From assembly GCF_006542375.1 (NCBI RefSeq), contig NZ_CP038143.1, positions 558,001-622,000 on the forward strand: 64,000 nucleotides of DNA, read 5' to 3'. This document shows, in pieces, positions 1 through 64,000 of this stretch (position 1 is its first letter; each line of letters starts with the position of its first letter). Source of the stretch: Oecophyllibacter saccharovorans (GTDB lineage: Bacteria > Pseudomonadota > Alphaproteobacteria > Acetobacterales > Acetobacteraceae). The position numbers were made by a program, and so were the translations under genes. The notes below the pieces were generated by a model. That model made no database searches and had not been told where the DNA came from. It saw only the letters and a program-made list of their open reading frames with translations.

Positions 1-120
1 TGCAGGCTCTTTCCGAGCCCCCGCAGAATCGGGCATGATGAATGCTGTGTTACAGCTTCAGGGCAAGACGTCCCGGCCAGGGCAGCTGCGGCATGACTAT
101 TCCGGAAGGCACAGACGCAC

Positions 121-810
121 ATGTCAGCAAACATTCAGCCAGACGCCCCATCGCCAGAGAAGCCTGAAGGCTCGAAAGCGCCAAAGGTGCCCGATACACC
201 TTCCCCCTGCTCCAGGCGGCGGGCGCTCACCCTCAGCGCCGGCGTTCTGGGCGGCGTCGGCGCCTGCGCCCTGGCCGTTCCCTTCCTTGATTCCCTGCGC
301 GACCCTGAAGCCCGGCTGAAGGAAGCAGTCTCTGCCCACGCCACGCGTGACGTGGATCTGGCCTCCCTGGCGCCTGGCCATCACATGACGGTGCCCTGGC
401 GCAACTGGCCGGTGTTCATTCTCCACCGCACCCCGGACATGCTCCACGCCCTGCAGGATCCGGCTTTGCTGAGCCGCCTGCGTGACCCTGATTCGCGCGA
501 ACGCCAGCAGCCGCCTGATGCCACTAATCCCTGGCGGTCGGTCCGCCCCCAGTTCGCCGTGCTGATCGGCATCTGCACCCATCTGGGCTGCATCCCCAAC
601 CCCCGGCCGGTTCCGGTCGATCCGCAGGCAGGCGGATGGTTCTGCGGCTGCCACGGCTCCCAGTTCGACGGGGCCGGGCGCGTCCTGCGCAACATGCCCG
701 CTGCCTACAACCTGCCCGTCCCGCCAGTCCGCTACCTGAACGACACGACCCTGCGCCTGGGCGAAAGCGCGGGAAACGGCTTCACCATGCAGGATATCGT
801 CCAGCTCTAG
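121..810 (+). CDS. petA: Rieske iron-sulfur subunit of the cytochrome bc1 complex
   Basis: This 229-residue protein is the [2Fe-2S] subunit of ubiquinol:cytochrome c oxidoreductase, which takes electrons from ubiquinol at the periplasmic face of the inner membrane. The two cluster-binding boxes are plain: CTHLGC at residues 152-157 and CGCHGS at 175-180, giving the two Cys and two His ligands (C152, H154, C175, H178) and the disulfide pair C157/C177. A triple arginine at residues 32-34 followed by a hydrophobic stretch to about 53 is the expected Tat-type membrane anchor. It is the first gene of petABC, 24 bases before petB. Length is slightly above the usual 180-200 because of a 30-residue polar N-terminus. 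Assignment is firm. Confidence 0.96.
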   Translation: MSANIQPDAPSPEKPEGSKAPKVPDTPSPCSRRRALTLSAGVLGGVGACALAVPFLDSLRDPEARLKEAVSAHATRDVDLASLAPGHHMTVPWRNWPVFILHRTPDMLHALQDPALLSRLRDPDSRERQQPPDATNPWRSVRPQFAVLIGICTHLGCIPNPRPVPVDPQAGGWFCGCHGSQFDGAGRVLRNMPAAYNLPVPPVRYLNDTTLRLGESAGNGFTMQDIVQL

Positions 811-834
811 TTCCACCCCAACAAGGCCCCGATC

Positions 835-2157
835 GTGACCAGCATCTCCCAGCCTTCCCAGAATGATTGTCCTGATACGGGTGCCAGCAGGCTTTCCGGT
901 CAGGGGGCCGCTGAAGCGCCGTGCCCTGCAGAGCACCGGCTTCAGAGCTGTTCAGAACGCCTGGAACACGTGATGCAATGGCTGGAAAGACGTCTCCCTT
1001 TTCTGGGGCGCTTTCTCAGGCATCTGGCCAATTACCCCATGCCGCCCGTCAACTGGCTCTGGACCGTCGGCGCCTGCCTGATCGTCGGGCTGTGCCTGCT
1101 GGTGGCAAGCGGCCTGTTCCTGGCTCTTTTCTACACCCCCCTTCCCAGACTGGCCTTCAGCGCGATCAACACCGTTGAACGCCACGTGCCGGCCGGCTGG
1201 TTTCTGCGCAGCCTGCATGTCGGCGGTGCAGACATGACTTTTGCCGCTCTTTACATACATGCCGGCCGAGGCCTGTGGTACGGCAGCTACCGGGCCCCGC
1301 GTGAACTGGTCTGGTGGAGCGGGCTGTGCCTGTTGCTGCTGTTCATGACAACCGCTTTCATCGGCTATGTGCTGCCCTGGGGGCAGATGTCCTACTGGGG
1401 CGCGACCGTCATCACCAATGCTGTCGGGGACCTGCCGCTCATCGGGCCGATGCTGCTGTCCTATCTTCTGGGCGCAGACGGGCTGGGGCCTGTTGCCCTG
1501 CACCGCTTTTTCATTCTCCACATCTTTCTGGGATTCACGGCCCTTCTGCTGATGGGCGTACATCTTGTCTGCCTGCACGGCGTCGGCAGCAGCAACCCGA
1601 CGCTGGGCAGTCGGCGACTCGACCGCACCATGCGGCCTTTCGTACCTTATTATGCCGCCCGGGACGGGTTGGCAGTCTGCATCTTTCTGATCCTTTACGC
1701 AGTCCTGGTCTTCTTCCTTCCCGGCTGGCTGGAAAACCCGGTCAATCTTCTGCCGGCCGATCCGTTGCGCACACCGCCCAACATCACGCCTGAATGGTAT
1801 CTGGCACCCTGGTTTGCCATGCTGCGCGCCATTCCCTCACGCCTGGGCGGCCTGCTTGTGGCTGCCGGCTCGCTGACAGTGCTGTTCCTGCTGCCCTGGC
1901 TCGGTGGCAGGACGGGTCCCACAGGCAGGCGGGCAGGTCATGCACCTATTGGCTGGACCCTGTTTTTCGCCGCTTTTCTCACCCTGGCGGCGGCCGGAAT
2001 GCACCCGCCTTCCCCCTGCTGGGTCTGGGTCAGCCGACTGGCCATTCTCATATGGTTCACCGTTCCGTGCGTGCTGCTGCCGCTTGCAGCCCGGCAGGAA
2101 AACCGGTCTGCCACCGCTGTTCCCGGGCGCGGACCTGCTGACGTGCGGGGGGGCTGA
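835..2157 (+). CDS. petB: Cytochrome b subunit of the bc1 complex
   Basis: This is the full-length (unsplit) cytochrome b, 440 residues, which holds both b hemes and the quinol-oxidising and quinone-reducing sites in the inner membrane. Candidate heme ligands are H128 and H142 in helix B and H229 and H243 in helix D. The Qo-site PEWY motif is at residues 319-322. About eight or nine membrane segments are visible. The GTG start at 835 has an AAGG eight bases upstream; an internal ATG at 973 would remove a polar 46-residue leader and is a possible alternative. It sits between petA and petC, with only three bases before petC, so the three genes are surely one operon. Confidence 0.95.
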   Translation: MTSISQPSQNDCPDTGASRLSGQGAAEAPCPAEHRLQSCSERLEHVMQWLERRLPFLGRFLRHLANYPMPPVNWLWTVGACLIVGLCLLVASGLFLALFYTPLPRLAFSAINTVERHVPAGWFLRSLHVGGADMTFAALYIHAGRGLWYGSYRAPRELVWWSGLCLLLLFMTTAFIGYVLPWGQMSYWGATVITNAVGDLPLIGPMLLSYLLGADGLGPVALHRFFILHIFLGFTALLLMGVHLVCLHGVGSSNPTLGSRRLDRTMRPFVPYYAARDGLAVCIFLILYAVLVFFLPGWLENPVNLLPADPLRTPPNITPEWYLAPWFAMLRAIPSRLGGLLVAAGSLTVLFLLPWLGGRTGPTGRRAGHAPIGWTLFFAAFLTLAAAGMHPPSPCWVWVSRLAILIWFTVPCVLLPLAARQENRSATAVPGRGPADVRGG

Positions 2158-2160
2158 TCC

Positions 2161-3006
2161 ATGCCCTCTTTCATCAGCCCTTCCCGCCCCTTACGGTCTC
2201 CAGGACGCAGCTGGCTGCGGGGCCTGCGCTTCATTTGCCTTGCACTCACTCCAGGCCTTGCTGTCCTCTCCGGCGTCAGCGCAGTCCAGGCACAACCCGG
2301 TGTGGCTGAGCGGCTTGCGGCAGTCCCTTCAGCTGCCAGGGGCGCCGTGATCTTCCAGCATGTGTGCAGCGCCTGCCACGGCCTCGATCGCCTGCAATAC
2401 GCAGATCTCCTGCCCCTGCTTGAGCAGGCTGAGCGCGCAGACAGTACCAATGCGCAAAAGGCTCATGAAAATGCCTACAGGGACCTGCTCAGCTGGGCTG
2501 CCACGCGTCATGCCACGCTGGCTTCCCCCATCGCCTCGCCCTATCCGGACCCTGCCGCCGCCAAGGCGGCCAATGGAGGCGACATGCCGCCCGATCTTTC
2601 AGTCATCGTGCGCACGATCAGGGGCGGCCCGGCCTACGTGCAGGCCATGCTGGAGGGGTATCGCCCCCCACCTCCCGGACTGAAGCTGGGCCCGGCCACC
2701 TATTACAATCCGGTCGCCCTCACACATCATCACCGCTTCCACATGCCGCCGCCTTTTCATGACGGCATGGATTTCGGCCCGTACGGCCAGAGCGCAACGG
2801 TGACGGAAATGGCCCGGGACGTCACGGCTTTTCTGGTCTGGAGCGCCTGGCCGCATGCGCGTGCGCGACTGCTGGCCGGCTATGGGGTCCTGGCCTATCT
2901 TGCTGTGCTGACAGCCATCATGGCCGGGCTGACCTGCCTGATCTGGCGGTGCCCGCCTTTCGGCGGGGAAGAAACACAGCCAGGCAGGAGACAGGACCAT
3001 GAATGA
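2161..3006 (+). CDS. petC: Cytochrome c1 subunit of the bc1 complex
   Basis: Cytochrome c1 passes electrons from the Rieske protein to soluble cytochrome c. The 281-residue product has a cleavable-looking signal sequence (residues about 20-44), the heme c attachment site CSACH at 69-73, a Met-containing segment (HMPPPFHDGMDF near residue 195) that should supply the axial Met, and a C-terminal membrane anchor at about residues 238-262. Its last eight bases overlap the next gene, which suggests translational coupling. Only petC of the three bc1 genes is immediately joined to that unrelated reading frame. Confidence 0.95.
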   Translation: MPSFISPSRPLRSPGRSWLRGLRFICLALTPGLAVLSGVSAVQAQPGVAERLAAVPSAARGAVIFQHVCSACHGLDRLQYADLLPLLEQAERADSTNAQKAHENAYRDLLSWAATRHATLASPIASPYPDPAAAKAANGGDMPPDLSVIVRTIRGGPAYVQAMLEGYRPPPPGLKLGPATYYNPVALTHHHRFHMPPPFHDGMDFGPYGQSATVTEMARDVTAFLVWSAWPHARARLLAGYGVLAYLAVLTAIMAGLTCLIWRCPPFGGEETQPGRRQDHE

Positions 3007-3550
3007 GCATGAGCCCCCGTCAGTGACCGTGTTCTTTTCCTCCCAGAATGAGACAGGCATGCGGGAAGGACGGCGTTTCATTGAAAAGTCCCTGCGCCGT
3101 GCGCTGGATGAACTCGCTGCAGAACGCAGGCAGGCTTTTCTCCTTCTGACGGTTTCGCCCCCGGGAGAGCCCGAGCCAGGTCCCTCCAATTCCACTGATC
3201 GGCCTGGAGAGAGCAAGCCTGAGCCCTCCGCCACCCGATCGGCAGAACAGACAGCGCTGACACGTCACTACGCCCGGCTTGAAGAAGCGGCCCTGGTAGT
3301 GGCAGACCTGACAGCCGTTGCCCATACCCGCAACGGTCGCAAGGTGCCGAGCCCCGAAGTCATGCGCGATCTCGGCTGGGCGCTCGCGCGTCTCGGACCT
3401 GAAAAGGTCATCACCGTCGCGCATGCGGCCAAAGAAAGCGCCATCCGTGCTGAACTGACCTACACGATCACCAGTGCAGCGGATGCCCAGGCGGCCTTTC
3501 AGGAACTGACCCGCGCCTTTCGCCAGGCCTTGGAGAACCGGCTCAGCTAG
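2999..3550 (+). CDS. TIR-like/nucleotide-binding fold protein, function unknown
   Basis: A 183-residue soluble protein that starts inside petC (8-base overlap). I see an N-terminal VFFSSQNE strand, a central disordered, proline- and glutamate-rich spacer at about residues 52-88, and then VVADLT (100-105) followed by SPEVMRDLGWAL (118-129). The pair ADLT...(N/S)PxVMxxLGxA is the signature of the TIR-like/2-deoxyribosyltransferase-like fold found in predicted nucleotide-binding and some defence effector proteins. In many such proteins the second motif carries a catalytic Glu before LG; here that position is Asp124. The function in this operon is unknown. The family call is inference from motifs; existence of the gene is well supported by overlap with petC and by codon use. 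Confidence 0.6.
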   Translation: MNEHEPPSVTVFFSSQNETGMREGRRFIEKSLRRALDELAAERRQAFLLLTVSPPGEPEPGPSNSTDRPGESKPEPSATRSAEQTALTRHYARLEEAALVVADLTAVAHTRNGRKVPSPEVMRDLGWALARLGPEKVITVAHAAKESAIRAELTYTITSAADAQAAFQELTRAFRQALENRLS

Positions 3551-3597
3551 GAGACCGGTTCGCGGGTCTGCGAAACACGCAGGCCTGCCTGGAAGGA

Positions 3598-4692
3598 TCA
3601 GGGCGCCGGATTGGCATTGAGCTGGTGAATGGCGTCAATGCGCTCGAGAAGCTCAGGCGTGATGGTGACATCCAGAGAGCCGAGAATCACTTCCAGCTGT
3701 GCCAGGCTGGTGGCCCCGATGATGTTGGAAGTTACGAAAGGCCGCGACGTCACAAAAGCCACGGCCAGCTGCACCGGATCAATGCCGACTTCACGCGCCA
3801 GGGCCAGGTAAGCCTCAATGGCCGTGTCAACGCCTGGCTTTTCATAACGGTTGCCGCGGTTGAAGAGCGTCGTGCGCGCACCAGGCGGGCGGGCGCCGTT
3901 GAGGTATTTCCCTGTCAGATAGCCCTGCCCCAGCGGGGAATAAGCCAGCAGACCGACCTGCTCCCGCATTGCAAACTCGGCCAGGCCGATCTCGAAGGTC
4001 CGGTTGAGCAGATTGTAGGCATTCTGGATCGACACCACCCGCGGCAGATGCGCCCGTTCACTTTCCAGCAGGAACTGAGATACCCCCCAGGCGGTTTCAT
4101 TGGAGAGACCGATATGGCGGATCTTGCCTTCCTGCACCAGCTCGCCCAGAACGCCCAGAGTTTCAGCGATAGGCACTTCATCTGCCAGTTCCGCAGGCGT
4201 GGGGGCACGGTAGGTCGTTCCCCCCTCGCCGAAAAGCTGGAGCGGGCGGTCAGGCCAGTGCAGCTGGTAGAGATCGATGTAATCCGTTTGCAGGCGGCGG
4301 AGGGAATTTTCCAGGGCGTAACGGATCTGCTCTGGCCGCAGACGCGCGCCCTTGTCCATGCTGTCAGGCCGGAACCAGGGGTTGACACTGCGCCCGACCA
4401 CCTTGGTGGCCAGGATGATTCGCTCCCGGTTGCCACGCGCCTTGAGCCAGCTGCCGACAATCGTCTCGGTAGCGCCGTAGGTTTCGGCACGCGGCGGGAT
4501 GGAATAAAGCTCGGCCGTATCAATGAAGTTGATACCCCTGCTGACAGCCATGTCGAGCTGGGCATGACCCTCGGCTTCCGTGTTCTGCTGGCCGAAGGTC
4601 ATGGTGCCGAGACACAGGGCGCTGACCTTCACATCCGTGCGGCCAAGGCGGCGATAAGGCATTTTCGGAAAAGCGCTTTCCAGGGATGTCAT
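3598..4692 (-). CDS. Aldo/keto reductase, Tas-like
   Basis: A 364-residue NADP(H)-dependent aldo/keto reductase of the Tas/YhdN-like group. The expected catalytic tetrad is present: D58, Y63 (FIDTAELY), K97 (LATKVVG) and H145 (LYQLHWPD). The C-terminal NADPH-binding end (VTSRPFVTSNIIGATSLAQLE) is complete. The ATG at 4692 is chosen because GGAG lies seven bases upstream and it gives the family's normal N-terminus (MPYRRLGRTDVKVSALCLGT); an open frame extends upstream but has no family resemblance. The gene is divergent from the MFS exporter at 4855 and converges on the TIR-like gene. The physiological substrate cannot be read from sequence. Confidence 0.88.
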   Translation of the reverse strand: MTSLESAFPKMPYRRLGRTDVKVSALCLGTMTFGQQNTEAEGHAQLDMAVSRGINFIDTAELYSIPPRAETYGATETIVGSWLKARGNRERIILATKVVGRSVNPWFRPDSMDKGARLRPEQIRYALENSLRRLQTDYIDLYQLHWPDRPLQLFGEGGTTYRAPTPAELADEVPIAETLGVLGELVQEGKIRHIGLSNETAWGVSQFLLESERAHLPRVVSIQNAYNLLNRTFEIGLAEFAMREQVGLLAYSPLGQGYLTGKYLNGARPPGARTTLFNRGNRYEKPGVDTAIEAYLALAREVGIDPVQLAVAFVTSRPFVTSNIIGATSLAQLEVILGSLDVTITPELLERIDAIHQLNANPAP

Positions 4693-4854
4693 GGAGTCCT
4701 CCGGGAGTGAGTGCCTGCAGGCAGGGAATGAGAGTGCAGGAAGACCATAGCAAAAATTGCCCGGGAAGGCTGCCAGAGACCCGGCCGGGCTTGACCGGCG
4801 GCTGAAGCTGGGCCAGATGCGGGGCTCGCCGGCCTGTTTTCCCGTCTGGATCCC

Positions 4855-6018
4855 ATGAAGAACCTTTCTGCCATTCTTGCCCTTTCGCTCACCGCCGGTC
4901 TCATGGTCGGCGCCGAGTATCTGCCGATGCCCCTGCTGACCTCCATGGCCGCCACGCTGCATGTCAGCGCCGGCACATGCGGGCAGTCAATCAGCGTTTC
5001 CTCCATTTTCGCCATCATCGCCTCGCTCTGCGCCCCAGCCCTGGCCTCCCTGATGAACATGCGGCGCCTTCTGGTCTCGCTGGCCCTGCTGCTGACGGCT
5101 TCGTTGCTCGTCGGCGCCATGGCCAGCGAGCTCTACCTGCTCATGGCCTCGCGCGCGCTGCTGGGTGTGGCAGTGGGGGCTTTCTGGAGTCTGGCCACTT
5201 CACTGGTGATGCGCATGTTTCCGCGCGAGCAGGTGGGGCATGCCCTTTCTTTCATCTATACCGGCAACGCCCTGGCGGTTTCACTGCTGCCGGCCCTGGC
5301 CTCTTATCTCGGCACCTTGCTGGGCTGGCGGGAAGTTTTCGCCCTTTTCGCCATCCCCCTGCTTGGCGCCACGCTCTGGCTGGCCCTGGCCGTCCCCGCC
5401 CTGCCGGCCGTCAGGCCCAGTCAGGGCACGTCGATTGTCAGCGTGCTCCGCCGGCCGCTGGTCCGCTGGGGCATCACAGGCTTCATGCTGGCCTTCTGCG
5501 GCATGTTCGAAGTCATGACCTACTGGCGCCCGATCCTGCAGGACACTGTCCATGCCAAACCCTGGCAGATCTCGGCGGCTTATTTCGCGCTCGGCGTGTC
5601 GGCCTTCTGCGGCACGGCAGTAGCCAACTGGCTAGTCCGCAAGCTGACGCTCTACCGCACGCGCGTCGTTCTGCCAGCAGCCCTGGCAGTGGTAACCCTG
5701 GCCTTCCTGTGGGCTGACCGCTCCTTTGGCACTCTGATCGGCCTGATGCTGGTCTGGGGCGCTATCCAGAGCATCATTCCCATCACGGCCAGCCTCTGGG
5801 TGGCTGATGACATCGCCGATGCGCCGGAAGCGGCAGGCGGGCTAATGAATGCCTGCATCCAGGGCTCCATTCTTACAGGCGCCTTCATCGGCGGGGCCAT
5901 GCTTGACCACTGGGGCGGAACAGGCGTCATCGTGGCCTCGGCCGTCATTCTCGTGCTCTGCGCGCTGGTCTTCGCCCGCGAGCTTATCTGCCGGCCTGCC
6001 CCCGCTTCCCCCTCCTGA
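4855..6018 (+). CDS. MFS efflux transporter, NepI/YdhP-like
   Basis: A 387-residue, twelve-helix major facilitator transporter. The N-terminal helix pattern ([27 protein letters not shown]) and the conserved [19 protein letters not shown] segment in helix 5 resemble the NepI/YdhP/AraJ group of drug, nucleoside or sugar exporters. The substrate is not predictable. The gene lies divergently 162 bases from the aldo/keto reductase, so both may share a promoter region. Only a weak ribosome-binding site (GGA, six bases) precedes the ATG. Confidence 0.82.
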
Positions 6019-6164
6019 ACCACCTGTCCTTTCAAGCACCCTTTTGCAGCTTGGAAGAGTCAGGCTGCTGGTCTCACGCGCCGGAGGATGGTAAAGGCGG
6101 GAAACAGATCCGGTTTCCGGTGCCGCTTTCCTGTGGGAAAGCCGCGCTGCTCAGGGAGAACACC

Positions 6165-8132
6165 ATGTCTGCAAAGCTCTATCCGGTCCTGGAAAGCACT
6201 GGCCGGCAGGCGCTGATCGATCGCAAAACCTACCAGGACTGGTACCGCGAAAGCCTGGAAGACCCCGATGCCTTCTGGGGGCGACATGGCAGACGGATCG
6301 ACTGGTTCACTCCCTACACCAAGGTCAAGAACACCGATTTCACCAATGATGTCACCATCAGGTGGTATGAAGACGGCGTCACCAACGCTGCCTATAACTG
6401 CCTTGACCGTCACCTGCCGGCACGCGCCGGGCAGACGGCCATCCTGTGGGAAAGCGACGACGGCGCTGAAGTGCGGCGGCTGACCTACGATGATCTGCAT
6501 GAACAGGTCTGCCGCATGGCAAATGTGCTGAAGAAGCACGGTGTCCGCAAAGGCGACCGCGTGAGCATCTACATGCCGATGGTGCCTGAAGTCACTGTCG
6601 CCATGCTGGCCTGTGCCCGCATCGGTGCTGTTCATTCCGTCGTGTTCAGCGGTTTCTCGCCTGAGGCGCTGGCCAGCCGCATCATTGACTGTGACTCGCA
6701 CTTTCTCATCACCTGTGATGAGGGATTACGGGGCGGCCGCACAATTGCGCTCAAGAACAATGCCGACAAAGCAATCGACATCGCCGCAGCAGGCGGGGTC
6801 GAAGTGGAGAAAACCTTCGTCGTGCAGCGCACGGGCGGCCCCACCGGATGGAAGCCCGGGCGTGATCTCTGGGTGCATGAAGAAAGCGCCACCGTTTCAG
6901 CCGACTGCCCGCCTGAGCCGATGAATGCGGAAGACCCGCTTTTCATCCTCTATACCTCGGGCTCCACCGGCGCGCCCAAGGGCGTGGTCCACACGACAGG
7001 GGGCTATCTCGTCTATGCCTCCATGACGCATGAATACGTGTTCGACACACATGAAGGCGATGTCTACTGGTGCATGGGCGATGTGGGCTGGATCACCGGT
7101 CATTCCTATATCGTCTACGGCCCCCTGGCCAACGGCACCACCACCGTCATGTTCGAAGGCGTGCCGACCTATCCCCATGCCGGTCGCGTCTGGGAGATGA
7201 TCAACCGCCACGGGGTCAATTCTTTCTACACCGCCCCCACCGCCATCCGCGCGCTGATGGGCACTGGCCACACGCCGCCCGACATGCCTGCACTACGCCT
7301 TCTGGCTTCGGTGGGAGAGCCGATCAATCCTGAAGCCTGGGAATGGTATTACCACGCTGTCGGCAAGGGACGTGCGCCCATCATGGATACCTGGTGGCAG
7401 ACTGAGGCAGGGGGCATTCTCATCACCCCCCTGCCCGGCGTTACAGACCTCAAGCCCGGCTCCGCCACGCGTCCCTTTTTCGGGATCCGCCCTGAGCTCG
7501 TGGATGCTGAAGGCCAGGTGCTGGAAGGAGCGACTGCCGGCAATCTGTGCCTGGCCGACAGCTGGCCCGGCCAGATGCGCACCATCCACGGCAACCATCA
7601 GCGTTTCGTGGATGAATATTTCCGGGTCTATCCCGGTAAATACTTCACGGGCGACGGTTGCCGACGTGACAATGACGGCGATTACTGGATCACCGGACGG
7701 GTCGATGACGTGCTGAATATTTCCGGCCACCGTCTCGGTACCGCTGAAATCGAAGCCGCCCTTGACGCTCACCCCCTGGTCGCAGAGGCCGCCGTGGTGG
7801 GTTACCCGCATCCGCTGAAAGGTCAGGGGATCTACTGCTATGTCACTCTCATGGCCAGCCCTGAAACAGCCGCACAGCGCCAGGATGAGGACACATTGCG
7901 GCGCGAACTGGTGCAACAGGTCCGGCGTGAGATCGGCCCCATTGCTTCCCCTGATCACATCCAGTTCGCCCCTGACCTGCCCAAGACCCGCTCAGGCAAG
8001 ATCATGCGCCGACTCCTGCGCAAGATCGCCGAGGACGAACTGGACTCCCTGGGGGACACCACAACCCTGGCTGACCCAAGTGTCGTTGACGACCTGATCG
8101 CCAATCGGCAGAACAGACGCAAAGCCGGTTGA
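6165..8132 (+). CDS. acs: Acetyl-CoA synthetase
   Basis: This 655-residue AMP-forming ligase converts acetate, ATP and CoA to acetyl-CoA in the cytoplasm, a key step when an acetic acid bacterium assimilates or detoxifies acetate. The adenylate-forming P-loop [11 protein letters not shown] lies at about residues 263-273, the acetate-pocket segment [10 protein letters not shown] near 410, and the C-terminal PKTRSGK with the catalytic, potentially acetylated lysine at about residue 612. Length matches the family (about 650). The ATG at 6165 has GGGAGAA five bases upstream; an upstream in-frame extension to 6051 lacks family similarity. The gene stands alone. Confidence 0.95.
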
Positions 8133-8211
8133 AACACGACCGGAGAAAGGCGCTTTTCTTGGCCTGTCCCTGCCAGGGGTGCCGGCTTCTTCAGCACAGG
8201 TTGGTTGCATC

Positions 8212-9177
8212 ATGTCCTATGTGCTTAACGGCTTCCTGCTCCTCCTGGGGCTCTGGTTCGCCCATGGGGTGTTGCAAAAAGTGGCGCAACGCCGGCGCGC
8301 CTTTCAGAGCCGGCGCGCGGAAAAACCCCTTTCCGATCCCCAGCCTTGCAAGAATCCCTCCGGTCCCGCACCCACTTCAGCCCGAAAATCATCCCCCGCC
8401 CAGGTCCCGAAAGCCAAAAGGCCGGCCCTGGCAGGCCGGACAGGGCGACCTGCCTTTCCGCCTGAGAAGACAGCAGAAGAAAAGGGCAGGCGCGGCGAGG
8501 CACGCATCAATGCCACGCTCAGGCAGTTCCGCCGTGCTTATCTGCATGACATCATCCTCATGCAGGATGGCCACACGACCCAGATCGACCATGTCGTCAA
8601 GTTCTGTTGGGGTCTGGTGGTCATAGAGACCAAGCATTACAGCGGTCACATCACCCAGAAGAGCCCGGAACCAGGCAAGTGGAAGCAGACCTTTCCCAGT
8701 CATTCCATCCCTAATACAGCTTCTTCCAGACCTGCCGGTTCAGTTCTGTCGCCCCCGCGCCGGCGCGAGCGGCTGTCGCTCAGCTCAGCAGGGCGGTTGT
8801 CTTCCGGCCCCTCGAGAACAGGGGAGGCGAAAAAAGGTCACAACAGTTTTCTCTTCCAGGACCCGGTTGAGCAGAATGCGCGCCATGTCGCTGCCGTGCG
8901 GGCTGCCAGCGGTCTTGCGGAGAATGTCCTCTCTCTGGTGGTTTTCACCGGTCAGGCGACATTTTCCAAAACCCTCCGCGACATGCAGGACGTGGTGGAC
9001 CAGGCCGGCTTCATCGCCCGCATGGAGCAATGGCTGCAACGGGCCCCCCGCACCGTTCCCTGGTTGCCTAAAGAGCAGCTTGATGCCGGTTGGGCACGCC
9101 TGCAACGCTGTGCAAAAGCCAATCATCACCTTCATGCCGCCCACAAAGCCCAGCTCAGGGAACGCCAGGGCTCCTGA
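8212..9177 (+). CDS. NERD (nuclease-related) domain protein with N-terminal membrane segment
   Basis: A 321-residue protein. It begins with one hydrophobic helix (residues about 3-18), then a basic, proline-rich linker to about residue 85, and then a NERD domain: EKGRRGEARINATL, followed by HDIILMQDGHTTQIDHVVKFCWGLVVIETKHYSGHI. The DH...ETK arrangement matches the nuclease-fold active-site residues of this family. A second part (HSFLFQDPVEQNARHVAAVR onward) matches the usual NERD C-terminus, but an extra low-complexity loop of about 55 residues separates them. NERD proteins are thought to process nucleic acids; the role of a membrane-anchored one here is unknown. Confidence 0.78.
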   Translation: MSYVLNGFLLLLGLWFAHGVLQKVAQRRRAFQSRRAEKPLSDPQPCKNPSGPAPTSARKSSPAQVPKAKRPALAGRTGRPAFPPEKTAEEKGRRGEARINATLRQFRRAYLHDIILMQDGHTTQIDHVVKFCWGLVVIETKHYSGHITQKSPEPGKWKQTFPSHSIPNTASSRPAGSVLSPPRRRERLSLSSAGRLSSGPSRTGEAKKGHNSFLFQDPVEQNARHVAAVRAASGLAENVLSLVVFTGQATFSKTLRDMQDVVDQAGFIARMEQWLQRAPRTVPWLPKEQLDAGWARLQRCAKANHHLHAAHKAQLRERQGS

Positions 9178-9378
9178 AGAACACAGCGCGGGAACAGGAA
9201 AATCCGCTGCCTCTTTATCTTGGCACCTCCGGAAGACCTGGTGACGCGTGACAGGCTGCAGGGACCTGCTCAAAGGTAACTTGTAAATCATTTAACGGTT
9301 TTGCTCTCCGGCGCGCGACAGCGTATGCTGCCGGCCGAAGTCAAATGACCCGAAAGCAAATAAGAGGAGGTCAGCGTT
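9178..9378. promoter_or_regulatory. Likely promoter region of the two-component pair
   Basis: A 201-base gap with an AT-richer patch (TTGTAAATCATTTAACGG at about 9280-9297) and an excellent ribosome-binding site (GAGGAGG, 9363-9369) eight bases before the response-regulator ATG. No gene is visible. The exact promoter was not resolved. Confidence 0.4.
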
Positions 9379-10068
9379 ATGCGCGTTCTACTGGTCGAGG
9401 ATGATCCTACCGTCCGCTCCTTCGTGCATAAGGGCCTCAAGGAAGCCGGGCATGTGGTGGACGAAGCCGATAACGGCAAGGACGGGCTGTTTCTGGCCGT
9501 CAGCGAAGCCTATGACGTGATGATCCTTGACCGCATGCTGCCAGGCGGGATTGACGGGCTGCACATTCTCGAGACGCTGCGCAGCCAGAACAATGCCACG
9601 CCTGTTCTGCTCCTCTCCGCCCTGGCCGATGTTGATGAGCGTGTGGCCGGTCTGAAGGCGGGCGGTGATGATTACATGACCAAGCCCTTCGCCTTTTCCG
9701 AGCTTCTGGCCCGCCTGGAGGCGCTGGGACGCCGCACCCATGCCGAGGCGGCCCCCAGAACGCGCTTGGTGGTCGGCGATCTGGAGCTTGACCTCCTCGC
9801 GCGCGAAGTTCGGCGCAACGGCCAGAAAATCGATCTGCAGCCCCGCGAGTTCCGCCTGCTGGAATTCCTCGCCCGTCATGCTGGTCAGGTCGTGACACGC
9901 ACCATGCTGCTGGAGAAGGTGTGGGACTATCACTTCGATCCCCAGACAAACGTCATCGACGTTCATGTCTCGCGGCTGCGCCAGAAAGTGGACAAGCCCT
10001 TTGATACCCCCATGATTCACACGGTCCGCAACGCAGGATACATTCTCCGCGCCCCTGAAGGGGAGTAA
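9379..10068 (+). CDS. OmpR-family response regulator
   Basis: A 229-residue DNA-binding response regulator. The receiver domain (1-118) has the acidic pair E7-D8-D9, phosphoacceptor D51 (DVMILDRMLPG) and the conserved lysine in DDYMTKPFAF. A winged-helix output domain follows (about 130-226: LDLLAREVRRNG through TVRNAGYIL). It is followed three bases later by its sensor kinase, so the two form one unit. The regulon is unknown, but the SIMPL-domain periplasmic protein gene immediately downstream is a candidate target. Confidence 0.92.
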   Translation: MRVLLVEDDPTVRSFVHKGLKEAGHVVDEADNGKDGLFLAVSEAYDVMILDRMLPGGIDGLHILETLRSQNNATPVLLLSALADVDERVAGLKAGGDDYMTKPFAFSELLARLEALGRRTHAEAAPRTRLVVGDLELDLLAREVRRNGQKIDLQPREFRLLEFLARHAGQVVTRTMLLEKVWDYHFDPQTNVIDVHVSRLRQKVDKPFDTPMIHTVRNAGYILRAPEGE

Positions 10069-10071
10069 GCC

Positions 10072-11745
10072 ATGTCCCCTTCCACCGCCCCACAGGAGGG
10101 GGCTGAACCTGAAGGCCAGGACGGCCGGGCCGCTGTCACGCAAGCCGGATCCGATGCGGTGGGAGAGACCGCTCAGCCCTCACCCGTGCCAAAAGGCAGG
10201 TCCGGGTCAAGGCGGCTGACCCTCTGGGAAAAACTTTTTGCAGCGGTTCACAGAAACTGGCCCATCCGTTCTGCAAGCCTCAACTTCGCACTTCTTTACG
10301 GAGTTGTCTTCTTCACCTCTGCCACGGTCTTTCTCTCCTTCACCTGGTGGAATGCCACACGCCTGCTCGAACATCATGTGCAGACCAGCATCCAGACGGA
10401 AGCGCATGATATGATGCGGCGCTGGATGTATGGCGGTCCTCAGGTTGTCAGTGATTCGATCGAACACCGGCTTGACCAGAATGTCGATGAAGATGCGCTT
10501 TACCTGCTGGTTACTCCCGAAGGACAGAAACTGGCCGGCAATCTGCCTGGCTGGCCGCCGGGCGTTACCAGCACGCACCGATTTTACGAGACCACCGTCC
10601 GCCGCTACAGCTTCGTCACCCAGGCCCTGCTGCACGCCTATAACCTGCCGGACGGCTACCGGCTGATCGTCGGCCATGACGTGCGTGGCCGCCATGTCCT
10701 GCAGCAGATCATGACTGAAACGCTTGTCTGGTGCGCGATCATGATCGCTTTCCTCGCTCTGTGCGGCGCCCTGGTGATGCGCATCCTGTTCCAGCATGTC
10801 GTGCGCTCTATCGCGCGGACCACCTCGGCAGTGGCCCAGGGCGATCTCTCCCACCGCATCCCGCTCAATGGCAGCGAGACAGACCTGGTGGCCACCACGG
10901 TCAACGCCATGCTGGACCGCCTCAAGCGCCTCATGGACGGCGTGCGCCAGGTTTCCAATGCCATCGCCCATGATCTGCGCACACCGGTCGCGCGCGCGCG
11001 CACACGCCTGGAAGATGCCGCGCTGCACGCCCGTACAGAAACCGACCTGCGCAACGCCATCACCCAAGCCCTGACTGACCTCGACCATATCACCGGCATT
11101 TTTGAAGCCCTGCTGCGCATTGCCCAGATCGAGGCCGGTGCGCGCCGCGCCGCGTTCGCCCCCCTGAACGTTACCCCCAATCTCTACGGCATTGCCGAAC
11201 TCTATGAAGCCTCGATGGAGGAACGGGGGCTCAAGCTGAAACTTGACCTGCAGGAGACGCCTGAAATCATCGGCGATAACCGGATGCTCCAGCAGGCAGT
11301 GGCCAACCTGCTCGACAATGCCGTCAAATTCGCCCCGCCCGGCAGCACAATCACGCTCAGCGCACGCCCCCTGCGCGTGATGGAGGATTCCGTGCCCACA
11401 GGGGTTGAAATCAGTGTCAGTGATGAGGGGCCGGGCATGAGTGCCGCTGACATGGCACGGGCCCATGAAAGGTTCTTCCGCGCTGAAAATGCGCGCAGCA
11501 CACCCGGCTCGGGACTGGGACTGTCACTGGTGCAGGCGGTCGCAGCCCTGCACCGAGGCCAGCTGAGCCTGAGCGATACCCATCCTTCCGGCCCTTTTGC
11601 CCCGCATGACGGTACGGCAGATCAGGACACAGCCCACGGAAACAATCCGGCAAGCGACGAAAACCCCTTACGCAGCCGCGGCCTGCGCGCAACGCTGCAG
11701 CTGCCTTTGGGCAATCCACGCGATATTCTGCCCAAGGAAGGGTAA
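10072..11745 (+). CDS. Sensor histidine kinase
   Basis: A 557-residue membrane sensor kinase paired with the preceding regulator. A long polar cytoplasmic N-terminus (1-65) precedes transmembrane segment 1 (about 68-92); a periplasmic sensing domain of about 120 residues follows; transmembrane segment 2 is at about 215-240. A HAMP linker is at 240-290, the HisKA box NAIAHDLRTPVAR places the phosphorylated residue at H300, and the ATPase domain shows NLLDNAVKFAP, SDEGPG and GSGLGLSLVQ. An insert of about 35 low-complexity residues lies near the C-terminus (THPSGPFAPHDG onward). The signal sensed cannot be read. Confidence 0.92.
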   Translation: MSPSTAPQEGAEPEGQDGRAAVTQAGSDAVGETAQPSPVPKGRSGSRRLTLWEKLFAAVHRNWPIRSASLNFALLYGVVFFTSATVFLSFTWWNATRLLEHHVQTSIQTEAHDMMRRWMYGGPQVVSDSIEHRLDQNVDEDALYLLVTPEGQKLAGNLPGWPPGVTSTHRFYETTVRRYSFVTQALLHAYNLPDGYRLIVGHDVRGRHVLQQIMTETLVWCAIMIAFLALCGALVMRILFQHVVRSIARTTSAVAQGDLSHRIPLNGSETDLVATTVNAMLDRLKRLMDGVRQVSNAIAHDLRTPVARARTRLEDAALHARTETDLRNAITQALTDLDHITGIFEALLRIAQIEAGARRAAFAPLNVTPNLYGIAELYEASMEERGLKLKLDLQETPEIIGDNRMLQQAVANLLDNAVKFAPPGSTITLSARPLRVMEDSVPTGVEISVSDEGPGMSAADMARAHERFFRAENARSTPGSGLGLSLVQAVAALHRGQLSLSDTHPSGPFAPHDGTADQDTAHGNNPASDENPLRSRGLRATLQLPLGNPRDILPKEG

Positions 11746-11876
11746 CCATTCGGAAGGCGGGGTTGTGCACATGTCATTTACTTCACGTCACACGCCCTTA
11801 AACGGCCATAAAACCCCTGCATCTGAAAAGGCTGTACTCCACACGCCACGTTTGTTCATCAGGAGTTAGCCCCTTC

Positions 11877-12749
11877 ATGACGCTTTTCACTAAAGTGCTT
11901 CCCGTCGCCCTGCTGGCGACCCTTGCAGTACCGAACAATCCGCTTATGCCCGGCCATGCCCGTGCCGACGCGCCGGCCCATCAGCTGCCACCCGGTCCCC
12001 CGCCCCCACCGCCAGGCATGATGGGAATGGGAATGATGGGCATGATGCATCATCCGCACGGCACGGTGCTGAACTTCAGCACCCATGGCGTTGCCAAGGC
12101 GGTGCCGACTGTCCTGACCCTCAACTTCACCGCCTACAGCCAGAGCACTTCCCCGGCTCAGGCCCAGGCCACGCTGAACCAGGAAGTTGAAGGCGCCATG
12201 AAGCTGGCCGCCGGCCAGACGGATATCTCCACCGTTGCAGGCAACTACACGCTGACGCAGGACTATTCCGAACATGGTCCCCGCCACTGGAGCGCCCGTC
12301 AGGAACTTTCCCTTCGCGGCACGGATGCACCGCGGCTGCTGAAACTGGCTGAAAAGATCCAGAATCAGGGTCTGGCTCTTGAAGGAATGGACTGGTCGTT
12401 CGATGACGCGACCAAGGAAAAGCTCCTGGACAGCGCCCGTTCCCAGGCACTCGCCAAGATCCGCCCTCAGGCGGAAGCTGATGCCAAAGCCCTGGGGCTG
12501 CAGCTGCGCGGGTTGATGCAGGTCGGCATTTTCGACGAATCCTCCAATCCCTTCCCCCATCCCCTGATGCTGGCGAAAGCTGCGCGTTTCTCAGCGCCCG
12601 TGCCGCCCCAGAGCACGCCCGATGAGCAGAGCGTGCGCGTGACCGTGCAGGTCAAGGCCATGCTGGGCCGTCCCCATTCCGGCAAGGACATGGACCGGGA
12701 AGGCCCTGACGCCCCGCCGCCTCATCCTGATACCCGCCACCCGTTCTGA
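11877..12749 (+). CDS. SIMPL-domain (DUF541) periplasmic protein with Met/His-rich patch
   Basis: A 290-residue exported protein. A signal sequence (1-29, ending near GHARADA) is followed by a proline tract and then a Met/His-rich run at residues 48-61 (MMGMGMMGMMHH). The body (about 65-265) has the SIMPL/DUF541 pattern: VLNFSTHGVAKAVPTVLTLNF, then LRGTDAPRLLKLAEKIQNQGL and SARSQALAKIRPQAEADAKALGLQ. SIMPL proteins are periplasmic and of uncertain function. The Met/His patch and a His/Pro-rich C-terminal tail look able to bind metal such as copper, which is inference. It lies downstream of the two-component pair. Confidence 0.8.
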   Translation: MTLFTKVLPVALLATLAVPNNPLMPGHARADAPAHQLPPGPPPPPPGMMGMGMMGMMHHPHGTVLNFSTHGVAKAVPTVLTLNFTAYSQSTSPAQAQATLNQEVEGAMKLAAGQTDISTVAGNYTLTQDYSEHGPRHWSARQELSLRGTDAPRLLKLAEKIQNQGLALEGMDWSFDDATKEKLLDSARSQALAKIRPQAEADAKALGLQLRGLMQVGIFDESSNPFPHPLMLAKAARFSAPVPPQSTPDEQSVRVTVQVKAMLGRPHSGKDMDREGPDAPPPHPDTRHPF

Positions 12750-12760
12750 ACCCCATCCGA

Positions 12761-12783
12761 TCCTCTGTCTGTGAGGCAGAGGA
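12761..12783. terminator. Hairpin between convergent genes
   Basis: TCCTCTG (12761-12767) pairs with CAGAGGA (12777-12783) across a 9-base loop between the convergent SIMPL and protease genes. There is no U-tract, so it is a weak candidate for a bidirectional terminator. Confidence 0.4.
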
Positions 12784-12798
12784 CCGTCACCACCCTCT

Positions 12799-14292
12799 TC
12801 ACTCTCCCAGATCGGAAAGCGGGTATTTCCCCAGCCTGATCGCCAGGGTGCGGATGGCTCCGTCGCGTCGGATCGTGAAGTTGAACACCGTGCCGGGATG
12901 CGCCGCCGCGACACTGCGCAGCACGGTTCGTGCGTCGTGAACCGGTACGTCACCCATCGCCAGAATCTCGTCTCCCTTACGCAGACCGCCCTTCCAGGCG
13001 GCGCCATGGGGATCGAGTTCCTCCACCCACATCGGAGCGGTGGCATCGTTCAGGGTCACGCCCAGCCAGCCATGGTCCACATGGCCTGTGCGGATGATAT
13101 CATTCACCACGCCGGCCACGATCTCGGCCGGAATACCGAAGCCGATACCCACTGAGCCATCGCTGGGCGAAGCAATGGCTGCGTTGACAGCCACCACCTC
13201 GCCCCGGAGATTGAAAGCCGGACCGCCTGAATTGCCGGGATTGATGGGCGCATCCAGCTGCATGAAGTTGTCAAGCGCGCCGATCCCGAGGTCCCGCCCG
13301 ACAGCTGAGACGATCCCCGCCGTCACTGATGAACCGAAACCGAACGGATTGCCGGCCACCATGATCCAGTCACCGATCTCCACCAGGCGGCTGTCGCCCC
13401 AGGTGACATAAGGCAGGGGGGTATCGCTGTTGACCTTGATGACCGCAATGTCGGTCATCGGATCAGCACCCAGCAGATGGGCCTTGAGGATACGCCCGTC
13501 AGACAGGGCCACGCTGACATGTGCCGCTTCACCGACCACGTGGCGGTTGGTTACGATGATGCCGCTCGGGTCGATCAGGAAGCCGGAGCCCGCCCCGTTC
13601 GTATCGTCTTCCACCGGTCGGACCTGGCGGCGGACTGGCCTGTTGCCCGCACCGGAATGGCGAGCAGCGGAATGGCCGTGCGGTACAGCAGAATGCGGGG
13701 TCTTCGCATGAGGGCGTTCATGGCGCAGGCCAGTTCTGGAATTGCGGCCATGATGGCTTCGTCCAGCCGCCGCCCCTTTCCCATGCGGGGCTGGGCCGGT
13801 GGATGCATGGGGCGTGCCGCGGCTGGAGGCCTGTTCCCCCTCTCCGCCCGACGTGGCTTCATCCGAAGTGCCGGGTTCATTGCCGGTCGTTCCCTGGGCG
13901 GAAGACCGGCCGTGACCCTGGCTGCGGCTGGTCCCTGGGGTGCGGCCATTGCGGGCAGGCGTGGGAGGCGGCTCATTGTCCACAAGGGAAATATTCACAA
14001 CAGCCGGGATAACGCGGCGCACCAGGGGGGAGAAGCTGGGGAGATCCACCAGCAGGGGGGCCTGATCAGCCTTTTCAGCAGCTGCAGAAGGCTGCGAGCT
14101 TCCCTGCGATGGCAGCACGAGCGGCGGTGAGACGGATTTCGCGCGTCCATGCATCGAGGCAGGGAGGCTGCCTGCTTCCTGTTCTTCCAGACTGTAAACA
14201 GGCGCAAACCAGTAAAACCCCAGACAAACGAGACCTGCGGTCACGATGCCCGTGCTGGCTGCAACGAGACCTGTCAGGATTGCCGGTTTCAA
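12799..14292 (-). CDS. HtrA/DegP-like serine protease with one PDZ domain and a long low-complexity insert
   Basis: A 497-residue periplasmic trypsin-like protease of the HtrA/DegS type. An N-terminal membrane anchor spans about residues 7-30. The catalytic triad is H251 (VTNRHVV), D281 (MTDIAVIK) and S355 (NPGNSGGPAF). A single PDZ domain follows (about 405-485). Unusually, about 120 residues (107-229) rich in Gly, Ser, His, Arg and Pro interrupt the start of the protease domain just after VIPAVVNISLVDNE. One PDZ plus an anchor suggests a DegS-like sensor or quality-control protease. It is divergent from the EamA gene. Confidence 0.9.
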   Translation of the reverse strand: MKPAILTGLVAASTGIVTAGLVCLGFYWFAPVYSLEEQEAGSLPASMHGRAKSVSPPLVLPSQGSSQPSAAAEKADQAPLLVDLPSFSPLVRRVIPAVVNISLVDNEPPPTPARNGRTPGTSRSQGHGRSSAQGTTGNEPGTSDEATSGGEGEQASSRGTPHASTGPAPHGKGAAAGRSHHGRNSRTGLRHERPHAKTPHSAVPHGHSAARHSGAGNRPVRRQVRPVEDDTNGAGSGFLIDPSGIIVTNRHVVGEAAHVSVALSDGRILKAHLLGADPMTDIAVIKVNSDTPLPYVTWGDSRLVEIGDWIMVAGNPFGFGSSVTAGIVSAVGRDLGIGALDNFMQLDAPINPGNSGGPAFNLRGEVVAVNAAIASPSDGSVGIGFGIPAEIVAGVVNDIIRTGHVDHGWLGVTLNDATAPMWVEELDPHGAAWKGGLRKGDEILAMGDVPVHDARTVLRSVAAAHPGTVFNFTIRRDGAIRTLAIRLGKYPLSDLGE

Positions 14293-14683
14293 TAACGTCT
14301 CCGCCCCAATTACACAGCCACACCGGCAATGCCGTCCGAAAAGCCCGACCTGGATCCTGCCGCCACTTCACTTCAGCAAGCCGCCCAGGCCTCAAGAAAG
14401 ACTGCTTGAAATTACTAGCCAGCCAAGCAGAGCCCACCCCGCAAACCCCAGGCGCAGGCTGAACGCGCCAGCGCAGCGCGCACCTGCTGCAGAAGATTTG
14501 TCAACTGATCGAGTTTCGTCTTTCATATAGCCATAAATGACCGTTTCATCGCCACCCTTCAGCAGGTTGGGGCTTTCTCTTCCCCTACCCGTGACTTTGC
14601 GGCCACAGCCTTGCAGATACAGCTGAAAAGACCAAACAAAATCAGAATCCGGAAAGATGAAAAATCTGTGGGGAACATCAGCA
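14293..14683. other. Gene-free divergent intergenic region
   Basis: Between the protease start and the EamA start I see no convincing gene. The right half is AT-richer and should hold the promoters of both genes; no clear -35/-10 pair stood out. Confidence 0.4.
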
Positions 14684-15109
14684 ATGGATAACAGATGGCT
14701 GCTTTACGCCCTGGCTTCCATGGTTTTTGCTGGCTGCACTTCAGTCATTGCCAAGATGGGGTTGAACGGCATCTCGGCCGAGCTTGGCTTGGGTGTACGT
14801 ACCCTTTTCGTGTCGGCTTTCGTCTTTCTGCTCGTTATTGCCCTGGTCCCTGCGCGTGAGGTGAACGCGCTGCGGGGCGACAACTGGCTGTGGCTTGGCC
14901 TGTCCGGGCTGACCACGGCGCTGTCATGGATTTTCTACTACAAAGCCCTCAAGCTCGGTGATGTCGCCAATGTCGCCCTTATCGACAAGGGAAGCGTGGT
15001 GGTGGCCATGCTGCTGGCCTGGATGTTTCTGGGCGAGGCCGTCACCTGGAGAATGGGCGTGGGCTGCGCTCTGATCGTGGCTGGCCTGCTGGTGATCGCG
15101 CGGCGCTGA
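14684..15109 (+). CDS. Single-EamA-domain membrane transporter
   Basis: A 141-residue membrane protein made of one EamA/DMT repeat with about five helices, ending in the typical FLGEAVTWRMGVGCALIVAGLLVI signature. Such half-size members probably act as dimers. The ATG at 14684 gives the standard family length; an ATG at 14657 (with GGAAAG upstream) would add nine residues. It converges on hrpB. The substrate is unknown. Confidence 0.85.
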   Translation: MDNRWLLYALASMVFAGCTSVIAKMGLNGISAELGLGVRTLFVSAFVFLLVIALVPAREVNALRGDNWLWLGLSGLTTALSWIFYYKALKLGDVANVALIDKGSVVVAMLLAWMFLGEAVTWRMGVGCALIVAGLLVIARR

Positions 15110-15149
15110 GGGAGAAACCTGGCAGCCGTCCGGAAAATTCCAGCCCCGC

Positions 15150-17900
15150 TCATTCACGCCGAGGGCGTGACGGCGGCTGGGCCAGGGCCGGATTTTCCGG
15201 CCAGGCGTGCTTGGGGTAGCGGCCTCTCATGTCGCGGCGCATGTCCGACCAGCCTTCCTGCCAGAAGCGCGCCAGATCCGCGGTAATGGCCTGGGGTCTG
15301 CCGGCCGGTGACAGCAGCACCACCTGAAGCGGCTGACCACCGATGCGCGGCAGGGAGGTGGTGCCATAAAAAATCTGCGCCCGTGCCGAAACCGTCGGAA
15401 CAGAAGCCGTATAATCCACTGCAAGGGTAGTGTTCTTCAGGGAAATACGGGCAGGACAGCACGGCTCAAGCGCTGAAAGCTGCCCATGATCCAGTCTGGC
15501 ACGCAGAATATTCAGGAGATCCAGCTCCTGCAGCTGCCCCATGCTGTCGCACCCTGCCAGATAGGGGGCAAGCCAGGAGTCCTCGCCCTCCAGGGTGCGG
15601 CTCAGCGCCTCATCGGAAAGGTCCGGCAGACTGGCCAGCACGCTTTCCTGCTTTCCCCCGCTCTGAGTGCCCAGCTGGCGGGCCAGGGCAACACGCGCCT
15701 GGAACTGTCGTGCGGCCTCCGTCCAGGGCAGCGCGGTCTCCAGAGCGCCTGCGGCCTGGCTGAGCAGCCACGGCAACGCTTCGTCAGGAGTAGCGCGGAC
15801 ATTGCGGTCCTGCAGGACCAAAGCCCCCAGGCTCTGGCGGTCCCGTATCACCACGCGCCCCGTGACCCCATCGAAGGCCCCTTCGCGCCGGTGGGTCACC
15901 TGGGCCTGGACGGCTGGCGGCAACCGGTCAGGCGAGAGAGGCGCTGCCAGGGTGATGGCCGTGCCTTTTCCGACATGAAGCGCGGCACAGGCCAGCATCT
16001 TCTCGCGGCTCAGCGGATCACGCAGTCCAAGCGACGCGCTGCCTCCACCCGCCAAGCGGTACCGCCCTTCCCCGTTGCGCAAGCCCAGGTAATCTGGAAA
16101 ACCGGCAGCGATCAGGCGACCGACGATATCAGAGCCGGGTCTGTCTGCCGGCTGGGTCCCTGTATTCCCCCCCTCCTCTTGCCGCAAAAGCGAATCAAGC
16201 AGGCTGAAATCCAGCGCCTTTTCCTGCCTCCCGCCACGTCGCCAGTAGCGCTGCGCCCCTTCCTTCAGGCGTTGCAGAACATGGCGCGGAACCGGCACTG
16301 CGCCTCCACCCGCCGACTGCCTGAGCAACGGGTCGGGAGAGAACAGTTTCAGCCGCTCCACGATATCCACGCCCGCTTCACTGCGTCCGCCCGAGCTGGC
16401 AGAGGCAGGCGCACGCAGGGGGTCACGCTCATCAAGAAGGGAGGCCAGACAGGCCGCAACCACATGCTCCTGCGGCGTCCGGGCTGCACACAGCATGGCA
16501 GCAAGACGGGGATGCGTGCCAAAACGGAGCATGCGCTCGCCCAAAGGGGAAAGCTGACCCTGCCCGTCCAGCGCGCCCAGCTTCTGCAACAGGCTGCGTC
16601 CGGCAGCCAGCGTGCCGGTCGGCGCGGCCTCAAGCATGGGGAGCTGTTCCGGCGGCGTGCCCATGATTTTCTCCCAGGCGGCCGTCACCAGGGCGAAATC
16701 GGCCAGGTCAGCCTCGCCGATCGCAGGCTTCTCCTGCACCGGCAGAGCGCGCTGGGTCATCTCCGACCACAACCGCACAGTAATCCCCGGCCCCTGACGC
16801 CCCGCGCGCCCCGCCCGCTGCGCAGCTGTAGCGCGCGATATGCGGCGCGTGCGCAGGCGTGACAGGCCCGTTCCCGGGTCGCGCTCAGGCTTGCGCCGCC
16901 AGCCGCCGTCAATCACCACGCGCACTCCGGGCACGGTCAGCGAAGTCTCGGCTATGGAGGTCGCCAGCACGATCCGGCGGCCGACCTGCGGGTCAAGAGC
17001 GCGGTTCTGTTCCTCCAGGTTCTGCTCGCCATAAAGCGGAAATACCGGCAGATCCTGCAGAAGGGCCTGGGTGCGGCGAATTTCCCCAAGGCCGGGCAGA
17101 AAAGCCAGAATTGAACCTTCCTCCTCGCCCCAGGCCTGCCTTACGGCAGCGGCGCAGGCTTCCGGCAGGTGCGGCGCCTTGGAAGCATGCCTGCCGCCTG
17201 GCCCCCGGGCGCCTGAGCTGCCCCCTCCCGCCAGCACGTCAGGCCCATGGCGGGTCTCGACCGGAAAAAGCTGGCCCGCACTTTCAATGAGCGGTGCAGG
17301 CTGCAGGCCGACCCCCTCCGGACCCCGCTCTCCGGGAAGGGCCAGGCCCTGGGTGAAGATTGCGCTGTCCAGCGTTGCCGACATGGCCAGCAGGCGCAGG
17401 GCGGGACGGAAATGCCGTTGCAGGTCCAGACACAGGGCCAGCCCTGTATCGCCGTCCAGCGAGCGCTCATGCACTTCGTCAAAAATGACCGCTTCCACCC
17501 CTTCAAGCAGCGGATCATCCAGTAACCTGCGCACCAGAAGCCCTTCGGTGATCACCTCGATGCGCGTCCGGGCTGAAACAGCACTTTCCGGCCGGGTCCG
17601 GAAACCGATGGTGCCCCCTGGCTTTTCACCCAGCAGATCCGCCATGCGGCCCGCGGCCCCCCTGACCGCCACGCGGCGCGGCTCGACCAGAAGAATTCTG
17701 CCCTCCCGGCCCAGCCACTCCGGCTGCCGGGCCAGCAGGGCCAGAGGCACCAGCGTTGTTTTGCCCGCTCCTGGCGGGGCCGCCAGCACAGCGTTGGAAG
17801 TCCGCGCCAGGGTGGCGAAAAGTTCAGGCAGGATGTCACAGACCGGCAGATCACCGATCCGCGCGGCCAGTGGCTGGGGAAAGACCGGATGCGGCGACAT
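15150..17900 (-). CDS. hrpB: ATP-dependent RNA helicase HrpB
   Basis: A 916-residue DEAH/DExH-box helicase. Walker A is APPGAGKTT (41-49), motif II is DEVH (141-144), motif III is SAT (MSATLDS), and the second RecA domain has ATSIAETSLT and QRAGRAGRQGPG. The C-terminal part matches the HrpB-specific region (LSPAGRPQAITADLARFWQEGW). Length exceeds the E. coli protein (about 820) because of several Gly/Ala/Arg-rich inserts. HrpB's cellular role is poorly known. It heads no obvious operon; the nitroreductase gene lies 16 bases upstream on the same strand. Confidence 0.93.
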   Translation of the reverse strand: MSPHPVFPQPLAARIGDLPVCDILPELFATLARTSNAVLAAPPGAGKTTLVPLALLARQPEWLGREGRILLVEPRRVAVRGAAGRMADLLGEKPGGTIGFRTRPESAVSARTRIEVITEGLLVRRLLDDPLLEGVEAVIFDEVHERSLDGDTGLALCLDLQRHFRPALRLLAMSATLDSAIFTQGLALPGERGPEGVGLQPAPLIESAGQLFPVETRHGPDVLAGGGSSGARGPGGRHASKAPHLPEACAAAVRQAWGEEEGSILAFLPGLGEIRRTQALLQDLPVFPLYGEQNLEEQNRALDPQVGRRIVLATSIAETSLTVPGVRVVIDGGWRRKPERDPGTGLSRLRTRRISRATAAQRAGRAGRQGPGITVRLWSEMTQRALPVQEKPAIGEADLADFALVTAAWEKIMGTPPEQLPMLEAAPTGTLAAGRSLLQKLGALDGQGQLSPLGERMLRFGTHPRLAAMLCAARTPQEHVVAACLASLLDERDPLRAPASASSGGRSEAGVDIVERLKLFSPDPLLRQSAGGGAVPVPRHVLQRLKEGAQRYWRRGGRQEKALDFSLLDSLLRQEEGGNTGTQPADRPGSDIVGRLIAAGFPDYLGLRNGEGRYRLAGGGSASLGLRDPLSREKMLACAALHVGKGTAITLAAPLSPDRLPPAVQAQVTHRREGAFDGVTGRVVIRDRQSLGALVLQDRNVRATPDEALPWLLSQAAGALETALPWTEAARQFQARVALARQLGTQSGGKQESVLASLPDLSDEALSRTLEGEDSWLAPYLAGCDSMGQLQELDLLNILRARLDHGQLSALEPCCPARISLKNTTLAVDYTASVPTVSARAQIFYGTTSLPRIGGQPLQVVLLSPAGRPQAITADLARFWQEGWSDMRRDMRGRYPKHAWPENPALAQPPSRPRRE

Positions 17901-17916
17901 CGGAAAAGTATCAGCC

Positions 17917-18795
17917 TTACTTGAGCGGAAAGCCGAGCCGCTTCAGGATCGCGCCCATCATGGCCCGTTCTCCCAGACCGGAAGCTTCGGCCATCCGTCC
18001 GGCCGCCGTGCTGGACCACTGCCGTGAAGGCAGGCCCTGTTCCTGCTGGTAGGTATCAGCGCGGCTGTCATAGGCCGCAATATGGGCCGGTTCCTCCTGC
18101 GCACTGTAATGTTCACGGTGCAGAATCACCTCCTGGCCCAGTCGCGGCTTGATCGCCGGGCGGCGCTCCTCTGCCGTCATCTGCGCCGGCACCCCGACAC
18201 TGAGTCCGCAGACTGCTACACAACGGGGCGGCAGACCCAGAAGTTCGGCCACTTTTTCAGGCTCATTGCGCAGACCACCGATGAACACAGTTCCCAGTCC
18301 CATGGATTCAAAAGCGAGCGCACTGTTCTGGGCGGCCAGGGCCGTATCGAAACTGGCCATGAGAAAAGCCTCATGATGATCCAGCCCCGCACTGCCAAGC
18401 CCTTCGCGTTCAGCCATGCGCTCCAGCCGCGAAAGATCGACTATCCAGGCCAGAAACAGCGGCGCCTGCGCCACATAAGGCTGATGGCCGGACAGTTCAG
18501 CCAGCTCCTGGCGCCTGGCGGGGTCCTCTACCGCAACGACCGACCAGGTCTGAAGGTTGCTGGACGTAGGAGCGCTTGAAGCAGCGGCAATACCCAGCTC
18601 CAGCGCTCCTGCCGGCAGGGGGATGTCAGCATAGTGGCGCACGCTGTGATGGCGCAGGGCCGTCAGCAGAACATCGTTTACCGGCAGCGCGCCTTCCTGC
18701 AGCAGCGTCGCCAGCTCTGCGGGTAGCGCCGTCCGATAGCGCTGGTACCAGAGGTCTGCCAGGGCGGCCGCAGAGGGGGAAGAAGACGAGGGCAT
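17917..18795 (-). CDS. Nitroreductase-family NADPH flavin oxidoreductase
   Basis: A 292-residue FMN-dependent nitroreductase of the NfsA/Frp type. Typical segments are HHSVRHYADIPLP (FMN phosphate binding), SAPTSSNLQTWSVVAV (about residues 75-90) and a C-terminal GLPPRCVAVCGLSVG with later RPAIKPRLGQEVILHREHY. AAGGA lies six bases before the ATG. These enzymes reduce quinones or nitroaromatics in the cytoplasm; the natural substrate is unknown. It is followed 16 bases later by hrpB and preceded by apt. Confidence 0.87.
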   Translation of the reverse strand: MPSSSSPSAAALADLWYQRYRTALPAELATLLQEGALPVNDVLLTALRHHSVRHYADIPLPAGALELGIAAASSAPTSSNLQTWSVVAVEDPARRQELAELSGHQPYVAQAPLFLAWIVDLSRLERMAEREGLGSAGLDHHEAFLMASFDTALAAQNSALAFESMGLGTVFIGGLRNEPEKVAELLGLPPRCVAVCGLSVGVPAQMTAEERRPAIKPRLGQEVILHREHYSAQEEPAHIAAYDSRADTYQQEQGLPSRQWSSTAAGRMAEASGLGERAMMGAILKRLGFPLK

Positions 18796-18849
18796 GAAAA
18801 TCCTTCTGACTGAAACTTCGTCCGGAAAAAACTGCTTCAGAAAACTGCT

Positions 18850-19497
18850 TCAATAGGTCATCAGACTGGCAACGGGGATGTCCACCTTCTCACGCCCGCC
18901 CAGCTCGGAAAGCTCGATCATGACAGCGGCGCCGACCACTTCAGCCCCCACCTTACGCAGAAGTGCGACGGAGGCTGCCAAGGTGCCACCGGTAGCAAGC
19001 AGGTCGTCCAGGATCACCACTCGCTCTCCGGGCCTGACAGCATCAGCCTGCACCTGCAGGGTGTCCGTGCCATATTCCAGGCCGTAGGCGAGCGACACGG
19101 TCTCTCCCGGCAGCTTGCCTGGCTTGCGCAGCATGGTGAAACCGCAGCCAAGGCGCTGGGCGACCGGTGCAGCACTCAGGAAGCCACGGCTTTCGATCCC
19201 GGCCAGGCTGTCTGGCCTGAAACGCAGCACTTCCTGAGCCAACCGCGCCGTGGCGATCTGCCACGCCTCCGGGTTTCTCAACAAGGTGGAGATATCATAA
19301 AAAAGTATGCCCGGTTTCGGGAAGTCAGGCACTTCACGGATAAAGGCCTTGAGATCCAGCGGCTGGGGCGCTTGCCAGGGCGTGCCCTGCCGCTTTGAAA
19401 GAGCGGCACCCGGGACTTCCCGCTCTGTATTTTCCTGACCTGACCCGCTCTGATCCGGCTGGAGAGTTACAGAAGCTTCGAGATCGGAGGGGGACAT
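18850..19497 (-). CDS. apt: Adenine phosphoribosyltransferase
   Basis: Salvages adenine to AMP using PRPP. The core (residues 48-215) starts [17 protein letters not shown], has the substrate loop GIESRGFL, and the PRPP motif [12 protein letters not shown]. The product is 215 residues, about 45 more than usual, because of a polar N-terminal extension (1-47). The ATG at 19497 is kept because AAGGA lies seven bases upstream and no closer start codon exists before the core. The extension is therefore probably real. Confidence 0.93.
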
Positions 19498-19572
19498 GGC
19501 AGATCCTTTCGGACAGGGAAACAGGCAGATCAGCCGGGAAACGGTTCAGCTGCCTGGAACGACTTTCCTTCT

Positions 19573-20133
19573 CTAGGGGAGAGGGTGGAAGGGCTCAACC
19601 CGTTCACTTGCCCCATTCCCTTCAATACCGCCCAGAAAAGGCAGGGCGGGACAGGCACGCGCCACAGTCTCGAGCAATTGGCTACGTCGAAAGGGTTTGG
19701 GCAGAAAAGTCGTATCTGATGGCACATGGGCCAGCTGATCGCCCGACATCAGCACCAGCCCTGCCTGCTGGCCCTGTTCGGCCAGCAGCTCACGGGCCCG
19801 GCACACAAGGGTCAGCCCGCCTGGCGCTGAACTGTGCTCTGCAGGGCAGCCGGTCAGAGAAAGCGGCAGATTGAGATCAACCAGCAGCACCAGCCGCAAT
19901 CCGGCCTTCTGACCTGCCAGAGCGCTCCCTGTCTCCAGAGGTCCGCGCAGCCTAAGGTCAGATGGGCCTTCCCCCAGCGTGTGCAGTTCCGCAAGACCTT
20001 CTTCCACGCATGTGAAGCTCCTGACCGTCCAGCCAGCGCGCTCCAGCATGGTTTCAAGCAAGGCACACAGAATTTGATCATCCTCTCCCACCAGGCACAG
20101 GCCTGGCTGCACTTCTCCACGATCGCAGCTCAT
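19573..20133 (-). CDS. Receiver-domain-only response regulator with inserts
   Basis: A 186-residue receiver-like protein with no output domain. Acidic residues E18/D19, a probable phosphoacceptor D86 (LLVDLNLP) and K146 (FLPKPFRR) follow the receiver pattern. Two inserts enlarge it: about 20 residues before the D86 strand and about 25 after it. The ATG at 20133 overlaps the stop codon of the upstream exporter (ATGA), so the two are translationally coupled. Single-receiver proteins often work in phosphorelays or act directly on a partner. No kinase is adjacent. Confidence 0.72.
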   Translation of the reverse strand: MSCDRGEVQPGLCLVGEDDQILCALLETMLERAGWTVRSFTCVEEGLAELHTLGEGPSDLRLRGPLETGSALAGQKAGLRLVLLVDLNLPLSLTGCPAEHSSAPGGLTLVCRARELLAEQGQQAGLVLMSGDQLAHVPSDTTFLPKPFRRSQLLETVARACPALPFLGGIEGNGASERVEPFHPLP

Positions 20134-21455
20134 GGAGTTCTGCTTCCCTCGGTTCCTGCTTCGCGCGGGGCTTTCCAGGCGCAGTAGCACATGGCCAGGG
20201 TAGCGAGAAAAAACAGGGCCGCCATGGGCAGCGCAGTGCCCACTGGCAGGACTGCACAAAGCGCACTGGCCAGGGCGCCTGTCAGGTATTGCCCGGTCCC
20301 CGCCAGGGCCGCTGCCGTACCGGCATTGCGGCCCTGATGATAAAGCGCCGCTGCCGCCGCATTGGGACCGATCCCGCCGCCAGGTGCGAGAACAGCCAGC
20401 ATGGCGGCGATCAGGAGAGCAGCCCAGTCATGACCCAGCTGGCCACCATTATGGACGACCCAGGCAGCAGCCAGGGCGAGGCACAGCAGCGCCACCGCGC
20501 CGCCCAGGCTCAGCAGAAGACAGAAACGCAGGAGCTTCTGGCTGCTGATGCGCTCCACCAGCACGGCATTGATCTGTGAGACACCGATCATGCAGATCGC
20601 ACAACCGCCAAACAGCAGCCCGTACTGCATCGGCGTGAAGTGAAAGACCTGCTCGAACAGATAGGGCGCAGCACTCAGATAAGTGAAAACCACAAATCCC
20701 TGCAGGATCCAGACCATCCCGGAATAGAAAAACGTGGGGTCGTTGAAAATGCGCCAGTAACGCTCCAACACGCGCTTCAGCTGGACAGGCTGGCGATGGT
20801 CAGCGTCCAGCGTTTCGGGCAGCAGCAGAAAGACCAGCACCATGCAGAGAAGCCCGTAGACAGCCATGAGCCAGAAGATATCGCGCCAGCTGATCCAGGC
20901 CAGCGCAAAGCCACCCAAAGCCGGCGCCGCGATCGGCACCACCCCCTGCACGGCGATCAGGCGCGACATCAGCCGGGCCGAAGCATTGCCGCTCGTCGTG
21001 TCGCGCACGATGGCGTTGGGCACGACCAGGCTGGCCGCCCCCATGAAAGCCGCCAGTGCCCGGAAGGCACACAACACCCCCATGCCCTGGGCCAGGGCAC
21101 ACCCCACCGAAGCCAGAGCGTAGCCCAGTGTGCCGATGAGCAGCGGGGTTCTGCGCCCGAAGCGGTCTGCCAGCGGCCCGACACAGACCTGCCCCAGCGC
21201 CAGTCCGATCACCCATGCCGTCATGGTCAGGCTGCCGCTGCCAGCGGGGCTATGCAGCTGCGCCTCCATCATCGGCAGGGCGGGCAGGTAGACATCCGTC
21301 GATACAGGCCCGACAGCCGTCAGCGTGCCAAGCAGCAGCGGAAACCAGTGAGGCGGCTTTCTCGTCCCCTTTTCCGGTCCCGGACCACCAGAATCAGAAG
21401 AACCGGAAACAGATAAGGAAGAAAGAGTGTCCTCAGGCGGCAGGCGTTCGGCCAT
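20130..21455 (-). CDS. Bcr/CflA-family multidrug MFS exporter
   Basis: A 441-residue drug:H+ antiporter of the Bcr/CflA group: PLLLGTLTAVGPVSTDVYLPALPMM at the first helix, GPLADRFGRRTPLL in loop 2-3, and RALAAFMGAASLVVPNAIVRD in helix 4-5. The ATG at 21455 has a strong AAAGGAG nine bases upstream. The start overlaps the end of the TVP38-like gene by 23 bases and the end overlaps the receiver gene by four, so the three genes form a tight operon. The substrate is unknown. Confidence 0.9.
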   Translation of the reverse strand: MAERLPPEDTLSSLSVSGSSDSGGPGPEKGTRKPPHWFPLLLGTLTAVGPVSTDVYLPALPMMEAQLHSPAGSGSLTMTAWVIGLALGQVCVGPLADRFGRRTPLLIGTLGYALASVGCALAQGMGVLCAFRALAAFMGAASLVVPNAIVRDTTSGNASARLMSRLIAVQGVVPIAAPALGGFALAWISWRDIFWLMAVYGLLCMVLVFLLLPETLDADHRQPVQLKRVLERYWRIFNDPTFFYSGMVWILQGFVVFTYLSAAPYLFEQVFHFTPMQYGLLFGGCAICMIGVSQINAVLVERISSQKLLRFCLLLSLGGAVALLCLALAAAWVVHNGGQLGHDWAALLIAAMLAVLAPGGGIGPNAAAAALYHQGRNAGTAAALAGTGQYLTGALASALCAVLPVGTALPMAALFFLATLAMCYCAWKAPREAGTEGSRTP

Positions 21456-22191
21456 GCTGCACTCCTTTGACCTGCAGAGAAACATCATCCTGGCTGCCCG
21501 GCTGCGCTCGCAGAACATTGCGCCCACATACCACCCCCAGCACGCCCGAAACCAGCAGCAGCCCGGCTGCCAGTCCGCCCTGCGCAAGCCGGTCCAGACG
21601 GAGGCCATTGCCAGCCAGGACAAAAACCACGTTCTGCGGCAGACCACCAAGCAGAGTCGCAAAGAGGAAGGGCAGAAAACGCGTCCCGATGCGCCCACAG
21701 AAAACTGAAATCAGCAGAGCGGAGCCGACAGGCAGAAAACGCAAGGCCAATACCGTACGGAAAGGCGCCAGTGTCAGAGTCTGGCGCAGGGTGCTGAAGA
21801 AACCGACCTGATTATTAGGAAACTCAGCCTCTGCAGCGCGCTGGCCTGACAGCCACCCGGCGCCATAAGCCAATATTGCACCACCCGTTGAAGCGCCACA
21901 GGCAAGCAGAGTGCCCGACAGCAAGCCGAACATAGTCCCGGCCAGCAGGGCCAGCATCTGCCGCGGCAGACCACAGGCGCAATACAGCACACCGCCTGCC
22001 AGAAAAACGAGCCAGCTGCCATCATGACCGCGCCAGGCCTGCAGGCTGGCCAGCAGCCAGCGGCCGGCGGAAAGCCGGGCAGCCAGCAACGGCAGCAGGA
22101 TCAGCACCAGCGCCCAGAGTGCCAGACGACCTCCCGGCCCACGAAGCCAGGCTGCAAGGCCCAAAAGCCGCTTGGAAGAATCTGCAGGCAT
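21433..22191 (-). CDS. TVP38/TMEM64 (VTT/DedA-like) membrane protein
   Basis: A 252-residue inner-membrane protein with about six hydrophobic segments. The core matches the VTT domain: ARQMLALLAGTMFGLLSGTLLACGASTGGAILAY-type glycine-rich region, then LALRFLPVGSALLISVFCGRIGTRFLPF. The Phe/Gly-rich F(x)GxxxG motif is present. DedA-like proteins are linked to lipid scrambling and membrane homeostasis. The start at 22191 (TGGAAA upstream) avoids overlap with the Nudix gene; an upstream ATG at 22290 would overlap it by 55 bases. Confidence 0.82.
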   Translation of the reverse strand: MPADSSKRLLGLAAWLRGPGGRLALWALVLILLPLLAARLSAGRWLLASLQAWRGHDGSWLVFLAGGVLYCACGLPRQMLALLAGTMFGLLSGTLLACGASTGGAILAYGAGWLSGQRAAEAEFPNNQVGFFSTLRQTLTLAPFRTVLALRFLPVGSALLISVFCGRIGTRFLPFLFATLLGGLPQNVVFVLAGNGLRLDRLAQGGLAAGLLLVSGVLGVVCGRNVLRAQPGSQDDVSLQVKGVQHGRTPAA

Positions 22192-22235
22192 TTTTCCAGA
22201 CGTTCTCAGAACAGACTCTTCAGCTAATGGCTGGC

Positions 22236-22922
22236 TCAGAGCAGGCCCCGGGCACGGATAAGCGCGAAAGCGGCCAGGGTCACCATGCACGTGATTTCTC
22301 CTTCAGCGATCATGCGCTCGAACTGTTCCAGGGTCACGTCATGCGCCGTCATGTCAGCTTCGCTCGATTCACGCGCGGTGTCGCCGCGCTCGAGATCACG
22401 GGCCAGATACACATAGCCCTTCTGGGTCGAGTAACCCGCCCCCTGATAGAGCATCCCCGCTGCGATGAGACGGCCGGCAAGCAACCCCGTTTCCTCGCGC
22501 AATTCCCCCAGGGCCAGCTCAGCGGGGTCCACATCAGAGCGTTCCTCCCACATGCCCATGGGGAATTCCCACAGACGTTTTGCAACCGGGTAACGGAACT
22601 GCCGCACCAGGGTGATACGGCCATCACGATGCTGGGGCATGATCACTGAAAAAGTGCCCCGCTCGACCGTGCCATACAGCCCTTTTCTGCCATCGGGGCG
22701 CAGGAAGACGTCTTCACGCACGGCCGTCCAGGGATTGCGGTAGACCTGGCGCGTGCCAAGCAGCCGGTAGCCCGCAGCCGCCTGAGCCGCCCTGATCTCC
22801 GGCGCATCGGCATCCCCCGGAGTTTCGGCAGGAAGGGAAAACAGGACCTGGTCGCTGTCGTCCCCCTCACCCGAAGCGGGGGTACTGTCTGCGTCACTGC
22901 CGGCAGGAATATTCTGAGCCAT
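22236..22922 (-). CDS. Nudix hydrolase, ADP-ribose pyrophosphatase-like
   Basis: A 228-residue Nudix protein of the NudF/ADP-sugar type, which would cleave nucleoside diphosphate sugars in the cytoplasm. The N-terminal half (LGTRQVYRNPWTAVREDVFLRPDGRKGLYGTV) is typical of this group. The Nudix box reads GMWEERSD...LALGELREETGLLAG: the REETG core is intact but the usual first Arg of RExxEE is a Gly. It lies just upstream of the TVP38-like gene. About 65 N-terminal residues are acidic and probably disordered. Confidence 0.85.
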   Translation of the reverse strand: MAQNIPAGSDADSTPASGEGDDSDQVLFSLPAETPGDADAPEIRAAQAAAGYRLLGTRQVYRNPWTAVREDVFLRPDGRKGLYGTVERGTFSVIMPQHRDGRITLVRQFRYPVAKRLWEFPMGMWEERSDVDPAELALGELREETGLLAGRLIAAGMLYQGAGYSTQKGYVYLARDLERGDTARESSEADMTAHDVTLEQFERMIAEGEITCMVTLAAFALIRARGLL

Positions 22923-23600
22923 GAGAATCCAGTCTGGGTCCTGACCGTGATGTCGGGGGATCAAAGCATGAAACGGTCATCAAGCTACGTAAAACACCTT
23001 AATTGGGAGAAAAGACGTTCCCGACTTCCCCCTGCGCCTGCAGGCGTGCCAGGCAGCCTCCCGCAACAGGTGACGACAAAATGTGAACTTATTAAAAAAT
23101 TTTCCACAAAACTATCGCTCGAGATCAATATCCCCTCTTCTCATGCCTTCCTGAAGCCCGAAATCCGTCTTCCCAGTCTTTGCAGGTCTCCAGGCCACGC
23201 GCTGGCAGAGGCAGGCTTCTGCAGATAGTTTCATGCCGCTCACCCCTTTTCGCCTAGGGGCAGAAGAATCTGAAAATGACTGGAACATTCCCGGAAAGAT
23301 ACGCAGGGAGCGGGAAGCTGGCAGAACGTCACACACCATCACCAGGTCGTGACGGAAGCGCAATCTACCCTTATGGTAAAGCGCTTGATGCAACGAGCCG
23401 GCTGCCTGCGCCGTCCGGTTCCGTTTCCAGCTGACCGATACCGGATCTCTTGCCGGTCTCCCGGTCGGGCCAAGCGCGGGAACGGGAACGGTCCGGCAGG
23501 GTGGACGGACTATCATAATCCGTAATCGGGCTATAATCGGGCAGACGGGGTGCCTCTCCCACGCCCTGTTTTCACCCTCCGCCTAGACCCCTCCAGGGAG
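22923..23600. other. Large divergent intergenic region
   Basis: 678 bases between the Nudix gene and the MFS gene with no convincing gene on either strand. An AT-rich patch at about 23070-23130 may hold promoters. Near the right end, three copies of (A/G)TAATC(C/G)G occur at about 23515, 23522 and 23533, which could be a regulator binding site for the MFS gene. Confidence 0.45.
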
Positions 23601-24881
23601 ATGCGTGTGCCAGAAGAGTCGATCGTCGGAACCGCCGCCGACCCCAAACTACCGACCAACCCCACCCTGCGGGTCCTTCCGGTCGTTCTGTTCAACCTGC
23701 TGATCTATTTCGTCATCGGGCTGCCAAACGCCGTGATGAGCGGCATGTTCGTGGTCAATACGCTCGGCTTTGATACAGGGGTGGCCGGGACAACCATCAC
23801 CCTTCAATATCTCGGCACTTTTGCCACCCGTCTGGTGGCAGGCCAGCTTGTGGATAAATACGGCCCCAAGAAGATCCTGACCTGGGGGCTGATCGCCTGC
23901 GTCATTTCCGGGCTGCTGGTCTGTCTTGCAGCCATCATCCCGACCATCTTCGGCACTGACGGCAAGCTGACGCACGGCACGTGGCGCTACGTCGCCCTTG
24001 GCATCGCTCTGCTGAGCCGGCTGTTCATCGGCTGGGCCGAAAGCTGGACCGCCACTTCCGTCACCACCTGGAACATGCGCCGCGTCGGGCTGGCTCATAC
24101 CTCTGTTGCCATCTCCTGGAACGGCGTCACCTCTTACGGGGGCATCGCCCTGGGCGTGACAGTCGGTGAGTTCCTGGGAGCGAAAGTCATGCCGCAGTGC
24201 AGTCTTCTGCCTGTCGGCATGCTGGCGGTCGCCATCGGGGTGGGCGCGCTGATCCTGCTGAGCTTCTATGTGGGCGTCAAACCCCTGGACCGCAAAGGCG
24301 CGCCGATGTCCTTCCTCACGGCTGTGCGCAAGGTGCTGCCCTATGGCTCCGGGCTGGCAGCCGGCTCCTTCGGCTTCGGCACGGTCAACGGGTTCCTGTC
24401 GCTGTATTATGAGTCCAACCACTGGTACGACATCGGCCTGACCTTCATAATCTTCGCGGCTGTCTTCATCGGGGTGCGGATCCTGTTCTCCAACCAGATC
24501 GACATCCGTGGCGGCATGCCTGTGGCAGCCGTGTCACTGCTGACTGAAACCATCGCCATGGGTCTCTTCAGCTTCGGTCATTCCGAAGTCAGCGCCATGG
24601 TGGCAACCGGCCTTACCGCTGCCGGCTTCTCTCTGCTCTTCCCGGCCCTTGGCACAGAAGCGGTCAAGACAGATGGACCGGAATACAGCGGCATCCTTCT
24701 GGCGGCCTATTCCATCTTTACCGATCTCACCATCTTCCTTGTGGGACCGTGCATGGGCTACATCAAGGACCATTCCAGCTGGTCCGTGATGTTCGCCGTC
24801 GTCGGCGTTCTCTGCTTCAGCGGCATTTTCCTCAGCTACGGGCTGAAGGCGCTGAGCAACAAACAGATCCGCCAGGGCTGA
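23601..24881 (+). CDS. MFS transporter, YfcJ/YhhS-like
   Basis: A 426-residue, twelve-helix major facilitator. Signature segments are GQLVDKYGPKKILTWGL (loop 2-3), SRLFIGWAESWTATSVTTWNMRRVG (helix 4-5 region) and SYGGIALGVTVGEFLG. This resembles the YfcJ/YhhS subfamily of uncharacterised exporters. The start is uncertain: ATG 23601 has GGGAG directly beside it, GTG 23607 is better spaced, and an ATG at 23550 is also in frame. The substrate is unknown. Confidence 0.83.
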   Translation: MRVPEESIVGTAADPKLPTNPTLRVLPVVLFNLLIYFVIGLPNAVMSGMFVVNTLGFDTGVAGTTITLQYLGTFATRLVAGQLVDKYGPKKILTWGLIACVISGLLVCLAAIIPTIFGTDGKLTHGTWRYVALGIALLSRLFIGWAESWTATSVTTWNMRRVGLAHTSVAISWNGVTSYGGIALGVTVGEFLGAKVMPQCSLLPVGMLAVAIGVGALILLSFYVGVKPLDRKGAPMSFLTAVRKVLPYGSGLAAGSFGFGTVNGFLSLYYESNHWYDIGLTFIIFAAVFIGVRILFSNQIDIRGGMPVAAVSLLTETIAMGLFSFGHSEVSAMVATGLTAAGFSLLFPALGTEAVKTDGPEYSGILLAAYSIFTDLTIFLVGPCMGYIKDHSSWSVMFAVVGVLCFSGIFLSYGLKALSNKQIRQG

Positions 24882-24981
24882 ATTCCCGACCAGACTCTTT
24901 CCTTACGCCCGCTTCTGGCGTAGCCCGACTGCGAAGTCCGGCCACAGGAAAGAATCCCTGAAGCACAAGGACCTTGCCTCG

Positions 24982-25599
24982 TTGACCGAAAACGCTGTTT
25001 CTCCCACCCCACCAATGACTGCCGGGCGCCAGGCGCCGGAAACCGTTTCCAGCTGCGCTGTCTTCTGCGGCTCACGGCCCGGACGGCTGCCAGCTTATAC
25101 TGAAGCGGCCCGGGCTGTCGGCACGGCCCTGGCTGAAGCGGGCATCACGCTGATCTATGGCGGCGGCAATTGCGGATTGATGGGCCAGGTGGCCGACGCG
25201 GTGCTGGCAGCGGGGGGAACGGTCAAGGGCATCATCCCGCATTTTCTGCACAGCCGCGAGGGGATGCATGCAGGGGTGACGGACCTTGAAGTGACAGCTG
25301 ACATGCCTTCACGCAAGGAGCGTCTGTTCACGCTGCCACAGGCTTACGTCATCCTGCCCGGTGGTATCGGTACATTGGATGAGTTTGCCGAAGTTCTCGT
25401 CAATCACCAGCTTGACCAGGGGCGCAAGCCCATCTGTGTGGTCAATGCTGCAGGCTGGGCCGATCCGCTGCTGGCCTGCCTTGAAGCGATGGTGGAACAG
25501 GGCTTTGCCGAACCCGCACTTATGGAATATTTCGGCGTTGTGGCGGATGCAGAAGCGATGATCCGTTACCTGAAACGGCCTCTGCCTTCAGCAGTCTGA
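24982..25599 (+). CDS. LOG-family nucleoside 5'-monophosphate phosphoribohydrolase
   Basis: A 205-residue lysine-decarboxylase-like (TIGR00730) Rossmann protein, related to LOG enzymes that release cytokinin-type bases from nucleotide monophosphates. The motifs GGGNCGLMG (near 60) and PGGIGTLDEF (near 130) are both present, the second being the PGGxGTxxE active-site box with the catalytic Glu. SRKERLF supplies the conserved Arg. The TTG at 24982 has AAGGA ten bases upstream; ATG 25015 (no ribosome-binding site) is an alternative that removes eleven residues. Confidence 0.88.
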   Translation: MTENAVSPTPPMTAGRQAPETVSSCAVFCGSRPGRLPAYTEAARAVGTALAEAGITLIYGGGNCGLMGQVADAVLAAGGTVKGIIPHFLHSREGMHAGVTDLEVTADMPSRKERLFTLPQAYVILPGGIGTLDEFAEVLVNHQLDQGRKPICVVNAAGWADPLLACLEAMVEQGFAEPALMEYFGVVADAEAMIRYLKRPLPSAV

Positions 25600-25628
25600 C
25601 GGGCCTTCAGCGAGGCCGAGCCCCAGGT

Positions 25629-26891
25629 TCAGGCTTCAGCGCGGACGCGACGGATGACGGCGCCACAGGCAGCGAGCTTGCGGTCCACGCCTTCATAACC
25701 GCGGTCCAGATGGTAGATCCGGCTCAGAACCGTTTCCCCTTCCGCCCGCAGTCCAGCCAGAATCAGCGAGAAGGACGCCCGCAGATCGGTCGCCATGACC
25801 CGCGCGCCTGAAAGCCCGCGCACACCACGGATAATCGCCGAGCGGCCATGGATGTTGACGTTGGCGCCCATGCGGTTCAGCTCCGGCACATGCATAAAAC
25901 GGTTTTCAAAAATTGTTTCCGTGATCATTGAAGCGCCATCTGCCACAGCAAGCATGGCCATGAACTGGGCCTGCATATCCGTGGGGAAGCCCGGATAGGG
26001 CTCTGTCATCAGGTCAATGCCGCGCAGCTGGCCACGCGCGCGCACGCGCAGGCCACGCTGATCGAGCTGAACCTCCGCACCTGCGGCCTCCAGAGCCGTG
26101 ATCACCGCTTCCTGATCCTCTTCCCGCCCACCGACCAGCAGCAGGTCACCCCCCGTGATCACAGCGGCACAGGCATAGGTTCCGCATTCGATCCGGTCGG
26201 GCATCACGGCATATTCAGCTCCGTGCAGCGCGGGCACGCCTTCAATGACCAGTGTCCCCGTGCCCTCACCGCTGATGCGTGCGCCCATGGCACGCAGGCA
26301 GCCGGCCAGATCCGCGATCTCGGGTTCGCGGGCCGCATTGACGATCTCTGTCGTTCCCTTGGCCAGCGTGGCAGCCATGAGCAGGTTTTCCGTCGCACCG
26401 ACACTGGCGAAAGGCAGAACGATGCGCGCGCCCTTCAGCCCGCCGGGCGCAGAAGCATTGATGTAGCCGTTCTCCAGAACGATTTCCGCCCCCATGGCCT
26501 CAAACCCCTTGAGGTGCAGGTCAACCGGGCGGGTGCCGATGGCGCACCCACCAGGCAGCGAAACCTTGGCTTCCCCGACCCGGGCTAACAGAGGCCCCAG
26601 CACAAGGATGGAAGCGCGCATTTTCGAGACGATGTCATAGGGCGCTTCCACCGACGTGATCTGCCCCGACAGGCTGAGAGTATGGGGATCAACCTGCACA
26701 ACCTCCATACCCAGTCCGGTCAGCAGGCGCTTCATGGTACGGATATCGGCAATATCAGGCACATTGGAGAGCACCAGTGGACCGGGAGAAAGCAAAGCCG
26801 CCACCATCAGCTTGAGGCCGGAATTCTTGGCACCCCCGATGGGGATTTCCCCGTTCAGACGCGCGCCGCCCTCAATGATGAACTGGTCCAT
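25629..26891 (-). CDS. murA: UDP-N-acetylglucosamine 1-carboxyvinyltransferase
   Basis: First committed enzyme of peptidoglycan synthesis, adding enolpyruvate to UDP-GlcNAc in the cytoplasm. It has 420 residues, the family norm. K22 (GGAKNSGLK) and the catalytic Cys, C116 ([13 protein letters not shown]), are present, so it should be fosfomycin-sensitive in type. The C-terminal [15 protein letters not shown] is complete. It is monocistronic as far as seen, with a 257-base upstream region before dcd. Confidence 0.97.
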
Positions 26892-27148
26892 TCTCCCTCG
26901 ACTCCTGTCTCAATCTCTGTGCTGACTCTGGCCTGTTGTTTTTGTCTTGTCGTGTGCCTTGCGAGTGCCCTTGAACGCTGCGTTACCCGGTCCTCTGGTG
27001 CTTTCCAATATACCGGCTTCCCCTCGGTCAGCACCCGGAAAAGCGGAACGGATAAGAAGTGTTTAAGGCGCTTTTATGTATTGATCCTGTATGTATCGGT
27101 CCTGCATTGGCGGTCGGCTCTATCAGGACCCGGTTTGCAGCCTGGGTT

Positions 27149-27700
27149 TCACAGCCTTGGGGGCGTCACGCCTGTCTGGTGCATGTATTTCCCCGCCCGG
27201 TCGGCGTAGCTTACTTCACACGGGCTGGCCCCCTTGAAGAACAGAAACTGGCAGATGCCCTCATTAGCATAGATCCTGGCGGGCAACGGGGTCGTGTTGC
27301 TGATCTCGATCGTCACCTGCCCCTCCCATTCCGGCTCGAGCGGCGTAACATTCACGATGATACCGCAACGCGCGTAAGTGGACTTGCCCAGGCACAGTAC
27401 CAGCACATCACGGGGGATGCGGAAGGTCTCGACCGTATGGGCCAGGGCGAAGCTGTTAGGCGGAATGGTGATATCGCCTTTGCGGGTCACGAAACTGTCA
27501 GGCGTGAAATGCTTGGGATCAACGATGGCGCTGTCCACATCCGTGAAGATCCGGAATTCATCAGCCACGCGTGCATCATAGCCATAAGAGGAGAGGCCGT
27601 AGGAGATCACGCCCTCACGCTTCTGCGCTTCAACGAATGGCGTGATCATGCCGTGTTGCAGAGCCATTTCCCGGATCCAGCTGTCGGGCATGATGGACAT
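27149..27700 (-). CDS. dcd: dCTP deaminase
   Basis: Converts dCTP to dUTP for thymidylate synthesis. The 183-residue product starts [13 protein letters not shown], the usual alphaproteobacterial N-terminus, and contains [14 protein letters not shown] and [16 protein letters not shown] with the active-site Glu. GAGGAG is about ten bases upstream of ATG 27700; an upstream in-frame extension to 27784 lacks similarity to the family. Length is normal. Confidence 0.95.
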
Positions 27701-27905
27701 GGCATCGTCTCCTCTCGGTTGCTGGTATGTGTTTGCATTTCTGGCTTCTGAAAGCCCCGCTCTGCCCTTGCGCTGGCCGCCCACTCCCGTGAGAGAAGAA
27801 CCCTTTCGCTCTAGACTGCCCCGCTTCTGAGCGCAACGCTCCTGGCAGACAAGTGCAAAATGAGCCGGTGGTCAGAATCTTTCCGTGCCTCTGCGCCCCT
27901 CAGCT

Positions 27906-29237
27906 TTATTTCTCCGAATTTTCAGCTGGCTCAGGAACGGTTTCGGAGCCACTTTTACCTGAACCGGTTTCCGTTTCGACAGGGGCTGATCCACCGGAGG
28001 CAGGTCGGGGCGTGGGCGCGTTGGCAGCGGCCTGCGGTGCAGAGGCAGAACCGCGGGAAAACCAGGCGGCCCTGCGGCGCGGTCGGTCCCAGACTGTCGG
28101 GGAAAGGGCGGCGGCCGGATGGGTGATAGGCAGGCGGCTGAACATGTCATCGCGAAAAAGCAGCTCCGACATGGAAGGCCGGCGCCGGCGGGGCTTGCGG
28201 AGCGGGCGCTGTACTGCAGCCCCACGCAGGGTGCGGCGGAAATGCGGCCAGCGCGGGCGAAGCTCGCTGCAGACCACACCCCCCACAATGCAGCCAGCTC
28301 CCATAACGGTCGTGGGGCCGAGTGGCTCACCCATCAGGTGACCGATCAGCCCCCCCCAGATCGGCTCAGTGGAGTAGATCATCGTAGCTTTGGTGGCCGG
28401 AACCGATTTCTGTGCCCAGTTCATCACCAGTTGGACGCAAGCGCTCAGCAGCCCCATGGCCACTGCACACCAGACCCAGGGCGCATGAAAGGAGGGCAGG
28501 TGTTCACCGGTTACAATCATGCAGGCAAAAGCCAGCAATCCACCGAAAACCAGCTGGACGATCGTGATGCGCTTGCTGTTGGCCCCGACAGCAAACATGC
28601 TGATGAACAGGATCTCGAACGCGAAAGCAACGGTGCCGACAAGGGTGTAGATATCGCCTGTGCTGAAATGCAGTCCGTCTTTCTGGGGCCCGGCCAGCAG
28701 CACCAGGCCGGTAAAGGCCAGGAGAATACCGACCCAGCTCATCAGGCTGGGCGGCTTGCGCTGCACCAGCCACTGCAGAAGTGGTACCAGCGGCACGTAA
28801 AGAGCGGTCAGGAAGGCTGAGCGGCTGCTGGGAATGGTCTCAAGCCCGGCACTCTGGAGCATATAGCCGACTGAAAGCGCTGTGCCGATCAGACTGCCAT
28901 TGACGATCTCGCGCCGTGTCATGCCGAGAAGGCAGCTGGGACCTGTCATCAGCATGACAAAGAAAGCGGCGATGAGAAAGCGCACGCCCACAAAGAAACA
29001 GGGGCCGCTGGATTCCATCGCCAGATGCAGCACGTAATACGTTCCGCCCCAGAAGACGGTAACAATGGCCAGCGAGATTTCAGGCAGCGTCGGCAGGTAA
29101 CGCGCCAGACCTTCTTTCTGGTGCGACGACGGATGTGCCGGGGGCTCAGCTACCAAGGGGCTCGAGACAGAGACCGCCGGCGCCCCGGCAGACGGCCCGT
29201 CACCCTTCTGCTCTTGGGGAGAAGCGGGGCTGGTCAT
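27906..29237 (-). CDS. DMT-superfamily (two EamA domains) exporter with long C-terminal tail
   Basis: A 443-residue membrane protein with ten helices in two EamA repeats (about 50-185 and 190-335). The first repeat begins LAIVTVFWGGTYYVLHLAM. The last 105 residues are cytoplasmic in character, Arg/Pro-rich then acidic, with no helix. The start overlaps the stop of the small basic protein by four bases (ATGA), giving an operon with it and the glycosyltransferase. The substrate is unknown; the link with a glycosyltransferase hints at export in envelope synthesis. Confidence 0.85.
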   Translation of the reverse strand: MTSPASPQEQKGDGPSAGAPAVSVSSPLVAEPPAHPSSHQKEGLARYLPTLPEISLAIVTVFWGGTYYVLHLAMESSGPCFFVGVRFLIAAFFVMLMTGPSCLLGMTRREIVNGSLIGTALSVGYMLQSAGLETIPSSRSAFLTALYVPLVPLLQWLVQRKPPSLMSWVGILLAFTGLVLLAGPQKDGLHFSTGDIYTLVGTVAFAFEILFISMFAVGANSKRITIVQLVFGGLLAFACMIVTGEHLPSFHAPWVWCAVAMGLLSACVQLVMNWAQKSVPATKATMIYSTEPIWGGLIGHLMGEPLGPTTVMGAGCIVGGVVCSELRPRWPHFRRTLRGAAVQRPLRKPRRRRPSMSELLFRDDMFSRLPITHPAAALSPTVWDRPRRRAAWFSRGSASAPQAAANAPTPRPASGGSAPVETETGSGKSGSETVPEPAENSEK

Positions 29238-29566
29238 GAGGTCGCTTCCGTTTCAGGAGCCCGGCACGCTACAGCCTTTGTCGCCGGGCTGGCGGCCGAT
29301 TCGCCGCGGACCTGCTGAAGCTGGGAACCCTGCCGGGCCATGTCGCGCTGCTGACGTTTGCGCCGCGCCAGATTGGCACGCAGAGCCCGGGCCTCACGTT
29401 CCAGGCGTGCCTGGCGGTCGCGTTCCGCCTTTGCAGTCAGGCGCGACTGGCTGGAACCGGCGCTGACCGGAGAGCTAATCGGGGTGCGGTTTTGCGCGTG
29501 TTCAGAAGTCCCTTGTCCGGTCAGAACCTGACTGGACGCAGCGTGCGGCGAGCCCTTGTTCTCCAT
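29234..29566 (-). CDS. Small highly basic coiled-coil protein, unknown function
   Basis: A 110-residue protein with no membrane segment. Its middle (about 45-80) is a run of Arg, Ala, Leu, Glu and Lys (RLTAKAERDRQARLEREARALR then ARRKRQQRDMA) that should form a charged helix or coiled coil; both ends are polar and disordered. GAGG lies six bases before ATG 29566. It is wedged between the glycosyltransferase (whose stop it overlaps closely) and the DMT exporter (ATGA overlap), which supports it as a real gene. I do not recognise a family. Confidence 0.6.
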   Translation of the reverse strand: MENKGSPHAASSQVLTGQGTSEHAQNRTPISSPVSAGSSQSRLTAKAERDRQARLEREARALRANLARRKRQQRDMARQGSQLQQVRGESAASPATKAVACRAPETEATS

Positions 29567-29574
29567 CGGTATCC

Positions 29575-30924
29575 TCAATTCTCCTGCGCCCGATTCCGGA
29601 CTGTTCGGAACCGAGTCGCCAACCTGTCCCGGTCCGTGTTGTGGCCCAGGACTTCATCATAAACCTCCAGCGTCATCGCCTGCATTCTCTGCATCGCGTA
29701 AAGCGTTACAGCCCGCTGCCGCGCCGCGCAGGCTGCCTCGTGCACCTCCCGGGTGAACGGTCGCGCAATCAACCCTGCAAGCGCCGAGGCAAGAGCCCTT
29801 ACATGACCTGGCGGCAGGAGGATACCGGTTTTTCCCTCCAGCACCGTTTCTGCCTGTCCCCCATGCAGAGAAGCCACAACCGTGCACCCCATCATCTGCG
29901 CTTCCACCGCCACCCGCCCGAACGGTTCAGGGCGCAATGAAGGCGCCAGAACGATGTCCGTCAGCGCATAGGCGGCCGGCATGTCCGAGCAGGCGCCGAC
30001 GAGCTGCACGCGACCGGCAAGGCCCAGCGCATTGATGCGCGCCTGCAGCTGGCGACCATAAGCCGTTTGCACGCCAGGCCCCACCAGCAGGCAGCGCCAT
30101 GGAGCGCCTGGTGTTTCGCAAGTCCATTGCCTTGCCATCCGCCCAAGGGCTTCCACCGCCAGGGCCTGGCCTTTCCAGCCTGTCAGACGCGCAGGCAGCA
30201 GCAACACGATTTCGCCTTCCCGCAGTCCCCAGCGCTGCCTCAGCCGCACCATTCTCGCAACGGCACTGGCTTTCTTCGCACTCTCCGCCGGCGCAAGAGG
30301 ACTTTCCTCCTTACCGAAACCCCGCACACCAAAAACAGCCGGATCAAAGCGCTCAGGGTCGCTGCCACGGGCAATGACGCGCAGGCGCTCGGAGGGCACA
30401 TGATACTCCTGGACCAGGCGGCGGCCGATCTCTCCTGACACCGCAATCACCCGTTCTCCCCGGACCAGTCCGGAATTGTAGAAACGCTTGATGAATGTCC
30501 GCGCGCCGTGCACGCCGTGCCAAGTTGTGACCAGCGGCACCCCTTCCAAGCAGCAGGCAGCCCAGGCAATCCAGGCAGGCCAGCGGGAACGGGCATGGAC
30601 AAGCTGAACCCCTTCCCGGCGCAACAGCTGACGCAGGGCCTGCACCTGACGACAGATTTTCAGGGGCGAAAAGCTCTTCCGGAAGTCCAGGGCAATGTGT
30701 TCAGCCCCACAGGCGCGCAACGGGGGCAGCAGTGGGCCTCCGTCCGAAGCCACCAGGGCCCTGGCCCCCGCCTGGCGCAGGGCACGGGCGATCTCCAGGG
30801 TACCCTGCTCCACCCCGCCATGCCCCAGGGCTGGCAGCACCTGCAGAATGACAGGAGGTTCCGGCACAAGCGGCTCTCTTTCCTGGGCCTTCAGGCGGGC
30901 TGACCCGGGAAGAGCCTCACCCAT
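29575..30924 (-). CDS. Glycosyltransferase family 4
   Basis: A 449-residue GT-B-fold transferase. The N-terminal domain starts with VLPALGHGGVEQGTLEIARAL, the acceptor-side signature; the C-terminal nucleotide-sugar domain has LLPARLTGWKGQALAVEAL and the E-x7-E motif in EPFGRVAVEAQMMG (near residue 355). It probably adds a sugar to lipopolysaccharide or another envelope glycan on the cytoplasmic side. Its start overlaps the end of the lipoprotein gene by eight bases, so the four genes 27906-32242 look like one transcript. Confidence 0.9.
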   Translation of the reverse strand: MGEALPGSARLKAQEREPLVPEPPVILQVLPALGHGGVEQGTLEIARALRQAGARALVASDGGPLLPPLRACGAEHIALDFRKSFSPLKICRQVQALRQLLRREGVQLVHARSRWPAWIAWAACCLEGVPLVTTWHGVHGARTFIKRFYNSGLVRGERVIAVSGEIGRRLVQEYHVPSERLRVIARGSDPERFDPAVFGVRGFGKEESPLAPAESAKKASAVARMVRLRQRWGLREGEIVLLLPARLTGWKGQALAVEALGRMARQWTCETPGAPWRCLLVGPGVQTAYGRQLQARINALGLAGRVQLVGACSDMPAAYALTDIVLAPSLRPEPFGRVAVEAQMMGCTVVASLHGGQAETVLEGKTGILLPPGHVRALASALAGLIARPFTREVHEAACAARQRAVTLYAMQRMQAMTLEVYDEVLGHNTDRDRLATRFRTVRNRAQEN

Positions 30925-32242
30925 TTGCCGGAATGGTCACGATAGCCCCGGTACCATGACTGGTGGCCGCCAGGGCCTGCAGCACCTGCATCATGGTGAA
31001 GGCTTCCTTGCTCTGGAAGTCATCATCACTGATCCAGAACCACACATCTTCATATTCCACGGCCGCATAAGCGTGCGCGGGTTCATCCTTGCTGCAGTGA
31101 ATGACCACTTCGGGTCGGCTTTCAATGCCGACCTGACTGATGGTGGGCGGGGTGCGTCCCATTTTCACATCCTGGGGCGGCACCTGCATCTCATAGGAGA
31201 TCTGGGTGAGCATGGCGAGCATGGAGCGGGTCAGGATCGCGATCTGGTCGGGACGTTTGGGATAAGGCCCGTAAACAATTTCCGCTTCCTGGGCTGTCGG
31301 GGCGAGGTGCAGCAGGCGCCGCACCTCGTTCTGAATGGCTTTGAGATTGCTGTCAGAAGTCGGCGTCAGCACCAGATAGGCATGTTCCGGCCCTTTCGGG
31401 GGCGTCTGGGACGAAGGGGAAAGCTTTTTGCTGCCCGGATTCTGTGACAGCACCTCCGCCGGGTTCTCGTTGGTGATGCGGATCGTCATGGCACCGGCGA
31501 TCTGAAGCTGCCGCAGATCGTGAAGGAGCAGGTAGAAACGCACTGACCCGCCCCCGAAGGGGCCGGCCCCCAGCCCGCGCACGTTGGAAAGATTGTCGAT
31601 GGACTGAGCTGTCAGGCGCAACAGGGTGTCGATCGGCATCCCTCCCAGACTCAACGGCAGGATAACCGTCGGCGAGATGGGGCGCATGACATTTTCGGCA
31701 TATTGCTGCCCGGTGACCGGCTGGTAGGTGGTCGTCGGGTTTTCGGCCAGGGACATGCTGCCCTGACCGAAAAGATAAGTACTGATCGAAGCGCCGGGGT
31801 AGCCGTAGACGCCGCCTGAAATACTGCGCCCCAGACTGTAGCCGGCAATGACCTGGGTGGTGTCGAGAAAAGTCGGCGGATCAGCGTAGCGCAGGCGCAC
31901 GATGTTAAGCAGCATCTCGCGCTTGGTGGTCTCGCCCAGGGCCCGGCTGTAGGCGAGCTGATCATGCGACAGGCGGTTGGGACCCAGGCTGATGCAGCCT
32001 CCCAGCCCAAACGCCGGAAGCAGGAGAATTACCCCGCAGGCCAGGGTTCTGCAGATTTCGACTGCCCTGCCCCTTCTGCTGATAATTAAAACAAAAAAAG
32101 GGGCAATGCGTTCTGAAAACAGCTTCAGAAAACACAGCTTCAGAAAACACTGGGGCAGACACGCAAAGAACAGGGAGAGAAAGGAAGCCGGAGCCTTGCG
32201 CCCCGGAAACGTTTCAAACGCGTTTGGCCGTCTTGCCTGCAT
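30917..32242 (-). CDS. Conserved lipoprotein with unusual N-terminus
   Basis: A 441-residue product. A hydrophobic stretch (about 66-80) ends in the lipobox LGGC, so C83 would be lipidated. The mature part begins ISLGPNRLSHDQLAYSRAL and continues LLNIVRLRYADPPTFLDTTQVIAGYSLG, a pattern I associate with an uncharacterised proteobacterial lipoprotein family. The 65 residues before the signal are out of character, Phe/Leu/Cys-rich and encoded by a short tandem DNA repeat (32113-32150). No start codon lies nearer the signal peptide, so either a non-standard start, a frameshift or an unusual leader must be assumed. Likely outer-membrane location. The gene overlaps the glycosyltransferase. Confidence 0.68.
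   Translation of the reverse strand: MQARRPNAFETFPGRKAPASFLSLFFACLPQCFLKLCFLKLFSERIAPFFVLIISRRGRAVEICRTLACGVILLLPAFGLGGCISLGPNRLSHDQLAYSRALGETTKREMLLNIVRLRYADPPTFLDTTQVIAGYSLGRSISGGVYGYPGASISTYLFGQGSMSLAENPTTTYQPVTGQQYAENVMRPISPTVILPLSLGGMPIDTLLRLTAQSIDNLSNVRGLGAGPFGGGSVRFYLLLHDLRQLQIAGAMTIRITNENPAEVLSQNPGSKKLSPSSQTPPKGPEHAYLVLTPTSDSNLKAIQNEVRRLLHLAPTAQEAEIVYGPYPKRPDQIAILTRSMLAMLTQISYEMQVPPQDVKMGRTPPTISQVGIESRPEVVIHCSKDEPAHAYAAVEYEDVWFWISDDDFQSKEAFTMMQVLQALAATSHGTGAIVTIPANG
32113..32150. repeat. Short tandem repeat of GAAAACAGCTTCA type
   Basis: Three imperfect copies of CAGCTTCAGAAAACA lie in tandem here. A close relative (AAAACTGCTTCAG, twice in tandem) occurs at 18829-18853 between the nitroreductase and apt genes. 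On the minus strand both read GTTTTCTGAAGC. Confidence 0.5.
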
Positions 32243-32711
32243 CCTTCATTCCCCGTCGGCCGCCGATCCCGTCAGGCCTGTGGTATCAGGCTTGGCCACC
32301 CTTGGTAAGAGGCGCCGAAAGCCGTCAGGTCACGCGAAAGCATTTTTCAGAATTCCGGCACTTTTTTGCTCTGATGCTCCCTTGAAACCGCGCCTCTGCC
32401 ACCCTAGATCGAAATCAAGAGCCCGGCCTTGCCCGATCGGCGCTCGTGACCCGTCATTTCCCCTGGCTCGGCCAGGTCTGAGATCATTGTCATCGCACCG
32501 GTGCAACGTTCCGGTTTCACGGCACTCAGGAGAGAAACGGTGGTCACGGTGCCTGAAGGATGGCGGTTCGGGCCACAACGTTAATTCAATTTCAAGCCTG
32601 TAACGGTTTGCGATGCCCACCCCCTCTCCTCAGCGCTCCGGCGCTGGGAACGGCACGGTTGGTCCAGCGTGATACCGACGACAGGCCCCAACAGGAAACA
32701 GGCATACCTTC
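32243..32711. other. Intergenic region upstream of dnaK
   Basis: 469 bases with no convincing gene; it separates divergent lipoprotein and dnaK genes and carries the heat-shock promoter noted separately. No CIRCE element was seen. Confidence 0.5.
32381..32412 (+). promoter_or_regulatory. Candidate sigma-32 promoter of dnaK
   Basis: CTTG at 32381-32384 is followed after 18 bases by CCTAGATCG (32403-32411). This fits the alphaproteobacterial RpoH consensus CTTG-N17/18-CYTATNTNNG closely, with one mismatch in the -10. The start codon of dnaK is about 300 bases downstream, implying a long leader. Confidence 0.6.
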
Positions 32712-34610
32712 ATGAGCAAAATCATCGGTATCGACCTCGGCACGACCAACTCCTGCGTCGCCGTGTGCGAAGGCGACAAGACCAAGGTCATCCCGAACGC
32801 CGAGGGCCAGCCCACCACGCCATCCGTCGTCGCGTTCACGCCCAACGGGGAAGTTCTGGTCGGCCAGGCAGCCAAGCGTCAGGCGGTCACCAACCCGCTG
32901 AACACCATTTATGCTGTCAAGCGCCTCGTAGGCCGTCGTTACGATGATCCCGAAGTGCAGGAAGACAAGAAACTCGTTCCCTACAAGATCGTGCCGGGCC
33001 CCAATGGGGACGCCTGGGTCGAGGTCGAAGGCAAGGAATACTCCCCCGCCCAGATCTCCGCCTTCATCCTGCGCAAGCTGAAGCAGGACGCCGAGGCTTA
33101 CCTGGGCGAGCCGGTCAAGGATGCCGTGATCACGGTTCCGGCCTACTTCAACGATGCCCAGCGCCAGGCAACCCGTGATGCGGGCAAGATCGCCGGTCTC
33201 GACGTCAAGCGTATCATCAACGAGCCCACTTCCGCCGCTCTCGCCTACGGGCTGGAGAAGAAGAACGCTGGCAATGTCGCGGTCTACGATCTGGGTGGCG
33301 GCACGTTCGACGTGTCCATTCTCGATATCGCCGACGGCACCATTGAGGTGATGTCCACCAACGGTGACACCTTCCTGGGCGGTGAAGACTTCGACATGGC
33401 CATCATCAAATGGCTGGTCGAGGAATTCAAAAAGAAGGACGGCATCGACCTGGCCGGCGACAAGATGGCCATGCAGCGCCTCAAGGAAGCTGCCGAGAAA
33501 GCCAAGATCGAGCTTTCCTCCGCCATGGAAACCGAAATCAACCTGCCCTTCATCACCGCTGATGCCACCGGTCCCAAGCATCTGGTGATCAAGCTGACCC
33601 GCGCCAAGCTGGACGCCCTGTGCGAGCCGCTGGTGAAAAAGACACTGATCCCCTGCGAAAAGGCCCTCAAGGATGCCGGTCTGACCCGTGATGAGATCAA
33701 CGGCGTGATCCTGGTCGGCGGCCAGACCCGTATGCCGCTGGTGATCGAGACCGTTAAGGAGTTCTTCGGCAAGAACCCGGAGCGCAACGTCAACCCGGAC
33801 GAAGTCGTGGCCATCGGTGCGGCCATTCAGGGCGCCATCCTGAAAGGTGACGTCAAGGACGTCCTGCTGCTCGACGTGACCCCGCTTTCCCTCGGCATCG
33901 AGACGCTGGGCGGCGTGTTCACCCGTCTGATCGACCGCAACACCACGATCCCGACCAAGAAGAGCCAGACCTTCTCGACCGCTGAAGACAACCAGCCGGC
34001 CGTGACCATCAAGGTCTATCAGGGCGAGCGTGAGATGGCGGCCGACAACAAGATCCTCGGCGAATTCAACCTCACCGACATCCCGCCGGCCCCGCGCGGC
34101 GTGCCGCAGATTGAAGTGACCTTCGACATCGACGCCAACGGCGTTGTGAATGTCACCGCCAAGGACAAGGCCAGCGGCAAGGAACAGAAGATCAGCATCA
34201 AGGCCCAGTCCGGCCTGACCGATGTTGACATCGAGCTGATGATCAAGGACGCCGAGGCGAATGCCGAAGCCGACAAGAAGCGCCGTGAAGTGATCGAGCA
34301 GCGCAACATCACCGAAGCCCTGATCCATCAGACCCGCAAGGCCCTGACGGAAGGTGAAGGCAAGGTCTCTCACGATGTGAAGGACGAAGCTGAGAAAGCC
34401 ATCAAGGACGCTGAGGAAGCCACCAAGGGCGATGACGCGAGCGCCATCAAGCACGCTGCCGAGAAGCTGCAGCATGCCCTCAACAAGGTCGCCTCCGCTG
34501 AAGGCCCGAAGGCTGAAGCCGAAGCCCATGCCGAGGAAAAAGAAAACGTCGTGGACGCTGAATTTGAAGAGCTTCCCGACGACGACAAGAACGACCAGCC
34601 GAAGAAATAA
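32712..34610 (+). CDS. dnaK: Molecular chaperone DnaK (Hsp70)
   Basis: The 632-residue Hsp70 chaperone. It starts [18 protein letters not shown], has the phosphate loop [15 protein letters not shown], the adenosine motif [12 protein letters not shown], the substrate domain with [18 protein letters not shown], and an acidic C-terminus ending [14 protein letters not shown]. Works in the cytoplasm with DnaJ, encoded next. It is followed by a strong terminator, so dnaJ must have its own promoter or depend on read-through. Confidence 0.98.
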
Positions 34611-34675
34611 TTTCTTCAGCGACGCGTTCAACACCCTGTGATTGTGGGGTCGCCAGGAGAAATCCCAGCACCCGC

Positions 34676-34715
34676 ACGAAAAACGCCTGTCTCTCCGGAG
34701 GCAGGCGTTTTTCGT
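34676..34715 (+). terminator. Rho-independent terminator after dnaK
   Basis: ACGAAAAACGCCTG (34676-34689) pairs perfectly with CAGGCGTTTTTCGT (34702-34715), with an inner CTCTCCGGAG stem in between and a T-run on the 3' arm. The symmetric A/T runs would let it work in both directions. Confidence 0.85.
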
Positions 34716-34842
34716 TGCCTTTTCCTTCCAGCTGCAGGCAAAGGCCGGGGGCGAAATCCGGTTCAAGGGCTTTCTTTTTCAGCAAGCCACCCCATCTCTG
34801 GCCTAGACGATCCGTTTTCCGCACTCTTGTACAGGGACCCTC

Positions 34843-35997
34843 ATGCCCACGCAGATCGACTACTACCAGCTTCTCGAAGTCTCCCGCACGGCCAGCGGAG
34901 AGGAGATCAAGCGCTCCTTCCGCCGTCTGGCCCTGCGCTATCATCCGGACCGCAATCCCGATGATCCTGAAGCTGAACTGCGTTTCAAGGAAATCAATGC
35001 TGCCTATGAGGTTCTGAAAGACCCGCAGAAACGCGCGGCCTATGACCGTTACGGTGCTTCCGCTTTCCAGAATGGCGGTGCTGGAGCTGGAAGCGGGTTC
35101 GGTGGCTTTGGGGGTGGGGGATTCGGCGGCGGTTTCAATGCCAATGATCTCGGCGATCTGTTCGAGCAGATGTTCGGCAATGCCCGTCAGGAACGCAGGC
35201 GTTCCGGGGGCCAGGATATCCAGACCCAGGTGGAGATCACGTTGGCCGAAGCTTTCACGGGCGTGAAAAAGGAAGTCACGATCGAGACCCGGAAACCCTG
35301 TGAAACCTGTCACGGGTCAGGCTCCAGCGACCCGAAAGGTGGCCGCAGCGTCTGCCCGACCTGTCGCGGACGAGGCGCAGTGCGTGCCCAGCAGGGATTT
35401 TTCCTGGTTGAACGTCCCTGCCCCACCTGCCACGGTGAAGGCGAAACTGTCAGCCATCCCTGTGAAAGCTGCCGCGGCAGCGGGACCGAGCCCACTTTCG
35501 AGAACGTCACGGTTGAGATTCCTGCCGGTGTGGAGGACGGCACCCGCCTGCGCCTGCACGGCAAAGGCGCGGCCGGGCCCGGCAAGCAGGAGGCAGGGGA
35601 TCTCTACGTTCTGGTCACTGTGGAGCCCAGTGATCTCTTCCAGCGCGAAGGGGCCACGCTCTACTGCCGCATTCCCCTTCGCATGACGCAGGCGGCTCTT
35701 GGTGCGGAAATCGAGGTGCCGGTCATCGACGGCACCAAAACACGGCTCAAGATCCCTGCCGGCACCCAGAGCGGACAGAGCTTCCGGCTCAAGGGCAAGG
35801 GCTTCAGCGTGGTACATGCGCGTGCCCGCGGCGACATGCATGTGCAGGTGTCAGTGGAAACACCGACCCGCCTCGGCAAGCGCCAGCGGGAACTGCTCGA
35901 GGAATTCGAGAAGGAAGGCGGTGACCATGCGGAAAGCAGCCCGCAGAACAGCGGCTTTTTCAGCCGTGTCCGCGAATTTTTCGACGGTCAGGGATAA
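34843..35997 (+). CDS. dnaJ: Co-chaperone DnaJ (Hsp40)
   Basis: A 384-residue type I Hsp40 that stimulates DnaK ATPase. The J domain has HPD at residues 34-36; a Gly/Phe-rich region follows (about 75-110); four zinc-binding repeats are CETCHGSG, CPTCRGRG, CPTCHGEG and CESCRGSG; then the C-terminal substrate domains. The dnaJ stop is 20 bases before dapB, so those two may be co-transcribed. Confidence 0.97.
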   Translation: MPTQIDYYQLLEVSRTASGEEIKRSFRRLALRYHPDRNPDDPEAELRFKEINAAYEVLKDPQKRAAYDRYGASAFQNGGAGAGSGFGGFGGGGFGGGFNANDLGDLFEQMFGNARQERRRSGGQDIQTQVEITLAEAFTGVKKEVTIETRKPCETCHGSGSSDPKGGRSVCPTCRGRGAVRAQQGFFLVERPCPTCHGEGETVSHPCESCRGSGTEPTFENVTVEIPAGVEDGTRLRLHGKGAAGPGKQEAGDLYVLVTVEPSDLFQREGATLYCRIPLRMTQAALGAEIEVPVIDGTKTRLKIPAGTQSGQSFRLKGKGFSVVHARARGDMHVQVSVETPTRLGKRQRELLEEFEKEGGDHAESSPQNSGFFSRVREFFDGQG

Positions 35998-36017
35998 ACG
36001 CGAAAGGATTGAAGCCG

Positions 36018-36803
36018 ATGGGTTCTGATTCTCCCGCGCCTGTACGACCGCGGATCGGCATCGCCGGGATCACGGGGCGCCTGGGGCACCTGTGCGCTGC
36101 CGAAGCCGGGCCCCAGGTAAGCGCCGGTCTTACCCGCCACCCCCGGCAAGCGGGGTTCCCAGGAATTTTTCTGACCAGCGAACCTGCAGAACTGGCTGCC
36201 CATGCCGATGTCATCATTGATGTCAGCCATGCAGGGCTCGTTCAGCACCATGCTGCCAGCTTTGCACGCGCAAGCGTGCCCTGGGTATTGGGAACGACGG
36301 GGCTGACCTCAGCGGACATACAGGCCGTGGAAGAGGCCTCCCGCCATATTCCCGTCCTGCGGGCCGCCAATTTCTCGCCGGCGCTGACCATGGTGCTGCA
36401 GCTGGCCCGACAGCTCGGCGCGACCCTGCCAGCGTCTGAATATGACGCAGAGATCTTTGACGTTCACCATCGCCAGAAGGTGGATGCCCCTTCCGGCACC
36501 GCCCTGGCCATCGGTCAGGCCGTGGCCGAGGGGCGGGAAGTCGCCTTTGATGAGGTCAAACGCTTTGATCAGAACGGCGCCCGTCCGGAGGGCGCCATCG
36601 GTTTTGCCGCCCTGCGCGGCGGTCAGGTCGTAGGCGAACATGAGCTCAGATTTCTGGCCGCTGATGAGGAGATCACTCTTTCCCACCGCGCCCTGGACCG
36701 CCGGGTCTTTGCGCGCGGCGCCCTGAAAGCGGCTGACTGGCTGGCACGTCCCGGCCGCCGTCCCGGCCTCTACGGCATGCAGAATGTCCTGGAAGGCGCA
36801 TGA
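36018..36803 (+). CDS. dapB: 4-hydroxy-tetrahydrodipicolinate reductase
   Basis: Reduces the dihydrodipicolinate-pathway intermediate on the route to lysine and diaminopimelate. The 261-residue product has the nucleotide motif GIAGITGRLG at the start, and the catalytic/substrate motif DVHHRQKVDAPSGTALA. ATG 36018 has AAAGGA nine bases upstream; a TTG at 36009 in frame sits right next to that site and is less likely. Length is typical. Confidence 0.95.
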   Translation: MGSDSPAPVRPRIGIAGITGRLGHLCAAEAGPQVSAGLTRHPRQAGFPGIFLTSEPAELAAHADVIIDVSHAGLVQHHAASFARASVPWVLGTTGLTSADIQAVEEASRHIPVLRAANFSPALTMVLQLARQLGATLPASEYDAEIFDVHHRQKVDAPSGTALAIGQAVAEGREVAFDEVKRFDQNGARPEGAIGFAALRGGQVVGEHELRFLAADEEITLSHRALDRRVFARGALKAADWLARPGRRPGLYGMQNVLEGA

Positions 36804-37087
36804 GCGAGCGCCCCTCCGCTTCCTCCGGGCACCTGTGTGCCGCAAACCACCACGCTCCGGATAAACCTTCCAACCCGGAAGACAGACTCCATCAGGACCG
36901 ACATGGCAGTGCGGCAACTCTTGACCCTTCGCCACATTTCCGCCATGCGGTAGCTACTCACGTGCTGCATGTGTCAGCCCTGTCCGCTTATCCCCGGCTT
37001 CCGACGTGTTTTCCGGAAACGGGCACCACTCCGGATACAGGCGGCAATAGCACCCTTTTCATCACTCATTCCCTGCGAGGTCCCTGA
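36804..37087 (+). other. dapB-metK intergenic leader
   Basis: 284 bases that separate dapB from metK. A weak open frame (ATG at 36800, overlapping the dapB stop, running to 37087) encodes 95 residues of composition unlike a protein. Short stems such as CTTCC/GGAAG and CCGGA/TCCGG can form. I could not match a known SAM riboswitch class. GAGG lies seven bases before the GTG start of metK. Confidence 0.35.
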
Positions 37088-38272
37088 GTGCGCAATCACG
37101 GCGATTTCCTATTCACTTCCGAGTCAGTCTCCGAAGGCCATCCCGACAAGGTGGCAGACAGAATATCCGACACGATCCTGGATGCTTACCTGCAAGCCGA
37201 TCCCGAAGCCCGCGTGGCCTGTGAAACCCTGGTGACCACCAACCGCGTGGTGCTGGCCGGCGAAGTCCGGGGACCGAAGGAAGTTGAAGACACCCTGATC
37301 GACCGCGCACGCGACGCCATCAAGGATATCGGTTACGACCAGGAAGGCTTCTCCTGGAAAAAAGCCGATATCACCTCCCATCTCCACGCCCAGTCCGCTG
37401 ATATTGCCGTCGGCGTCGACAGCGCGGGCGAGAAGGATGAAGGCGCGGGCGATCAGGGCATCATGTTCGGCTTTGCCACACGCGAGACCGAACATCTCAT
37501 GCCCGCCCCCCTTTTCTACGCGCAGACCATCCTCGAGCGCCTGCGCGACCACCGCAAGAATGGCGATCCGCGTGGCCGCGGCCTGCTGCCCGATGCCAAG
37601 AGCCAGGTGACCCTGCGCTATGAAAACGGCAAGCCGGTCGGCGCCACTTCCGTCGTGGTCTCCACTCAGCATGAAGCGGGGATGGACCAGAAGGAAATCC
37701 GCGAGATCGTGCGCGAAACAGTTCAGGATGTCCTGCCTGAGGGCTGGATGTGTCCTGACAATGAATTCTACGTCAATCCGACCGGCATCTTCGTTATCGG
37801 CGGCCCGGACGGGGATGCGGGCCTGACAGGCCGCAAGATCATCGTTGATACTTATGGCGGCGCTGCCCCGCATGGCGGCGGGGCGTTCTCAGGCAAGGAC
37901 CCCACCAAGGTGGACCGTTCGGCCGCCTATGCCGCACGCTACCTGGCCAAGAACGTGGTAGCGGCCGGGCTGGCCGACCGCTGCACGATCCAGCTGAGCT
38001 ACGCCATCGGCGTCTCCCGCCCGCTTTCGGTCTATGTCGATCTCGACGGAACTGGCAAGGACGTGGATGAAGACCGTCTCGGCCTTCTTCTCAACGAGAT
38101 AATGGACCTCTCGCCGCGCGGTATCCGCAAGCATCTGCGCCTCAACCGCCCCATCTATGCCAAGACTGCCGCTTACGGGCATTTCGGTCGCGTGCCCGAT
38201 CCTGAACTCGACAACTTCACCTGGGAAAACACGGATCTGGTCGCCCCTCTGAAGGCCGCCTTGCACCGCTGA
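37088..38272 (+). CDS. metK: S-adenosylmethionine synthetase
   Basis: Makes S-adenosylmethionine from methionine and ATP. The 394-residue product has [14 protein letters not shown] near the N-terminus, the signature [10 protein letters not shown] (near 120) and the [23 protein letters not shown] motif. It starts with GTG at 37088, with GAGG seven bases upstream. The product feeds methyltransferases such as TrmB, encoded next. Confidence 0.97.
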
Positions 38273-38316
38273 CTTCCGGACTGGACGGCTTGATTGCCGT
38301 TCCGGCCCGTTTCCAT

Positions 38317-38347
38317 GCCCCGCCCGTTTCCAAGCGGGCGGGGCTTT
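38317..38347 (+). terminator. Rho-independent terminator after metK
   Basis: A perfect 10-bp stem: GCCCCGCCCG (38317-38326) with CGGGCGGGGC (38335-38344), 8-base loop, followed by TTT. Strong hairpin with a short T-run. Confidence 0.7.
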
Positions 38348-38385
38348 GCAATTTCACCCTTCGCCTTCCTGACCGGAGACGTTCC

Positions 38386-39153
38386 GTGGCTTCTCCCTCT
38401 GCTGCCAATTCGCCCGCTCCTGCAACCGATCCTGCACCGGCAGAGCTCAAACCGCAGCCCGAGCGGCTTTACGGACGGCAGCGCGGTCACCCGCTGCGCG
38501 CCCGCCAACAGCGCCTGCTTGACGTTGCTCTGCCGCGCCTGCGTTTCACCCAACCCGCCGATCCTGAAAAAGCCTTTTCTGTCCCGGTGAAGCAGCTGTT
38601 TCTGGAAATCGGCTTTGGCGGCGGGGAACATGCGGCCGATCAGGCAGAACGCCACCCTGATACAGGCTATATCGCCAGCGAAGTGTTCGAGAACGGGCTG
38701 TGCTCCCTGCTGTCGCGGCTCATTGAAGAAAATCCGGAACAGGAAAATCACGAAGCGACCGCACCGCTGCCGCCCAATCTGCGCCTGTGGGACGAGGATG
38801 CGCGTCTTCTTCTTCAGGAACTGCCTGATGCCTGCCTGGACCGTGCCTATCTGATGTTTCCCGATCCCTGGCCCAAGGCACGCCATGCCAAGCGGCGCTT
38901 CGTCCATCCGGACAATATCCGTGAGCTGGGCCGTGTGCTCAAACCCCAGGCCACCTGGCGCATCGCCAGCGATCATACGGTCTACCAGGAATGGGTGGAA
39001 GAGATCATGACCACGCCGGAGGCACAGGCCCTGTTCGACTACGTCTCCTGCGTTCAGGAACGCCCTGCCGACTGGTCACCGACGCGTTACGAAGCCAAGG
39101 CCTTCCGTGAGGGACGCCAACCTTTTTACTGGATTTTTCGCCGGCGCGGGTAA
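38386..39153 (+). CDS. trmB: tRNA (guanine-46-N7)-methyltransferase
   Basis: A 255-residue SAM-dependent enzyme that makes m7G46 in tRNA. The SAM site is FLEIGFGGGEH; later family segments are YLMFPDPWPKARHAKRRFV and RVLKPQATWRIASDH, and the C-terminal TRYEAKAFREGR. The GTG at 38386 is preceded by GGAG seven bases upstream, so the upstream in-frame extension is rejected. It lies after the metK terminator. Confidence 0.94.
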   Translation: MASPSAANSPAPATDPAPAELKPQPERLYGRQRGHPLRARQQRLLDVALPRLRFTQPADPEKAFSVPVKQLFLEIGFGGGEHAADQAERHPDTGYIASEVFENGLCSLLSRLIEENPEQENHEATAPLPPNLRLWDEDARLLLQELPDACLDRAYLMFPDPWPKARHAKRRFVHPDNIRELGRVLKPQATWRIASDHTVYQEWVEEIMTTPEAQALFDYVSCVQERPADWSPTRYEAKAFREGRQPFYWIFRRRG

Positions 39154-39203
39154 ACACTCTTTCCCGTTTTCACCGCCCGCCCTCATGAGCAGGAGACCGC
39201 CTG

Positions 39204-40907
39204 ATGACATCCGCTTCCCACCATTCACACTCTCACGGCCATTCCCACCATGAAGGGGCGCATGATGAGATTGAGCGTGAGGAAATGGCTTATGACGTCG
39301 TCATCGTCGGTGGCGGGCCGGCGGGGCTTTCTGCTGCGATCCGCCTCAAGCAACTCGATCCGGAACGCTCGGTGTGCCTGATCGAGAAAGGCAGCGAGAT
39401 CGGTGCCCAGATTGTCTCCGGCGCCGTGATCGAACCCCGCGCCCTGAACGAGCTTCTGCCGGACTGGAAAGAGCGCGGTGCACCGCTCAACACGCCGGTG
39501 ACCGAAGAAAAGCTGCTTTACCTCACGCCCACCAAAGCCTTTCCCATTCCGGCCCTGCATCTTTTCATGCCTGCCATGGACAATCGGGGCAATTACGTCA
39601 TTTCCCTGGGGGATTTCTGCCGCTGGCTTGCCGAACAGGCGGAAGCGCTGGGGGTGGAGATCTATCCCGGTTTTGCCGGCGCGCATCTGCATGTCAATCA
39701 CGAGGGGCGCGTTGAAGGCGTGGTCACCGGAGACATGGGTGTGGGACGTGATGGCAAGCCGCGCAGCGATTTCGCCCCTGGCATGCTGCTGCGTGGCCGT
39801 CAGGTCATTCTTTCCGAAGGCGCGCGCGGCTCGTTGAGCGGCGAGGCCATGAGCCGCTTCTTTCTGCGTGAGGGAGTCGATCCCCAGACCTACGGCCTCG
39901 GCATCAAGGAAGTCTGGGAAATTCCCAAGGAGAATCACCGCCCGGGCTTCGTACAGCACAGCTTCGGCTGGCCGATGGACAATCACACCTACGGAGGGGC
40001 GTTCCTCTATCATTTCGGTGAGAACCTGGTCAGCTATGGCTTTGTCACAGCGCTTGACTACCAGAACCCCTGGCTCTCTCCCTTCGAGGAGATGCAGCGC
40101 ACCAAGCTTCACCCCGCTTTCCGGCCGCATTTTGAAGGCGGGCGGCGCCTGACCTATGGCGCGCGCGTCATCACCGAGGGCGGCCTGCAGTCTCTGCCAC
40201 GTCTCTCTTTCCCAGGCGGCGTGCTGACAGGCGACAGCGCCGGTTTTCTCAACATGCCCAAGATCAAAGGCACCCATACCGCCATGAAGTCAGGCATGCT
40301 GGCCGCTGAAGCCGTGCATGAGGCCCTGGAGCAGAACGCGTTTGAAGCCACCAGCTACCAGACCCGCGTGCAGGAATCGTGGCTGTGGTCGGAGCTGTAT
40401 ACAGCGCGCAACATCCGCCCTTCCTTCTCCAAATGGGGCATGATGGGAGGCGCGCTCTACAGCGGTGTGGACAGCCTGCTCTTCCGCGGTCATGCACCCT
40501 GGACCCTGCACCATCACCGCCCGGACTGCGACACGCTGCGCCATGCCGATCACTGCCGCAAACCGGATTATCCCAAACCCGACAACACGCTGACCTTCGA
40601 TCGCCCGAGCTCGCTCTATCTCAGCAATATCAGCTATGACGAGAACCAGCCCTGCCACCTGAAGCTGCGCGATCAGCACCTGTGGGCTTCGGTCAATGAG
40701 CGCCTCTATGCCGCCCCTGAAACCCGCTACTGCCCGGCAGGCGTATATGAAGTGGAAACGAGCGGGGAGGATGAACGGCCGAAACTGCGCATCAACGCGC
40801 AGAACTGCCTGCAGTGCAAAAGCTGCGACATCAAGGATCCTGCCCAGGACATTCACTGGACCGTGCCCGAAGGCGGCAGCGGACCGAACTATCCCTCCGG
40901 CATGTGA
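39204..40907 (+). CDS. Electron transfer flavoprotein-ubiquinone oxidoreductase
   Basis: A 567-residue membrane-associated flavoprotein that passes electrons from ETF to ubiquinone. The FAD-binding fold starts VVIVGGGPAGLSAA (about 31-45); the C-terminal [4Fe-4S] cluster is held by the Cys residues of YCPAGVYE and CLQCKSCDIKDP. The N-terminus carries an unusual His-rich tag (seven His in residues 5-16). It lies 200 bases upstream of etfB-etfA on the same strand, completing the ETF system and linking it to the quinone pool used by bc1. Confidence 0.95.
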   Translation: MTSASHHSHSHGHSHHEGAHDEIEREEMAYDVVIVGGGPAGLSAAIRLKQLDPERSVCLIEKGSEIGAQIVSGAVIEPRALNELLPDWKERGAPLNTPVTEEKLLYLTPTKAFPIPALHLFMPAMDNRGNYVISLGDFCRWLAEQAEALGVEIYPGFAGAHLHVNHEGRVEGVVTGDMGVGRDGKPRSDFAPGMLLRGRQVILSEGARGSLSGEAMSRFFLREGVDPQTYGLGIKEVWEIPKENHRPGFVQHSFGWPMDNHTYGGAFLYHFGENLVSYGFVTALDYQNPWLSPFEEMQRTKLHPAFRPHFEGGRRLTYGARVITEGGLQSLPRLSFPGGVLTGDSAGFLNMPKIKGTHTAMKSGMLAAEAVHEALEQNAFEATSYQTRVQESWLWSELYTARNIRPSFSKWGMMGGALYSGVDSLLFRGHAPWTLHHHRPDCDTLRHADHCRKPDYPKPDNTLTFDRPSSLYLSNISYDENQPCHLKLRDQHLWASVNERLYAAPETRYCPAGVYEVETSGEDERPKLRINAQNCLQCKSCDIKDPAQDIHWTVPEGGSGPNYPSGM

Positions 40908-41109
40908 AACGCTGCTGGCAGAAAGCCCGAACGACCGGAACCCTCGCAGCCTCGCCTCCATGAGCAAATTGTAAGGCTGCTCTTAAAAGGGCGGTTTGGC
41001 TTTCATGCGGCTTTCTGGCAAAAAGCCCGGCATGGACAGACGCAGTCCGGCCAGGATGAAAACCAGGGCCGGCCTGCGCTACAACAAGGCTCACATCCGA
41101 GGAATGACC

Positions 41110-41880
41110 ATGAAGGTTCTTGTACCCGTCAAACGGGTCGTTGATTACAACATCAAGCCCCGTGTGGCTGCCGATGGCAGCGGCGTCGAGACGCAAGGGC
41201 TGAAGATGTCCATGAATCCGTTTGATGAAGTGGCTCTGGAAGAAGCCGTGCGGCTGCGTGAGAACGGAGGGGCAGCTGAAGTCATCGTCGTGGCCATCGG
41301 TCCAAAGGCGACAGCAGACACGTTGCGCACCGCCATGGCCATGGGGGCTGACCGGGCCATCCATATCCTGACTGATGAAGCGGCCGGACATGACGGGGGA
41401 ATTGAACCCCTGGCCATGGCCCACCTGCTTGAGGAAGTGGTGAAAAAGGAGCAGCCCGGACTGGTCAGCATCGGCAAACAGGCTATTGACGACGACATGA
41501 GCGTGACAGGCCAGATCCTGGCCGCACGCCTTGGCTGGCCACAAGCCACATTTGCCAGCAAGCTCGAGCTCCTGCCGGAAGGCCGCGCCCGCGTCACACG
41601 CGAGATCGATGGCGGAGTGGAAGTGGTGGAGGTGAGCCTGCCTGCCGTCATCACGGCGGATCTGCGCCTCAATAATCCACGTTTTGCCACGCTGCCCAAC
41701 ATCATGAAAGCGCGCAAGAAACCGATCGAGACGATCGAGGCCGGTTCTCTCGGCGCCGACACCAAACCGCGCCTTGAAACCCTCAACGTGCGCGAACCCG
41801 CTGAACGCAAGCCCGGGATCATTGTCAGCAGCGTCGAAGAGCTGCTCGACAAGCTCAAGAACGAAGCGAAGGTGCTCTGA
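41110..41880 (+). CDS. etfB: Electron transfer flavoprotein beta subunit
   Basis: A 256-residue beta subunit of the soluble ETF heterodimer, which binds AMP. It starts [17 protein letters not shown], and has the conserved [16 protein letters not shown] and the DDDMSVTGQ segment with later [24 protein letters not shown] is seven bases before ATG 41110; ATG 41104 is too close to it. The stop overlaps the etfA start by one base (TGATG). Confidence 0.95.
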
Positions 41881-42824
41881 TGTCCGTTCTTCTCATGCTT
41901 GAAAGCGAAGCCGGCAAGCTCCGCAAATCCGCCCGTGCCGCCCTCGCCGCCGCCCGTCGCCTGGCCGGAAAGGCGGAGCACAAGATTGATGTTCTCCTGT
42001 TCAGCGGTTCCGGCGGGCATGACGGCCAGCAGGCCGCTGAGGAAGCATCCCGGCTGCCCGGGGTTGGCAAGGTCCTGCATGCGCCGACCCATCCCCTGGC
42101 CGAGCAGGCTGCGCCCTTTCTGGCCCAGCATGCCCGCAACTACACCCATGTTGTCGCCCCTGCCTCAGCCACAGGCAAGGACGTGCTGCCGCGCGCGGCA
42201 GGACTGGTGGACGTGCAGCCGATCACCGATGTGGTGGAGGTCATTGATGAGGCCACCTTCGTGCGCCCCATCTATGCCGGCAATGCCCTGGCAACCGTGC
42301 GCTCCAGCGATCCGGTCAAAATGCTGACGGTCCGGCCCTCCAGCTTTGAAGCGGCAGAAGGCGAAAGCGAAACGCCTGCGCCGGTGGAAACAGTCCAGCT
42401 GCCTGAAACCTCCCAGGCGCGCTTCATAAAACGCGATCTGGCCAGCTCTGAGCGTCCGGATCTGGAATCGGCCCGCGTGGTGATCTCAGGTGGCAAGGGG
42501 CTTAAGGATACTGATCATTTCCACAAGCTGCTGGAACCCGTCGCAGACAAGCTCGGCGCTGCGATCGGTGCCTCCCGTGCTGCAGTGGATGCCGGTTTCG
42601 CCCCCAATGAAATGCAGGTCGGCCAGACCGGCAAGATCGTTGCGCCCGAGCTCTACGTGGCTGTTGGGCTTTCGGGTGCCATTCAGCATCTGGCAGGCAT
42701 GAAGGACAGCCGGGTGATCGTGGCAATCAACCTGGATCCTGAAGCGCCCATCTTTCGCGTGGCTGATTATGGCATCGTGGGCGACCTGTTTGAGATCCTG
42801 CCCCAGCTGCAGGAAAAACTCTGA
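41880..42824 (+). CDS. etfA: Electron transfer flavoprotein alpha subunit
   Basis: A 314-residue alpha subunit that carries FAD. The C-terminal FAD domain is clear: [54 protein letters not shown] and [12 protein letters not shown]. Translationally coupled to etfB (one-base overlap). A hairpin follows at 42838. Confidence 0.96.
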
Positions 42825-42837
42825 GTTCTCCCTCTGT

Positions 42838-42876
42838 CCGGAGAAGGCCGCCAGACGCTTGACAGGCCTTCTCCGG
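42838..42876 (+). terminator. Hairpin after etfA
   Basis: A perfect 12-bp stem (CCGGAGAAGGCC with GGCCTTCTCCGG, 15-base loop) 14 bases after the etfA stop. No T-run follows, so termination may be rho-assisted. Confidence 0.6.
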
Positions 42877-42942
42877 TGCGCTCTGCCGGTATTTTTAGCT
42901 TGCGTCAGCAGGGGCAAATAGGCTACATAATGGCGCACCAAC

Positions 42943-43019
42943 CGGAGTGTAGCTCAGCCTGGTAGAGCACTGTGTTCGGGACGCAGGGGCCGGAGGTTCG
43001 AATCCTCTCACTCCGACCA
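42943..43019 (+). tRNA. tRNA-Pro (anticodon CGG)
   Basis: A 77-base cloverleaf with encoded CCA. The acceptor stem pairs CGGAGTG (42943-42949) with CACTCCG (43009-43015); D-arm AGCTCAGCCTGGTAGAGC; anticodon stem CTGTG/CGCAG with loop TTCGGGA giving anticodon CGG; T-arm GGTTCGAATCC. A terminator follows at 43078. Confidence 0.95.
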
Positions 43020-43077
43020 GTTGGGAACGCCCTATTCTCTACCGCTTACAGCGGAAGAACAACTCGTATCTTCAAAG

Positions 43078-43098
43078 GCCGCGCACGCGGCTTTTTTT
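43078..43098 (+). terminator. Rho-independent terminator after tRNA-Pro
   Basis: GCCGC (43078-43082), loop GCAC, GCGGC (43087-43091), then seven T residues: a canonical terminator 59 bases after the tRNA. Confidence 0.85.
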
Positions 43099-43283
43099 GT
43101 GTCCTGCTCTTTCTTTCCACCTACTCCAGCGCCATATCCTTTTAAATAATTTGTTGGATGTCTGCCGGTTACCTGCTGATTTCCAGCTCTTTCAGAAGAG
43201 GTCACGCAAGGTCGTTGCCCTCTTCTGCGTTATTTTCGGCTCTGCTGCTAACCACCAGAGCGTTTTCTTCAGGAGGCTCTTCC

Positions 43284-43691
43284 ATGACCCGCAAATTCCT
43301 TTCCTCCGCTCTCGCGCTTGCCCTGGCGAGCAGCACCCTGGGTGCTTTCGCAGCCCCGAAGGCCATGGCTGAAACCGGTGGCTGCCTGAAATATGGTGCA
43401 GCCGGTGCAGCCGGCGGTCATGTCGCCCATCACCACGCCGTGCTCGGCGCCATGGCAGGCTGTGCCGTCGGCATGTACAGGCGTCACAAATTCCGCAAGG
43501 AAGCCCGTGAAAAGGCCGCTCTGTGGGACAAGGAACATCCTGATACCAAGGTGAATGAAGGCCTGTTCCACCATGAATCAACCGCCCTCATCGAGCAGAA
43601 GGCGGAATGGTATGACCAGGAGCACAACACCCAGCCCGGAACCCTCTCACAAACGTCGGCAGTTCCTAGTAATCCCACTGTTGCCCACTGA
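43284..43691 (+). CDS. Small exported protein, unknown function
   Basis: A 135-residue protein with a signal peptide (1-29, hydrophobic core SALALALASSTLGAF, cleavage near AMA). The mature N-terminus has a Gly/Ala/His-rich stretch (YGAAGAAGGHVAHHHAVLGAMAGCAVG) reminiscent of glycine-zipper outer-membrane or periplasmic proteins, with two Cys; the remainder is charged and soluble (KEAREKAALWDKEHPDTKVNE). ATG 43284 has AGGAGG eight bases upstream. I do not recognise the family. Confidence 0.75.
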   Translation: MTRKFLSSALALALASSTLGAFAAPKAMAETGGCLKYGAAGAAGGHVAHHHAVLGAMAGCAVGMYRRHKFRKEAREKAALWDKEHPDTKVNEGLFHHESTALIEQKAEWYDQEHNTQPGTLSQTSAVPSNPTVAH

Positions 43692-44032
43692 AAGCAGAAT
43701 TTCGGCCACGACTTTTAAAATCCGCTAAATAATTTTAAAATCCACGTCTTCTAAAGGGAAGCGTGGATTTTTAAATCGAGCTTACACTATTTTATTAATC
43801 TCTATATTCAAACAGGATCTACTTTCTGTCTTCTTGTGTCTTAATGAGACCCCAACGTTTTTCCAAAAGGGATATTCCTACCAGAAATACTAAAGCTGTC
43901 CGCCTAATACGATTAAATAATTTTAATATTATATATTCTAAATTAAGTTCTAGTTAGCTTCAACATCATTAAATTTACCTCTATTATAAAAATAATAGGT
44001 CAATATTAATTATCAACAGAAAAGGTGTAAAA
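43692..44032. other. AT-rich intergenic region before the FkbH-like gene
   Basis: 341 bases of AT-rich sequence with no gene. It holds a terminator-like hairpin (43737-43772) and several possible -10 boxes (TATATT, TATTAT) ahead of the FkbH-like gene. The composition change from the left flank is abrupt. Confidence 0.5.
43737..43772 (+). terminator. Rho-independent terminator
   Basis: AAAATCCACG (43737-43746) pairs with CGTGGATTTT (43762-43771), extended by an inner CTTC/GAAG stem; T-run at the 3' end. It ends the small exported-protein transcript. Confidence 0.75.
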
Positions 44033-45793
44033 ATGACCGAAGCAGTAAGATTGGTTATTTGGGATTTAGACGATACGTTTTGGAAAGGAACTCTTGCCGA
44101 AGAAGGTATCGATAGTAATCACCATTATGGAGCAATCGTCCGCGAGTTAAACAAACGGGGTATAATGAACTCCATTTGCTCTAAAAACGATTTCTCAAAA
44201 GCTAAGACTGAACTAGAAAAGCTGGGCATATGGGATCAGTTCATCTTCCCCTCAATTGACTGGACCCCCAAAGGGGCAAGAGTAGAAAATATTATAAATA
44301 AAGTTAAATTAAGACCAGAATCAATAATGTTTATAGATGATAATCCTCTCAATCGAGAGGAAATTAAATCTCTACTTCCAAAAGTTCAAGTTAAAGATGA
44401 AAATTTCATTCCCAATATCCTTCAGAGTGAAGCGTTTATAGGAAAAGAAGATTCCAATCTTAAACGCCTTGCTAATTACAAGTTAATGGAAACCAAGGAT
44501 CAAGCAGCTGTTGAATCGCAGGGAGACAATTCTGATTTTCTAAGAAACAGTAATATATCTGTTGAGCTAGATTATAATATTAATGATAATATTGATCGTC
44601 TTATTGAGATTATAAATAGAACAAATCAGTTAAATTTTACAAAAAATAGGCTATCTGATGATATTAATGTGGCAAGAGCAGAAGCAAAGGCCCTTTTAGA
44701 GGGGGGATTATTTGAAACCTTAGCCTTTGTAAGGGTTAGAGATAGGTTTGGAGATTATGGAATAGTAGGATTTTTCCATCAAATCCACCATTCAACCGAA
44801 AATAAACTTAAGAATTTTTGCTTCTCCTGCAGAGTATTGGGAATGCATATTGAGACTTGGTTGTATAATCAACTTGGGCGCCCAGAACTCAATATTGTTG
44901 GGGAAGTCGCCAACAATCCATTGACAGATAATAGTGTCATAGACTGGATTAGCTGGTATGAAAATTCTCCAGAGAATTCGACTCTGGTATCTAATGGTGA
45001 GTTTGAAAAAAGGCCTCCTATAGTTATAAGCGGAGGCTGCGAATCCGAATCCCTCCAACATTATATTGGTCACTCAACAAATGATTTCAGGCTCTTTAGT
45101 GGAACGGTACGCGATAATTTTATAATAAGACGTGATCATTCCTCAATGGTGCGGATAGCAGCTGAAAATGATCAGCCGGCTCAAGAAAAATTAATCCAAG
45201 TGGGTTATAAAAATGAAGATTTTGAACTGTCTTTTGATCATTTAAAAGATGCATTAATAATTTTATCATTTTGGGCAGACATTCCTTTTAAGATTCATGC
45301 CTTGAGCGGGCTTTCTGCCTCTGCGCCTTATATCCCTCCTGGAGTAGGCTATGGTAATTTCCAAGAGATTTTTGAAGACGATTATTATGCCCGCGGCGGG
45401 AAAGAAGAATTCGTCTCTGAGTTCAGGTTTGCTAAAGCAAATTTAAAATATAAAGGCCATATAGATTGCGTTGAATTCAAGGAAAATTTAAATCGGATAC
45501 TATCTAAGATAGATCCCTCAAATAAAGTCATATTTCTTTTGCCCGCTTTGAATGTGCCTGATCCTCACCCAGAATGGGGGTATTTAGACCGCGCACGGTT
45601 GATCTATGCTTGTCAGATCGAGGTTAGTTATCATTGGCCTAATGTAGAATGTGTGAAATTTGACGACTTTCTCGCTTCTCCCTCTGAAGCAACTAATTAC
45701 GATCATTTCCTACGTATTGTTTACCAAAGGTGTGGTTTGCATTTAAGAGATGTTTATATGAAGCACATTGCACAACTAAAGAACATGCGTTAA
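44033..45793 (+). CDS. FkbH-like HAD-superfamily protein (AT-rich, probably acquired)
   Basis: A 586-residue multidomain protein. The N-terminal HAD domain has WDLDDTFWKGTL (nucleophile candidates D11 and D13), later FIDDNPLNREEI, both typical of the FkbH/HAD-IIIC group that loads glyceryl units from 1,3-bisphosphoglycerate onto carrier proteins or acts in surface-glycan synthesis. A GNAT-like part follows (about 175-300: RTNQLNFTKNRLS and RDRFGDYGIVGFF with CRVLGMHIETWLYNQL). The last 270 residues look like a separate alpha/beta domain. Base composition is strikingly AT-rich compared with both neighbours, which suggests recent transfer. No acyl carrier protein or synthase is nearby, so the partner is unknown. 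Confidence 0.8.
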   Translation: MTEAVRLVIWDLDDTFWKGTLAEEGIDSNHHYGAIVRELNKRGIMNSICSKNDFSKAKTELEKLGIWDQFIFPSIDWTPKGARVENIINKVKLRPESIMFIDDNPLNREEIKSLLPKVQVKDENFIPNILQSEAFIGKEDSNLKRLANYKLMETKDQAAVESQGDNSDFLRNSNISVELDYNINDNIDRLIEIINRTNQLNFTKNRLSDDINVARAEAKALLEGGLFETLAFVRVRDRFGDYGIVGFFHQIHHSTENKLKNFCFSCRVLGMHIETWLYNQLGRPELNIVGEVANNPLTDNSVIDWISWYENSPENSTLVSNGEFEKRPPIVISGGCESESLQHYIGHSTNDFRLFSGTVRDNFIIRRDHSSMVRIAAENDQPAQEKLIQVGYKNEDFELSFDHLKDALIILSFWADIPFKIHALSGLSASAPYIPPGVGYGNFQEIFEDDYYARGGKEEFVSEFRFAKANLKYKGHIDCVEFKENLNRILSKIDPSNKVIFLLPALNVPDPHPEWGYLDRARLIYACQIEVSYHWPNVECVKFDDFLASPSEATNYDHFLRIVYQRCGLHLRDVYMKHIAQLKNMR

Positions 45794-45802
45794 ATTCCCA
45801 TT

Positions 45803-45832
45803 GAGAAGTCTTAGAATCTTAGAGGACTTCTC
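45803..45832. terminator. Hairpin between FkbH-like gene and hemH
   Basis: GAGAAGTC (45803-45810) pairs with GACTTCTC (45825-45832) between two convergent genes. It could terminate both transcripts. Confidence 0.55.
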
Positions 45833-45849
45833 TTCTCTCACTCAAATAT

Positions 45850-46893
45850 TTAGTCATTCCTAAGTCCCCGCATGGCCTGACGGCTCAGCCCGGCAAGAAG
45901 CGCGATGGCCTGTGGGGTGGCATTGAGGCAGGGCACGTAGGCGAAATTCTTGCCGCCTGCCTGCAGGAAAGCTTCACGCAGCTCATGATCGAGTTCATCG
46001 AGTGTTTCGATGCAATCTGTCATGAAGCCCGGGGCAATCACTGCGATATCCTTTATACCCTGTTGCGCCAGGGCAGTGACGGTCGGCAGCGTATAAGGCT
46101 TTAGCCATTCCGCTGGACCGAAGCGGGACTGGTAGGTCAGCAGAACTTGCTGGGGCGGCATATCCAGCACAGCTGACAGCGCCTTGACGGTCAGGGCACA
46201 TTCGCGCGGGTAGGGATCACCGGCGGTCACATAGGATTTCGGCAGGCCATGAAAGGACACGACCAGCCGCTGCGGCGTGAAGGACAGGCGTGACCAGCAC
46301 TCGCGCACGCTCTGGGCCAATGCCCCGATATAGGCCGGATCGTCGGCAAAAGGCGGCACCGTGACGATGGCAGGTTGGCACCGCAGCCGCATGAGATGGC
46401 GGAACACCTGGTCATTGGCAGTGGCCGTCGTGGTTGCGGAATATTGCGGATACATCGGCAGACAGACGATGCGGTCGCAACCCTGCGCCAACAGGCTGTC
46501 CAGTCCCTGACTGATGGATGGCGTGCCGTAGCGCATTCCCCAGCTTACCGGTGTCTGCGGCCCCAGCTCTTTCGCCAGTCCTTCCGCCTGGGCGCGGGTG
46601 ATGACGGTCAGAGGGGAAGCGTTATGTGTCCGGTCCCAGATACGGGCGTAATTGGCACCGCTCCGGAAAGGACGCGTGGCCAGCACCATGCCATGCAGAA
46701 TCGGTTTCCACAGCCACGGCGTCATCTCGATCACACGGCGATCGGACAGAAATTCCCCCAGGTAACGCCGCACTGAAAAATAATCCGTGCCGCTCGGTGT
46801 CCCGAGATTGATGAGCAGCACGCCTACCCGCCCGTTGGGGGGAACAGGCTCATGTGGCGGATGATGAATAAAGGGAGACAGGCCTCCGCTCAT
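45850..46893 (-). CDS. hemH: Ferrochelatase
   Basis: Inserts Fe2+ into protoporphyrin IX, the last step of heme synthesis, which supplies the cytochromes encoded elsewhere in the window. The 347-residue product has VGVLLINLGTPSGTDYFSVRRYLGEFLSDRRV, the active-site His segment VVSFHGLPKSYV, and the metal-side acidic segment DCIETLDELDHE. Its start overlaps the asd stop by four bases (ATGA). Confidence 0.96.
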   Translation of the reverse strand: MSGGLSPFIHHPPHEPVPPNGRVGVLLINLGTPSGTDYFSVRRYLGEFLSDRRVIEMTPWLWKPILHGMVLATRPFRSGANYARIWDRTHNASPLTVITRAQAEGLAKELGPQTPVSWGMRYGTPSISQGLDSLLAQGCDRIVCLPMYPQYSATTTATANDQVFRHLMRLRCQPAIVTVPPFADDPAYIGALAQSVRECWSRLSFTPQRLVVSFHGLPKSYVTAGDPYPRECALTVKALSAVLDMPPQQVLLTYQSRFGPAEWLKPYTLPTVTALAQQGIKDIAVIAPGFMTDCIETLDELDHELREAFLQAGGKNFAYVPCLNATPQAIALLAGLSRQAMRGLRND

Positions 46894-47954
46894 TGCGGCT
46901 CCAGCGGGCGCTCGTGTTTTTTCCAGAGCTCTGAATGCGGCCCCAACAGATTGCGCTCAGCCAGGCATTCGGCAATCTGGACAGTGTTCAGGGCTGCGCC
47001 CTTGCGGAGGTTGTCAGCCACACACCAGAAGGCAAGCCCGTGCTCAACACTGGGGTCAACGCGCAGGCGCGACACATAGACCGGGTCTTCCCCCACGCTT
47101 TCAATCGGGGTGACGTAGCCGCCATCCTCCCGCTTGTCCTGCACCACCACGCCTGGCGCACGACGCAGGGCTTCCCAGGCTTTTTCAAGATCGACGGGCT
47201 TTTCACATTCAATGCTGACCGCCTCGGAATGGCCGATGAACACCGGCACGCGCACGCAGGTGGCCAGCACCCTGATATCCGGGTCAAGAATTTTGCGCGT
47301 CTCGACGGCCATTTTCCATTCCTCCTTTGTCGAGCCGTCTTCGAGGAAGCGGTCGATGTGGGGAATGACATTGAAGGCGATCTGCTTGGTGAACTGGGCG
47401 ATATCGGGCGAATCATGCACGAAGCTGCCTTTGGTCTGGGCAAAAAGCTCATCCATGCCGTCCTTACCGGCACCGGAAACAGCCTGATAAGTCGAGACCA
47501 CCACGCGCTTGATCTGGAACAGCTCATGCAGAGGCTTGAGCGCCACGACCAGCTGCGCCGTGGAACAGTTGGGATTGGCGATGATTCCGCGGCGCGCCTT
47601 GTAAACAGCATCTGCATTAACTTCGGGCACCACAAGCGGCACCCCGGGTTCCATGCGGAAATGCGAAGTGTTGTCCACTACCACACAGCGTTCACGCGCC
47701 GCTTTGGGGGCATATTTGGCTGATACCTCAGCGCCGGGCGAAAACAGCGCAATGTCGCAGCCCTTGAAATCAAAGGTCTCCAGGTTCTGGACCTTCAGCA
47801 CCTTGTCCTCACCAAAGGAGACTTCCCGACCGACCGAACGGGAAGAAGCCAGCGCCACCACCTCATCAGCGGGAAAGTTACGCTCAGCAAGAATCCGCAG
47901 AATTTCGCGCCCGACCGCACCGGTCGCTCCTGCCACCGCCACCTTGTATCCCAT
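46890..47954 (-). CDS. asd: Aspartate-semialdehyde dehydrogenase
   Basis: Makes aspartate semialdehyde for lysine, threonine and methionine synthesis, feeding the DapB step encoded at 36 kb. The 354-residue product has the NADP motif AVAGATGAVG, catalytic C130 in NPNCSTAQ, and the conserved YQAVSGAGKDGM segment. It overlaps hemH by four bases, so the two are coupled, an unrelated pairing in function. Confidence 0.96.
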   Translation of the reverse strand: MGYKVAVAGATGAVGREILRILAERNFPADEVVALASSRSVGREVSFGEDKVLKVQNLETFDFKGCDIALFSPGAEVSAKYAPKAARERCVVVDNTSHFRMEPGVPLVVPEVNADAVYKARRGIIANPNCSTAQLVVALKPLHELFQIKRVVVSTYQAVSGAGKDGMDELFAQTKGSFVHDSPDIAQFTKQIAFNVIPHIDRFLEDGSTKEEWKMAVETRKILDPDIRVLATCVRVPVFIGHSEAVSIECEKPVDLEKAWEALRRAPGVVVQDKREDGGYVTPIESVGEDPVYVSRLRVDPSVEHGLAFWCVADNLRKGAALNTVQIAECLAERNLLGPHSELWKKHERPLEPQ

Positions 47955-48068
47955 GACCTCTCTCCTGCCCGCAGCCCCTGTATTCCGGCACGCCGCCTGT
48001 TGCCCCTTGTTCAGGGGCGCTGCAGCCGGGATTCAACCATTCCCGTCTGGGGACTGCAAGGGCTTCAA

Positions 48069-48392
48069 TCAGGATCGGGGCGCTGAAAGTGAACCGGCCA
48101 GTCTCTGGGCCAGCTCAAGGTTTTTCTCATAGGTCGCCCCGGCGATCAGGAACCAGTCAATGACTGTCCAGATGCCGAAGCCCCCCAGGGTGATCAGCTT
48201 GAGAAAACCGAGCAGCCACTGGTCGAGATAAAAACGGTCAATCCCGAAACTGCCGAGAAAGACACTCAGGGCGAAAGCCACGGTCGGATTCTTGGCAGTA
48301 GACGTATAAAGGGCCAGAAACTCAGGCTGCCGCTGTGGCGGAACGCCGCCGTAGACTTCCTGGAAGCCGTAAATGAATTCAATCAGGGTCAT
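48069..48392 (-). CDS. TM2-domain membrane protein
   Basis: A 107-residue protein with two helices separated by a short loop carrying the DRFY motif (FLGSFGIDRFYLDQWLLGFLKLITLGGFGIWTVID), the TM2 signature. The function of TM2 proteins is unclear. The 2OG oxygenase gene lies 21 bases upstream on the same strand, so they may be co-transcribed. Confidence 0.85.
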   Translation of the reverse strand: MTLIEFIYGFQEVYGGVPPQRQPEFLALYTSTAKNPTVAFALSVFLGSFGIDRFYLDQWLLGFLKLITLGGFGIWTVIDWFLIAGATYEKNLELAQRLAGSLSAPRS

Positions 48393-48413
48393 AACAGGCG
48401 TTTTAACCGGCTT

Positions 48414-49163
48414 TCAGGAGGACAGGAAATGTTTCTTGAAGAAAGCTGACACATGGTGGCGCAGTTTTTCGCTTGCCACTTTCTGCGGGCGATGCATGTA
48501 GTTGAGCTGCACACTGCGCCGCGGCCCCACATATTCCCGGTGCCCGTGCCAGCTGGCCGGATGATTGGGGAAGGCAACCAGCGTGCCCCCATAAGGCGGA
48601 ATCTCGGCCTCGTAATCCTCCATGTCATGGGGACCGTTCAGAAAACGCAGGCACCCTGCATGATCGGGCCAGGCCTGCTCGCGCGGATTGAGGTAAAGCA
48701 ACAGGGTGACCCATTTGGAAGGGCTGTCGAGATGGATGCGCCCGTCCCTGGCCCGCGTCTGTCCCCGCAGCGTAACCATGCTGGGCGCAGCTTCCAGGTC
48801 CAGACCGAATTTGCGGCCGATCAGTTTCTTGAGCTTCGGCCCCTCGAATTCCTCCAGAAAACCCGCCAGTGCAGGGGGCACCTCAAGCGCTGAACGCGGA
48901 AAAGATCCACCTGAAGGAATTTCGGGCCACAGTGCCAGAACATGTGCCAGAACACGGGGCGGCACAAAATTCTCGACCACGAGATAAGGGCACGGAATAT
49001 CCATGACCAGCGCTCTCAGAACAGCATCATAATCGAAGGCATGCTCGAAAACCCGGTCAGCGGCGGCACGATCACGCGGAAAAGCCGTGTCTCCCCCCGC
49101 CTTTGCCGGGTGGGGGTGAGCCGGCCTGGAACCAGCCTCACTTTGTCGGGGCGTCATCGGCAT
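48414..49163 (-). CDS. 2-oxoglutarate/Fe(II)-dependent oxygenase
   Basis: A 249-residue cytoplasmic oxygenase of the prolyl-hydroxylase-like (P4Hc) type. The iron-binding HxD is in RIHLDSPSKW, the distal His in NHPASWHGHREY, and the 2-oxoglutarate Arg in RRSVQLNYM. LLLYLNP and GGTLVAF are the usual barrel strands. The first 35 residues are polar and disordered. The substrate is unknown; such enzymes can modify proteins or small molecules. Confidence 0.82.
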   Translation of the reverse strand: MPMTPRQSEAGSRPAHPHPAKAGGDTAFPRDRAAADRVFEHAFDYDAVLRALVMDIPCPYLVVENFVPPRVLAHVLALWPEIPSGGSFPRSALEVPPALAGFLEEFEGPKLKKLIGRKFGLDLEAAPSMVTLRGQTRARDGRIHLDSPSKWVTLLLYLNPREQAWPDHAGCLRFLNGPHDMEDYEAEIPPYGGTLVAFPNHPASWHGHREYVGPRRSVQLNYMHRPQKVASEKLRHHVSAFFKKHFLSS

Positions 49164-49597
49164 GATCCTGTTCCCTTCCTCGATAGCATTATAATAATCA
49201 TACAGGGGTTTCAGCGGGCAATGACTTGTCAGAGGCTAAACCGCAAGCTGCATGCGGATCAGCCTTCCGCCCCTGCAAAGACCTGGATTCTTTTGCTGAA
49301 CCCTCTTTTCGGGAAGGAAAGTTTCAAGCAGATTATGCTGAGGTCAGGTTTCCTGACAGGCCCAGGGAGAAAGAAAGACTACATTGGCCGCATTTCACCT
49401 GGCAATAAGGCTACCCTTCAACAAGCAGGATTCTTCTAAAATCTTCTTATTGTTCAGGGACGTTCAGGCGGCACTGCGTTTCTCGACCTTGAGATCTTTG
49501 AAGTAACTTTGAGGTGCTCTTTTCAGGGCCTGAACGAGACCGAAGAACCATTGGCAGAAACTTTCAGATCACAGCTCCGACAGGACAGCGACAAGGC
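49164..49597. other. Gene-free region upstream of sucA
   Basis: 434 bases between divergent genes with no convincing gene. It should hold the sucA promoter. The ribosome-binding site of sucA is weak (AGGA eleven bases upstream). Confidence 0.4.
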
Positions 49598-52552
49598 ATG
49601 AACAAGGCAGCAGCTGAAGGCACAGAACCGCAGGCACGCGCGCAAAGCGTGCAGGGTCCTGACATCTTCAGCGGTGACAATCTGTCCTACCTGACGGCCC
49701 TGGAAGAACAGTGGGGCGCCGCTTGGCATGCAGATCCTGCCCAAGTGCCGCCGGATGTCGCCGCCCTTCTGCAGGTAATGGAGCAAGGCCATCCTCCTTC
49801 ATCGGTCGTACAAAGCCCACAGGGCCTTCCGGAAGGATATGGGCAACCTTCATCCCCTACTGCCCATACTGCAACAGAAATGGACGCCTGTGCGCAGACC
49901 CTGCACCGACACAACCTGCGCGAGGCCTGGCGGCAGCGCGGCCATCTCCGCGCCAGGCTTGACCCGCTCAGACTGCGCCCATTGCCCGAGTTGCCTGAGC
50001 TGACCCCGCCTGATGCTGACCCCTCCCTGCAGGCCCGGCTTGAGCAGGCTTATGGCGGCGAGATCGGGGTGGAGTTCATGCATCTGCAGGATCCGGCGCA
50101 ACGGCAATGGTGGATCGACCGGTTTGAATCCCCTCTCTCCCACACATCCCACCTGGCCGGCCAGACCGATCCTCTTTCGCCCCGTGAGCTCCTCTCACTG
50201 CTGACCCAGGCGGAAGGTTTTGAGCATTTCTGCCAGCAACGCTTCCTCGGTATGCGCCGCTTCGGCCTCGAAGGCGGGGAAAGCCTGATCGTTGCCCTGC
50301 AGAGCCTGATTGCCGAAAGCCTGAAGGACGGCGTTCAGTCCATCTCGCTGGGCATGCCCCATCGCGGCCGGCTGAACGTGATGGCGACCGTGCTGCGCAA
50401 ACCGGCAGAAGCGATTTTTGCAGAATTCGCAGGCAAGGCCTTTCAGCCCCCGGGTTTTGAAGTCTCAGGCGATGTGAAATACCATCTCGGCACCGCAACC
50501 ACCCTTGCCAATGACGCAACCGGGACCGCCCTGCGTCTGACGCTTCTGCCCAATCCTTCCCATCTCGAAGCTGTTGACCCGGTCGTGATGGGGCGCGTCC
50601 GCGCTGATCAGGACAGGACCCAGGAGAGCCTGGAACGCGCCCAGGCGCACCGTTCCCACAACACCCAGAACCGAGCTGATGGCGGTGCGGCGCCCCCCCA
50701 TGAACAGGCGCGCCAGGCGCATCTGGGCATCCTGGTCCATGGTGACGCGGCCTTTGCAGGCCAGGGCGTGGTTTATGAAACCCTGCAGCTTTCACGCCTG
50801 CCGGGCTACGGCACGGGGGGAACGGTGCATCTGCTGGTCAACAACCAGATCGGTTTCACCACCGGGCCTGAAAGTGCGCATTCCGGCATCTGGAACACCG
50901 ATGTGGCGCGCACCGTTCAGGCCCCGGTTCTGCATGTCAACGGAGACGCGCCGGAAGCGGTCATGCGGGCCGCACGGCTGGCGCATCAGTGGCGCACCGA
51001 GTTCGGCTCCGACGTGGTGCTGGATATTTTATGCTACCGCCGCCATGGCCATAACGAGACCGATGAGCCGGCCTTCACGCAACCTGCCATGGTACAGGCC
51101 ATCAATGCCCACCCCACCACACGCCAGCTCTACGCCCGCAAGCTGGAGAATGAAGGGCTTCTGACCGCCCAGGAAGCCGCCGCGCTGTGGGACCGGACCC
51201 AGACACGGCTGCAGAAGGCCTTCGACGAAGCTGCCGACTATCAGCCTGACGGTACGGACTGGCTGGATGTCGGCCCGCTTGACCCCACCCGTCTGCAGGA
51301 CGGCCCCGAACGCATTCAACCCATGACCGGCGTGCCCCTGGCGCGATTGCGCGAGGTGGGCCAGGCGATGACCCGCGTTCCTGAAGGGGTGACCGTTCAT
51401 CCCCGCCTGGAACGCCAGTTGGTCGCGCGGCGCAAGGCTGTGCAGGAAGGTAGGCCCATCGACTGGGCCACGGCGGAATCCCTGGCACTTGGCACGCTGG
51501 CGCTTGACGGTCACCCGGTGCGCCTCTCCGGCCAGGACAGTCAGCGTGGCACGTTCAGCCAGCGGCATGCGGTGCTGAATGACCAGCATGGTCTGGGCAC
51601 GCAGACGCCGCTCGCGCATCTTTCCCCCCGCCAGGCCCCGGTGAAGATCTGGAATTCACCGTTGTCGGAATACGGCGTGCTGGGCTTTGAATACGGCTAT
51701 TCCCTGGGCAACCCTGAAGCGCTGGTGATGTGGGAAGCCCAGTTCGGCGACTTCGCCAATGGCGCGCAGATCATCATCGACCAGTTCCTGGCAGCCGGTG
51801 AGACCAAGTGGCTCCGCAGCTCCGGGCTGACGCTCCTGCTTCCGCACGGTTATGAAGGGGCAGGGCCTGAGCACAGTTCCGCCCGGCCGGAACGCTTTCT
51901 GCAGCTTTGTGCCGAGAACAACCTGCGGGTGTGCATGCCTTCCACACCGGCCAGCTTCTTTCACCTCCTGCGCCGCCAGATCGCGCGCCGCTGCCGCAAG
52001 CCGCTTGTCGTCTTCACGCCCAAATCCCTGTTGCGCCACCGCAATGCGGTTTCAGCCCTACAAGACATGGGTCCCCAGACCCGCTTTCTCCCCGTTCTGG
52101 CCGATCCATTGGCAGGCAAAGGCGCACGCCGGATCGTGCTGTGCTCAGGCAAGGTCTATTATGACCTCGTTGCTGAAAGGGAAAAACGGCAGCAGGAAGA
52201 AGAAGTGGCCCTCATACGGCTCGAACAGCTCTACCCTTTCCCGCACCATGCCCTGGTGGAAGCGCTCAAGGCCCATCCCGATGCCGAGCATGTCGTCTGG
52301 TGCCAGGAGGAACCGCGCAATGGCGGCGCCTGGCGCTTTGTGGACCGCAGGGTGGAGCACGCCGTGAAAACGGCCGGCCTGACCAATGCGGACGGCACGC
52401 CCAAACGCACCCTCTATGCAGGCCGGGCCGCCGGCGCTTCACCCGCCACAGGACTGGCAAGCCGCCATCAGGCCGAGCAGCGCGCCCTGGTGGAAAAAGC
52501 CCTGACCCGCGATGCGACGCCCACGCCTTCCTATCAGCCGGAAACGCCCTGA
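49598..52552 (+). CDS. sucA: 2-oxoglutarate dehydrogenase E1 component
   Basis: A 984-residue thiamin-diphosphate enzyme that decarboxylates 2-oxoglutarate in the TCA cycle. It has the E1o-specific GMPHRGRLNVMATVL, the diphosphate-binding region VHGDAAFAGQGVVYETLQL, and YRRHGHNETDEPAFTQP, plus the C-terminal transketolase-like domain (GYEGAGPEHSSARPERFLQLCAENN). The ATG at 49598 gives the typical length. The usual partners sucB and lpd are not adjacent; trpB follows nine bases later, so if the complex is made, E2 and E3 must be encoded elsewhere. Confidence 0.95.
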   Translation: MNKAAAEGTEPQARAQSVQGPDIFSGDNLSYLTALEEQWGAAWHADPAQVPPDVAALLQVMEQGHPPSSVVQSPQGLPEGYGQPSSPTAHTATEMDACAQTLHRHNLREAWRQRGHLRARLDPLRLRPLPELPELTPPDADPSLQARLEQAYGGEIGVEFMHLQDPAQRQWWIDRFESPLSHTSHLAGQTDPLSPRELLSLLTQAEGFEHFCQQRFLGMRRFGLEGGESLIVALQSLIAESLKDGVQSISLGMPHRGRLNVMATVLRKPAEAIFAEFAGKAFQPPGFEVSGDVKYHLGTATTLANDATGTALRLTLLPNPSHLEAVDPVVMGRVRADQDRTQESLERAQAHRSHNTQNRADGGAAPPHEQARQAHLGILVHGDAAFAGQGVVYETLQLSRLPGYGTGGTVHLLVNNQIGFTTGPESAHSGIWNTDVARTVQAPVLHVNGDAPEAVMRAARLAHQWRTEFGSDVVLDILCYRRHGHNETDEPAFTQPAMVQAINAHPTTRQLYARKLENEGLLTAQEAAALWDRTQTRLQKAFDEAADYQPDGTDWLDVGPLDPTRLQDGPERIQPMTGVPLARLREVGQAMTRVPEGVTVHPRLERQLVARRKAVQEGRPIDWATAESLALGTLALDGHPVRLSGQDSQRGTFSQRHAVLNDQHGLGTQTPLAHLSPRQAPVKIWNSPLSEYGVLGFEYGYSLGNPEALVMWEAQFGDFANGAQIIIDQFLAAGETKWLRSSGLTLLLPHGYEGAGPEHSSARPERFLQLCAENNLRVCMPSTPASFFHLLRRQIARRCRKPLVVFTPKSLLRHRNAVSALQDMGPQTRFLPVLADPLAGKGARRIVLCSGKVYYDLVAEREKRQQEEEVALIRLEQLYPFPHHALVEALKAHPDAEHVVWCQEEPRNGGAWRFVDRRVEHAVKTAGLTNADGTPKRTLYAGRAAGASPATGLASRHQAEQRALVEKALTRDATPTPSYQPETP

Positions 52553-52561
52553 AAGCCTTAC

Positions 52562-53830
52562 ATGCAAAAGCCGTCTTCCCCAGAACACGCACCGGATTCC
52601 CTGCGCTCCGGCCCCGATGCCAACGGGCATTTCGGCCCTTATGGCGGTGTGTTCGTCGCTGAAACGCTCATGCCGCTCATGCAGCAGCTGAAGCAGGCCT
52701 ACCGCCAGGCCCAGGCTGATCCGGGCTTTCAGGAAGAGCTGAACGCCTATCTCCAACATTATGTCGGTCGCCCGAGCCCGCTGTGGAAAGCCGATCGCCT
52801 GACCGAGCGCGTCCGCACCGAGGCAGAGCGGAACGATCAATCCGGCTCGGGCGCGACGCTCTATCTCAAACGCGAAGACCTGAACCATACCGGCTCGCAC
52901 AAGCTCAACAATGTGATGGGACAGATCCTCCTGGCACGGCGCATGGGCAAAAAGCGCATCGTCGCTGAAACCGGCGCAGGTCAGCACGGCGTGGCCACGG
53001 CGACAGTCTGCGCCCTGTTCGGCCTGGAATGCGAGATCTTCATGGGTGCTACAGATGTGGCGCGCCAGGCACCCAATGTGTTCCGCATGCACCTGCTGGG
53101 CGCCAAGGTGAATCCGGTCACCGCAGGCGGCGGCACGCTGAAGGACGCGCTGAACGAAGCCATGCGGGATTGGGTAGCGCATGTGGACGACACCTATTTT
53201 CTCGTCGGAACGGTGGCAGGGCCGCACCCCTATCCCGAGATGGTGCGCGATTTCCAGTCCGTGATCGGCACTGAAGCCCGTGCCCAGATGATCGCACAGA
53301 CCGGTCGCCTGCCCGATGCCATCGTGGCGGCAATCGGCGGGGGGTCGAATGCGATGGGCATCTTCCATCCCTTTCTCGATGACCGCGACGTGCGACTCTA
53401 CGGCGTGGAAGCGGCCGGGCTAGGGCTGGATTCAGGCAGAACAGCCGCTTCCATCGCCCGGGGCACGCCCGGCGTGCTGCACGGCAACCGCACCTATCTG
53501 ATGCAGGATGCCCATGGCCAGATCACCGAGCCTTATTCCATCAGTGCAGGCCTTGATTATCCGGGGATCGGCCCGGAACACGCCTGGCTGAACGACATCG
53601 GTCGTGTCGATTATGTCAGCGCGACCGATGCCGAGGCGCTGGAAGCCTTTCAGCTCCTGACCCGCCTGGAAGGCATTATTCCGGCGCTTGAAAGCGCCCA
53701 CGGCCTCGCTTACGCCCTGAAACTGGCGCGCACCCTGCCGGCCGACAGAAATGTGGTCGTCAACATCTCCGGGCGCGGCGACAAGGATGTCCCCACTGTA
53801 GCCGCGCATCTCGGCGTGAAACTGTCCTGA
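52562..53830 (+). CDS. trpB: Tryptophan synthase beta subunit
   Basis: Condenses indole and serine to tryptophan. The 422-residue product has the PLP-binding K114 in [11 protein letters not shown], the [10 protein letters not shown] phosphate loop, and the typical [19 protein letters not shown]-terminus. It lies 9 bases after sucA and 18 before trpA. Confidence 0.97.
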
Positions 53831-53848
53831 AGCTGTAAGGGCCCTGAC

Positions 53849-54712
53849 ATGACTTCTCTGTCCCATCCCTCTGCTCCCGAACGGAAGAACCGCATCGGGA
53901 AACGGTTTGCCAGGCTGGCGGCGGAAGGACGCGGCGCGCTCATTCCCTATCTCGAAGCGTTCGATCCTGACCGGGCCACTTCCCTGGCCCTGCTCAAGGC
54001 CATGCCTGAGGCAGGGGCGGACCTGATCGAGGTCGGCGTGCCGTTTTCCGATCCCTCTGCGGACGGACCGACCATCCAGCAAGCTGCTGAACGGGGCCTG
54101 AAAGCCGGTGCCACGCTGGAAGGCGTGCTGGAGATGGTGGCAGAATTCCGCCAGACTGACGACGAGACCCCGGTTGTGCTGATGGGCTACTGCAATCCCA
54201 TCGACCGTTTCGGGCCCGAGAAGTTCTGCCGCGCTGCCGCCCGCGCGGGCGTGGACGGCCTTATTGTCGTTGACCTGCCCCCTGAAGAAGCCGCGCTCCT
54301 GGCGCCCCACGCCCGCGCGAACGGTCTCGACATCATCACACTCACCGCCCCCACCACGCCGCAGGCGCGCCTCAACACCATTCTGAAAAACGCCACCGGC
54401 TTCGTCTATTATGTCAGCATCGCCGGGGTGACCGGCACGGCCAGCGCCACCACGGCCCAGCTCCGCAGCGCACTCGAACGCCTGCGCCAGGCCACCTCCC
54501 TGCCGGTTGCCATCGGCTTCGGCATCCGCACACCCCAACAGGCTGCTGAAGCTTCCCGGATCGCTGACGGCGCTGTGGTGGCCTCCGCCCTGATCAAAAC
54601 CCTTGCCTCCACTCTCAATGACGGTCAGGCCACCCCACAGACCCTCCCGGCAGTCCTGACCCAGCTCCGTCAGCTGGCGGCAGGCGTGCGGAAGGGCACT
54701 TTTCTGGAGTAA
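53849..54712 (+). CDS. trpA: Tryptophan synthase alpha subunit
   Basis: Cleaves indole-3-glycerol phosphate to indole. The 287-residue product has catalytic E61 (LIEVGVPFSDPSADGP) and D72, and the phosphate-binding YYVSIAGVTGT and VAIGFGIRTPQQA. It is the last of the trpBA pair; a CRISPR array rather than accD follows. Confidence 0.96.
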   Translation: MTSLSHPSAPERKNRIGKRFARLAAEGRGALIPYLEAFDPDRATSLALLKAMPEAGADLIEVGVPFSDPSADGPTIQQAAERGLKAGATLEGVLEMVAEFRQTDDETPVVLMGYCNPIDRFGPEKFCRAAARAGVDGLIVVDLPPEEAALLAPHARANGLDIITLTAPTTPQARLNTILKNATGFVYYVSIAGVTGTASATTAQLRSALERLRQATSLPVAIGFGIRTPQQAAEASRIADGAVVASALIKTLASTLNDGQATPQTLPAVLTQLRQLAAGVRKGTFLE

Positions 54713-54973
54713 TTTCGGAGACAGCCGATCCAGCTGGGTTCCAGATTTTGCCGATTACCGAGCGAAAACAGAACCAAGGGAATTTTATGAAATTTCCGTC
54801 ATTTTCTTTTGGCCCTGCTGTTTGCCGGCCAGAGCCATTGGACCGAATTTTCCGGCTCTGAAGTGAAAAGCCCTTAAAAAAACCAGGGGAAATCATTCTC
54901 TGGCATTCCAGATTACCAAAAAGCACAATTTTTTTGCCTAAGGACATAGGGTGGGGTATATAAGGTTACAAGA
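54713..54973 (+). promoter_or_regulatory. Probable CRISPR leader
   Basis: This 261-base AT-rich stretch lies on the 5' side of the repeats, the side expected for a type I-E leader by repeat orientation. It contains long A/T runs (AATTTTTTTGCC, CCTTAAAAAAACC) and a TATATAAGG near the array. The opposite end of the array has the only mutated repeat, which fits a leader on this side. No gene is seen. Confidence 0.6.
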
Positions 54974-56098
54974 GTTTCCCCCGCACATGCGGGGATAGAC
55001 CTTTCGTATCAGATTCTTAGGATTTCATTCGTCAGTTTCCCCCGCACATGCGGGGATAGACCGCGATGCGGGAGGCCTGCGATGTGATGAAAATTGTTTC
55101 CCCCGCACATGCGGGGATAGACCCATCGTTTCAGCCTATCAGCTTGCTATGGATCAGTTTCCCCCGCACATGCGGGGATAGACCGCGCGCGCCCGATCTG
55201 GTCCGCCGTGCCGATCCGTTTCCCCCGCACATGCGGGGATAGACCTGGAATAGGGGGCTGCTGCATAAGCCAGTCGGAGTTTCCCCCGCACATGCGGGGA
55301 TAGACCCACGGGGCCGTTCCGGATTTCGACACAGAGGCAGTTTCCCCCGCACATGCGGGGATAGACCGTCGCTAGTTTTCAGGTATTCCCTGGTAAAAAC
55401 GTTTCCCCCGCACATGCGGGGATAGACCTTCAGCGGTGGTCAGGTGCGTGTCCTGATATTCGTTTCCCCCGCACATGCGGGGATAGACCGGCGGCTCACA
55501 TGCCTGTCACGCCTGTGTATAGGTTTCCCCCGCACATGCGGGGATAGACCCGGAACTCCGGGCGTGCTCATCGACATGTAGGGGTTTCCCCCGCACATGC
55601 GGGGATAGACCGCAGGTGCTGATCGGCCGTGGCGGCCTGTCGGGGTTTCCCCCGCACATGCGGGGATAGACCCGCGTTTCAACGAGGACCTATCCAGCGT
55701 CACAAGTTTCCCCCGCACATGCGGGGATAGACCTATTCATTCACGTTAGCCGTTCGATGACGTAGCGTTTCCCCCGCACATGCGGGGATAGACCTGCTGA
55801 ACCATGATTTTTTTTCCTGTTTCTGTGTTTCCCCCGCACATGCGGGGATAGACCTCTCAGTTGGCGAATCTAAACGGCATGGATGAAGTTTCCCCCGCAC
55901 ATGCGGGGATAGACCGGGAACGGCGTTGTTCATGAGGTCATAGAAAGCGTTTCCCCCGCACATGCGGGGATAGACCTGAAAATCTGGCTCGCCCAGCTGA
56001 CGCTGGTGCGTTTCCCCTGCACATGCGGGGATAGACCGTGCCGGCCGTGGCGGGCCGCAGTTCATTCGCAGTTTCCCCCGCACATGCGGGGATAGACC
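54974..56098 (+). CRISPR. Type I-E-like CRISPR array, 19 repeats and 18 spacers
   Basis: Nineteen 28-base repeats start GTTTCCCCCGCAC and end GGGGATAGACC, with the inner palindrome CCCCGCACATGCGGGG typical of the I-E/cluster-2 class. Spacers are 33 bases (period 61) except one of 32 bases at 55795-55826. Repeat 18 (56010) has one change, a T for C at its ninth base (CCCCTGC), so the trailer is on the right. All spacers differ from each other. Open reading frames through the repeats on the minus strand are artefacts. No cas gene lies in the 9 kb to the right or in the upstream genes present here. Confidence 0.97.
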
Positions 56099-56219
56099 TC
56101 TTTAAGGGCTGAAGAAATTTAGGCCTCCAGAACCTGGAGGTCCTGATCTTTCTGTTACAGATTTTAAAGACTAGCTTCAGCCTGGCGTTCTTTGCCTGCA
56201 GGTTTAATAGAGGCCATTT

Positions 56220-56900
56220 TTACCGCTGCTTTTTCAACTCTCCCTGTTGGGCGACAAGTTTTTTCCTGGTGGCCGTCTGTTTCTCCTGATTTCCATGACT
56301 GGAAAGCGCATGTTCTGATGACAGAGGCGTTAGGTTAGTCTGAATGAGCTTTTCAAAAAGCTTGGGGATACTGCGTCCTGCTTCAATGGAAGCAGCCGTC
56401 ATTTCCTGACGGGAAACCTTGCTCCAATCCAGTTCATAGCCGGCCCCTTTGGCAAGCTGTTCCATGAACAGCCGTTGCGTGCGGCCATTTCCTTCCCGGA
56501 AAGGATGCAACATGTTGATCTCACCGAGATAGTGGGCCGCCCTTTTTGAGAAATTTTCGGCGTCAAGGCTGCGTAAATTGCTTTCCTTTTTCAGACTCCC
56601 GAAAAACTTCTTTCCTTCGCTCTGAATAAAAGCGGGCATTGCAGACATGGTGTTGGCCTTGGAAAGGGCTATCGTGCGGATTTCACCTGCCCATGCGTAG
56701 ATATCTTCAAAGAGAAATTCATGGGTCTGCTTCAGATAGTTCAAATCGAAATTTTCAGGCGGGGCTTGCTGCCTGAACAGAATTTCTTTCCAACTGATGA
56801 TGTCATGCTCAGCTTTTGCGAGCACCGTCCCATCAGTGAGACCCAGCCTGTTTCTCAGGACGCCATGCCTGGGGTTCATGTAAGGGTCCTGGCTCTGCAC
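56220..56900 (-). CDS. Fic-domain AMPylase toxin
   Basis: A 226-residue Fic protein that would transfer AMP (or another nucleotide) to a target protein hydroxyl. The active loop HPFREGNGRTQR (residues 132-143) is intact, with catalytic H132. The beta-hairpin/flap segment lies at SKANTMSAM. Family members of this type (VbhT, class I) are held inactive by a separate small antitoxin, which is found immediately upstream in transcription order. The GTG start at 56900 has AGGAG seven bases upstream; an internal ATG at 56879 is an alternative. The C-terminal 35 residues are Lys/Gln-rich. Confidence 0.88.
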   Translation of the reverse strand: MQSQDPYMNPRHGVLRNRLGLTDGTVLAKAEHDIISWKEILFRQQAPPENFDLNYLKQTHEFLFEDIYAWAGEIRTIALSKANTMSAMPAFIQSEGKKFFGSLKKESNLRSLDAENFSKRAAHYLGEINMLHPFREGNGRTQRLFMEQLAKGAGYELDWSKVSRQEMTAASIEAGRSIPKLFEKLIQTNLTPLSSEHALSSHGNQEKQTATRKKLVAQQGELKKQR

Positions 56901-56918
56901 AAATGGACTCCTAAAATC

Positions 56919-57134
56919 TCATGCCTTCACAGTGTGTTTCTTCAGGGCCCTTTTCAGGCCTTCCTCAAAAGTCAGATGGCCTTCCGCATAAAGGCGGAGG
57001 TCAGCCTGCACGTCTTCTGAAACATCGCCCCCTTCCAGCCGCTGCGAGTGAATGGCCTGGTCAACGCATTTATGACGGAAGGCTTTTTCTTCCGGAGTAA
57101 GGAGTTCGTTCTGGGTATTCTGGGTAGAGGTCAT
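56919..57134 (-). CDS. VbhA-like Fic antitoxin
   Basis: A 71-residue protein with the antitoxin inhibitory motif (S/T)xxxE(G/N): S30-Q-R-L-E34-G35 in AIHSQRLEGGDVS. The remainder (VQADLRLYAEGHLTFEEGL) matches the VbhA family ending. The Glu would occupy the Fic nucleotide pocket and block ATP positioning. AGGA lies nine bases before ATG 57134. Its stop is 18 bases before the Fic start; antitoxin-first order fits class I Fic modules. Confidence 0.85.
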   Translation of the reverse strand: MTSTQNTQNELLTPEEKAFRHKCVDQAIHSQRLEGGDVSEDVQADLRLYAEGHLTFEEGLKRALKKHTVKA

Positions 57135-57255
57135 TTTCTCGGTTTCCTGCTTTGGCTTCAGGTTCGAACATCGGCTTTCCGTCCTTGCCAGCATTGAAGC
57201 TTTCATCGCCTTCCCGCCACAGAATACCCGAAATTTCAGGAGAAGCCTTGCGCTC

Positions 57256-57516
57256 TTACAGCTTGGGCCGCCTGCCGTAGAGCTCGCCGCTCAGCTCTGC
57301 CTTCAGCTTCTCACAGGCATCAGCCCGTTCCTGAAGCAGCTCTAAGATCTCCGTCGTCCAGCCGGGTGGGCAGGGGCGCTTGCCTGCCAGAACACCTCTG
57401 AGGGTAGTGTCCTTGATTCCCAGATGCTTTATCACCTGAGCTTTCCAGTGATGGCCAAACGCCGTTTCTCCGGCCCGGATGAGCTGTTCAGCCTCCAGCG
57501 CCTCAGGCATCGTCAT
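57256..57516 (-). CDS. HTH-like small protein, copy A of a duplicated module
   Basis: An 86-residue protein with a Cro/C1-like helix-turn-helix pattern (FGHHWKAQVIKHLGIKDTTLRGVLAGKRPCPPGW) and a charged C-terminal helix (ILELLQERADACEKLK). ATG 57516 overlaps the stop of the membrane-peptide gene by four bases (ATGA). It is paralogous to the plus-strand protein at 58013: both share FG..W..Q....L......RGVL.GKR..PPGWT.EILELLQER. Function unknown; a DNA-binding regulator is inferred. Confidence 0.72.
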   Translation of the reverse strand: MTMPEALEAEQLIRAGETAFGHHWKAQVIKHLGIKDTTLRGVLAGKRPCPPGWTTEILELLQERADACEKLKAELSGELYGRRPKL

Positions 57517-57626
57517 GACATGTTCCACCACAGCCGCCCCAGGCATGTGACCACGAACAGGGTCAGCATGGCCCAAACAAACCGGATCGGTTTTTCGGCC
57601 CAGTAGTTCATGAGCTTGTCAGTCAT
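57513..57626 (-). CDS. 37-residue membrane peptide, copy A
   Basis: A tiny gene encoding MTDKLMNYWAEKP, then a single hydrophobic helix (about residues 14-29), then a conserved GRLWWNMS end. AGGA lies seven bases or so upstream of the ATG. Its twin is at 57903 on the other strand. The stop overlaps the HTH gene start (ATGA), so the two are co-translated. I do not recognise a family; single-helix peptides of this size can be toxins, holin-like or subunits of membrane complexes. Confidence 0.7.
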   Translation of the reverse strand: MTDKLMNYWAEKPIRFVWAMLTLFVVTCLGRLWWNMS

Positions 57627-57633
57627 TACCTTT
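57589..57633 (-). repeat. Left arm of a 45-bp perfect inverted repeat
   Basis: Identical, in reverse complement, to 57896-57940. It covers AAAGGTA plus the first 38 bases of the copy A peptide gene (ribosome-binding site and about 13 codons). Sequence identity falls away beyond it. Confidence 0.9.
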
Positions 57634-57902
57634 TTCCTGGCAAATGGGCCATCAAGGATTAGGGCCCCTGTTCATAAGTAGTCTATGATATTAAAGACCG
57701 TTTTGATGTGGCACGCTACCATTAGCCATTAGAGGGTCCTGCTCTCCGAAAATTTCCTTCATACATATGGGCTAGGCCCAGCCGCATCTGAAAAGCCGCA
57801 TTAAACAGCATTGTTTCTCTCGCTCAGGCGAAGATAGAATGTCGGGCGGCGCAAGCCCTGCCTTCCTGTGCAAATCTTTACCAAAGAAGAAAGAGAAAGG
57901 TA
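57627..57902. promoter_or_regulatory. Divergent promoter region between the two peptide/HTH modules
   Basis: 276 bases with no gene. It must hold the promoters for both modules. A 13-bp inverted repeat, TGGGC-TAG-GCCCA at 57768-57780, is a possible operator for the HTH proteins. A related GGGCC motif lies near 57645. Confidence 0.5.
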
Positions 57903-57940
57903 ATGACTGACAAGCTCATGAACTACTGGGCCGAAAAACC
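57896..57940 (+). repeat. Right arm of the 45-bp perfect inverted repeat
   Basis: Same 45 bases as the left arm, on the plus strand: ribosome-binding site AAAGG and first 38 bases of the copy B peptide gene. Confidence 0.9.
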
Positions 57941-58016
57941 AGTCCGTTTCTTTGTTTTCATTGCAGTTGTTGCACTAGTCGCGGCTATCGGCCGCTTGTG
58001 GTGGAATCTGTCATGA
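57903..58016 (+). CDS. 37-residue membrane peptide, copy B
   Basis: A tiny gene encoding MTDKLMNYWAEKP, a single hydrophobic helix (FFVFIAVVALVAAIG, residues 16-30) and the end RLWWNLS. It is identical to copy A over the first 12 codons at the DNA level; the helix itself has diverged while the GRLWWN-x-S end is kept. AAAGG is close to the ATG. The stop overlaps the following HTH gene by four bases (ATGA). Confidence 0.72.
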   Translation: MTDKLMNYWAEKPVRFFVFIAVVALVAAIGRLWWNLS

Positions 58017-58336
58017 ACGAAGCGAGCCGCCTGACTGCTGACCAGCTCGCTTTTGCAGGTCACGCTGCCTTCGGGGAAAAATGGCAGAGCCAACTGGCGC
58101 GCTACCTCAATGTCAACTCAAGCCGGATCCGGGGTGTTCTGTCTGGTAAGCGGCAGTCCCCGCCTGGGTGGACCCCGGAAATTCTTGAGCTGCTCCAGGA
58201 GCGCCAGAGAGAATGTGAAAGAGCCCGGACTCACCTGGCGCGTGAAGTTGGCCTCTGTGGTCTCTTCAGAAGAGAGCCCATGGGCAGGGACACCATAGTC
58301 ACCCCTCAAGAAAGCGGCGAGACGGTGACTCCTTAA
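58013..58336 (+). CDS. HTH-like small protein, copy B
   Basis: A 107-residue paralog of the protein at 57256. The HTH-like part is FGEKWQSQLARYLNVNSSRIRGVLSGKRQSPPGW, followed by TPEILELLQERQRECERA. It has an extra C-terminal tail of about 30 residues (GLFRREPMGRDTIVTP and on) not present in copy A. The start overlaps the peptide stop (ATGA). Together with copy A this gives two mirror-image modules. Function unknown. Confidence 0.72.
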   Translation: MNEASRLTADQLAFAGHAAFGEKWQSQLARYLNVNSSRIRGVLSGKRQSPPGWTPEILELLQERQRECERARTHLAREVGLCGLFRREPMGRDTIVTPQESGETVTP

Positions 58337-58548
58337 TCCCATCCCGCAAAAACAGTCATGGTCGAAACTTCCACCATCATCTGAGCAGCACGGCAGCGAT
58401 GATCTCAGAGCTCAGGATTCAGCCTTCTCTTCATTCCCTTTGCTTCCTGAAAGAGGATTGGCTTAGAGTTTAATCTTAACAGATTCAGCAATTTCTTAAC
58501 CTGCTGAGCCTGAACGAAACACTGGCGTCCCATAATCAGGAGAAGACC

Positions 58549-59322
58549 ATGACCGACCACAGCATCACTGGAAAAACCGTGCTGATTGCCGGGGGCGCCA
58601 AAAATCTGGGGGGTCTGTTGGCGCGTGATCTGGCACAGCATGGCGCCAGAGCGGTTGCTGTCCACTACAACAGTGACGCCTCAAAAGCGGAAGCCGATAA
58701 AACAGTTGCAGCCATCGAAGCGGCGGGCGCAAAGGCTTTTGCCTTCCAGGCTGACCTTACCAGTGCCGCAGCGATGGAGAAGCTGTTCACCCAGGCCAAG
58801 GAAGCAATGGGCAGCATTGATATCGCCGTCAATACCGTTGGCAAAGTGCTGAAAAAGCCGATGGTAGAAATCAGCGAAGCTGAATTTGACGAAATGAATG
58901 CTGTCAATTCCAAGACGGCCTTTTTCTTTCTCAAAGAAGCCGGCCGAACAGTAAGCGACAACGGCAAAATCTGCTCCCTCGTCACTTCGCTTCTGGGAGC
59001 CTATACCCCCTTCTATGCGGCCTACGCCGGCACCAAGGCGCCTGTCGAGCATTATACCCGTGCGGCCTCGAAAGAACTGGGAGAGCGCGGGATCTCCGTG
59101 ACAGCGATCGGGCCCGGGCCGATGGATACACCGTTTTTCTATCCTGCCGAAGGTGCGGATGCCGTGCAGTACCACAAAACCGCCGCGGCTTTGTCGCCCT
59201 TCTCCAAGACCGGCCTGACTGACATTGAAGATATCGTGCCCTTCATCCGCTTCCTCGTCTCCGAAGGCTGGTGGATGACCGGTCAGACTATTTTAGTGAA
59301 TGGGGGCTATACAACAAAATAA
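58549..59322 (+). CDS. Short-chain dehydrogenase/reductase
   Basis: A 257-residue classical SDR oxidoreductase. The nucleotide motif is IAGGAKNLGG (residues 13-22), an NAG-like motif follows at AVNTVG, and the catalytic Y159-x3-K163 pair is present with a Ser at 147. AGGAG lies six bases before the ATG. The substrate is unknown. It is the only ordinary-composition gene between the HTH module and the AT-rich gene. Confidence 0.88.
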   Translation: MTDHSITGKTVLIAGGAKNLGGLLARDLAQHGARAVAVHYNSDASKAEADKTVAAIEAAGAKAFAFQADLTSAAAMEKLFTQAKEAMGSIDIAVNTVGKVLKKPMVEISEAEFDEMNAVNSKTAFFFLKEAGRTVSDNGKICSLVTSLLGAYTPFYAAYAGTKAPVEHYTRAASKELGERGISVTAIGPGPMDTPFFYPAEGADAVQYHKTAAALSPFSKTGLTDIEDIVPFIRFLVSEGWWMTGQTILVNGGYTTK

Positions 59323-59410
59323 AGCCTAAAATTGAAAAAATTCCTTATCCCTTCTAAATAAGCACCCGTTCGATTCTTACAACACAAATTTCATAAAGAT
59401 CCAAGCCAAA

Positions 59411-60679
59411 ATGATAATCTACAATGGTAATGAGTTAGTCCTTCATAAGGTAGCGGGAGAGAGCAATTTTACCCTTATTACCTTTATGGGGGTAAATTAT
59501 CATGATAGAGCTATGAACTTATTTTTTCTTGAAAAACTCTCAAAAAAATATAAATTCAATTGTTATGGCATCACTACAAAGAAGCCTAATTGGTATATTT
59601 CCAGTGAAATTGACGAAATAGCAAGAATAATTGAATTAGACGGGGATTACAATATTAGGATTCTTGCAGGTCCCTCAATGGGGGGATTTGCTGCTATAAA
59701 ATTTTCTCGGCTGTTTAAAGCAGATATAGTCTTCGCTATGGCTCCTCAATATACTATTGATCCAGATATTGAAAGTAAATTCAATAATTATAGTCAATTT
59801 TATAATGACAGCATGTCAAATATGACTATAAGCAATAATGATTTAAGAGGAAAAATATTTATTGCTGTCGATCCTTATGATAAAATAGATTATTACCATT
59901 CTAAGAAAATTTTAGACCTTTCAGATAGTGGATTTGAGATTAATATAATACCTGTGTTTTATGCTGAACATATAGTCTATAATGATATATCTGGATCGGA
60001 CTCATTTAAAGAGATAATTTTAGCATTGAGTACTATGGATAATAGTAAAATTAATCTATCTGTTAGTAAGTCAAGGAGAAGAAATAACTATAATCTTATT
60101 AAAAGACTTAATCTATATAATAAAAATTTATATTTACAATCTTTATCTTTGTTAAGTGATAAAATTCATAATAAAGAACGCATCTATGCTAATCATAGTT
60201 ATATCTTAAAGAAAATACATGGACTATGCTTATTAAAGCGTTATGATCTTGCTCTTAGAATGAAGAATAAGCTTTTTTATAATTTTCTTTATTATAAAAT
60301 TCCTCAGAATATGGGTTTTAAAAATTTCCCTAGATTAATAATTGATTGTCATGGAAAAGTCATATGTTTTAACCATAAATGTGAATGTTTAGAATCAAGA
60401 GAGTTTGGAGATCAAAAACATTTATCACCTCTTTCTTTATATAGTATTGGAAATAAAAATTACTTGTTTTTTTGGTTTGAAGATGAAAGAGTATTTTTAT
60501 ATGTAAATGAACGGAAATCTTTATCTTTCTCGAGCGAAATTAATATGTCATCTCTTTGTTTAAATATTGATAATAGTTTAATATTTACCTCGTACGGTTA
60601 TTTAAGGAGTAATTTCGATGGGAGTGTATTCTTGTTTTCTGAAAATAAGCTCGAATGGGAAAAATTTGTTTTTGTTTAA
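59411..60679 (+). CDS. AT-rich alpha/beta-hydrolase-like protein, function unknown
   Basis: A 422-residue protein of very AT-rich coding sequence, unlike its neighbours. The N-terminal 210 residues look like an alpha/beta-hydrolase: nucleophile elbow GPSMGGFAA with S89, an acidic turn AVDPYDK (D154/D157) and H187 in FYAEHIVY. The rest is rich in Asn, Lys, Tyr and Ile and I do not recognise it; LIIDCHGKVICFN near 310 looks like the start of a beta-rich domain. The reading frame continues for 86 codons after the stop at 60677-60679. Probably acquired by transfer. Confidence 0.65.
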   Translation: MIIYNGNELVLHKVAGESNFTLITFMGVNYHDRAMNLFFLEKLSKKYKFNCYGITTKKPNWYISSEIDEIARIIELDGDYNIRILAGPSMGGFAAIKFSRLFKADIVFAMAPQYTIDPDIESKFNNYSQFYNDSMSNMTISNNDLRGKIFIAVDPYDKIDYYHSKKILDLSDSGFEINIIPVFYAEHIVYNDISGSDSFKEIILALSTMDNSKINLSVSKSRRRNNYNLIKRLNLYNKNLYLQSLSLLSDKIHNKERIYANHSYILKKIHGLCLLKRYDLALRMKNKLFYNFLYYKIPQNMGFKNFPRLIIDCHGKVICFNHKCECLESREFGDQKHLSPLSLYSIGNKNYLFFWFEDERVFLYVNERKSLSFSSEINMSSLCLNIDNSLIFTSYGYLRSNFDGSVFLFSENKLEWEKFVFV

Positions 60680-60940
60680 CATTTTTATTATTTATTATCG
60701 ACACGGCACGATAGAATAAGAGAACAGTTTCTAACCAATATTGACCCTAAATATCGTTCTATAACAGGTAATCTCTCCCAAATTATACTTGCAATAGCAT
60801 ATACTTGGATTAGAGGCCATCTAAAATCAAACAGTATTCTTGGAAAAATAGATTTTACATTATCTTTAGAGCCGTTTAGTTCCGGTCTCTTCTTATTTGA
60901 GTTAAGGTTACCTCCTAAAAAAGCAAGAAATTTGACTTAA
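60680..60940 (+). pseudogene. In-frame continuation after the AT-rich gene, possible truncated 3' part
   Basis: Immediately after the TAA at 60677 the same frame stays open for 86 codons (ending TAA 60938) and contains no ATG, GTG or other clear internal start. In such AT-rich sequence a run this long without a stop is unlikely by chance. It may be the C-terminal end of the preceding gene cut off by a nonsense change, or a remnant of another gene. It has no motif that I recognise (for example TRHDRIREQFLTNIDPKY near the start). Confidence 0.35.
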
Positions 60941-61239
60941 ATTACTTTAACAAGCCTATAAAACTCTCCAATATGGTGGGCCGTTCATTTTTGTTGAGCT
61001 CCATTTTGACCGGAAACGCTTCAATCTAGGTCAGAATAAGAAATACTTGCCAAGGCATAATCCACTCTTACCACTTCTGAAAATCTGGTATCTGTAGAAC
61101 GCTATGAAATGTTACTCAAAGAAATGAGCTTTATCCGTATAAAGCCTTTTATGCTGATATGAATTAGCCTCGTCTAAGGGCCTTAAGGTTTTCTGATTCA
61201 TCAACCGCATAAGTCTTCTATTACCGTCGCCTTAGCCTG
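60941..61239. other. AT-rich gene-free stretch
   Basis: 299 bases with stops in all frames and no motif I recognise. It may be decayed DNA between the transferred gene and the orphan membrane protein. Confidence 0.4.
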
Positions 61240-61662
61240 TCACTTTACCTCTGACTGTACTTTCGGTCCGGTTTTCGTCCAGACGTAAAGAATTGCTAAG
61301 GGTCCAAGCAAGGGAGAAGCCACCCAGAGCAGTGCATTCCAGACTATGCTGAGCGGGACGATGATGACAATCGGCATTATCAGTATGGTTTTGCCGAGTA
61401 TGAAAGCTTTTATCTGATCCCAGATGTATCTGGAAAACGGATACAGAAAAAAGCACAGCAGGCAAAGGAGAGAGAGACCTATATCGCCTCCGATGTGGCG
61501 AACACTTAAATTTTCTCTCTTCATAATTTCGGTAAATATTACCGCATATATTATAATGAGATATATAAAACTGAAGAAATAGGCTCTCTTCATAAAAGGT
61601 GGTGGAAAGTATTCGAATATCCTTTGAACCCTATTTCTCAAGGTATTCCGTTGTTCTGTCAT
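61240..61662 (-). CDS. Hypothetical membrane protein, four helices
   Basis: A 140-residue protein with about four hydrophobic segments (YFFSFIYLIIIYAVIF; LSLLCLLCFFLYPF; ILIMPIVIIVPLSIVW; LLWVASPLLGPLAILYVW). A GGAGAG sits directly upstream of ATG 61662, supporting a real gene. Composition is intermediate between the AT-rich block and the chromosome. No family recognised. Confidence 0.6.
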   Translation of the reverse strand: MTEQRNTLRNRVQRIFEYFPPPFMKRAYFFSFIYLIIIYAVIFTEIMKRENLSVRHIGGDIGLSLLCLLCFFLYPFSRYIWDQIKAFILGKTILIMPIVIIVPLSIVWNALLWVASPLLGPLAILYVWTKTGPKVQSEVK

Positions 61663-61723
61663 CTCTCCACCTCACAGCCGAACGCCCGCTGCCTCTTTAT
61701 ATCCTGTCTTGGGACCAGAATCT

Positions 61724-62479
61724 TCAAACCGGGGTAATCCGTCTCAAAGTCAGATTCAGCCGCCCGCCTAGGTCCAGTGGATCAGTTCCCGTCCCCCGAT
61801 TGCCGGGCTGACGGAGTTTCAGCAACCGGGGCACCCCATGCAATGACAGGCGACTGGCGCCCCCAAAAGCGATGATATCCCCGGAATCGAGGCGCACTTT
61901 GTGAATGCGTCCGTTCGGATCCTGAGTACGGCCGTTATCAGGATCCGCGATACGGAAGGTGGCGCTGCGGCCGAGCGACAGGGAGACGATGGGAAGCTCC
62001 CGCGCTGCTTCCCCATTATCCCGGTGCAGCCCCATATGTGCGTCTTCACTGTACCAATTGACCAGGCAGCAATCAGGCGGCGGCAGGGGTTCACTTCCCC
62101 TTCCCGCCTCCCGCCAGTAGGGAAGCGTGAAATGTTGCCAGAGGCCCAGCAGGAAGTCAGGAATCGGCGGCCAGGGCTGCTGGGTTTTGGGGTGAACGGG
62201 CTGATAACGCGCCCCGCGACGTTCGGAAACCCAGCCAAGCGGGCCAAGATTGGTCATGCGTACGCTGAAAGGAACGCCGCTTGCCGGCGAGCCGGGGCGT
62301 TCAGGCATATAGGGCCGGAAGAAGGGCGCCTCTTTCAGGCGCTCCCGCAGGTCTGCCACCACACTTTCCTGCTCCGGCAGGCTCAGTGCCTCCGGTGCAT
62401 GCCATACGCCGGGGGGCAGTTCGACACCGGGGAACTGAGAGCCGGCCTCTGGAAACAGTGAAAGTGAATTGGCACCCAT
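61724..62479 (-). CDS. alkB: AlkB-family DNA/RNA dealkylase
   Basis: A 251-residue 2OG-Fe(II) dioxygenase that directly reverses alkylation damage. The iron and cofactor residues are clear: NWYSEDAHMGLHRDN (HxD), SLSLGRSATF, GDIIAFGGASRLSLHGV with the distal His, and RLNLTLRR with the 2-oxoglutarate Arg. Length is slightly over the E. coli protein (216). It is not next to ada; a terminator separates it from hdeD upstream. Confidence 0.93.
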   Translation of the reverse strand: MGANSLSLFPEAGSQFPGVELPPGVWHAPEALSLPEQESVVADLRERLKEAPFFRPYMPERPGSPASGVPFSVRMTNLGPLGWVSERRGARYQPVHPKTQQPWPPIPDFLLGLWQHFTLPYWREAGRGSEPLPPPDCCLVNWYSEDAHMGLHRDNGEAARELPIVSLSLGRSATFRIADPDNGRTQDPNGRIHKVRLDSGDIIAFGGASRLSLHGVPRLLKLRQPGNRGTGTDPLDLGGRLNLTLRRITPV

Positions 62480-62540
62480 CTGTCCTGACCTCCTGATCCG
62501 CTTGCGGGCTCCGGCTTTCTTTTTCCATTACCAGAACAAT

Positions 62541-62576
62541 AAAAAAGCCTCCCAGCACAAATGTGGAGGGAGGCTT
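62541..62576 (-). terminator. Rho-independent terminator after hdeD-like gene
   Basis: Read on the minus strand: AAGCCTCCC, 14-base loop, GGGAGGCTT followed by six T in a row. It ends the HdeD-like transcript, 24 bases past its stop. Confidence 0.85.
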
Positions 62577-62600
62577 CCATCACAGCTCAGAAGATGAAAC

Positions 62601-63191
62601 TCAGGGAACCTGAGTAAGCTCCTGCTCCACCTTGCGCAGGGTGAAGCCGAAATAAGTGGCAGAGACGCCAGCCATGATCAGCTCGACTGCGATCAGCGTG
62701 CCGATGAACAGCAGACCGGCCCACGGCAGAGTTGCATAGAGCAGCACACCGACCAGCAGGGTCACGCCGCCGCTGAGCAGCCCGACCCACCAGCCGGGAA
62801 TGTGGCGCAGCTGGAAGGCCCAGTAAATACGCATCAGGCCACCGATGATCAGCATGGCTGCGATGAAGGCCGTCAGGAGCATGGCGCCCTGGACAGGCTC
62901 AAGGCACAGCAGGGCACCCGAGATAATGATCAGCACGCCCGTCAGCGCTGCAAGCCAGCGCGGCATACCGGCAGTGGGACCATGGCCGAAAACCTGCACC
63001 AGCTGCATCACACCACCGGCGATCAGCAGAACGCCGAGCACGATGGTGCTGGCCAGAGAAACCTGGAAAGCACAGATCCAGGCGAGGATGCCAAGGAGGA
63101 CCATGATGATACCGGCGGCGATGAAGTAGCCCGGCTTCATGGCTGGAGTCGGCAGAACGCCGACTCCAGGGATAATCTCCTGTTCGTTCAT
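62601..63191 (-). CDS. HdeD-family acid-stress membrane protein
   Basis: A 196-residue protein with six helices in three repeats, the DUF308/HdeD pattern (IIMVLLGILAWICAF; LGVLLIAGGVMQLVQVFG; GVLIIISGALLCLEP). HdeD in E. coli protects against acid at high cell density. For an acid-producing bacterium this role fits, but is inferred. ATG 63191 gives a standard N-terminus (MNEQEIIPGVGVLPTPAM); GGAG is upstream. Confidence 0.85.
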   Translation of the reverse strand: MNEQEIIPGVGVLPTPAMKPGYFIAAGIIMVLLGILAWICAFQVSLASTIVLGVLLIAGGVMQLVQVFGHGPTAGMPRWLAALTGVLIIISGALLCLEPVQGAMLLTAFIAAMLIIGGLMRIYWAFQLRHIPGWWVGLLSGGVTLLVGVLLYATLPWAGLLFIGTLIAVELIMAGVSATYFGFTLRKVEQELTQVP

Positions 63192-63913
63192 ATCTCGAAA
63201 ACTCCGATCTTGCGGCACCCTGGCGGAAAACGGCATGGACCGCCGCGCCGATGGCACCAGTGTTACATGACCGGACCATGGCGGCCGGTCTCAAAAACAG
63301 GGGATATCGCCCGCTTCGCCTTCTGCCCTGCCTCTTCTGGGCAGCAGGTATCAGATGCCGAAACCTTTCCCACTTGCACGCCCCTAACACAGACCGGCAG
63401 GCAGGGGTAGACTTCCAGTGAAGGTTTTAACCTATTTCCCGTCTTCTTTTCCATCTTCAATGGCAGCAATTGCGGCACTACCAGCTTCAGGTTCTACGCA
63501 TAGCGCGCGTGCCAGGTGCAAGTCTCGTGCATGGGAATCACCGCAGGTTCACCCGGGGAAACAGGAAAAGGCCTGAAAACAGCACTTGATCGTTCTTTAA
63601 ACATTCATTTCACACGTTTGTTTTTACTCTGAACGCCTCCCGTTTACAGCTCAAACACTGCTGGCTTCCCATTGCCGGCCCTGAACGTTTCGAAACAGTC
63701 ATGAGCTTGCCGCCTCTTGTCAGACAGATTGTCAGACAGGCCCAGCTCTGGGGCAGGGGAAACGTGCAGGAAAGCTCTGGCCTCCTCAGAACACGCGCGA
63801 TAAGATACGCCCTTTTCAGCCGGGCGGCGCGCCTGCAGCTTTCCTGCACGCAATCCCCAGACTTCGGCAGCCCCGGGTGCGGCCGCCCAGACCTATGGAG
63901 AGAAAAACGACCC
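63192..63913. other. Divergent intergenic region before accD
   Basis: 722 bases between hdeD-like and accD genes. No convincing gene. A tandem pair TTGTCAGACAG at 63717-63727 and 63729-63739 (12-base period, palindromic TGTCAGACA core) is a possible regulator site. The AT-rich patch at about 63595-63620 may be a promoter. Confidence 0.45.
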
Positions 63914-64000
63914 ATGAGCTGGCTGACCGATTATGTCCGCCCCAAGGTGCGGAGCCTCCTCCAGCGCGACGTGCCGGACAATCTCTGGACCAATTGCGAC
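63914..64000 (+). CDS. accD: Acetyl-CoA carboxylase beta subunit, start only
   Basis: The first 29 codons read MSWLTDYVRPKVRSLLQRD then VPDNLWTNCD, the characteristic AccD N-terminus ahead of the zinc ribbon (first Cys at the window edge). AccD is the carboxyltransferase beta subunit that makes malonyl-CoA for fatty acid synthesis. The gene runs off the right end. In many alphaproteobacteria it directly follows trpA. Confidence 0.88.
   Translation, partial: MSWLTDYVRPKVRSLLQRDVPDNLWTNCD

Follow-up and report, generated by a model that had tools for sequence, protein, structure and literature searches.

A gene on the forward strand at positions 44033–45793 of the window, the 64,000-bp stretch of the Oecophyllibacter saccharovorans chromosome analyzed here, encodes a 586-residue protein in which an FkbH core is joined to a predicted SGNH-type domain with cysteine in place of the catalytic serine. 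The protein is tentatively proposed, with confidence just short of even, to be an enzyme that both activates and transfers an acyl group (glyceryl or similar) for a surface glycan within one polypeptide and that was acquired as a single-gene AT-rich islet. Within this proposal, the acyl group, its route of transfer and its acceptor are what we infer. The original prediction did not contain the C-terminal domain of about 260 residues, which is the main clue to function, nor a second AT-rich islet at 58.8–61.9 kb.

The reading frame starts with ATG and runs without internal stop. Residues 4–281 match the FkbH family TIGR01686 (NCBIfam) with 173.6 bits (E 5.7e-51; cut-off 146.65 bits), which bears out the original prediction of an FkbH-like gene with a HAD and a GNAT-like part. 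The HAD-IIIC family TIGR01681 of NCBIfam also matches, and searching Pfam with the full protein returned sub-threshold matches only, to two HAD families and DUF2608. When six other proteins of the same architecture, termed FkbH-SGNH here, were scanned with TIGR01686, three (L121, L010, and L019) stayed under the cut-off. The HAD-IIIC domain (residues 1–140; 44033–44452, forward strand) carries D11xD13xT15, K80, D102, and D103. Its predicted model (residues 4–140) finds its best solved match in BF1531 (3slr; Z 17.4 over 137 residues, 27% identity), and the fold matches include MDP-1, YrbI/KdsC-type and KDN-9-phosphate phosphatases. The part that follows (residues 141–310; 44453–44962, forward strand), which we take to be GNAT-like as in FkbH proteins, contains an SCR motif whose cysteine, C266 (codon 44828–44830), is the candidate thioester cysteine. 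Both features that mark FkbH membership, the DxDxT motif of the HAD domain and the SCR cysteine on the GNAT side, are present. In an alignment of 45 FkbH-SGNH rows and 17 rows of classical FkbH, meaning FkbH proteins whose HAD part is preceded by another domain, D11, D13, K80, D102, D103, R189, N198, Q199, N201, R206, D237, and C266 are kept in all 62 rows and T15 in 61. In published descriptions (excerpted text of PMC7489565), FkbH proteins load a carrier with glyceryl taken from 1,3-bisphosphoglycerate, and the kept core suggests the same glyceryl loading here, onto C266.

Residues 325–586 (45005–45790, forward strand) were assigned by structure prediction. Proteins of the FkbH-SGNH type were collected as the best 80 of 155 relatives, and the structure alignments comprise the window protein and 39 of these 80 loci (translations of 520–700 aa, less than 68% mutual identity). 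A full-length AlphaFold model built from the window protein and 39 homologues reached pLDDT 91.3 with pTM 0.54, so that the domains are reliable but their mutual arrangement, including the position of C266 relative to C336, is not. Modeled alone, the C-terminal domain reached pLDDT 95.6 and pTM 0.92. This model matches GDSL and acetylxylan esterases (Z up to 13.5), PatB (Z 13.2), and OatA of Staphylococcus aureus (Z 13.1, rmsd 2.5, 149 residues). Furthermore, a sequence profile made for the domain matches PAF acetylhydrolase (PAF-AH, E 1.1e-4), where the H558 region is aligned to a DYxH stretch, and PF13472 is matched by 6 of 40 members (up to E 0.01); no Pfam family matched the window's own C-terminal domain. 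Predicted fold and sequence profile together indicate an SGNH domain of the acyltransferase/esterase type. Neither WcbI nor GSCFA, two Cys-SGNH families, occurs among the 50 fold matches listed for the domain, which is not taken to mean that such a match is missing. The N-terminal part of classical FkbH proteins, compared with the SGNH domain by hhalign, gave a match of 41–45 columns at 36–44% probability.

In the 40-row alignment (mean column identity 22%), G334, C336 (codon 45038–45040), and H558 (codon 45704–45706) are the only invariant columns of the domain. The catalytic serine of SGNH block I is absent, its place being taken by Cys336 in 40/40 rows, and the block V histidine is present as H558 in 40/40. 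The block V aspartate, which in SGNH enzymes stands three residues before the histidine, is absent from the window protein, which has Asn555; 11/40 members have Asp in that column, and a gappy column separates it from the histidine. Range arithmetic on the alignment with S. aureus OatA (residues 445–598 on 7–257), rather than a residue-by-residue reading, places C336 on S453 and H558 on H578. In OatA, the S453A and H578A variants had no esterase activity while D575A kept 10.6% (excerpted text of PMC5697884).

OatA and PatB are described as using the SGNH fold to move acyl groups onto peptidoglycan (in the part of PMC12148441 consulted), and the fusion of a Cys-SGNH domain with the OatA/PatB fold suggests direct delivery to sugar. 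In the proposed mechanism, the HAD domain would take 1,3-bisphosphoglycerate and remove phosphate, and Cys266 of the GNAT-like part would trap the glyceryl group in thioester linkage. From there glyceryl would move, inside the same polypeptide, to Cys336 of the SGNH-type domain, which would stand in place of a carrier protein. Finally, the Cys336–His558 pair would transfer it to a hydroxyl (or an amine) on the acceptor, a cytoplasmic sugar nucleotide or lipid-linked glycan. The acceptor glycan would be made by glycosyltransferases encoded elsewhere. Esterases make up most of the fold matches listed for the C-terminal domain, which could therefore remove rather than add acyl groups. Under such a scheme the protein would trim glycans, with the HAD domain dephosphorylating a sugar phosphate or an acyl phosphate, as its matches to MDP-1, YrbI/KdsC-type and KDN-9-phosphate phosphatases would fit, and the SGNH domain as an esterase or thioesterase. 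Trimming nevertheless appears unlikely, as the SC266R motif, R189, N198, Q199, N201, and R206 are common to classical FkbH and would not be expected in a plain phosphatase, and cysteine in place of serine would be unusual in an esterase.

Proteins combining HAD, GNAT-like and Cys-SGNH parts are found across phyla. Two annotated members bear the names “DUF1796 family putative cysteine peptidase” and “hypothetical protein”; the former label, on the copy of Komagataeibacter saccharivorans, hides the FkbH-SGNH part by its name. In the tree, which was rooted at the midpoint for drawing only and in which long branches were flagged, the FkbH-SGNH type and classical FkbH are split at 100/100. The window protein groups first with the copies of G029 and G139 (100/100); two Gluconobacter copies and one of G072 join next (100/95), followed by that of G153 (100/96). 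The classical set consists of 20 loci hand-picked from matches in genomes of the same family, four of which had no called ORF and were left out of the tree and of the composition test below. Two loci carry both kinds of gene or a second match: in Acetobacter malorum (L018:5776–10190) an FkbH-SGNH-type gene is followed by a second FkbH gene of classical type, and in A. persici (L022) a second FkbH-like ORF was matched on the same locus.

The original prediction had found no carrier protein or synthase nearby, and indeed no carrier was found in the 22 kb around the gene (34000–56000). Its suggestion that the protein uses a carrier encoded elsewhere or a glycan lipid holds for the glycan-linked role; the implied notion that a carrier should be missing is not supported, as only 2/91 FkbH-SGNH loci have a carrier protein, at 6.8 and 7.5 kb (L015, without an ORF match, is counted among the 91). 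Among the classical loci, 9/20 have a carrier within 1.5 kb and 11/20 have none in the available flanks. In the tree, the six carrier-adjacent classical rows group together in a single clade (100/99); no carrier accompanies the remaining eleven. The absence of a linked carrier is thus a property of the FkbH-SGNH type and of part of the classical set. A carrier gene of matching AT-richness, for which a search of the genome had been suggested, was not found: the genome has only two PF00550 genes, with GC contents of 0.51 and 0.54. One of them adjoins what we take to be a fabF-like gene. The second, at L131, sits between two genes suggestive of sphingolipid synthesis, presumably AMP-ligase-like and alpha-oxoamine-synthase-like.

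These two genes leave room for glycan acylation by way of a housekeeping carrier, in which the FkbH part would load AcpP or the second carrier and the SGNH domain would use the resulting glyceryl-ACP. Such a route would agree with the description of classical FkbH as loading a carrier (excerpted text of PMC7489565), and the 11/20 classical loci without an adjacent carrier suggest that a distant one may serve there. It is weakened by the lack of carrier linkage throughout the FkbH-SGNH type and by the fused transferase domain, whose own invariant cysteine would make a carrier unnecessary, and we regard it as a doubtful alternative.

The link to glycans was assessed from the neighborhoods of 79 of 90 loci, those with at least 2 kb on both sides. 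The reference set for these counts comprised 23 proteins, not all labeled by family search and partly taken from the same loci, which then count themselves; the names PseB/C/F/G in it are presumed. A labeled glycan gene lies within 5 kb in all 28 Hymenobacter/Solirubrum loci, in 11/31 loci of other groups and in 4/20 loci of Acetobacteraceae/Acidocella (6/20 when two fusions are counted). As a rough control, a glycan gene occurred in 2/20 evenly spaced stretches of the O. saccharovorans genome. A NeuB-type gene lies within 8 kb in 18/29 Hymenobacter/Solirubrum loci. A NeuB-made sugar was rejected as the acceptor in O. saccharovorans, since no NeuB was found in its own genome (G000), nor in G029, G139, or G032.

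Fusions and close neighbors make the association more specific. The G139 copy (1024 aa) carries a fused PF13704 glycosyltransferase at residues 600–698, and the G153 copy (963 aa) is extended at its C terminus by a segment that matches Caps_synth, Gly_transf_sug and TPR weakly, below the Pfam cut-offs. The G029 copy is flanked by a PF13704 gene (42 bp upstream) and by one with weak matches to Gly_transf_sug/Caps_synth (113 bp downstream), with more glycosyltransferase genes around. One of the two G072 copies is convergent with a PF13704 gene and the other is lone, and in G249 two GT2/GT4 proteins are encoded near the FkbH-SGNH gene. The K. saccharivorans copy, which is located on a plasmid (L236:6636–9722; 1028 aa), overlaps a GT61 gene by 4 bp, followed by two further glycosyltransferase genes. 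The glycan link is therefore strong in some lineages, and the lone copy is usual in Acetobacteraceae. Homologues in GC-rich, non-biosynthetic loci with a different conserved partner would, according to the original prediction, have told against it; the outcome is mixed, in that many copies do stand alone in GC-rich housekeeping DNA, but no different conserved partner was seen, and the labeled partners are mostly glycan genes. Co-occurrence with PF13704 was discarded as evidence, as 228/249 genomes of the family have this domain; O. saccharovorans itself has six dispersed PF13704 genes. On the same chromosome, a lone AT-rich islet of similar size (L185:7800–9760, at about 1,855.8–1,857.8 kb; GC 0.38) contains a PF13704/GT92-type glycosyltransferase gene. 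In two distant lineages (L045:1–657 and L065:7255–8211), a sulfotransferase gene ends no more than 10 bp from where the FkbH-SGNH ORF begins, and on a Loktanella plasmid (L237:7968–11241) a GSCFA-domain gene comes next after the FkbH-SGNH gene, both with a GC content of 0.48 in a remainder of 0.58 (FkbH-SGNH gene excluded).

The window gene lies in an AT-rich islet of 2158 bp (43692–45849), in agreement with the island predicted at about 43700–45850. Its GC content is 0.359 (0.372 for the gene) as opposed to 0.615 for the window minus both islets, and 341 bp of GC 0.29 precede the start codon within it. By codon position, the GC content of the gene is 0.475/0.325/0.315, compared with 0.64–0.73/0.41–0.49/0.69–0.74 in five neighboring genes. 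The islet exceeds the local swing of GC, because a survey of the same chromosome in 20 evenly spaced stretches of 20 kb (398 kb in total) found one islet with GC below 0.45 over 1 kb; the window has two. It separates the 3′ ends of two convergent core genes. On its left is a small conserved ORF (43158–43691, forward strand; 177 aa as called, although the true start may be later), whose homologues adjoin hemH in L141 and L142. On its right, and convergent with the islet gene, is a hemH-like gene (45850–46893, reverse strand) with homologues in 9/10 genomes searched (own included) and the same neighbors in L141. The surrounding genes were named from sequence without family search and presumably encode a ferrochelatase-like protein (hemH), an aspartate-semialdehyde-dehydrogenase-like protein (asd), and electron-transfer-flavoprotein-like proteins; the heme and amino acid genes that the original prediction had placed here are accordingly found again. 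A gene for tRNA-Pro(cgg) (42943–43019, forward strand) is not taken as insertion point or islet boundary, since some 670 bp separate it from the left edge of the islet and relatives have it too (L141, L142, L143, and L144). A 2OG-oxygenase-like gene (48414–49163; also in L007 and L008) was considered as a linked gene and taken as unrelated, as it adjoins hemH and asd in L141, L143, and L144 regardless of the islet. At the left islet edge, a strong hairpin with a short T run (43732–43776, forward strand; 15-nt arms, 93%; −19.7 kcal/mol, z −4.95) is a possible terminator of the upstream gene; a consensus terminator scan did not list it.

A genome of the same family and another genus (G032) has the same gene order and no FkbH-SGNH homologue. 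At its locus (L141), 81 bp separate the ends of ORF177, the counterpart of the small ORF, and hemH (gene ends 10384 and 10466), compared with 2158 bp in O. saccharovorans. The order there is, with most genes named presumptively, trmB, ETF-QO, etfB, etfA, tRNA-Pro, ORF177, hemH, asd, 2OG oxygenase, and sucA. The closest homologues found, those of G029 and G139 (64% and 60% identity), are located elsewhere in their genomes, and the sites of both lack ORF177, with the hemH end 15 and 10 bp from tRNA-Pro. The near-empty site in G032 supports horizontal acquisition of the FkbH-SGNH gene as a single-gene AT-rich islet, and the transfer claimed from base composition thereby gains a comparative footing. 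Other marks of a horizontal islet were not found: the islet holds one gene only, no integrase-like ORF was seen among the ORFs called, and a direct repeat sought at its ends did not turn up.

As a lone gene, the transferred copy might be an intact passenger without a role in this host, its glycosyltransferase partners having been left behind; partner genes or fusions of some close relatives are indeed not within 5 kb here. The open frame and the kept catalytic positions speak against this, as do closest relatives of only 60–64% identity, which imply long selection or else an unsampled donor, and a mere passenger is considered improbable.

The GC content of the FkbH-SGNH gene falls below that of the flanks in 20/22 copies of Acetobacteraceae/Acidocella, by more than 0.05 in 12 (median −0.074), and none of the 22 shows a larger deficit than the window copy (−0.235). 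The corresponding medians are +0.025 for 29 Hymenobacter/Solirubrum copies, −0.024 for 36 others (six below −0.05), and −0.031 for 16 classical genes; the offsets of Acetobacteraceae/Acidocella and classical FkbH differ with a Mann-Whitney p of 0.037. Four loci were left out of this test, namely L005 (on the same contig as L126, which was retained), L008, L045, and L079. The K. saccharivorans copy runs counter to the trend, with a GC content of 0.62 in surroundings of 0.60. Phage origin gained no support: a pattern scan of viral contigs gave no relative, and phage records gave two weak matches to the HAD/GNAT part (47% and 40% coverage); PHROGs gave only a weak polynucleotide-kinase match (E 0.005). 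A role as a defense gene was likewise set aside, with no PADLOC match up to E 0.01. Reverse transcriptase genes were noted at two other places: in an AT-rich islet of the same chromosome (L193:6501–9500, at about 741.5–744.5 kb), where the product matches the defense family Drt2 (2.5e-111), and, in G072, some 6.4 kb upstream of the copy that stands alone (L128:83–2116; GC 0.43).

The second AT-rich islet of the window (58801–61900) includes a gene (59411–60679, forward strand; 422 aa, GC 0.27) with a GPSMGG motif, whose product presumably has an alpha/beta-hydrolase fold. In L020 and L006, a homologue of this gene immediately follows the FkbH-SGNH gene, and its product is a possible partner of the FkbH-SGNH protein. 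A general or obligate partnership was rejected: the hydrolase gene is present in 5/23 genomes with FkbH-SGNH and in 68/226 without (249 family genomes; Fisher p 0.48), the 23 positive genomes (best E below about 1e-38) having been hand-picked from the 99/249 with any match.

Taken together, the domain make-up (partly predicted), the invariant residues, the absence of linked carriers, the glycosyltransferase fusions and neighbors of some relatives and the insertion back the reading of a single-polypeptide acyl-activating and acyl-transferring enzyme. Against it stand the 14/20 loci of Acetobacteraceae/Acidocella without a glycan neighbor from the reference set or a glycosyltransferase fusion, the 20/31 other loci without a labeled neighbor, the replacement of the triad aspartate by Asn555, and the fact that absence of a carrier is not special to the type, given the classical loci that share it. 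As no NeuB was found in the genome, the acceptor there cannot be a NeuB-made sugar. That the gene is a stranded fragment of a polyketide or peptide cluster, an FkbH extender-unit enzyme as its name, usual role and AT-rich foreign DNA might suggest, is very improbable in view of the 100/100 branch that parts it from carrier-adjacent FkbH, the lack of carrier linkage and the different domain order.

More broadly, and with lower confidence, we entertain the possibility of a carrier-free decoration of glycans with glyceric acid (or a close relative), in which a single protein would form the acyl thioester out of a glycolytic intermediate and deliver it by its Cys-SGNH transferase. Such a protein would occur across phyla and would sometimes be fused to the acceptor-making glycosyltransferase; in acetic acid bacteria and related groups its gene would travel alone, as AT-rich DNA, and might alter there which type of surface glycan is made. 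If this is true, FkbH chemistry would not be bound to carrier proteins or antibiotic-type assembly lines, and a stand-alone version of FkbH would feed 1,3-bisphosphoglycerate from central metabolism straight into surface glycans. A function would then be assigned to a widespread protein type, and the predictions would be two acyl-cysteine intermediates and, in Hymenobacter and acetic acid bacteria, envelope glycans that carry glycerate as an ester or amide.

FkbH cores and SGNH transferases are each already known. For their fusion, with FkbH first, a cysteine at the nucleophile position and glycosyltransferase fusions, no description was found in the open-access literature searched. With the FkbH proteins of polyketide and peptide clusters (TIGR01686), which form glyceryl-ACP from 1,3-bisphosphoglycerate, the window protein has in common the HAD-IIIC and GNAT-like core, the DxDxT motif and the SCR cysteine; in contrast to them, it has no N-terminal domain before the HAD part and no linked carrier, and it carries the C-terminal Cys-SGNH domain. 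BF1531 of Bacteroides fragilis (3slr, uncharacterized) has about 220 residues before its HAD domain, whereas the window protein starts with it. That an FkbH-domain gene can lie among surface-glycan genes has a precedent in cj1302 of the flagellar glycosylation region of Campylobacter jejuni (excerpted text of PMC7099621), although the likeness is one of setting only. With OatA and PatB, the protein shares the predicted SGNH fold, and by the range arithmetic C336 and H558 occupy the positions of the catalytic serine and histidine of OatA. It differs from both in having cysteine for serine and in being fused to an FkbH-type activating module, whereas OatA and PatB are described as paired with a membrane acyltransferase (in the part of PMC12148441 consulted).
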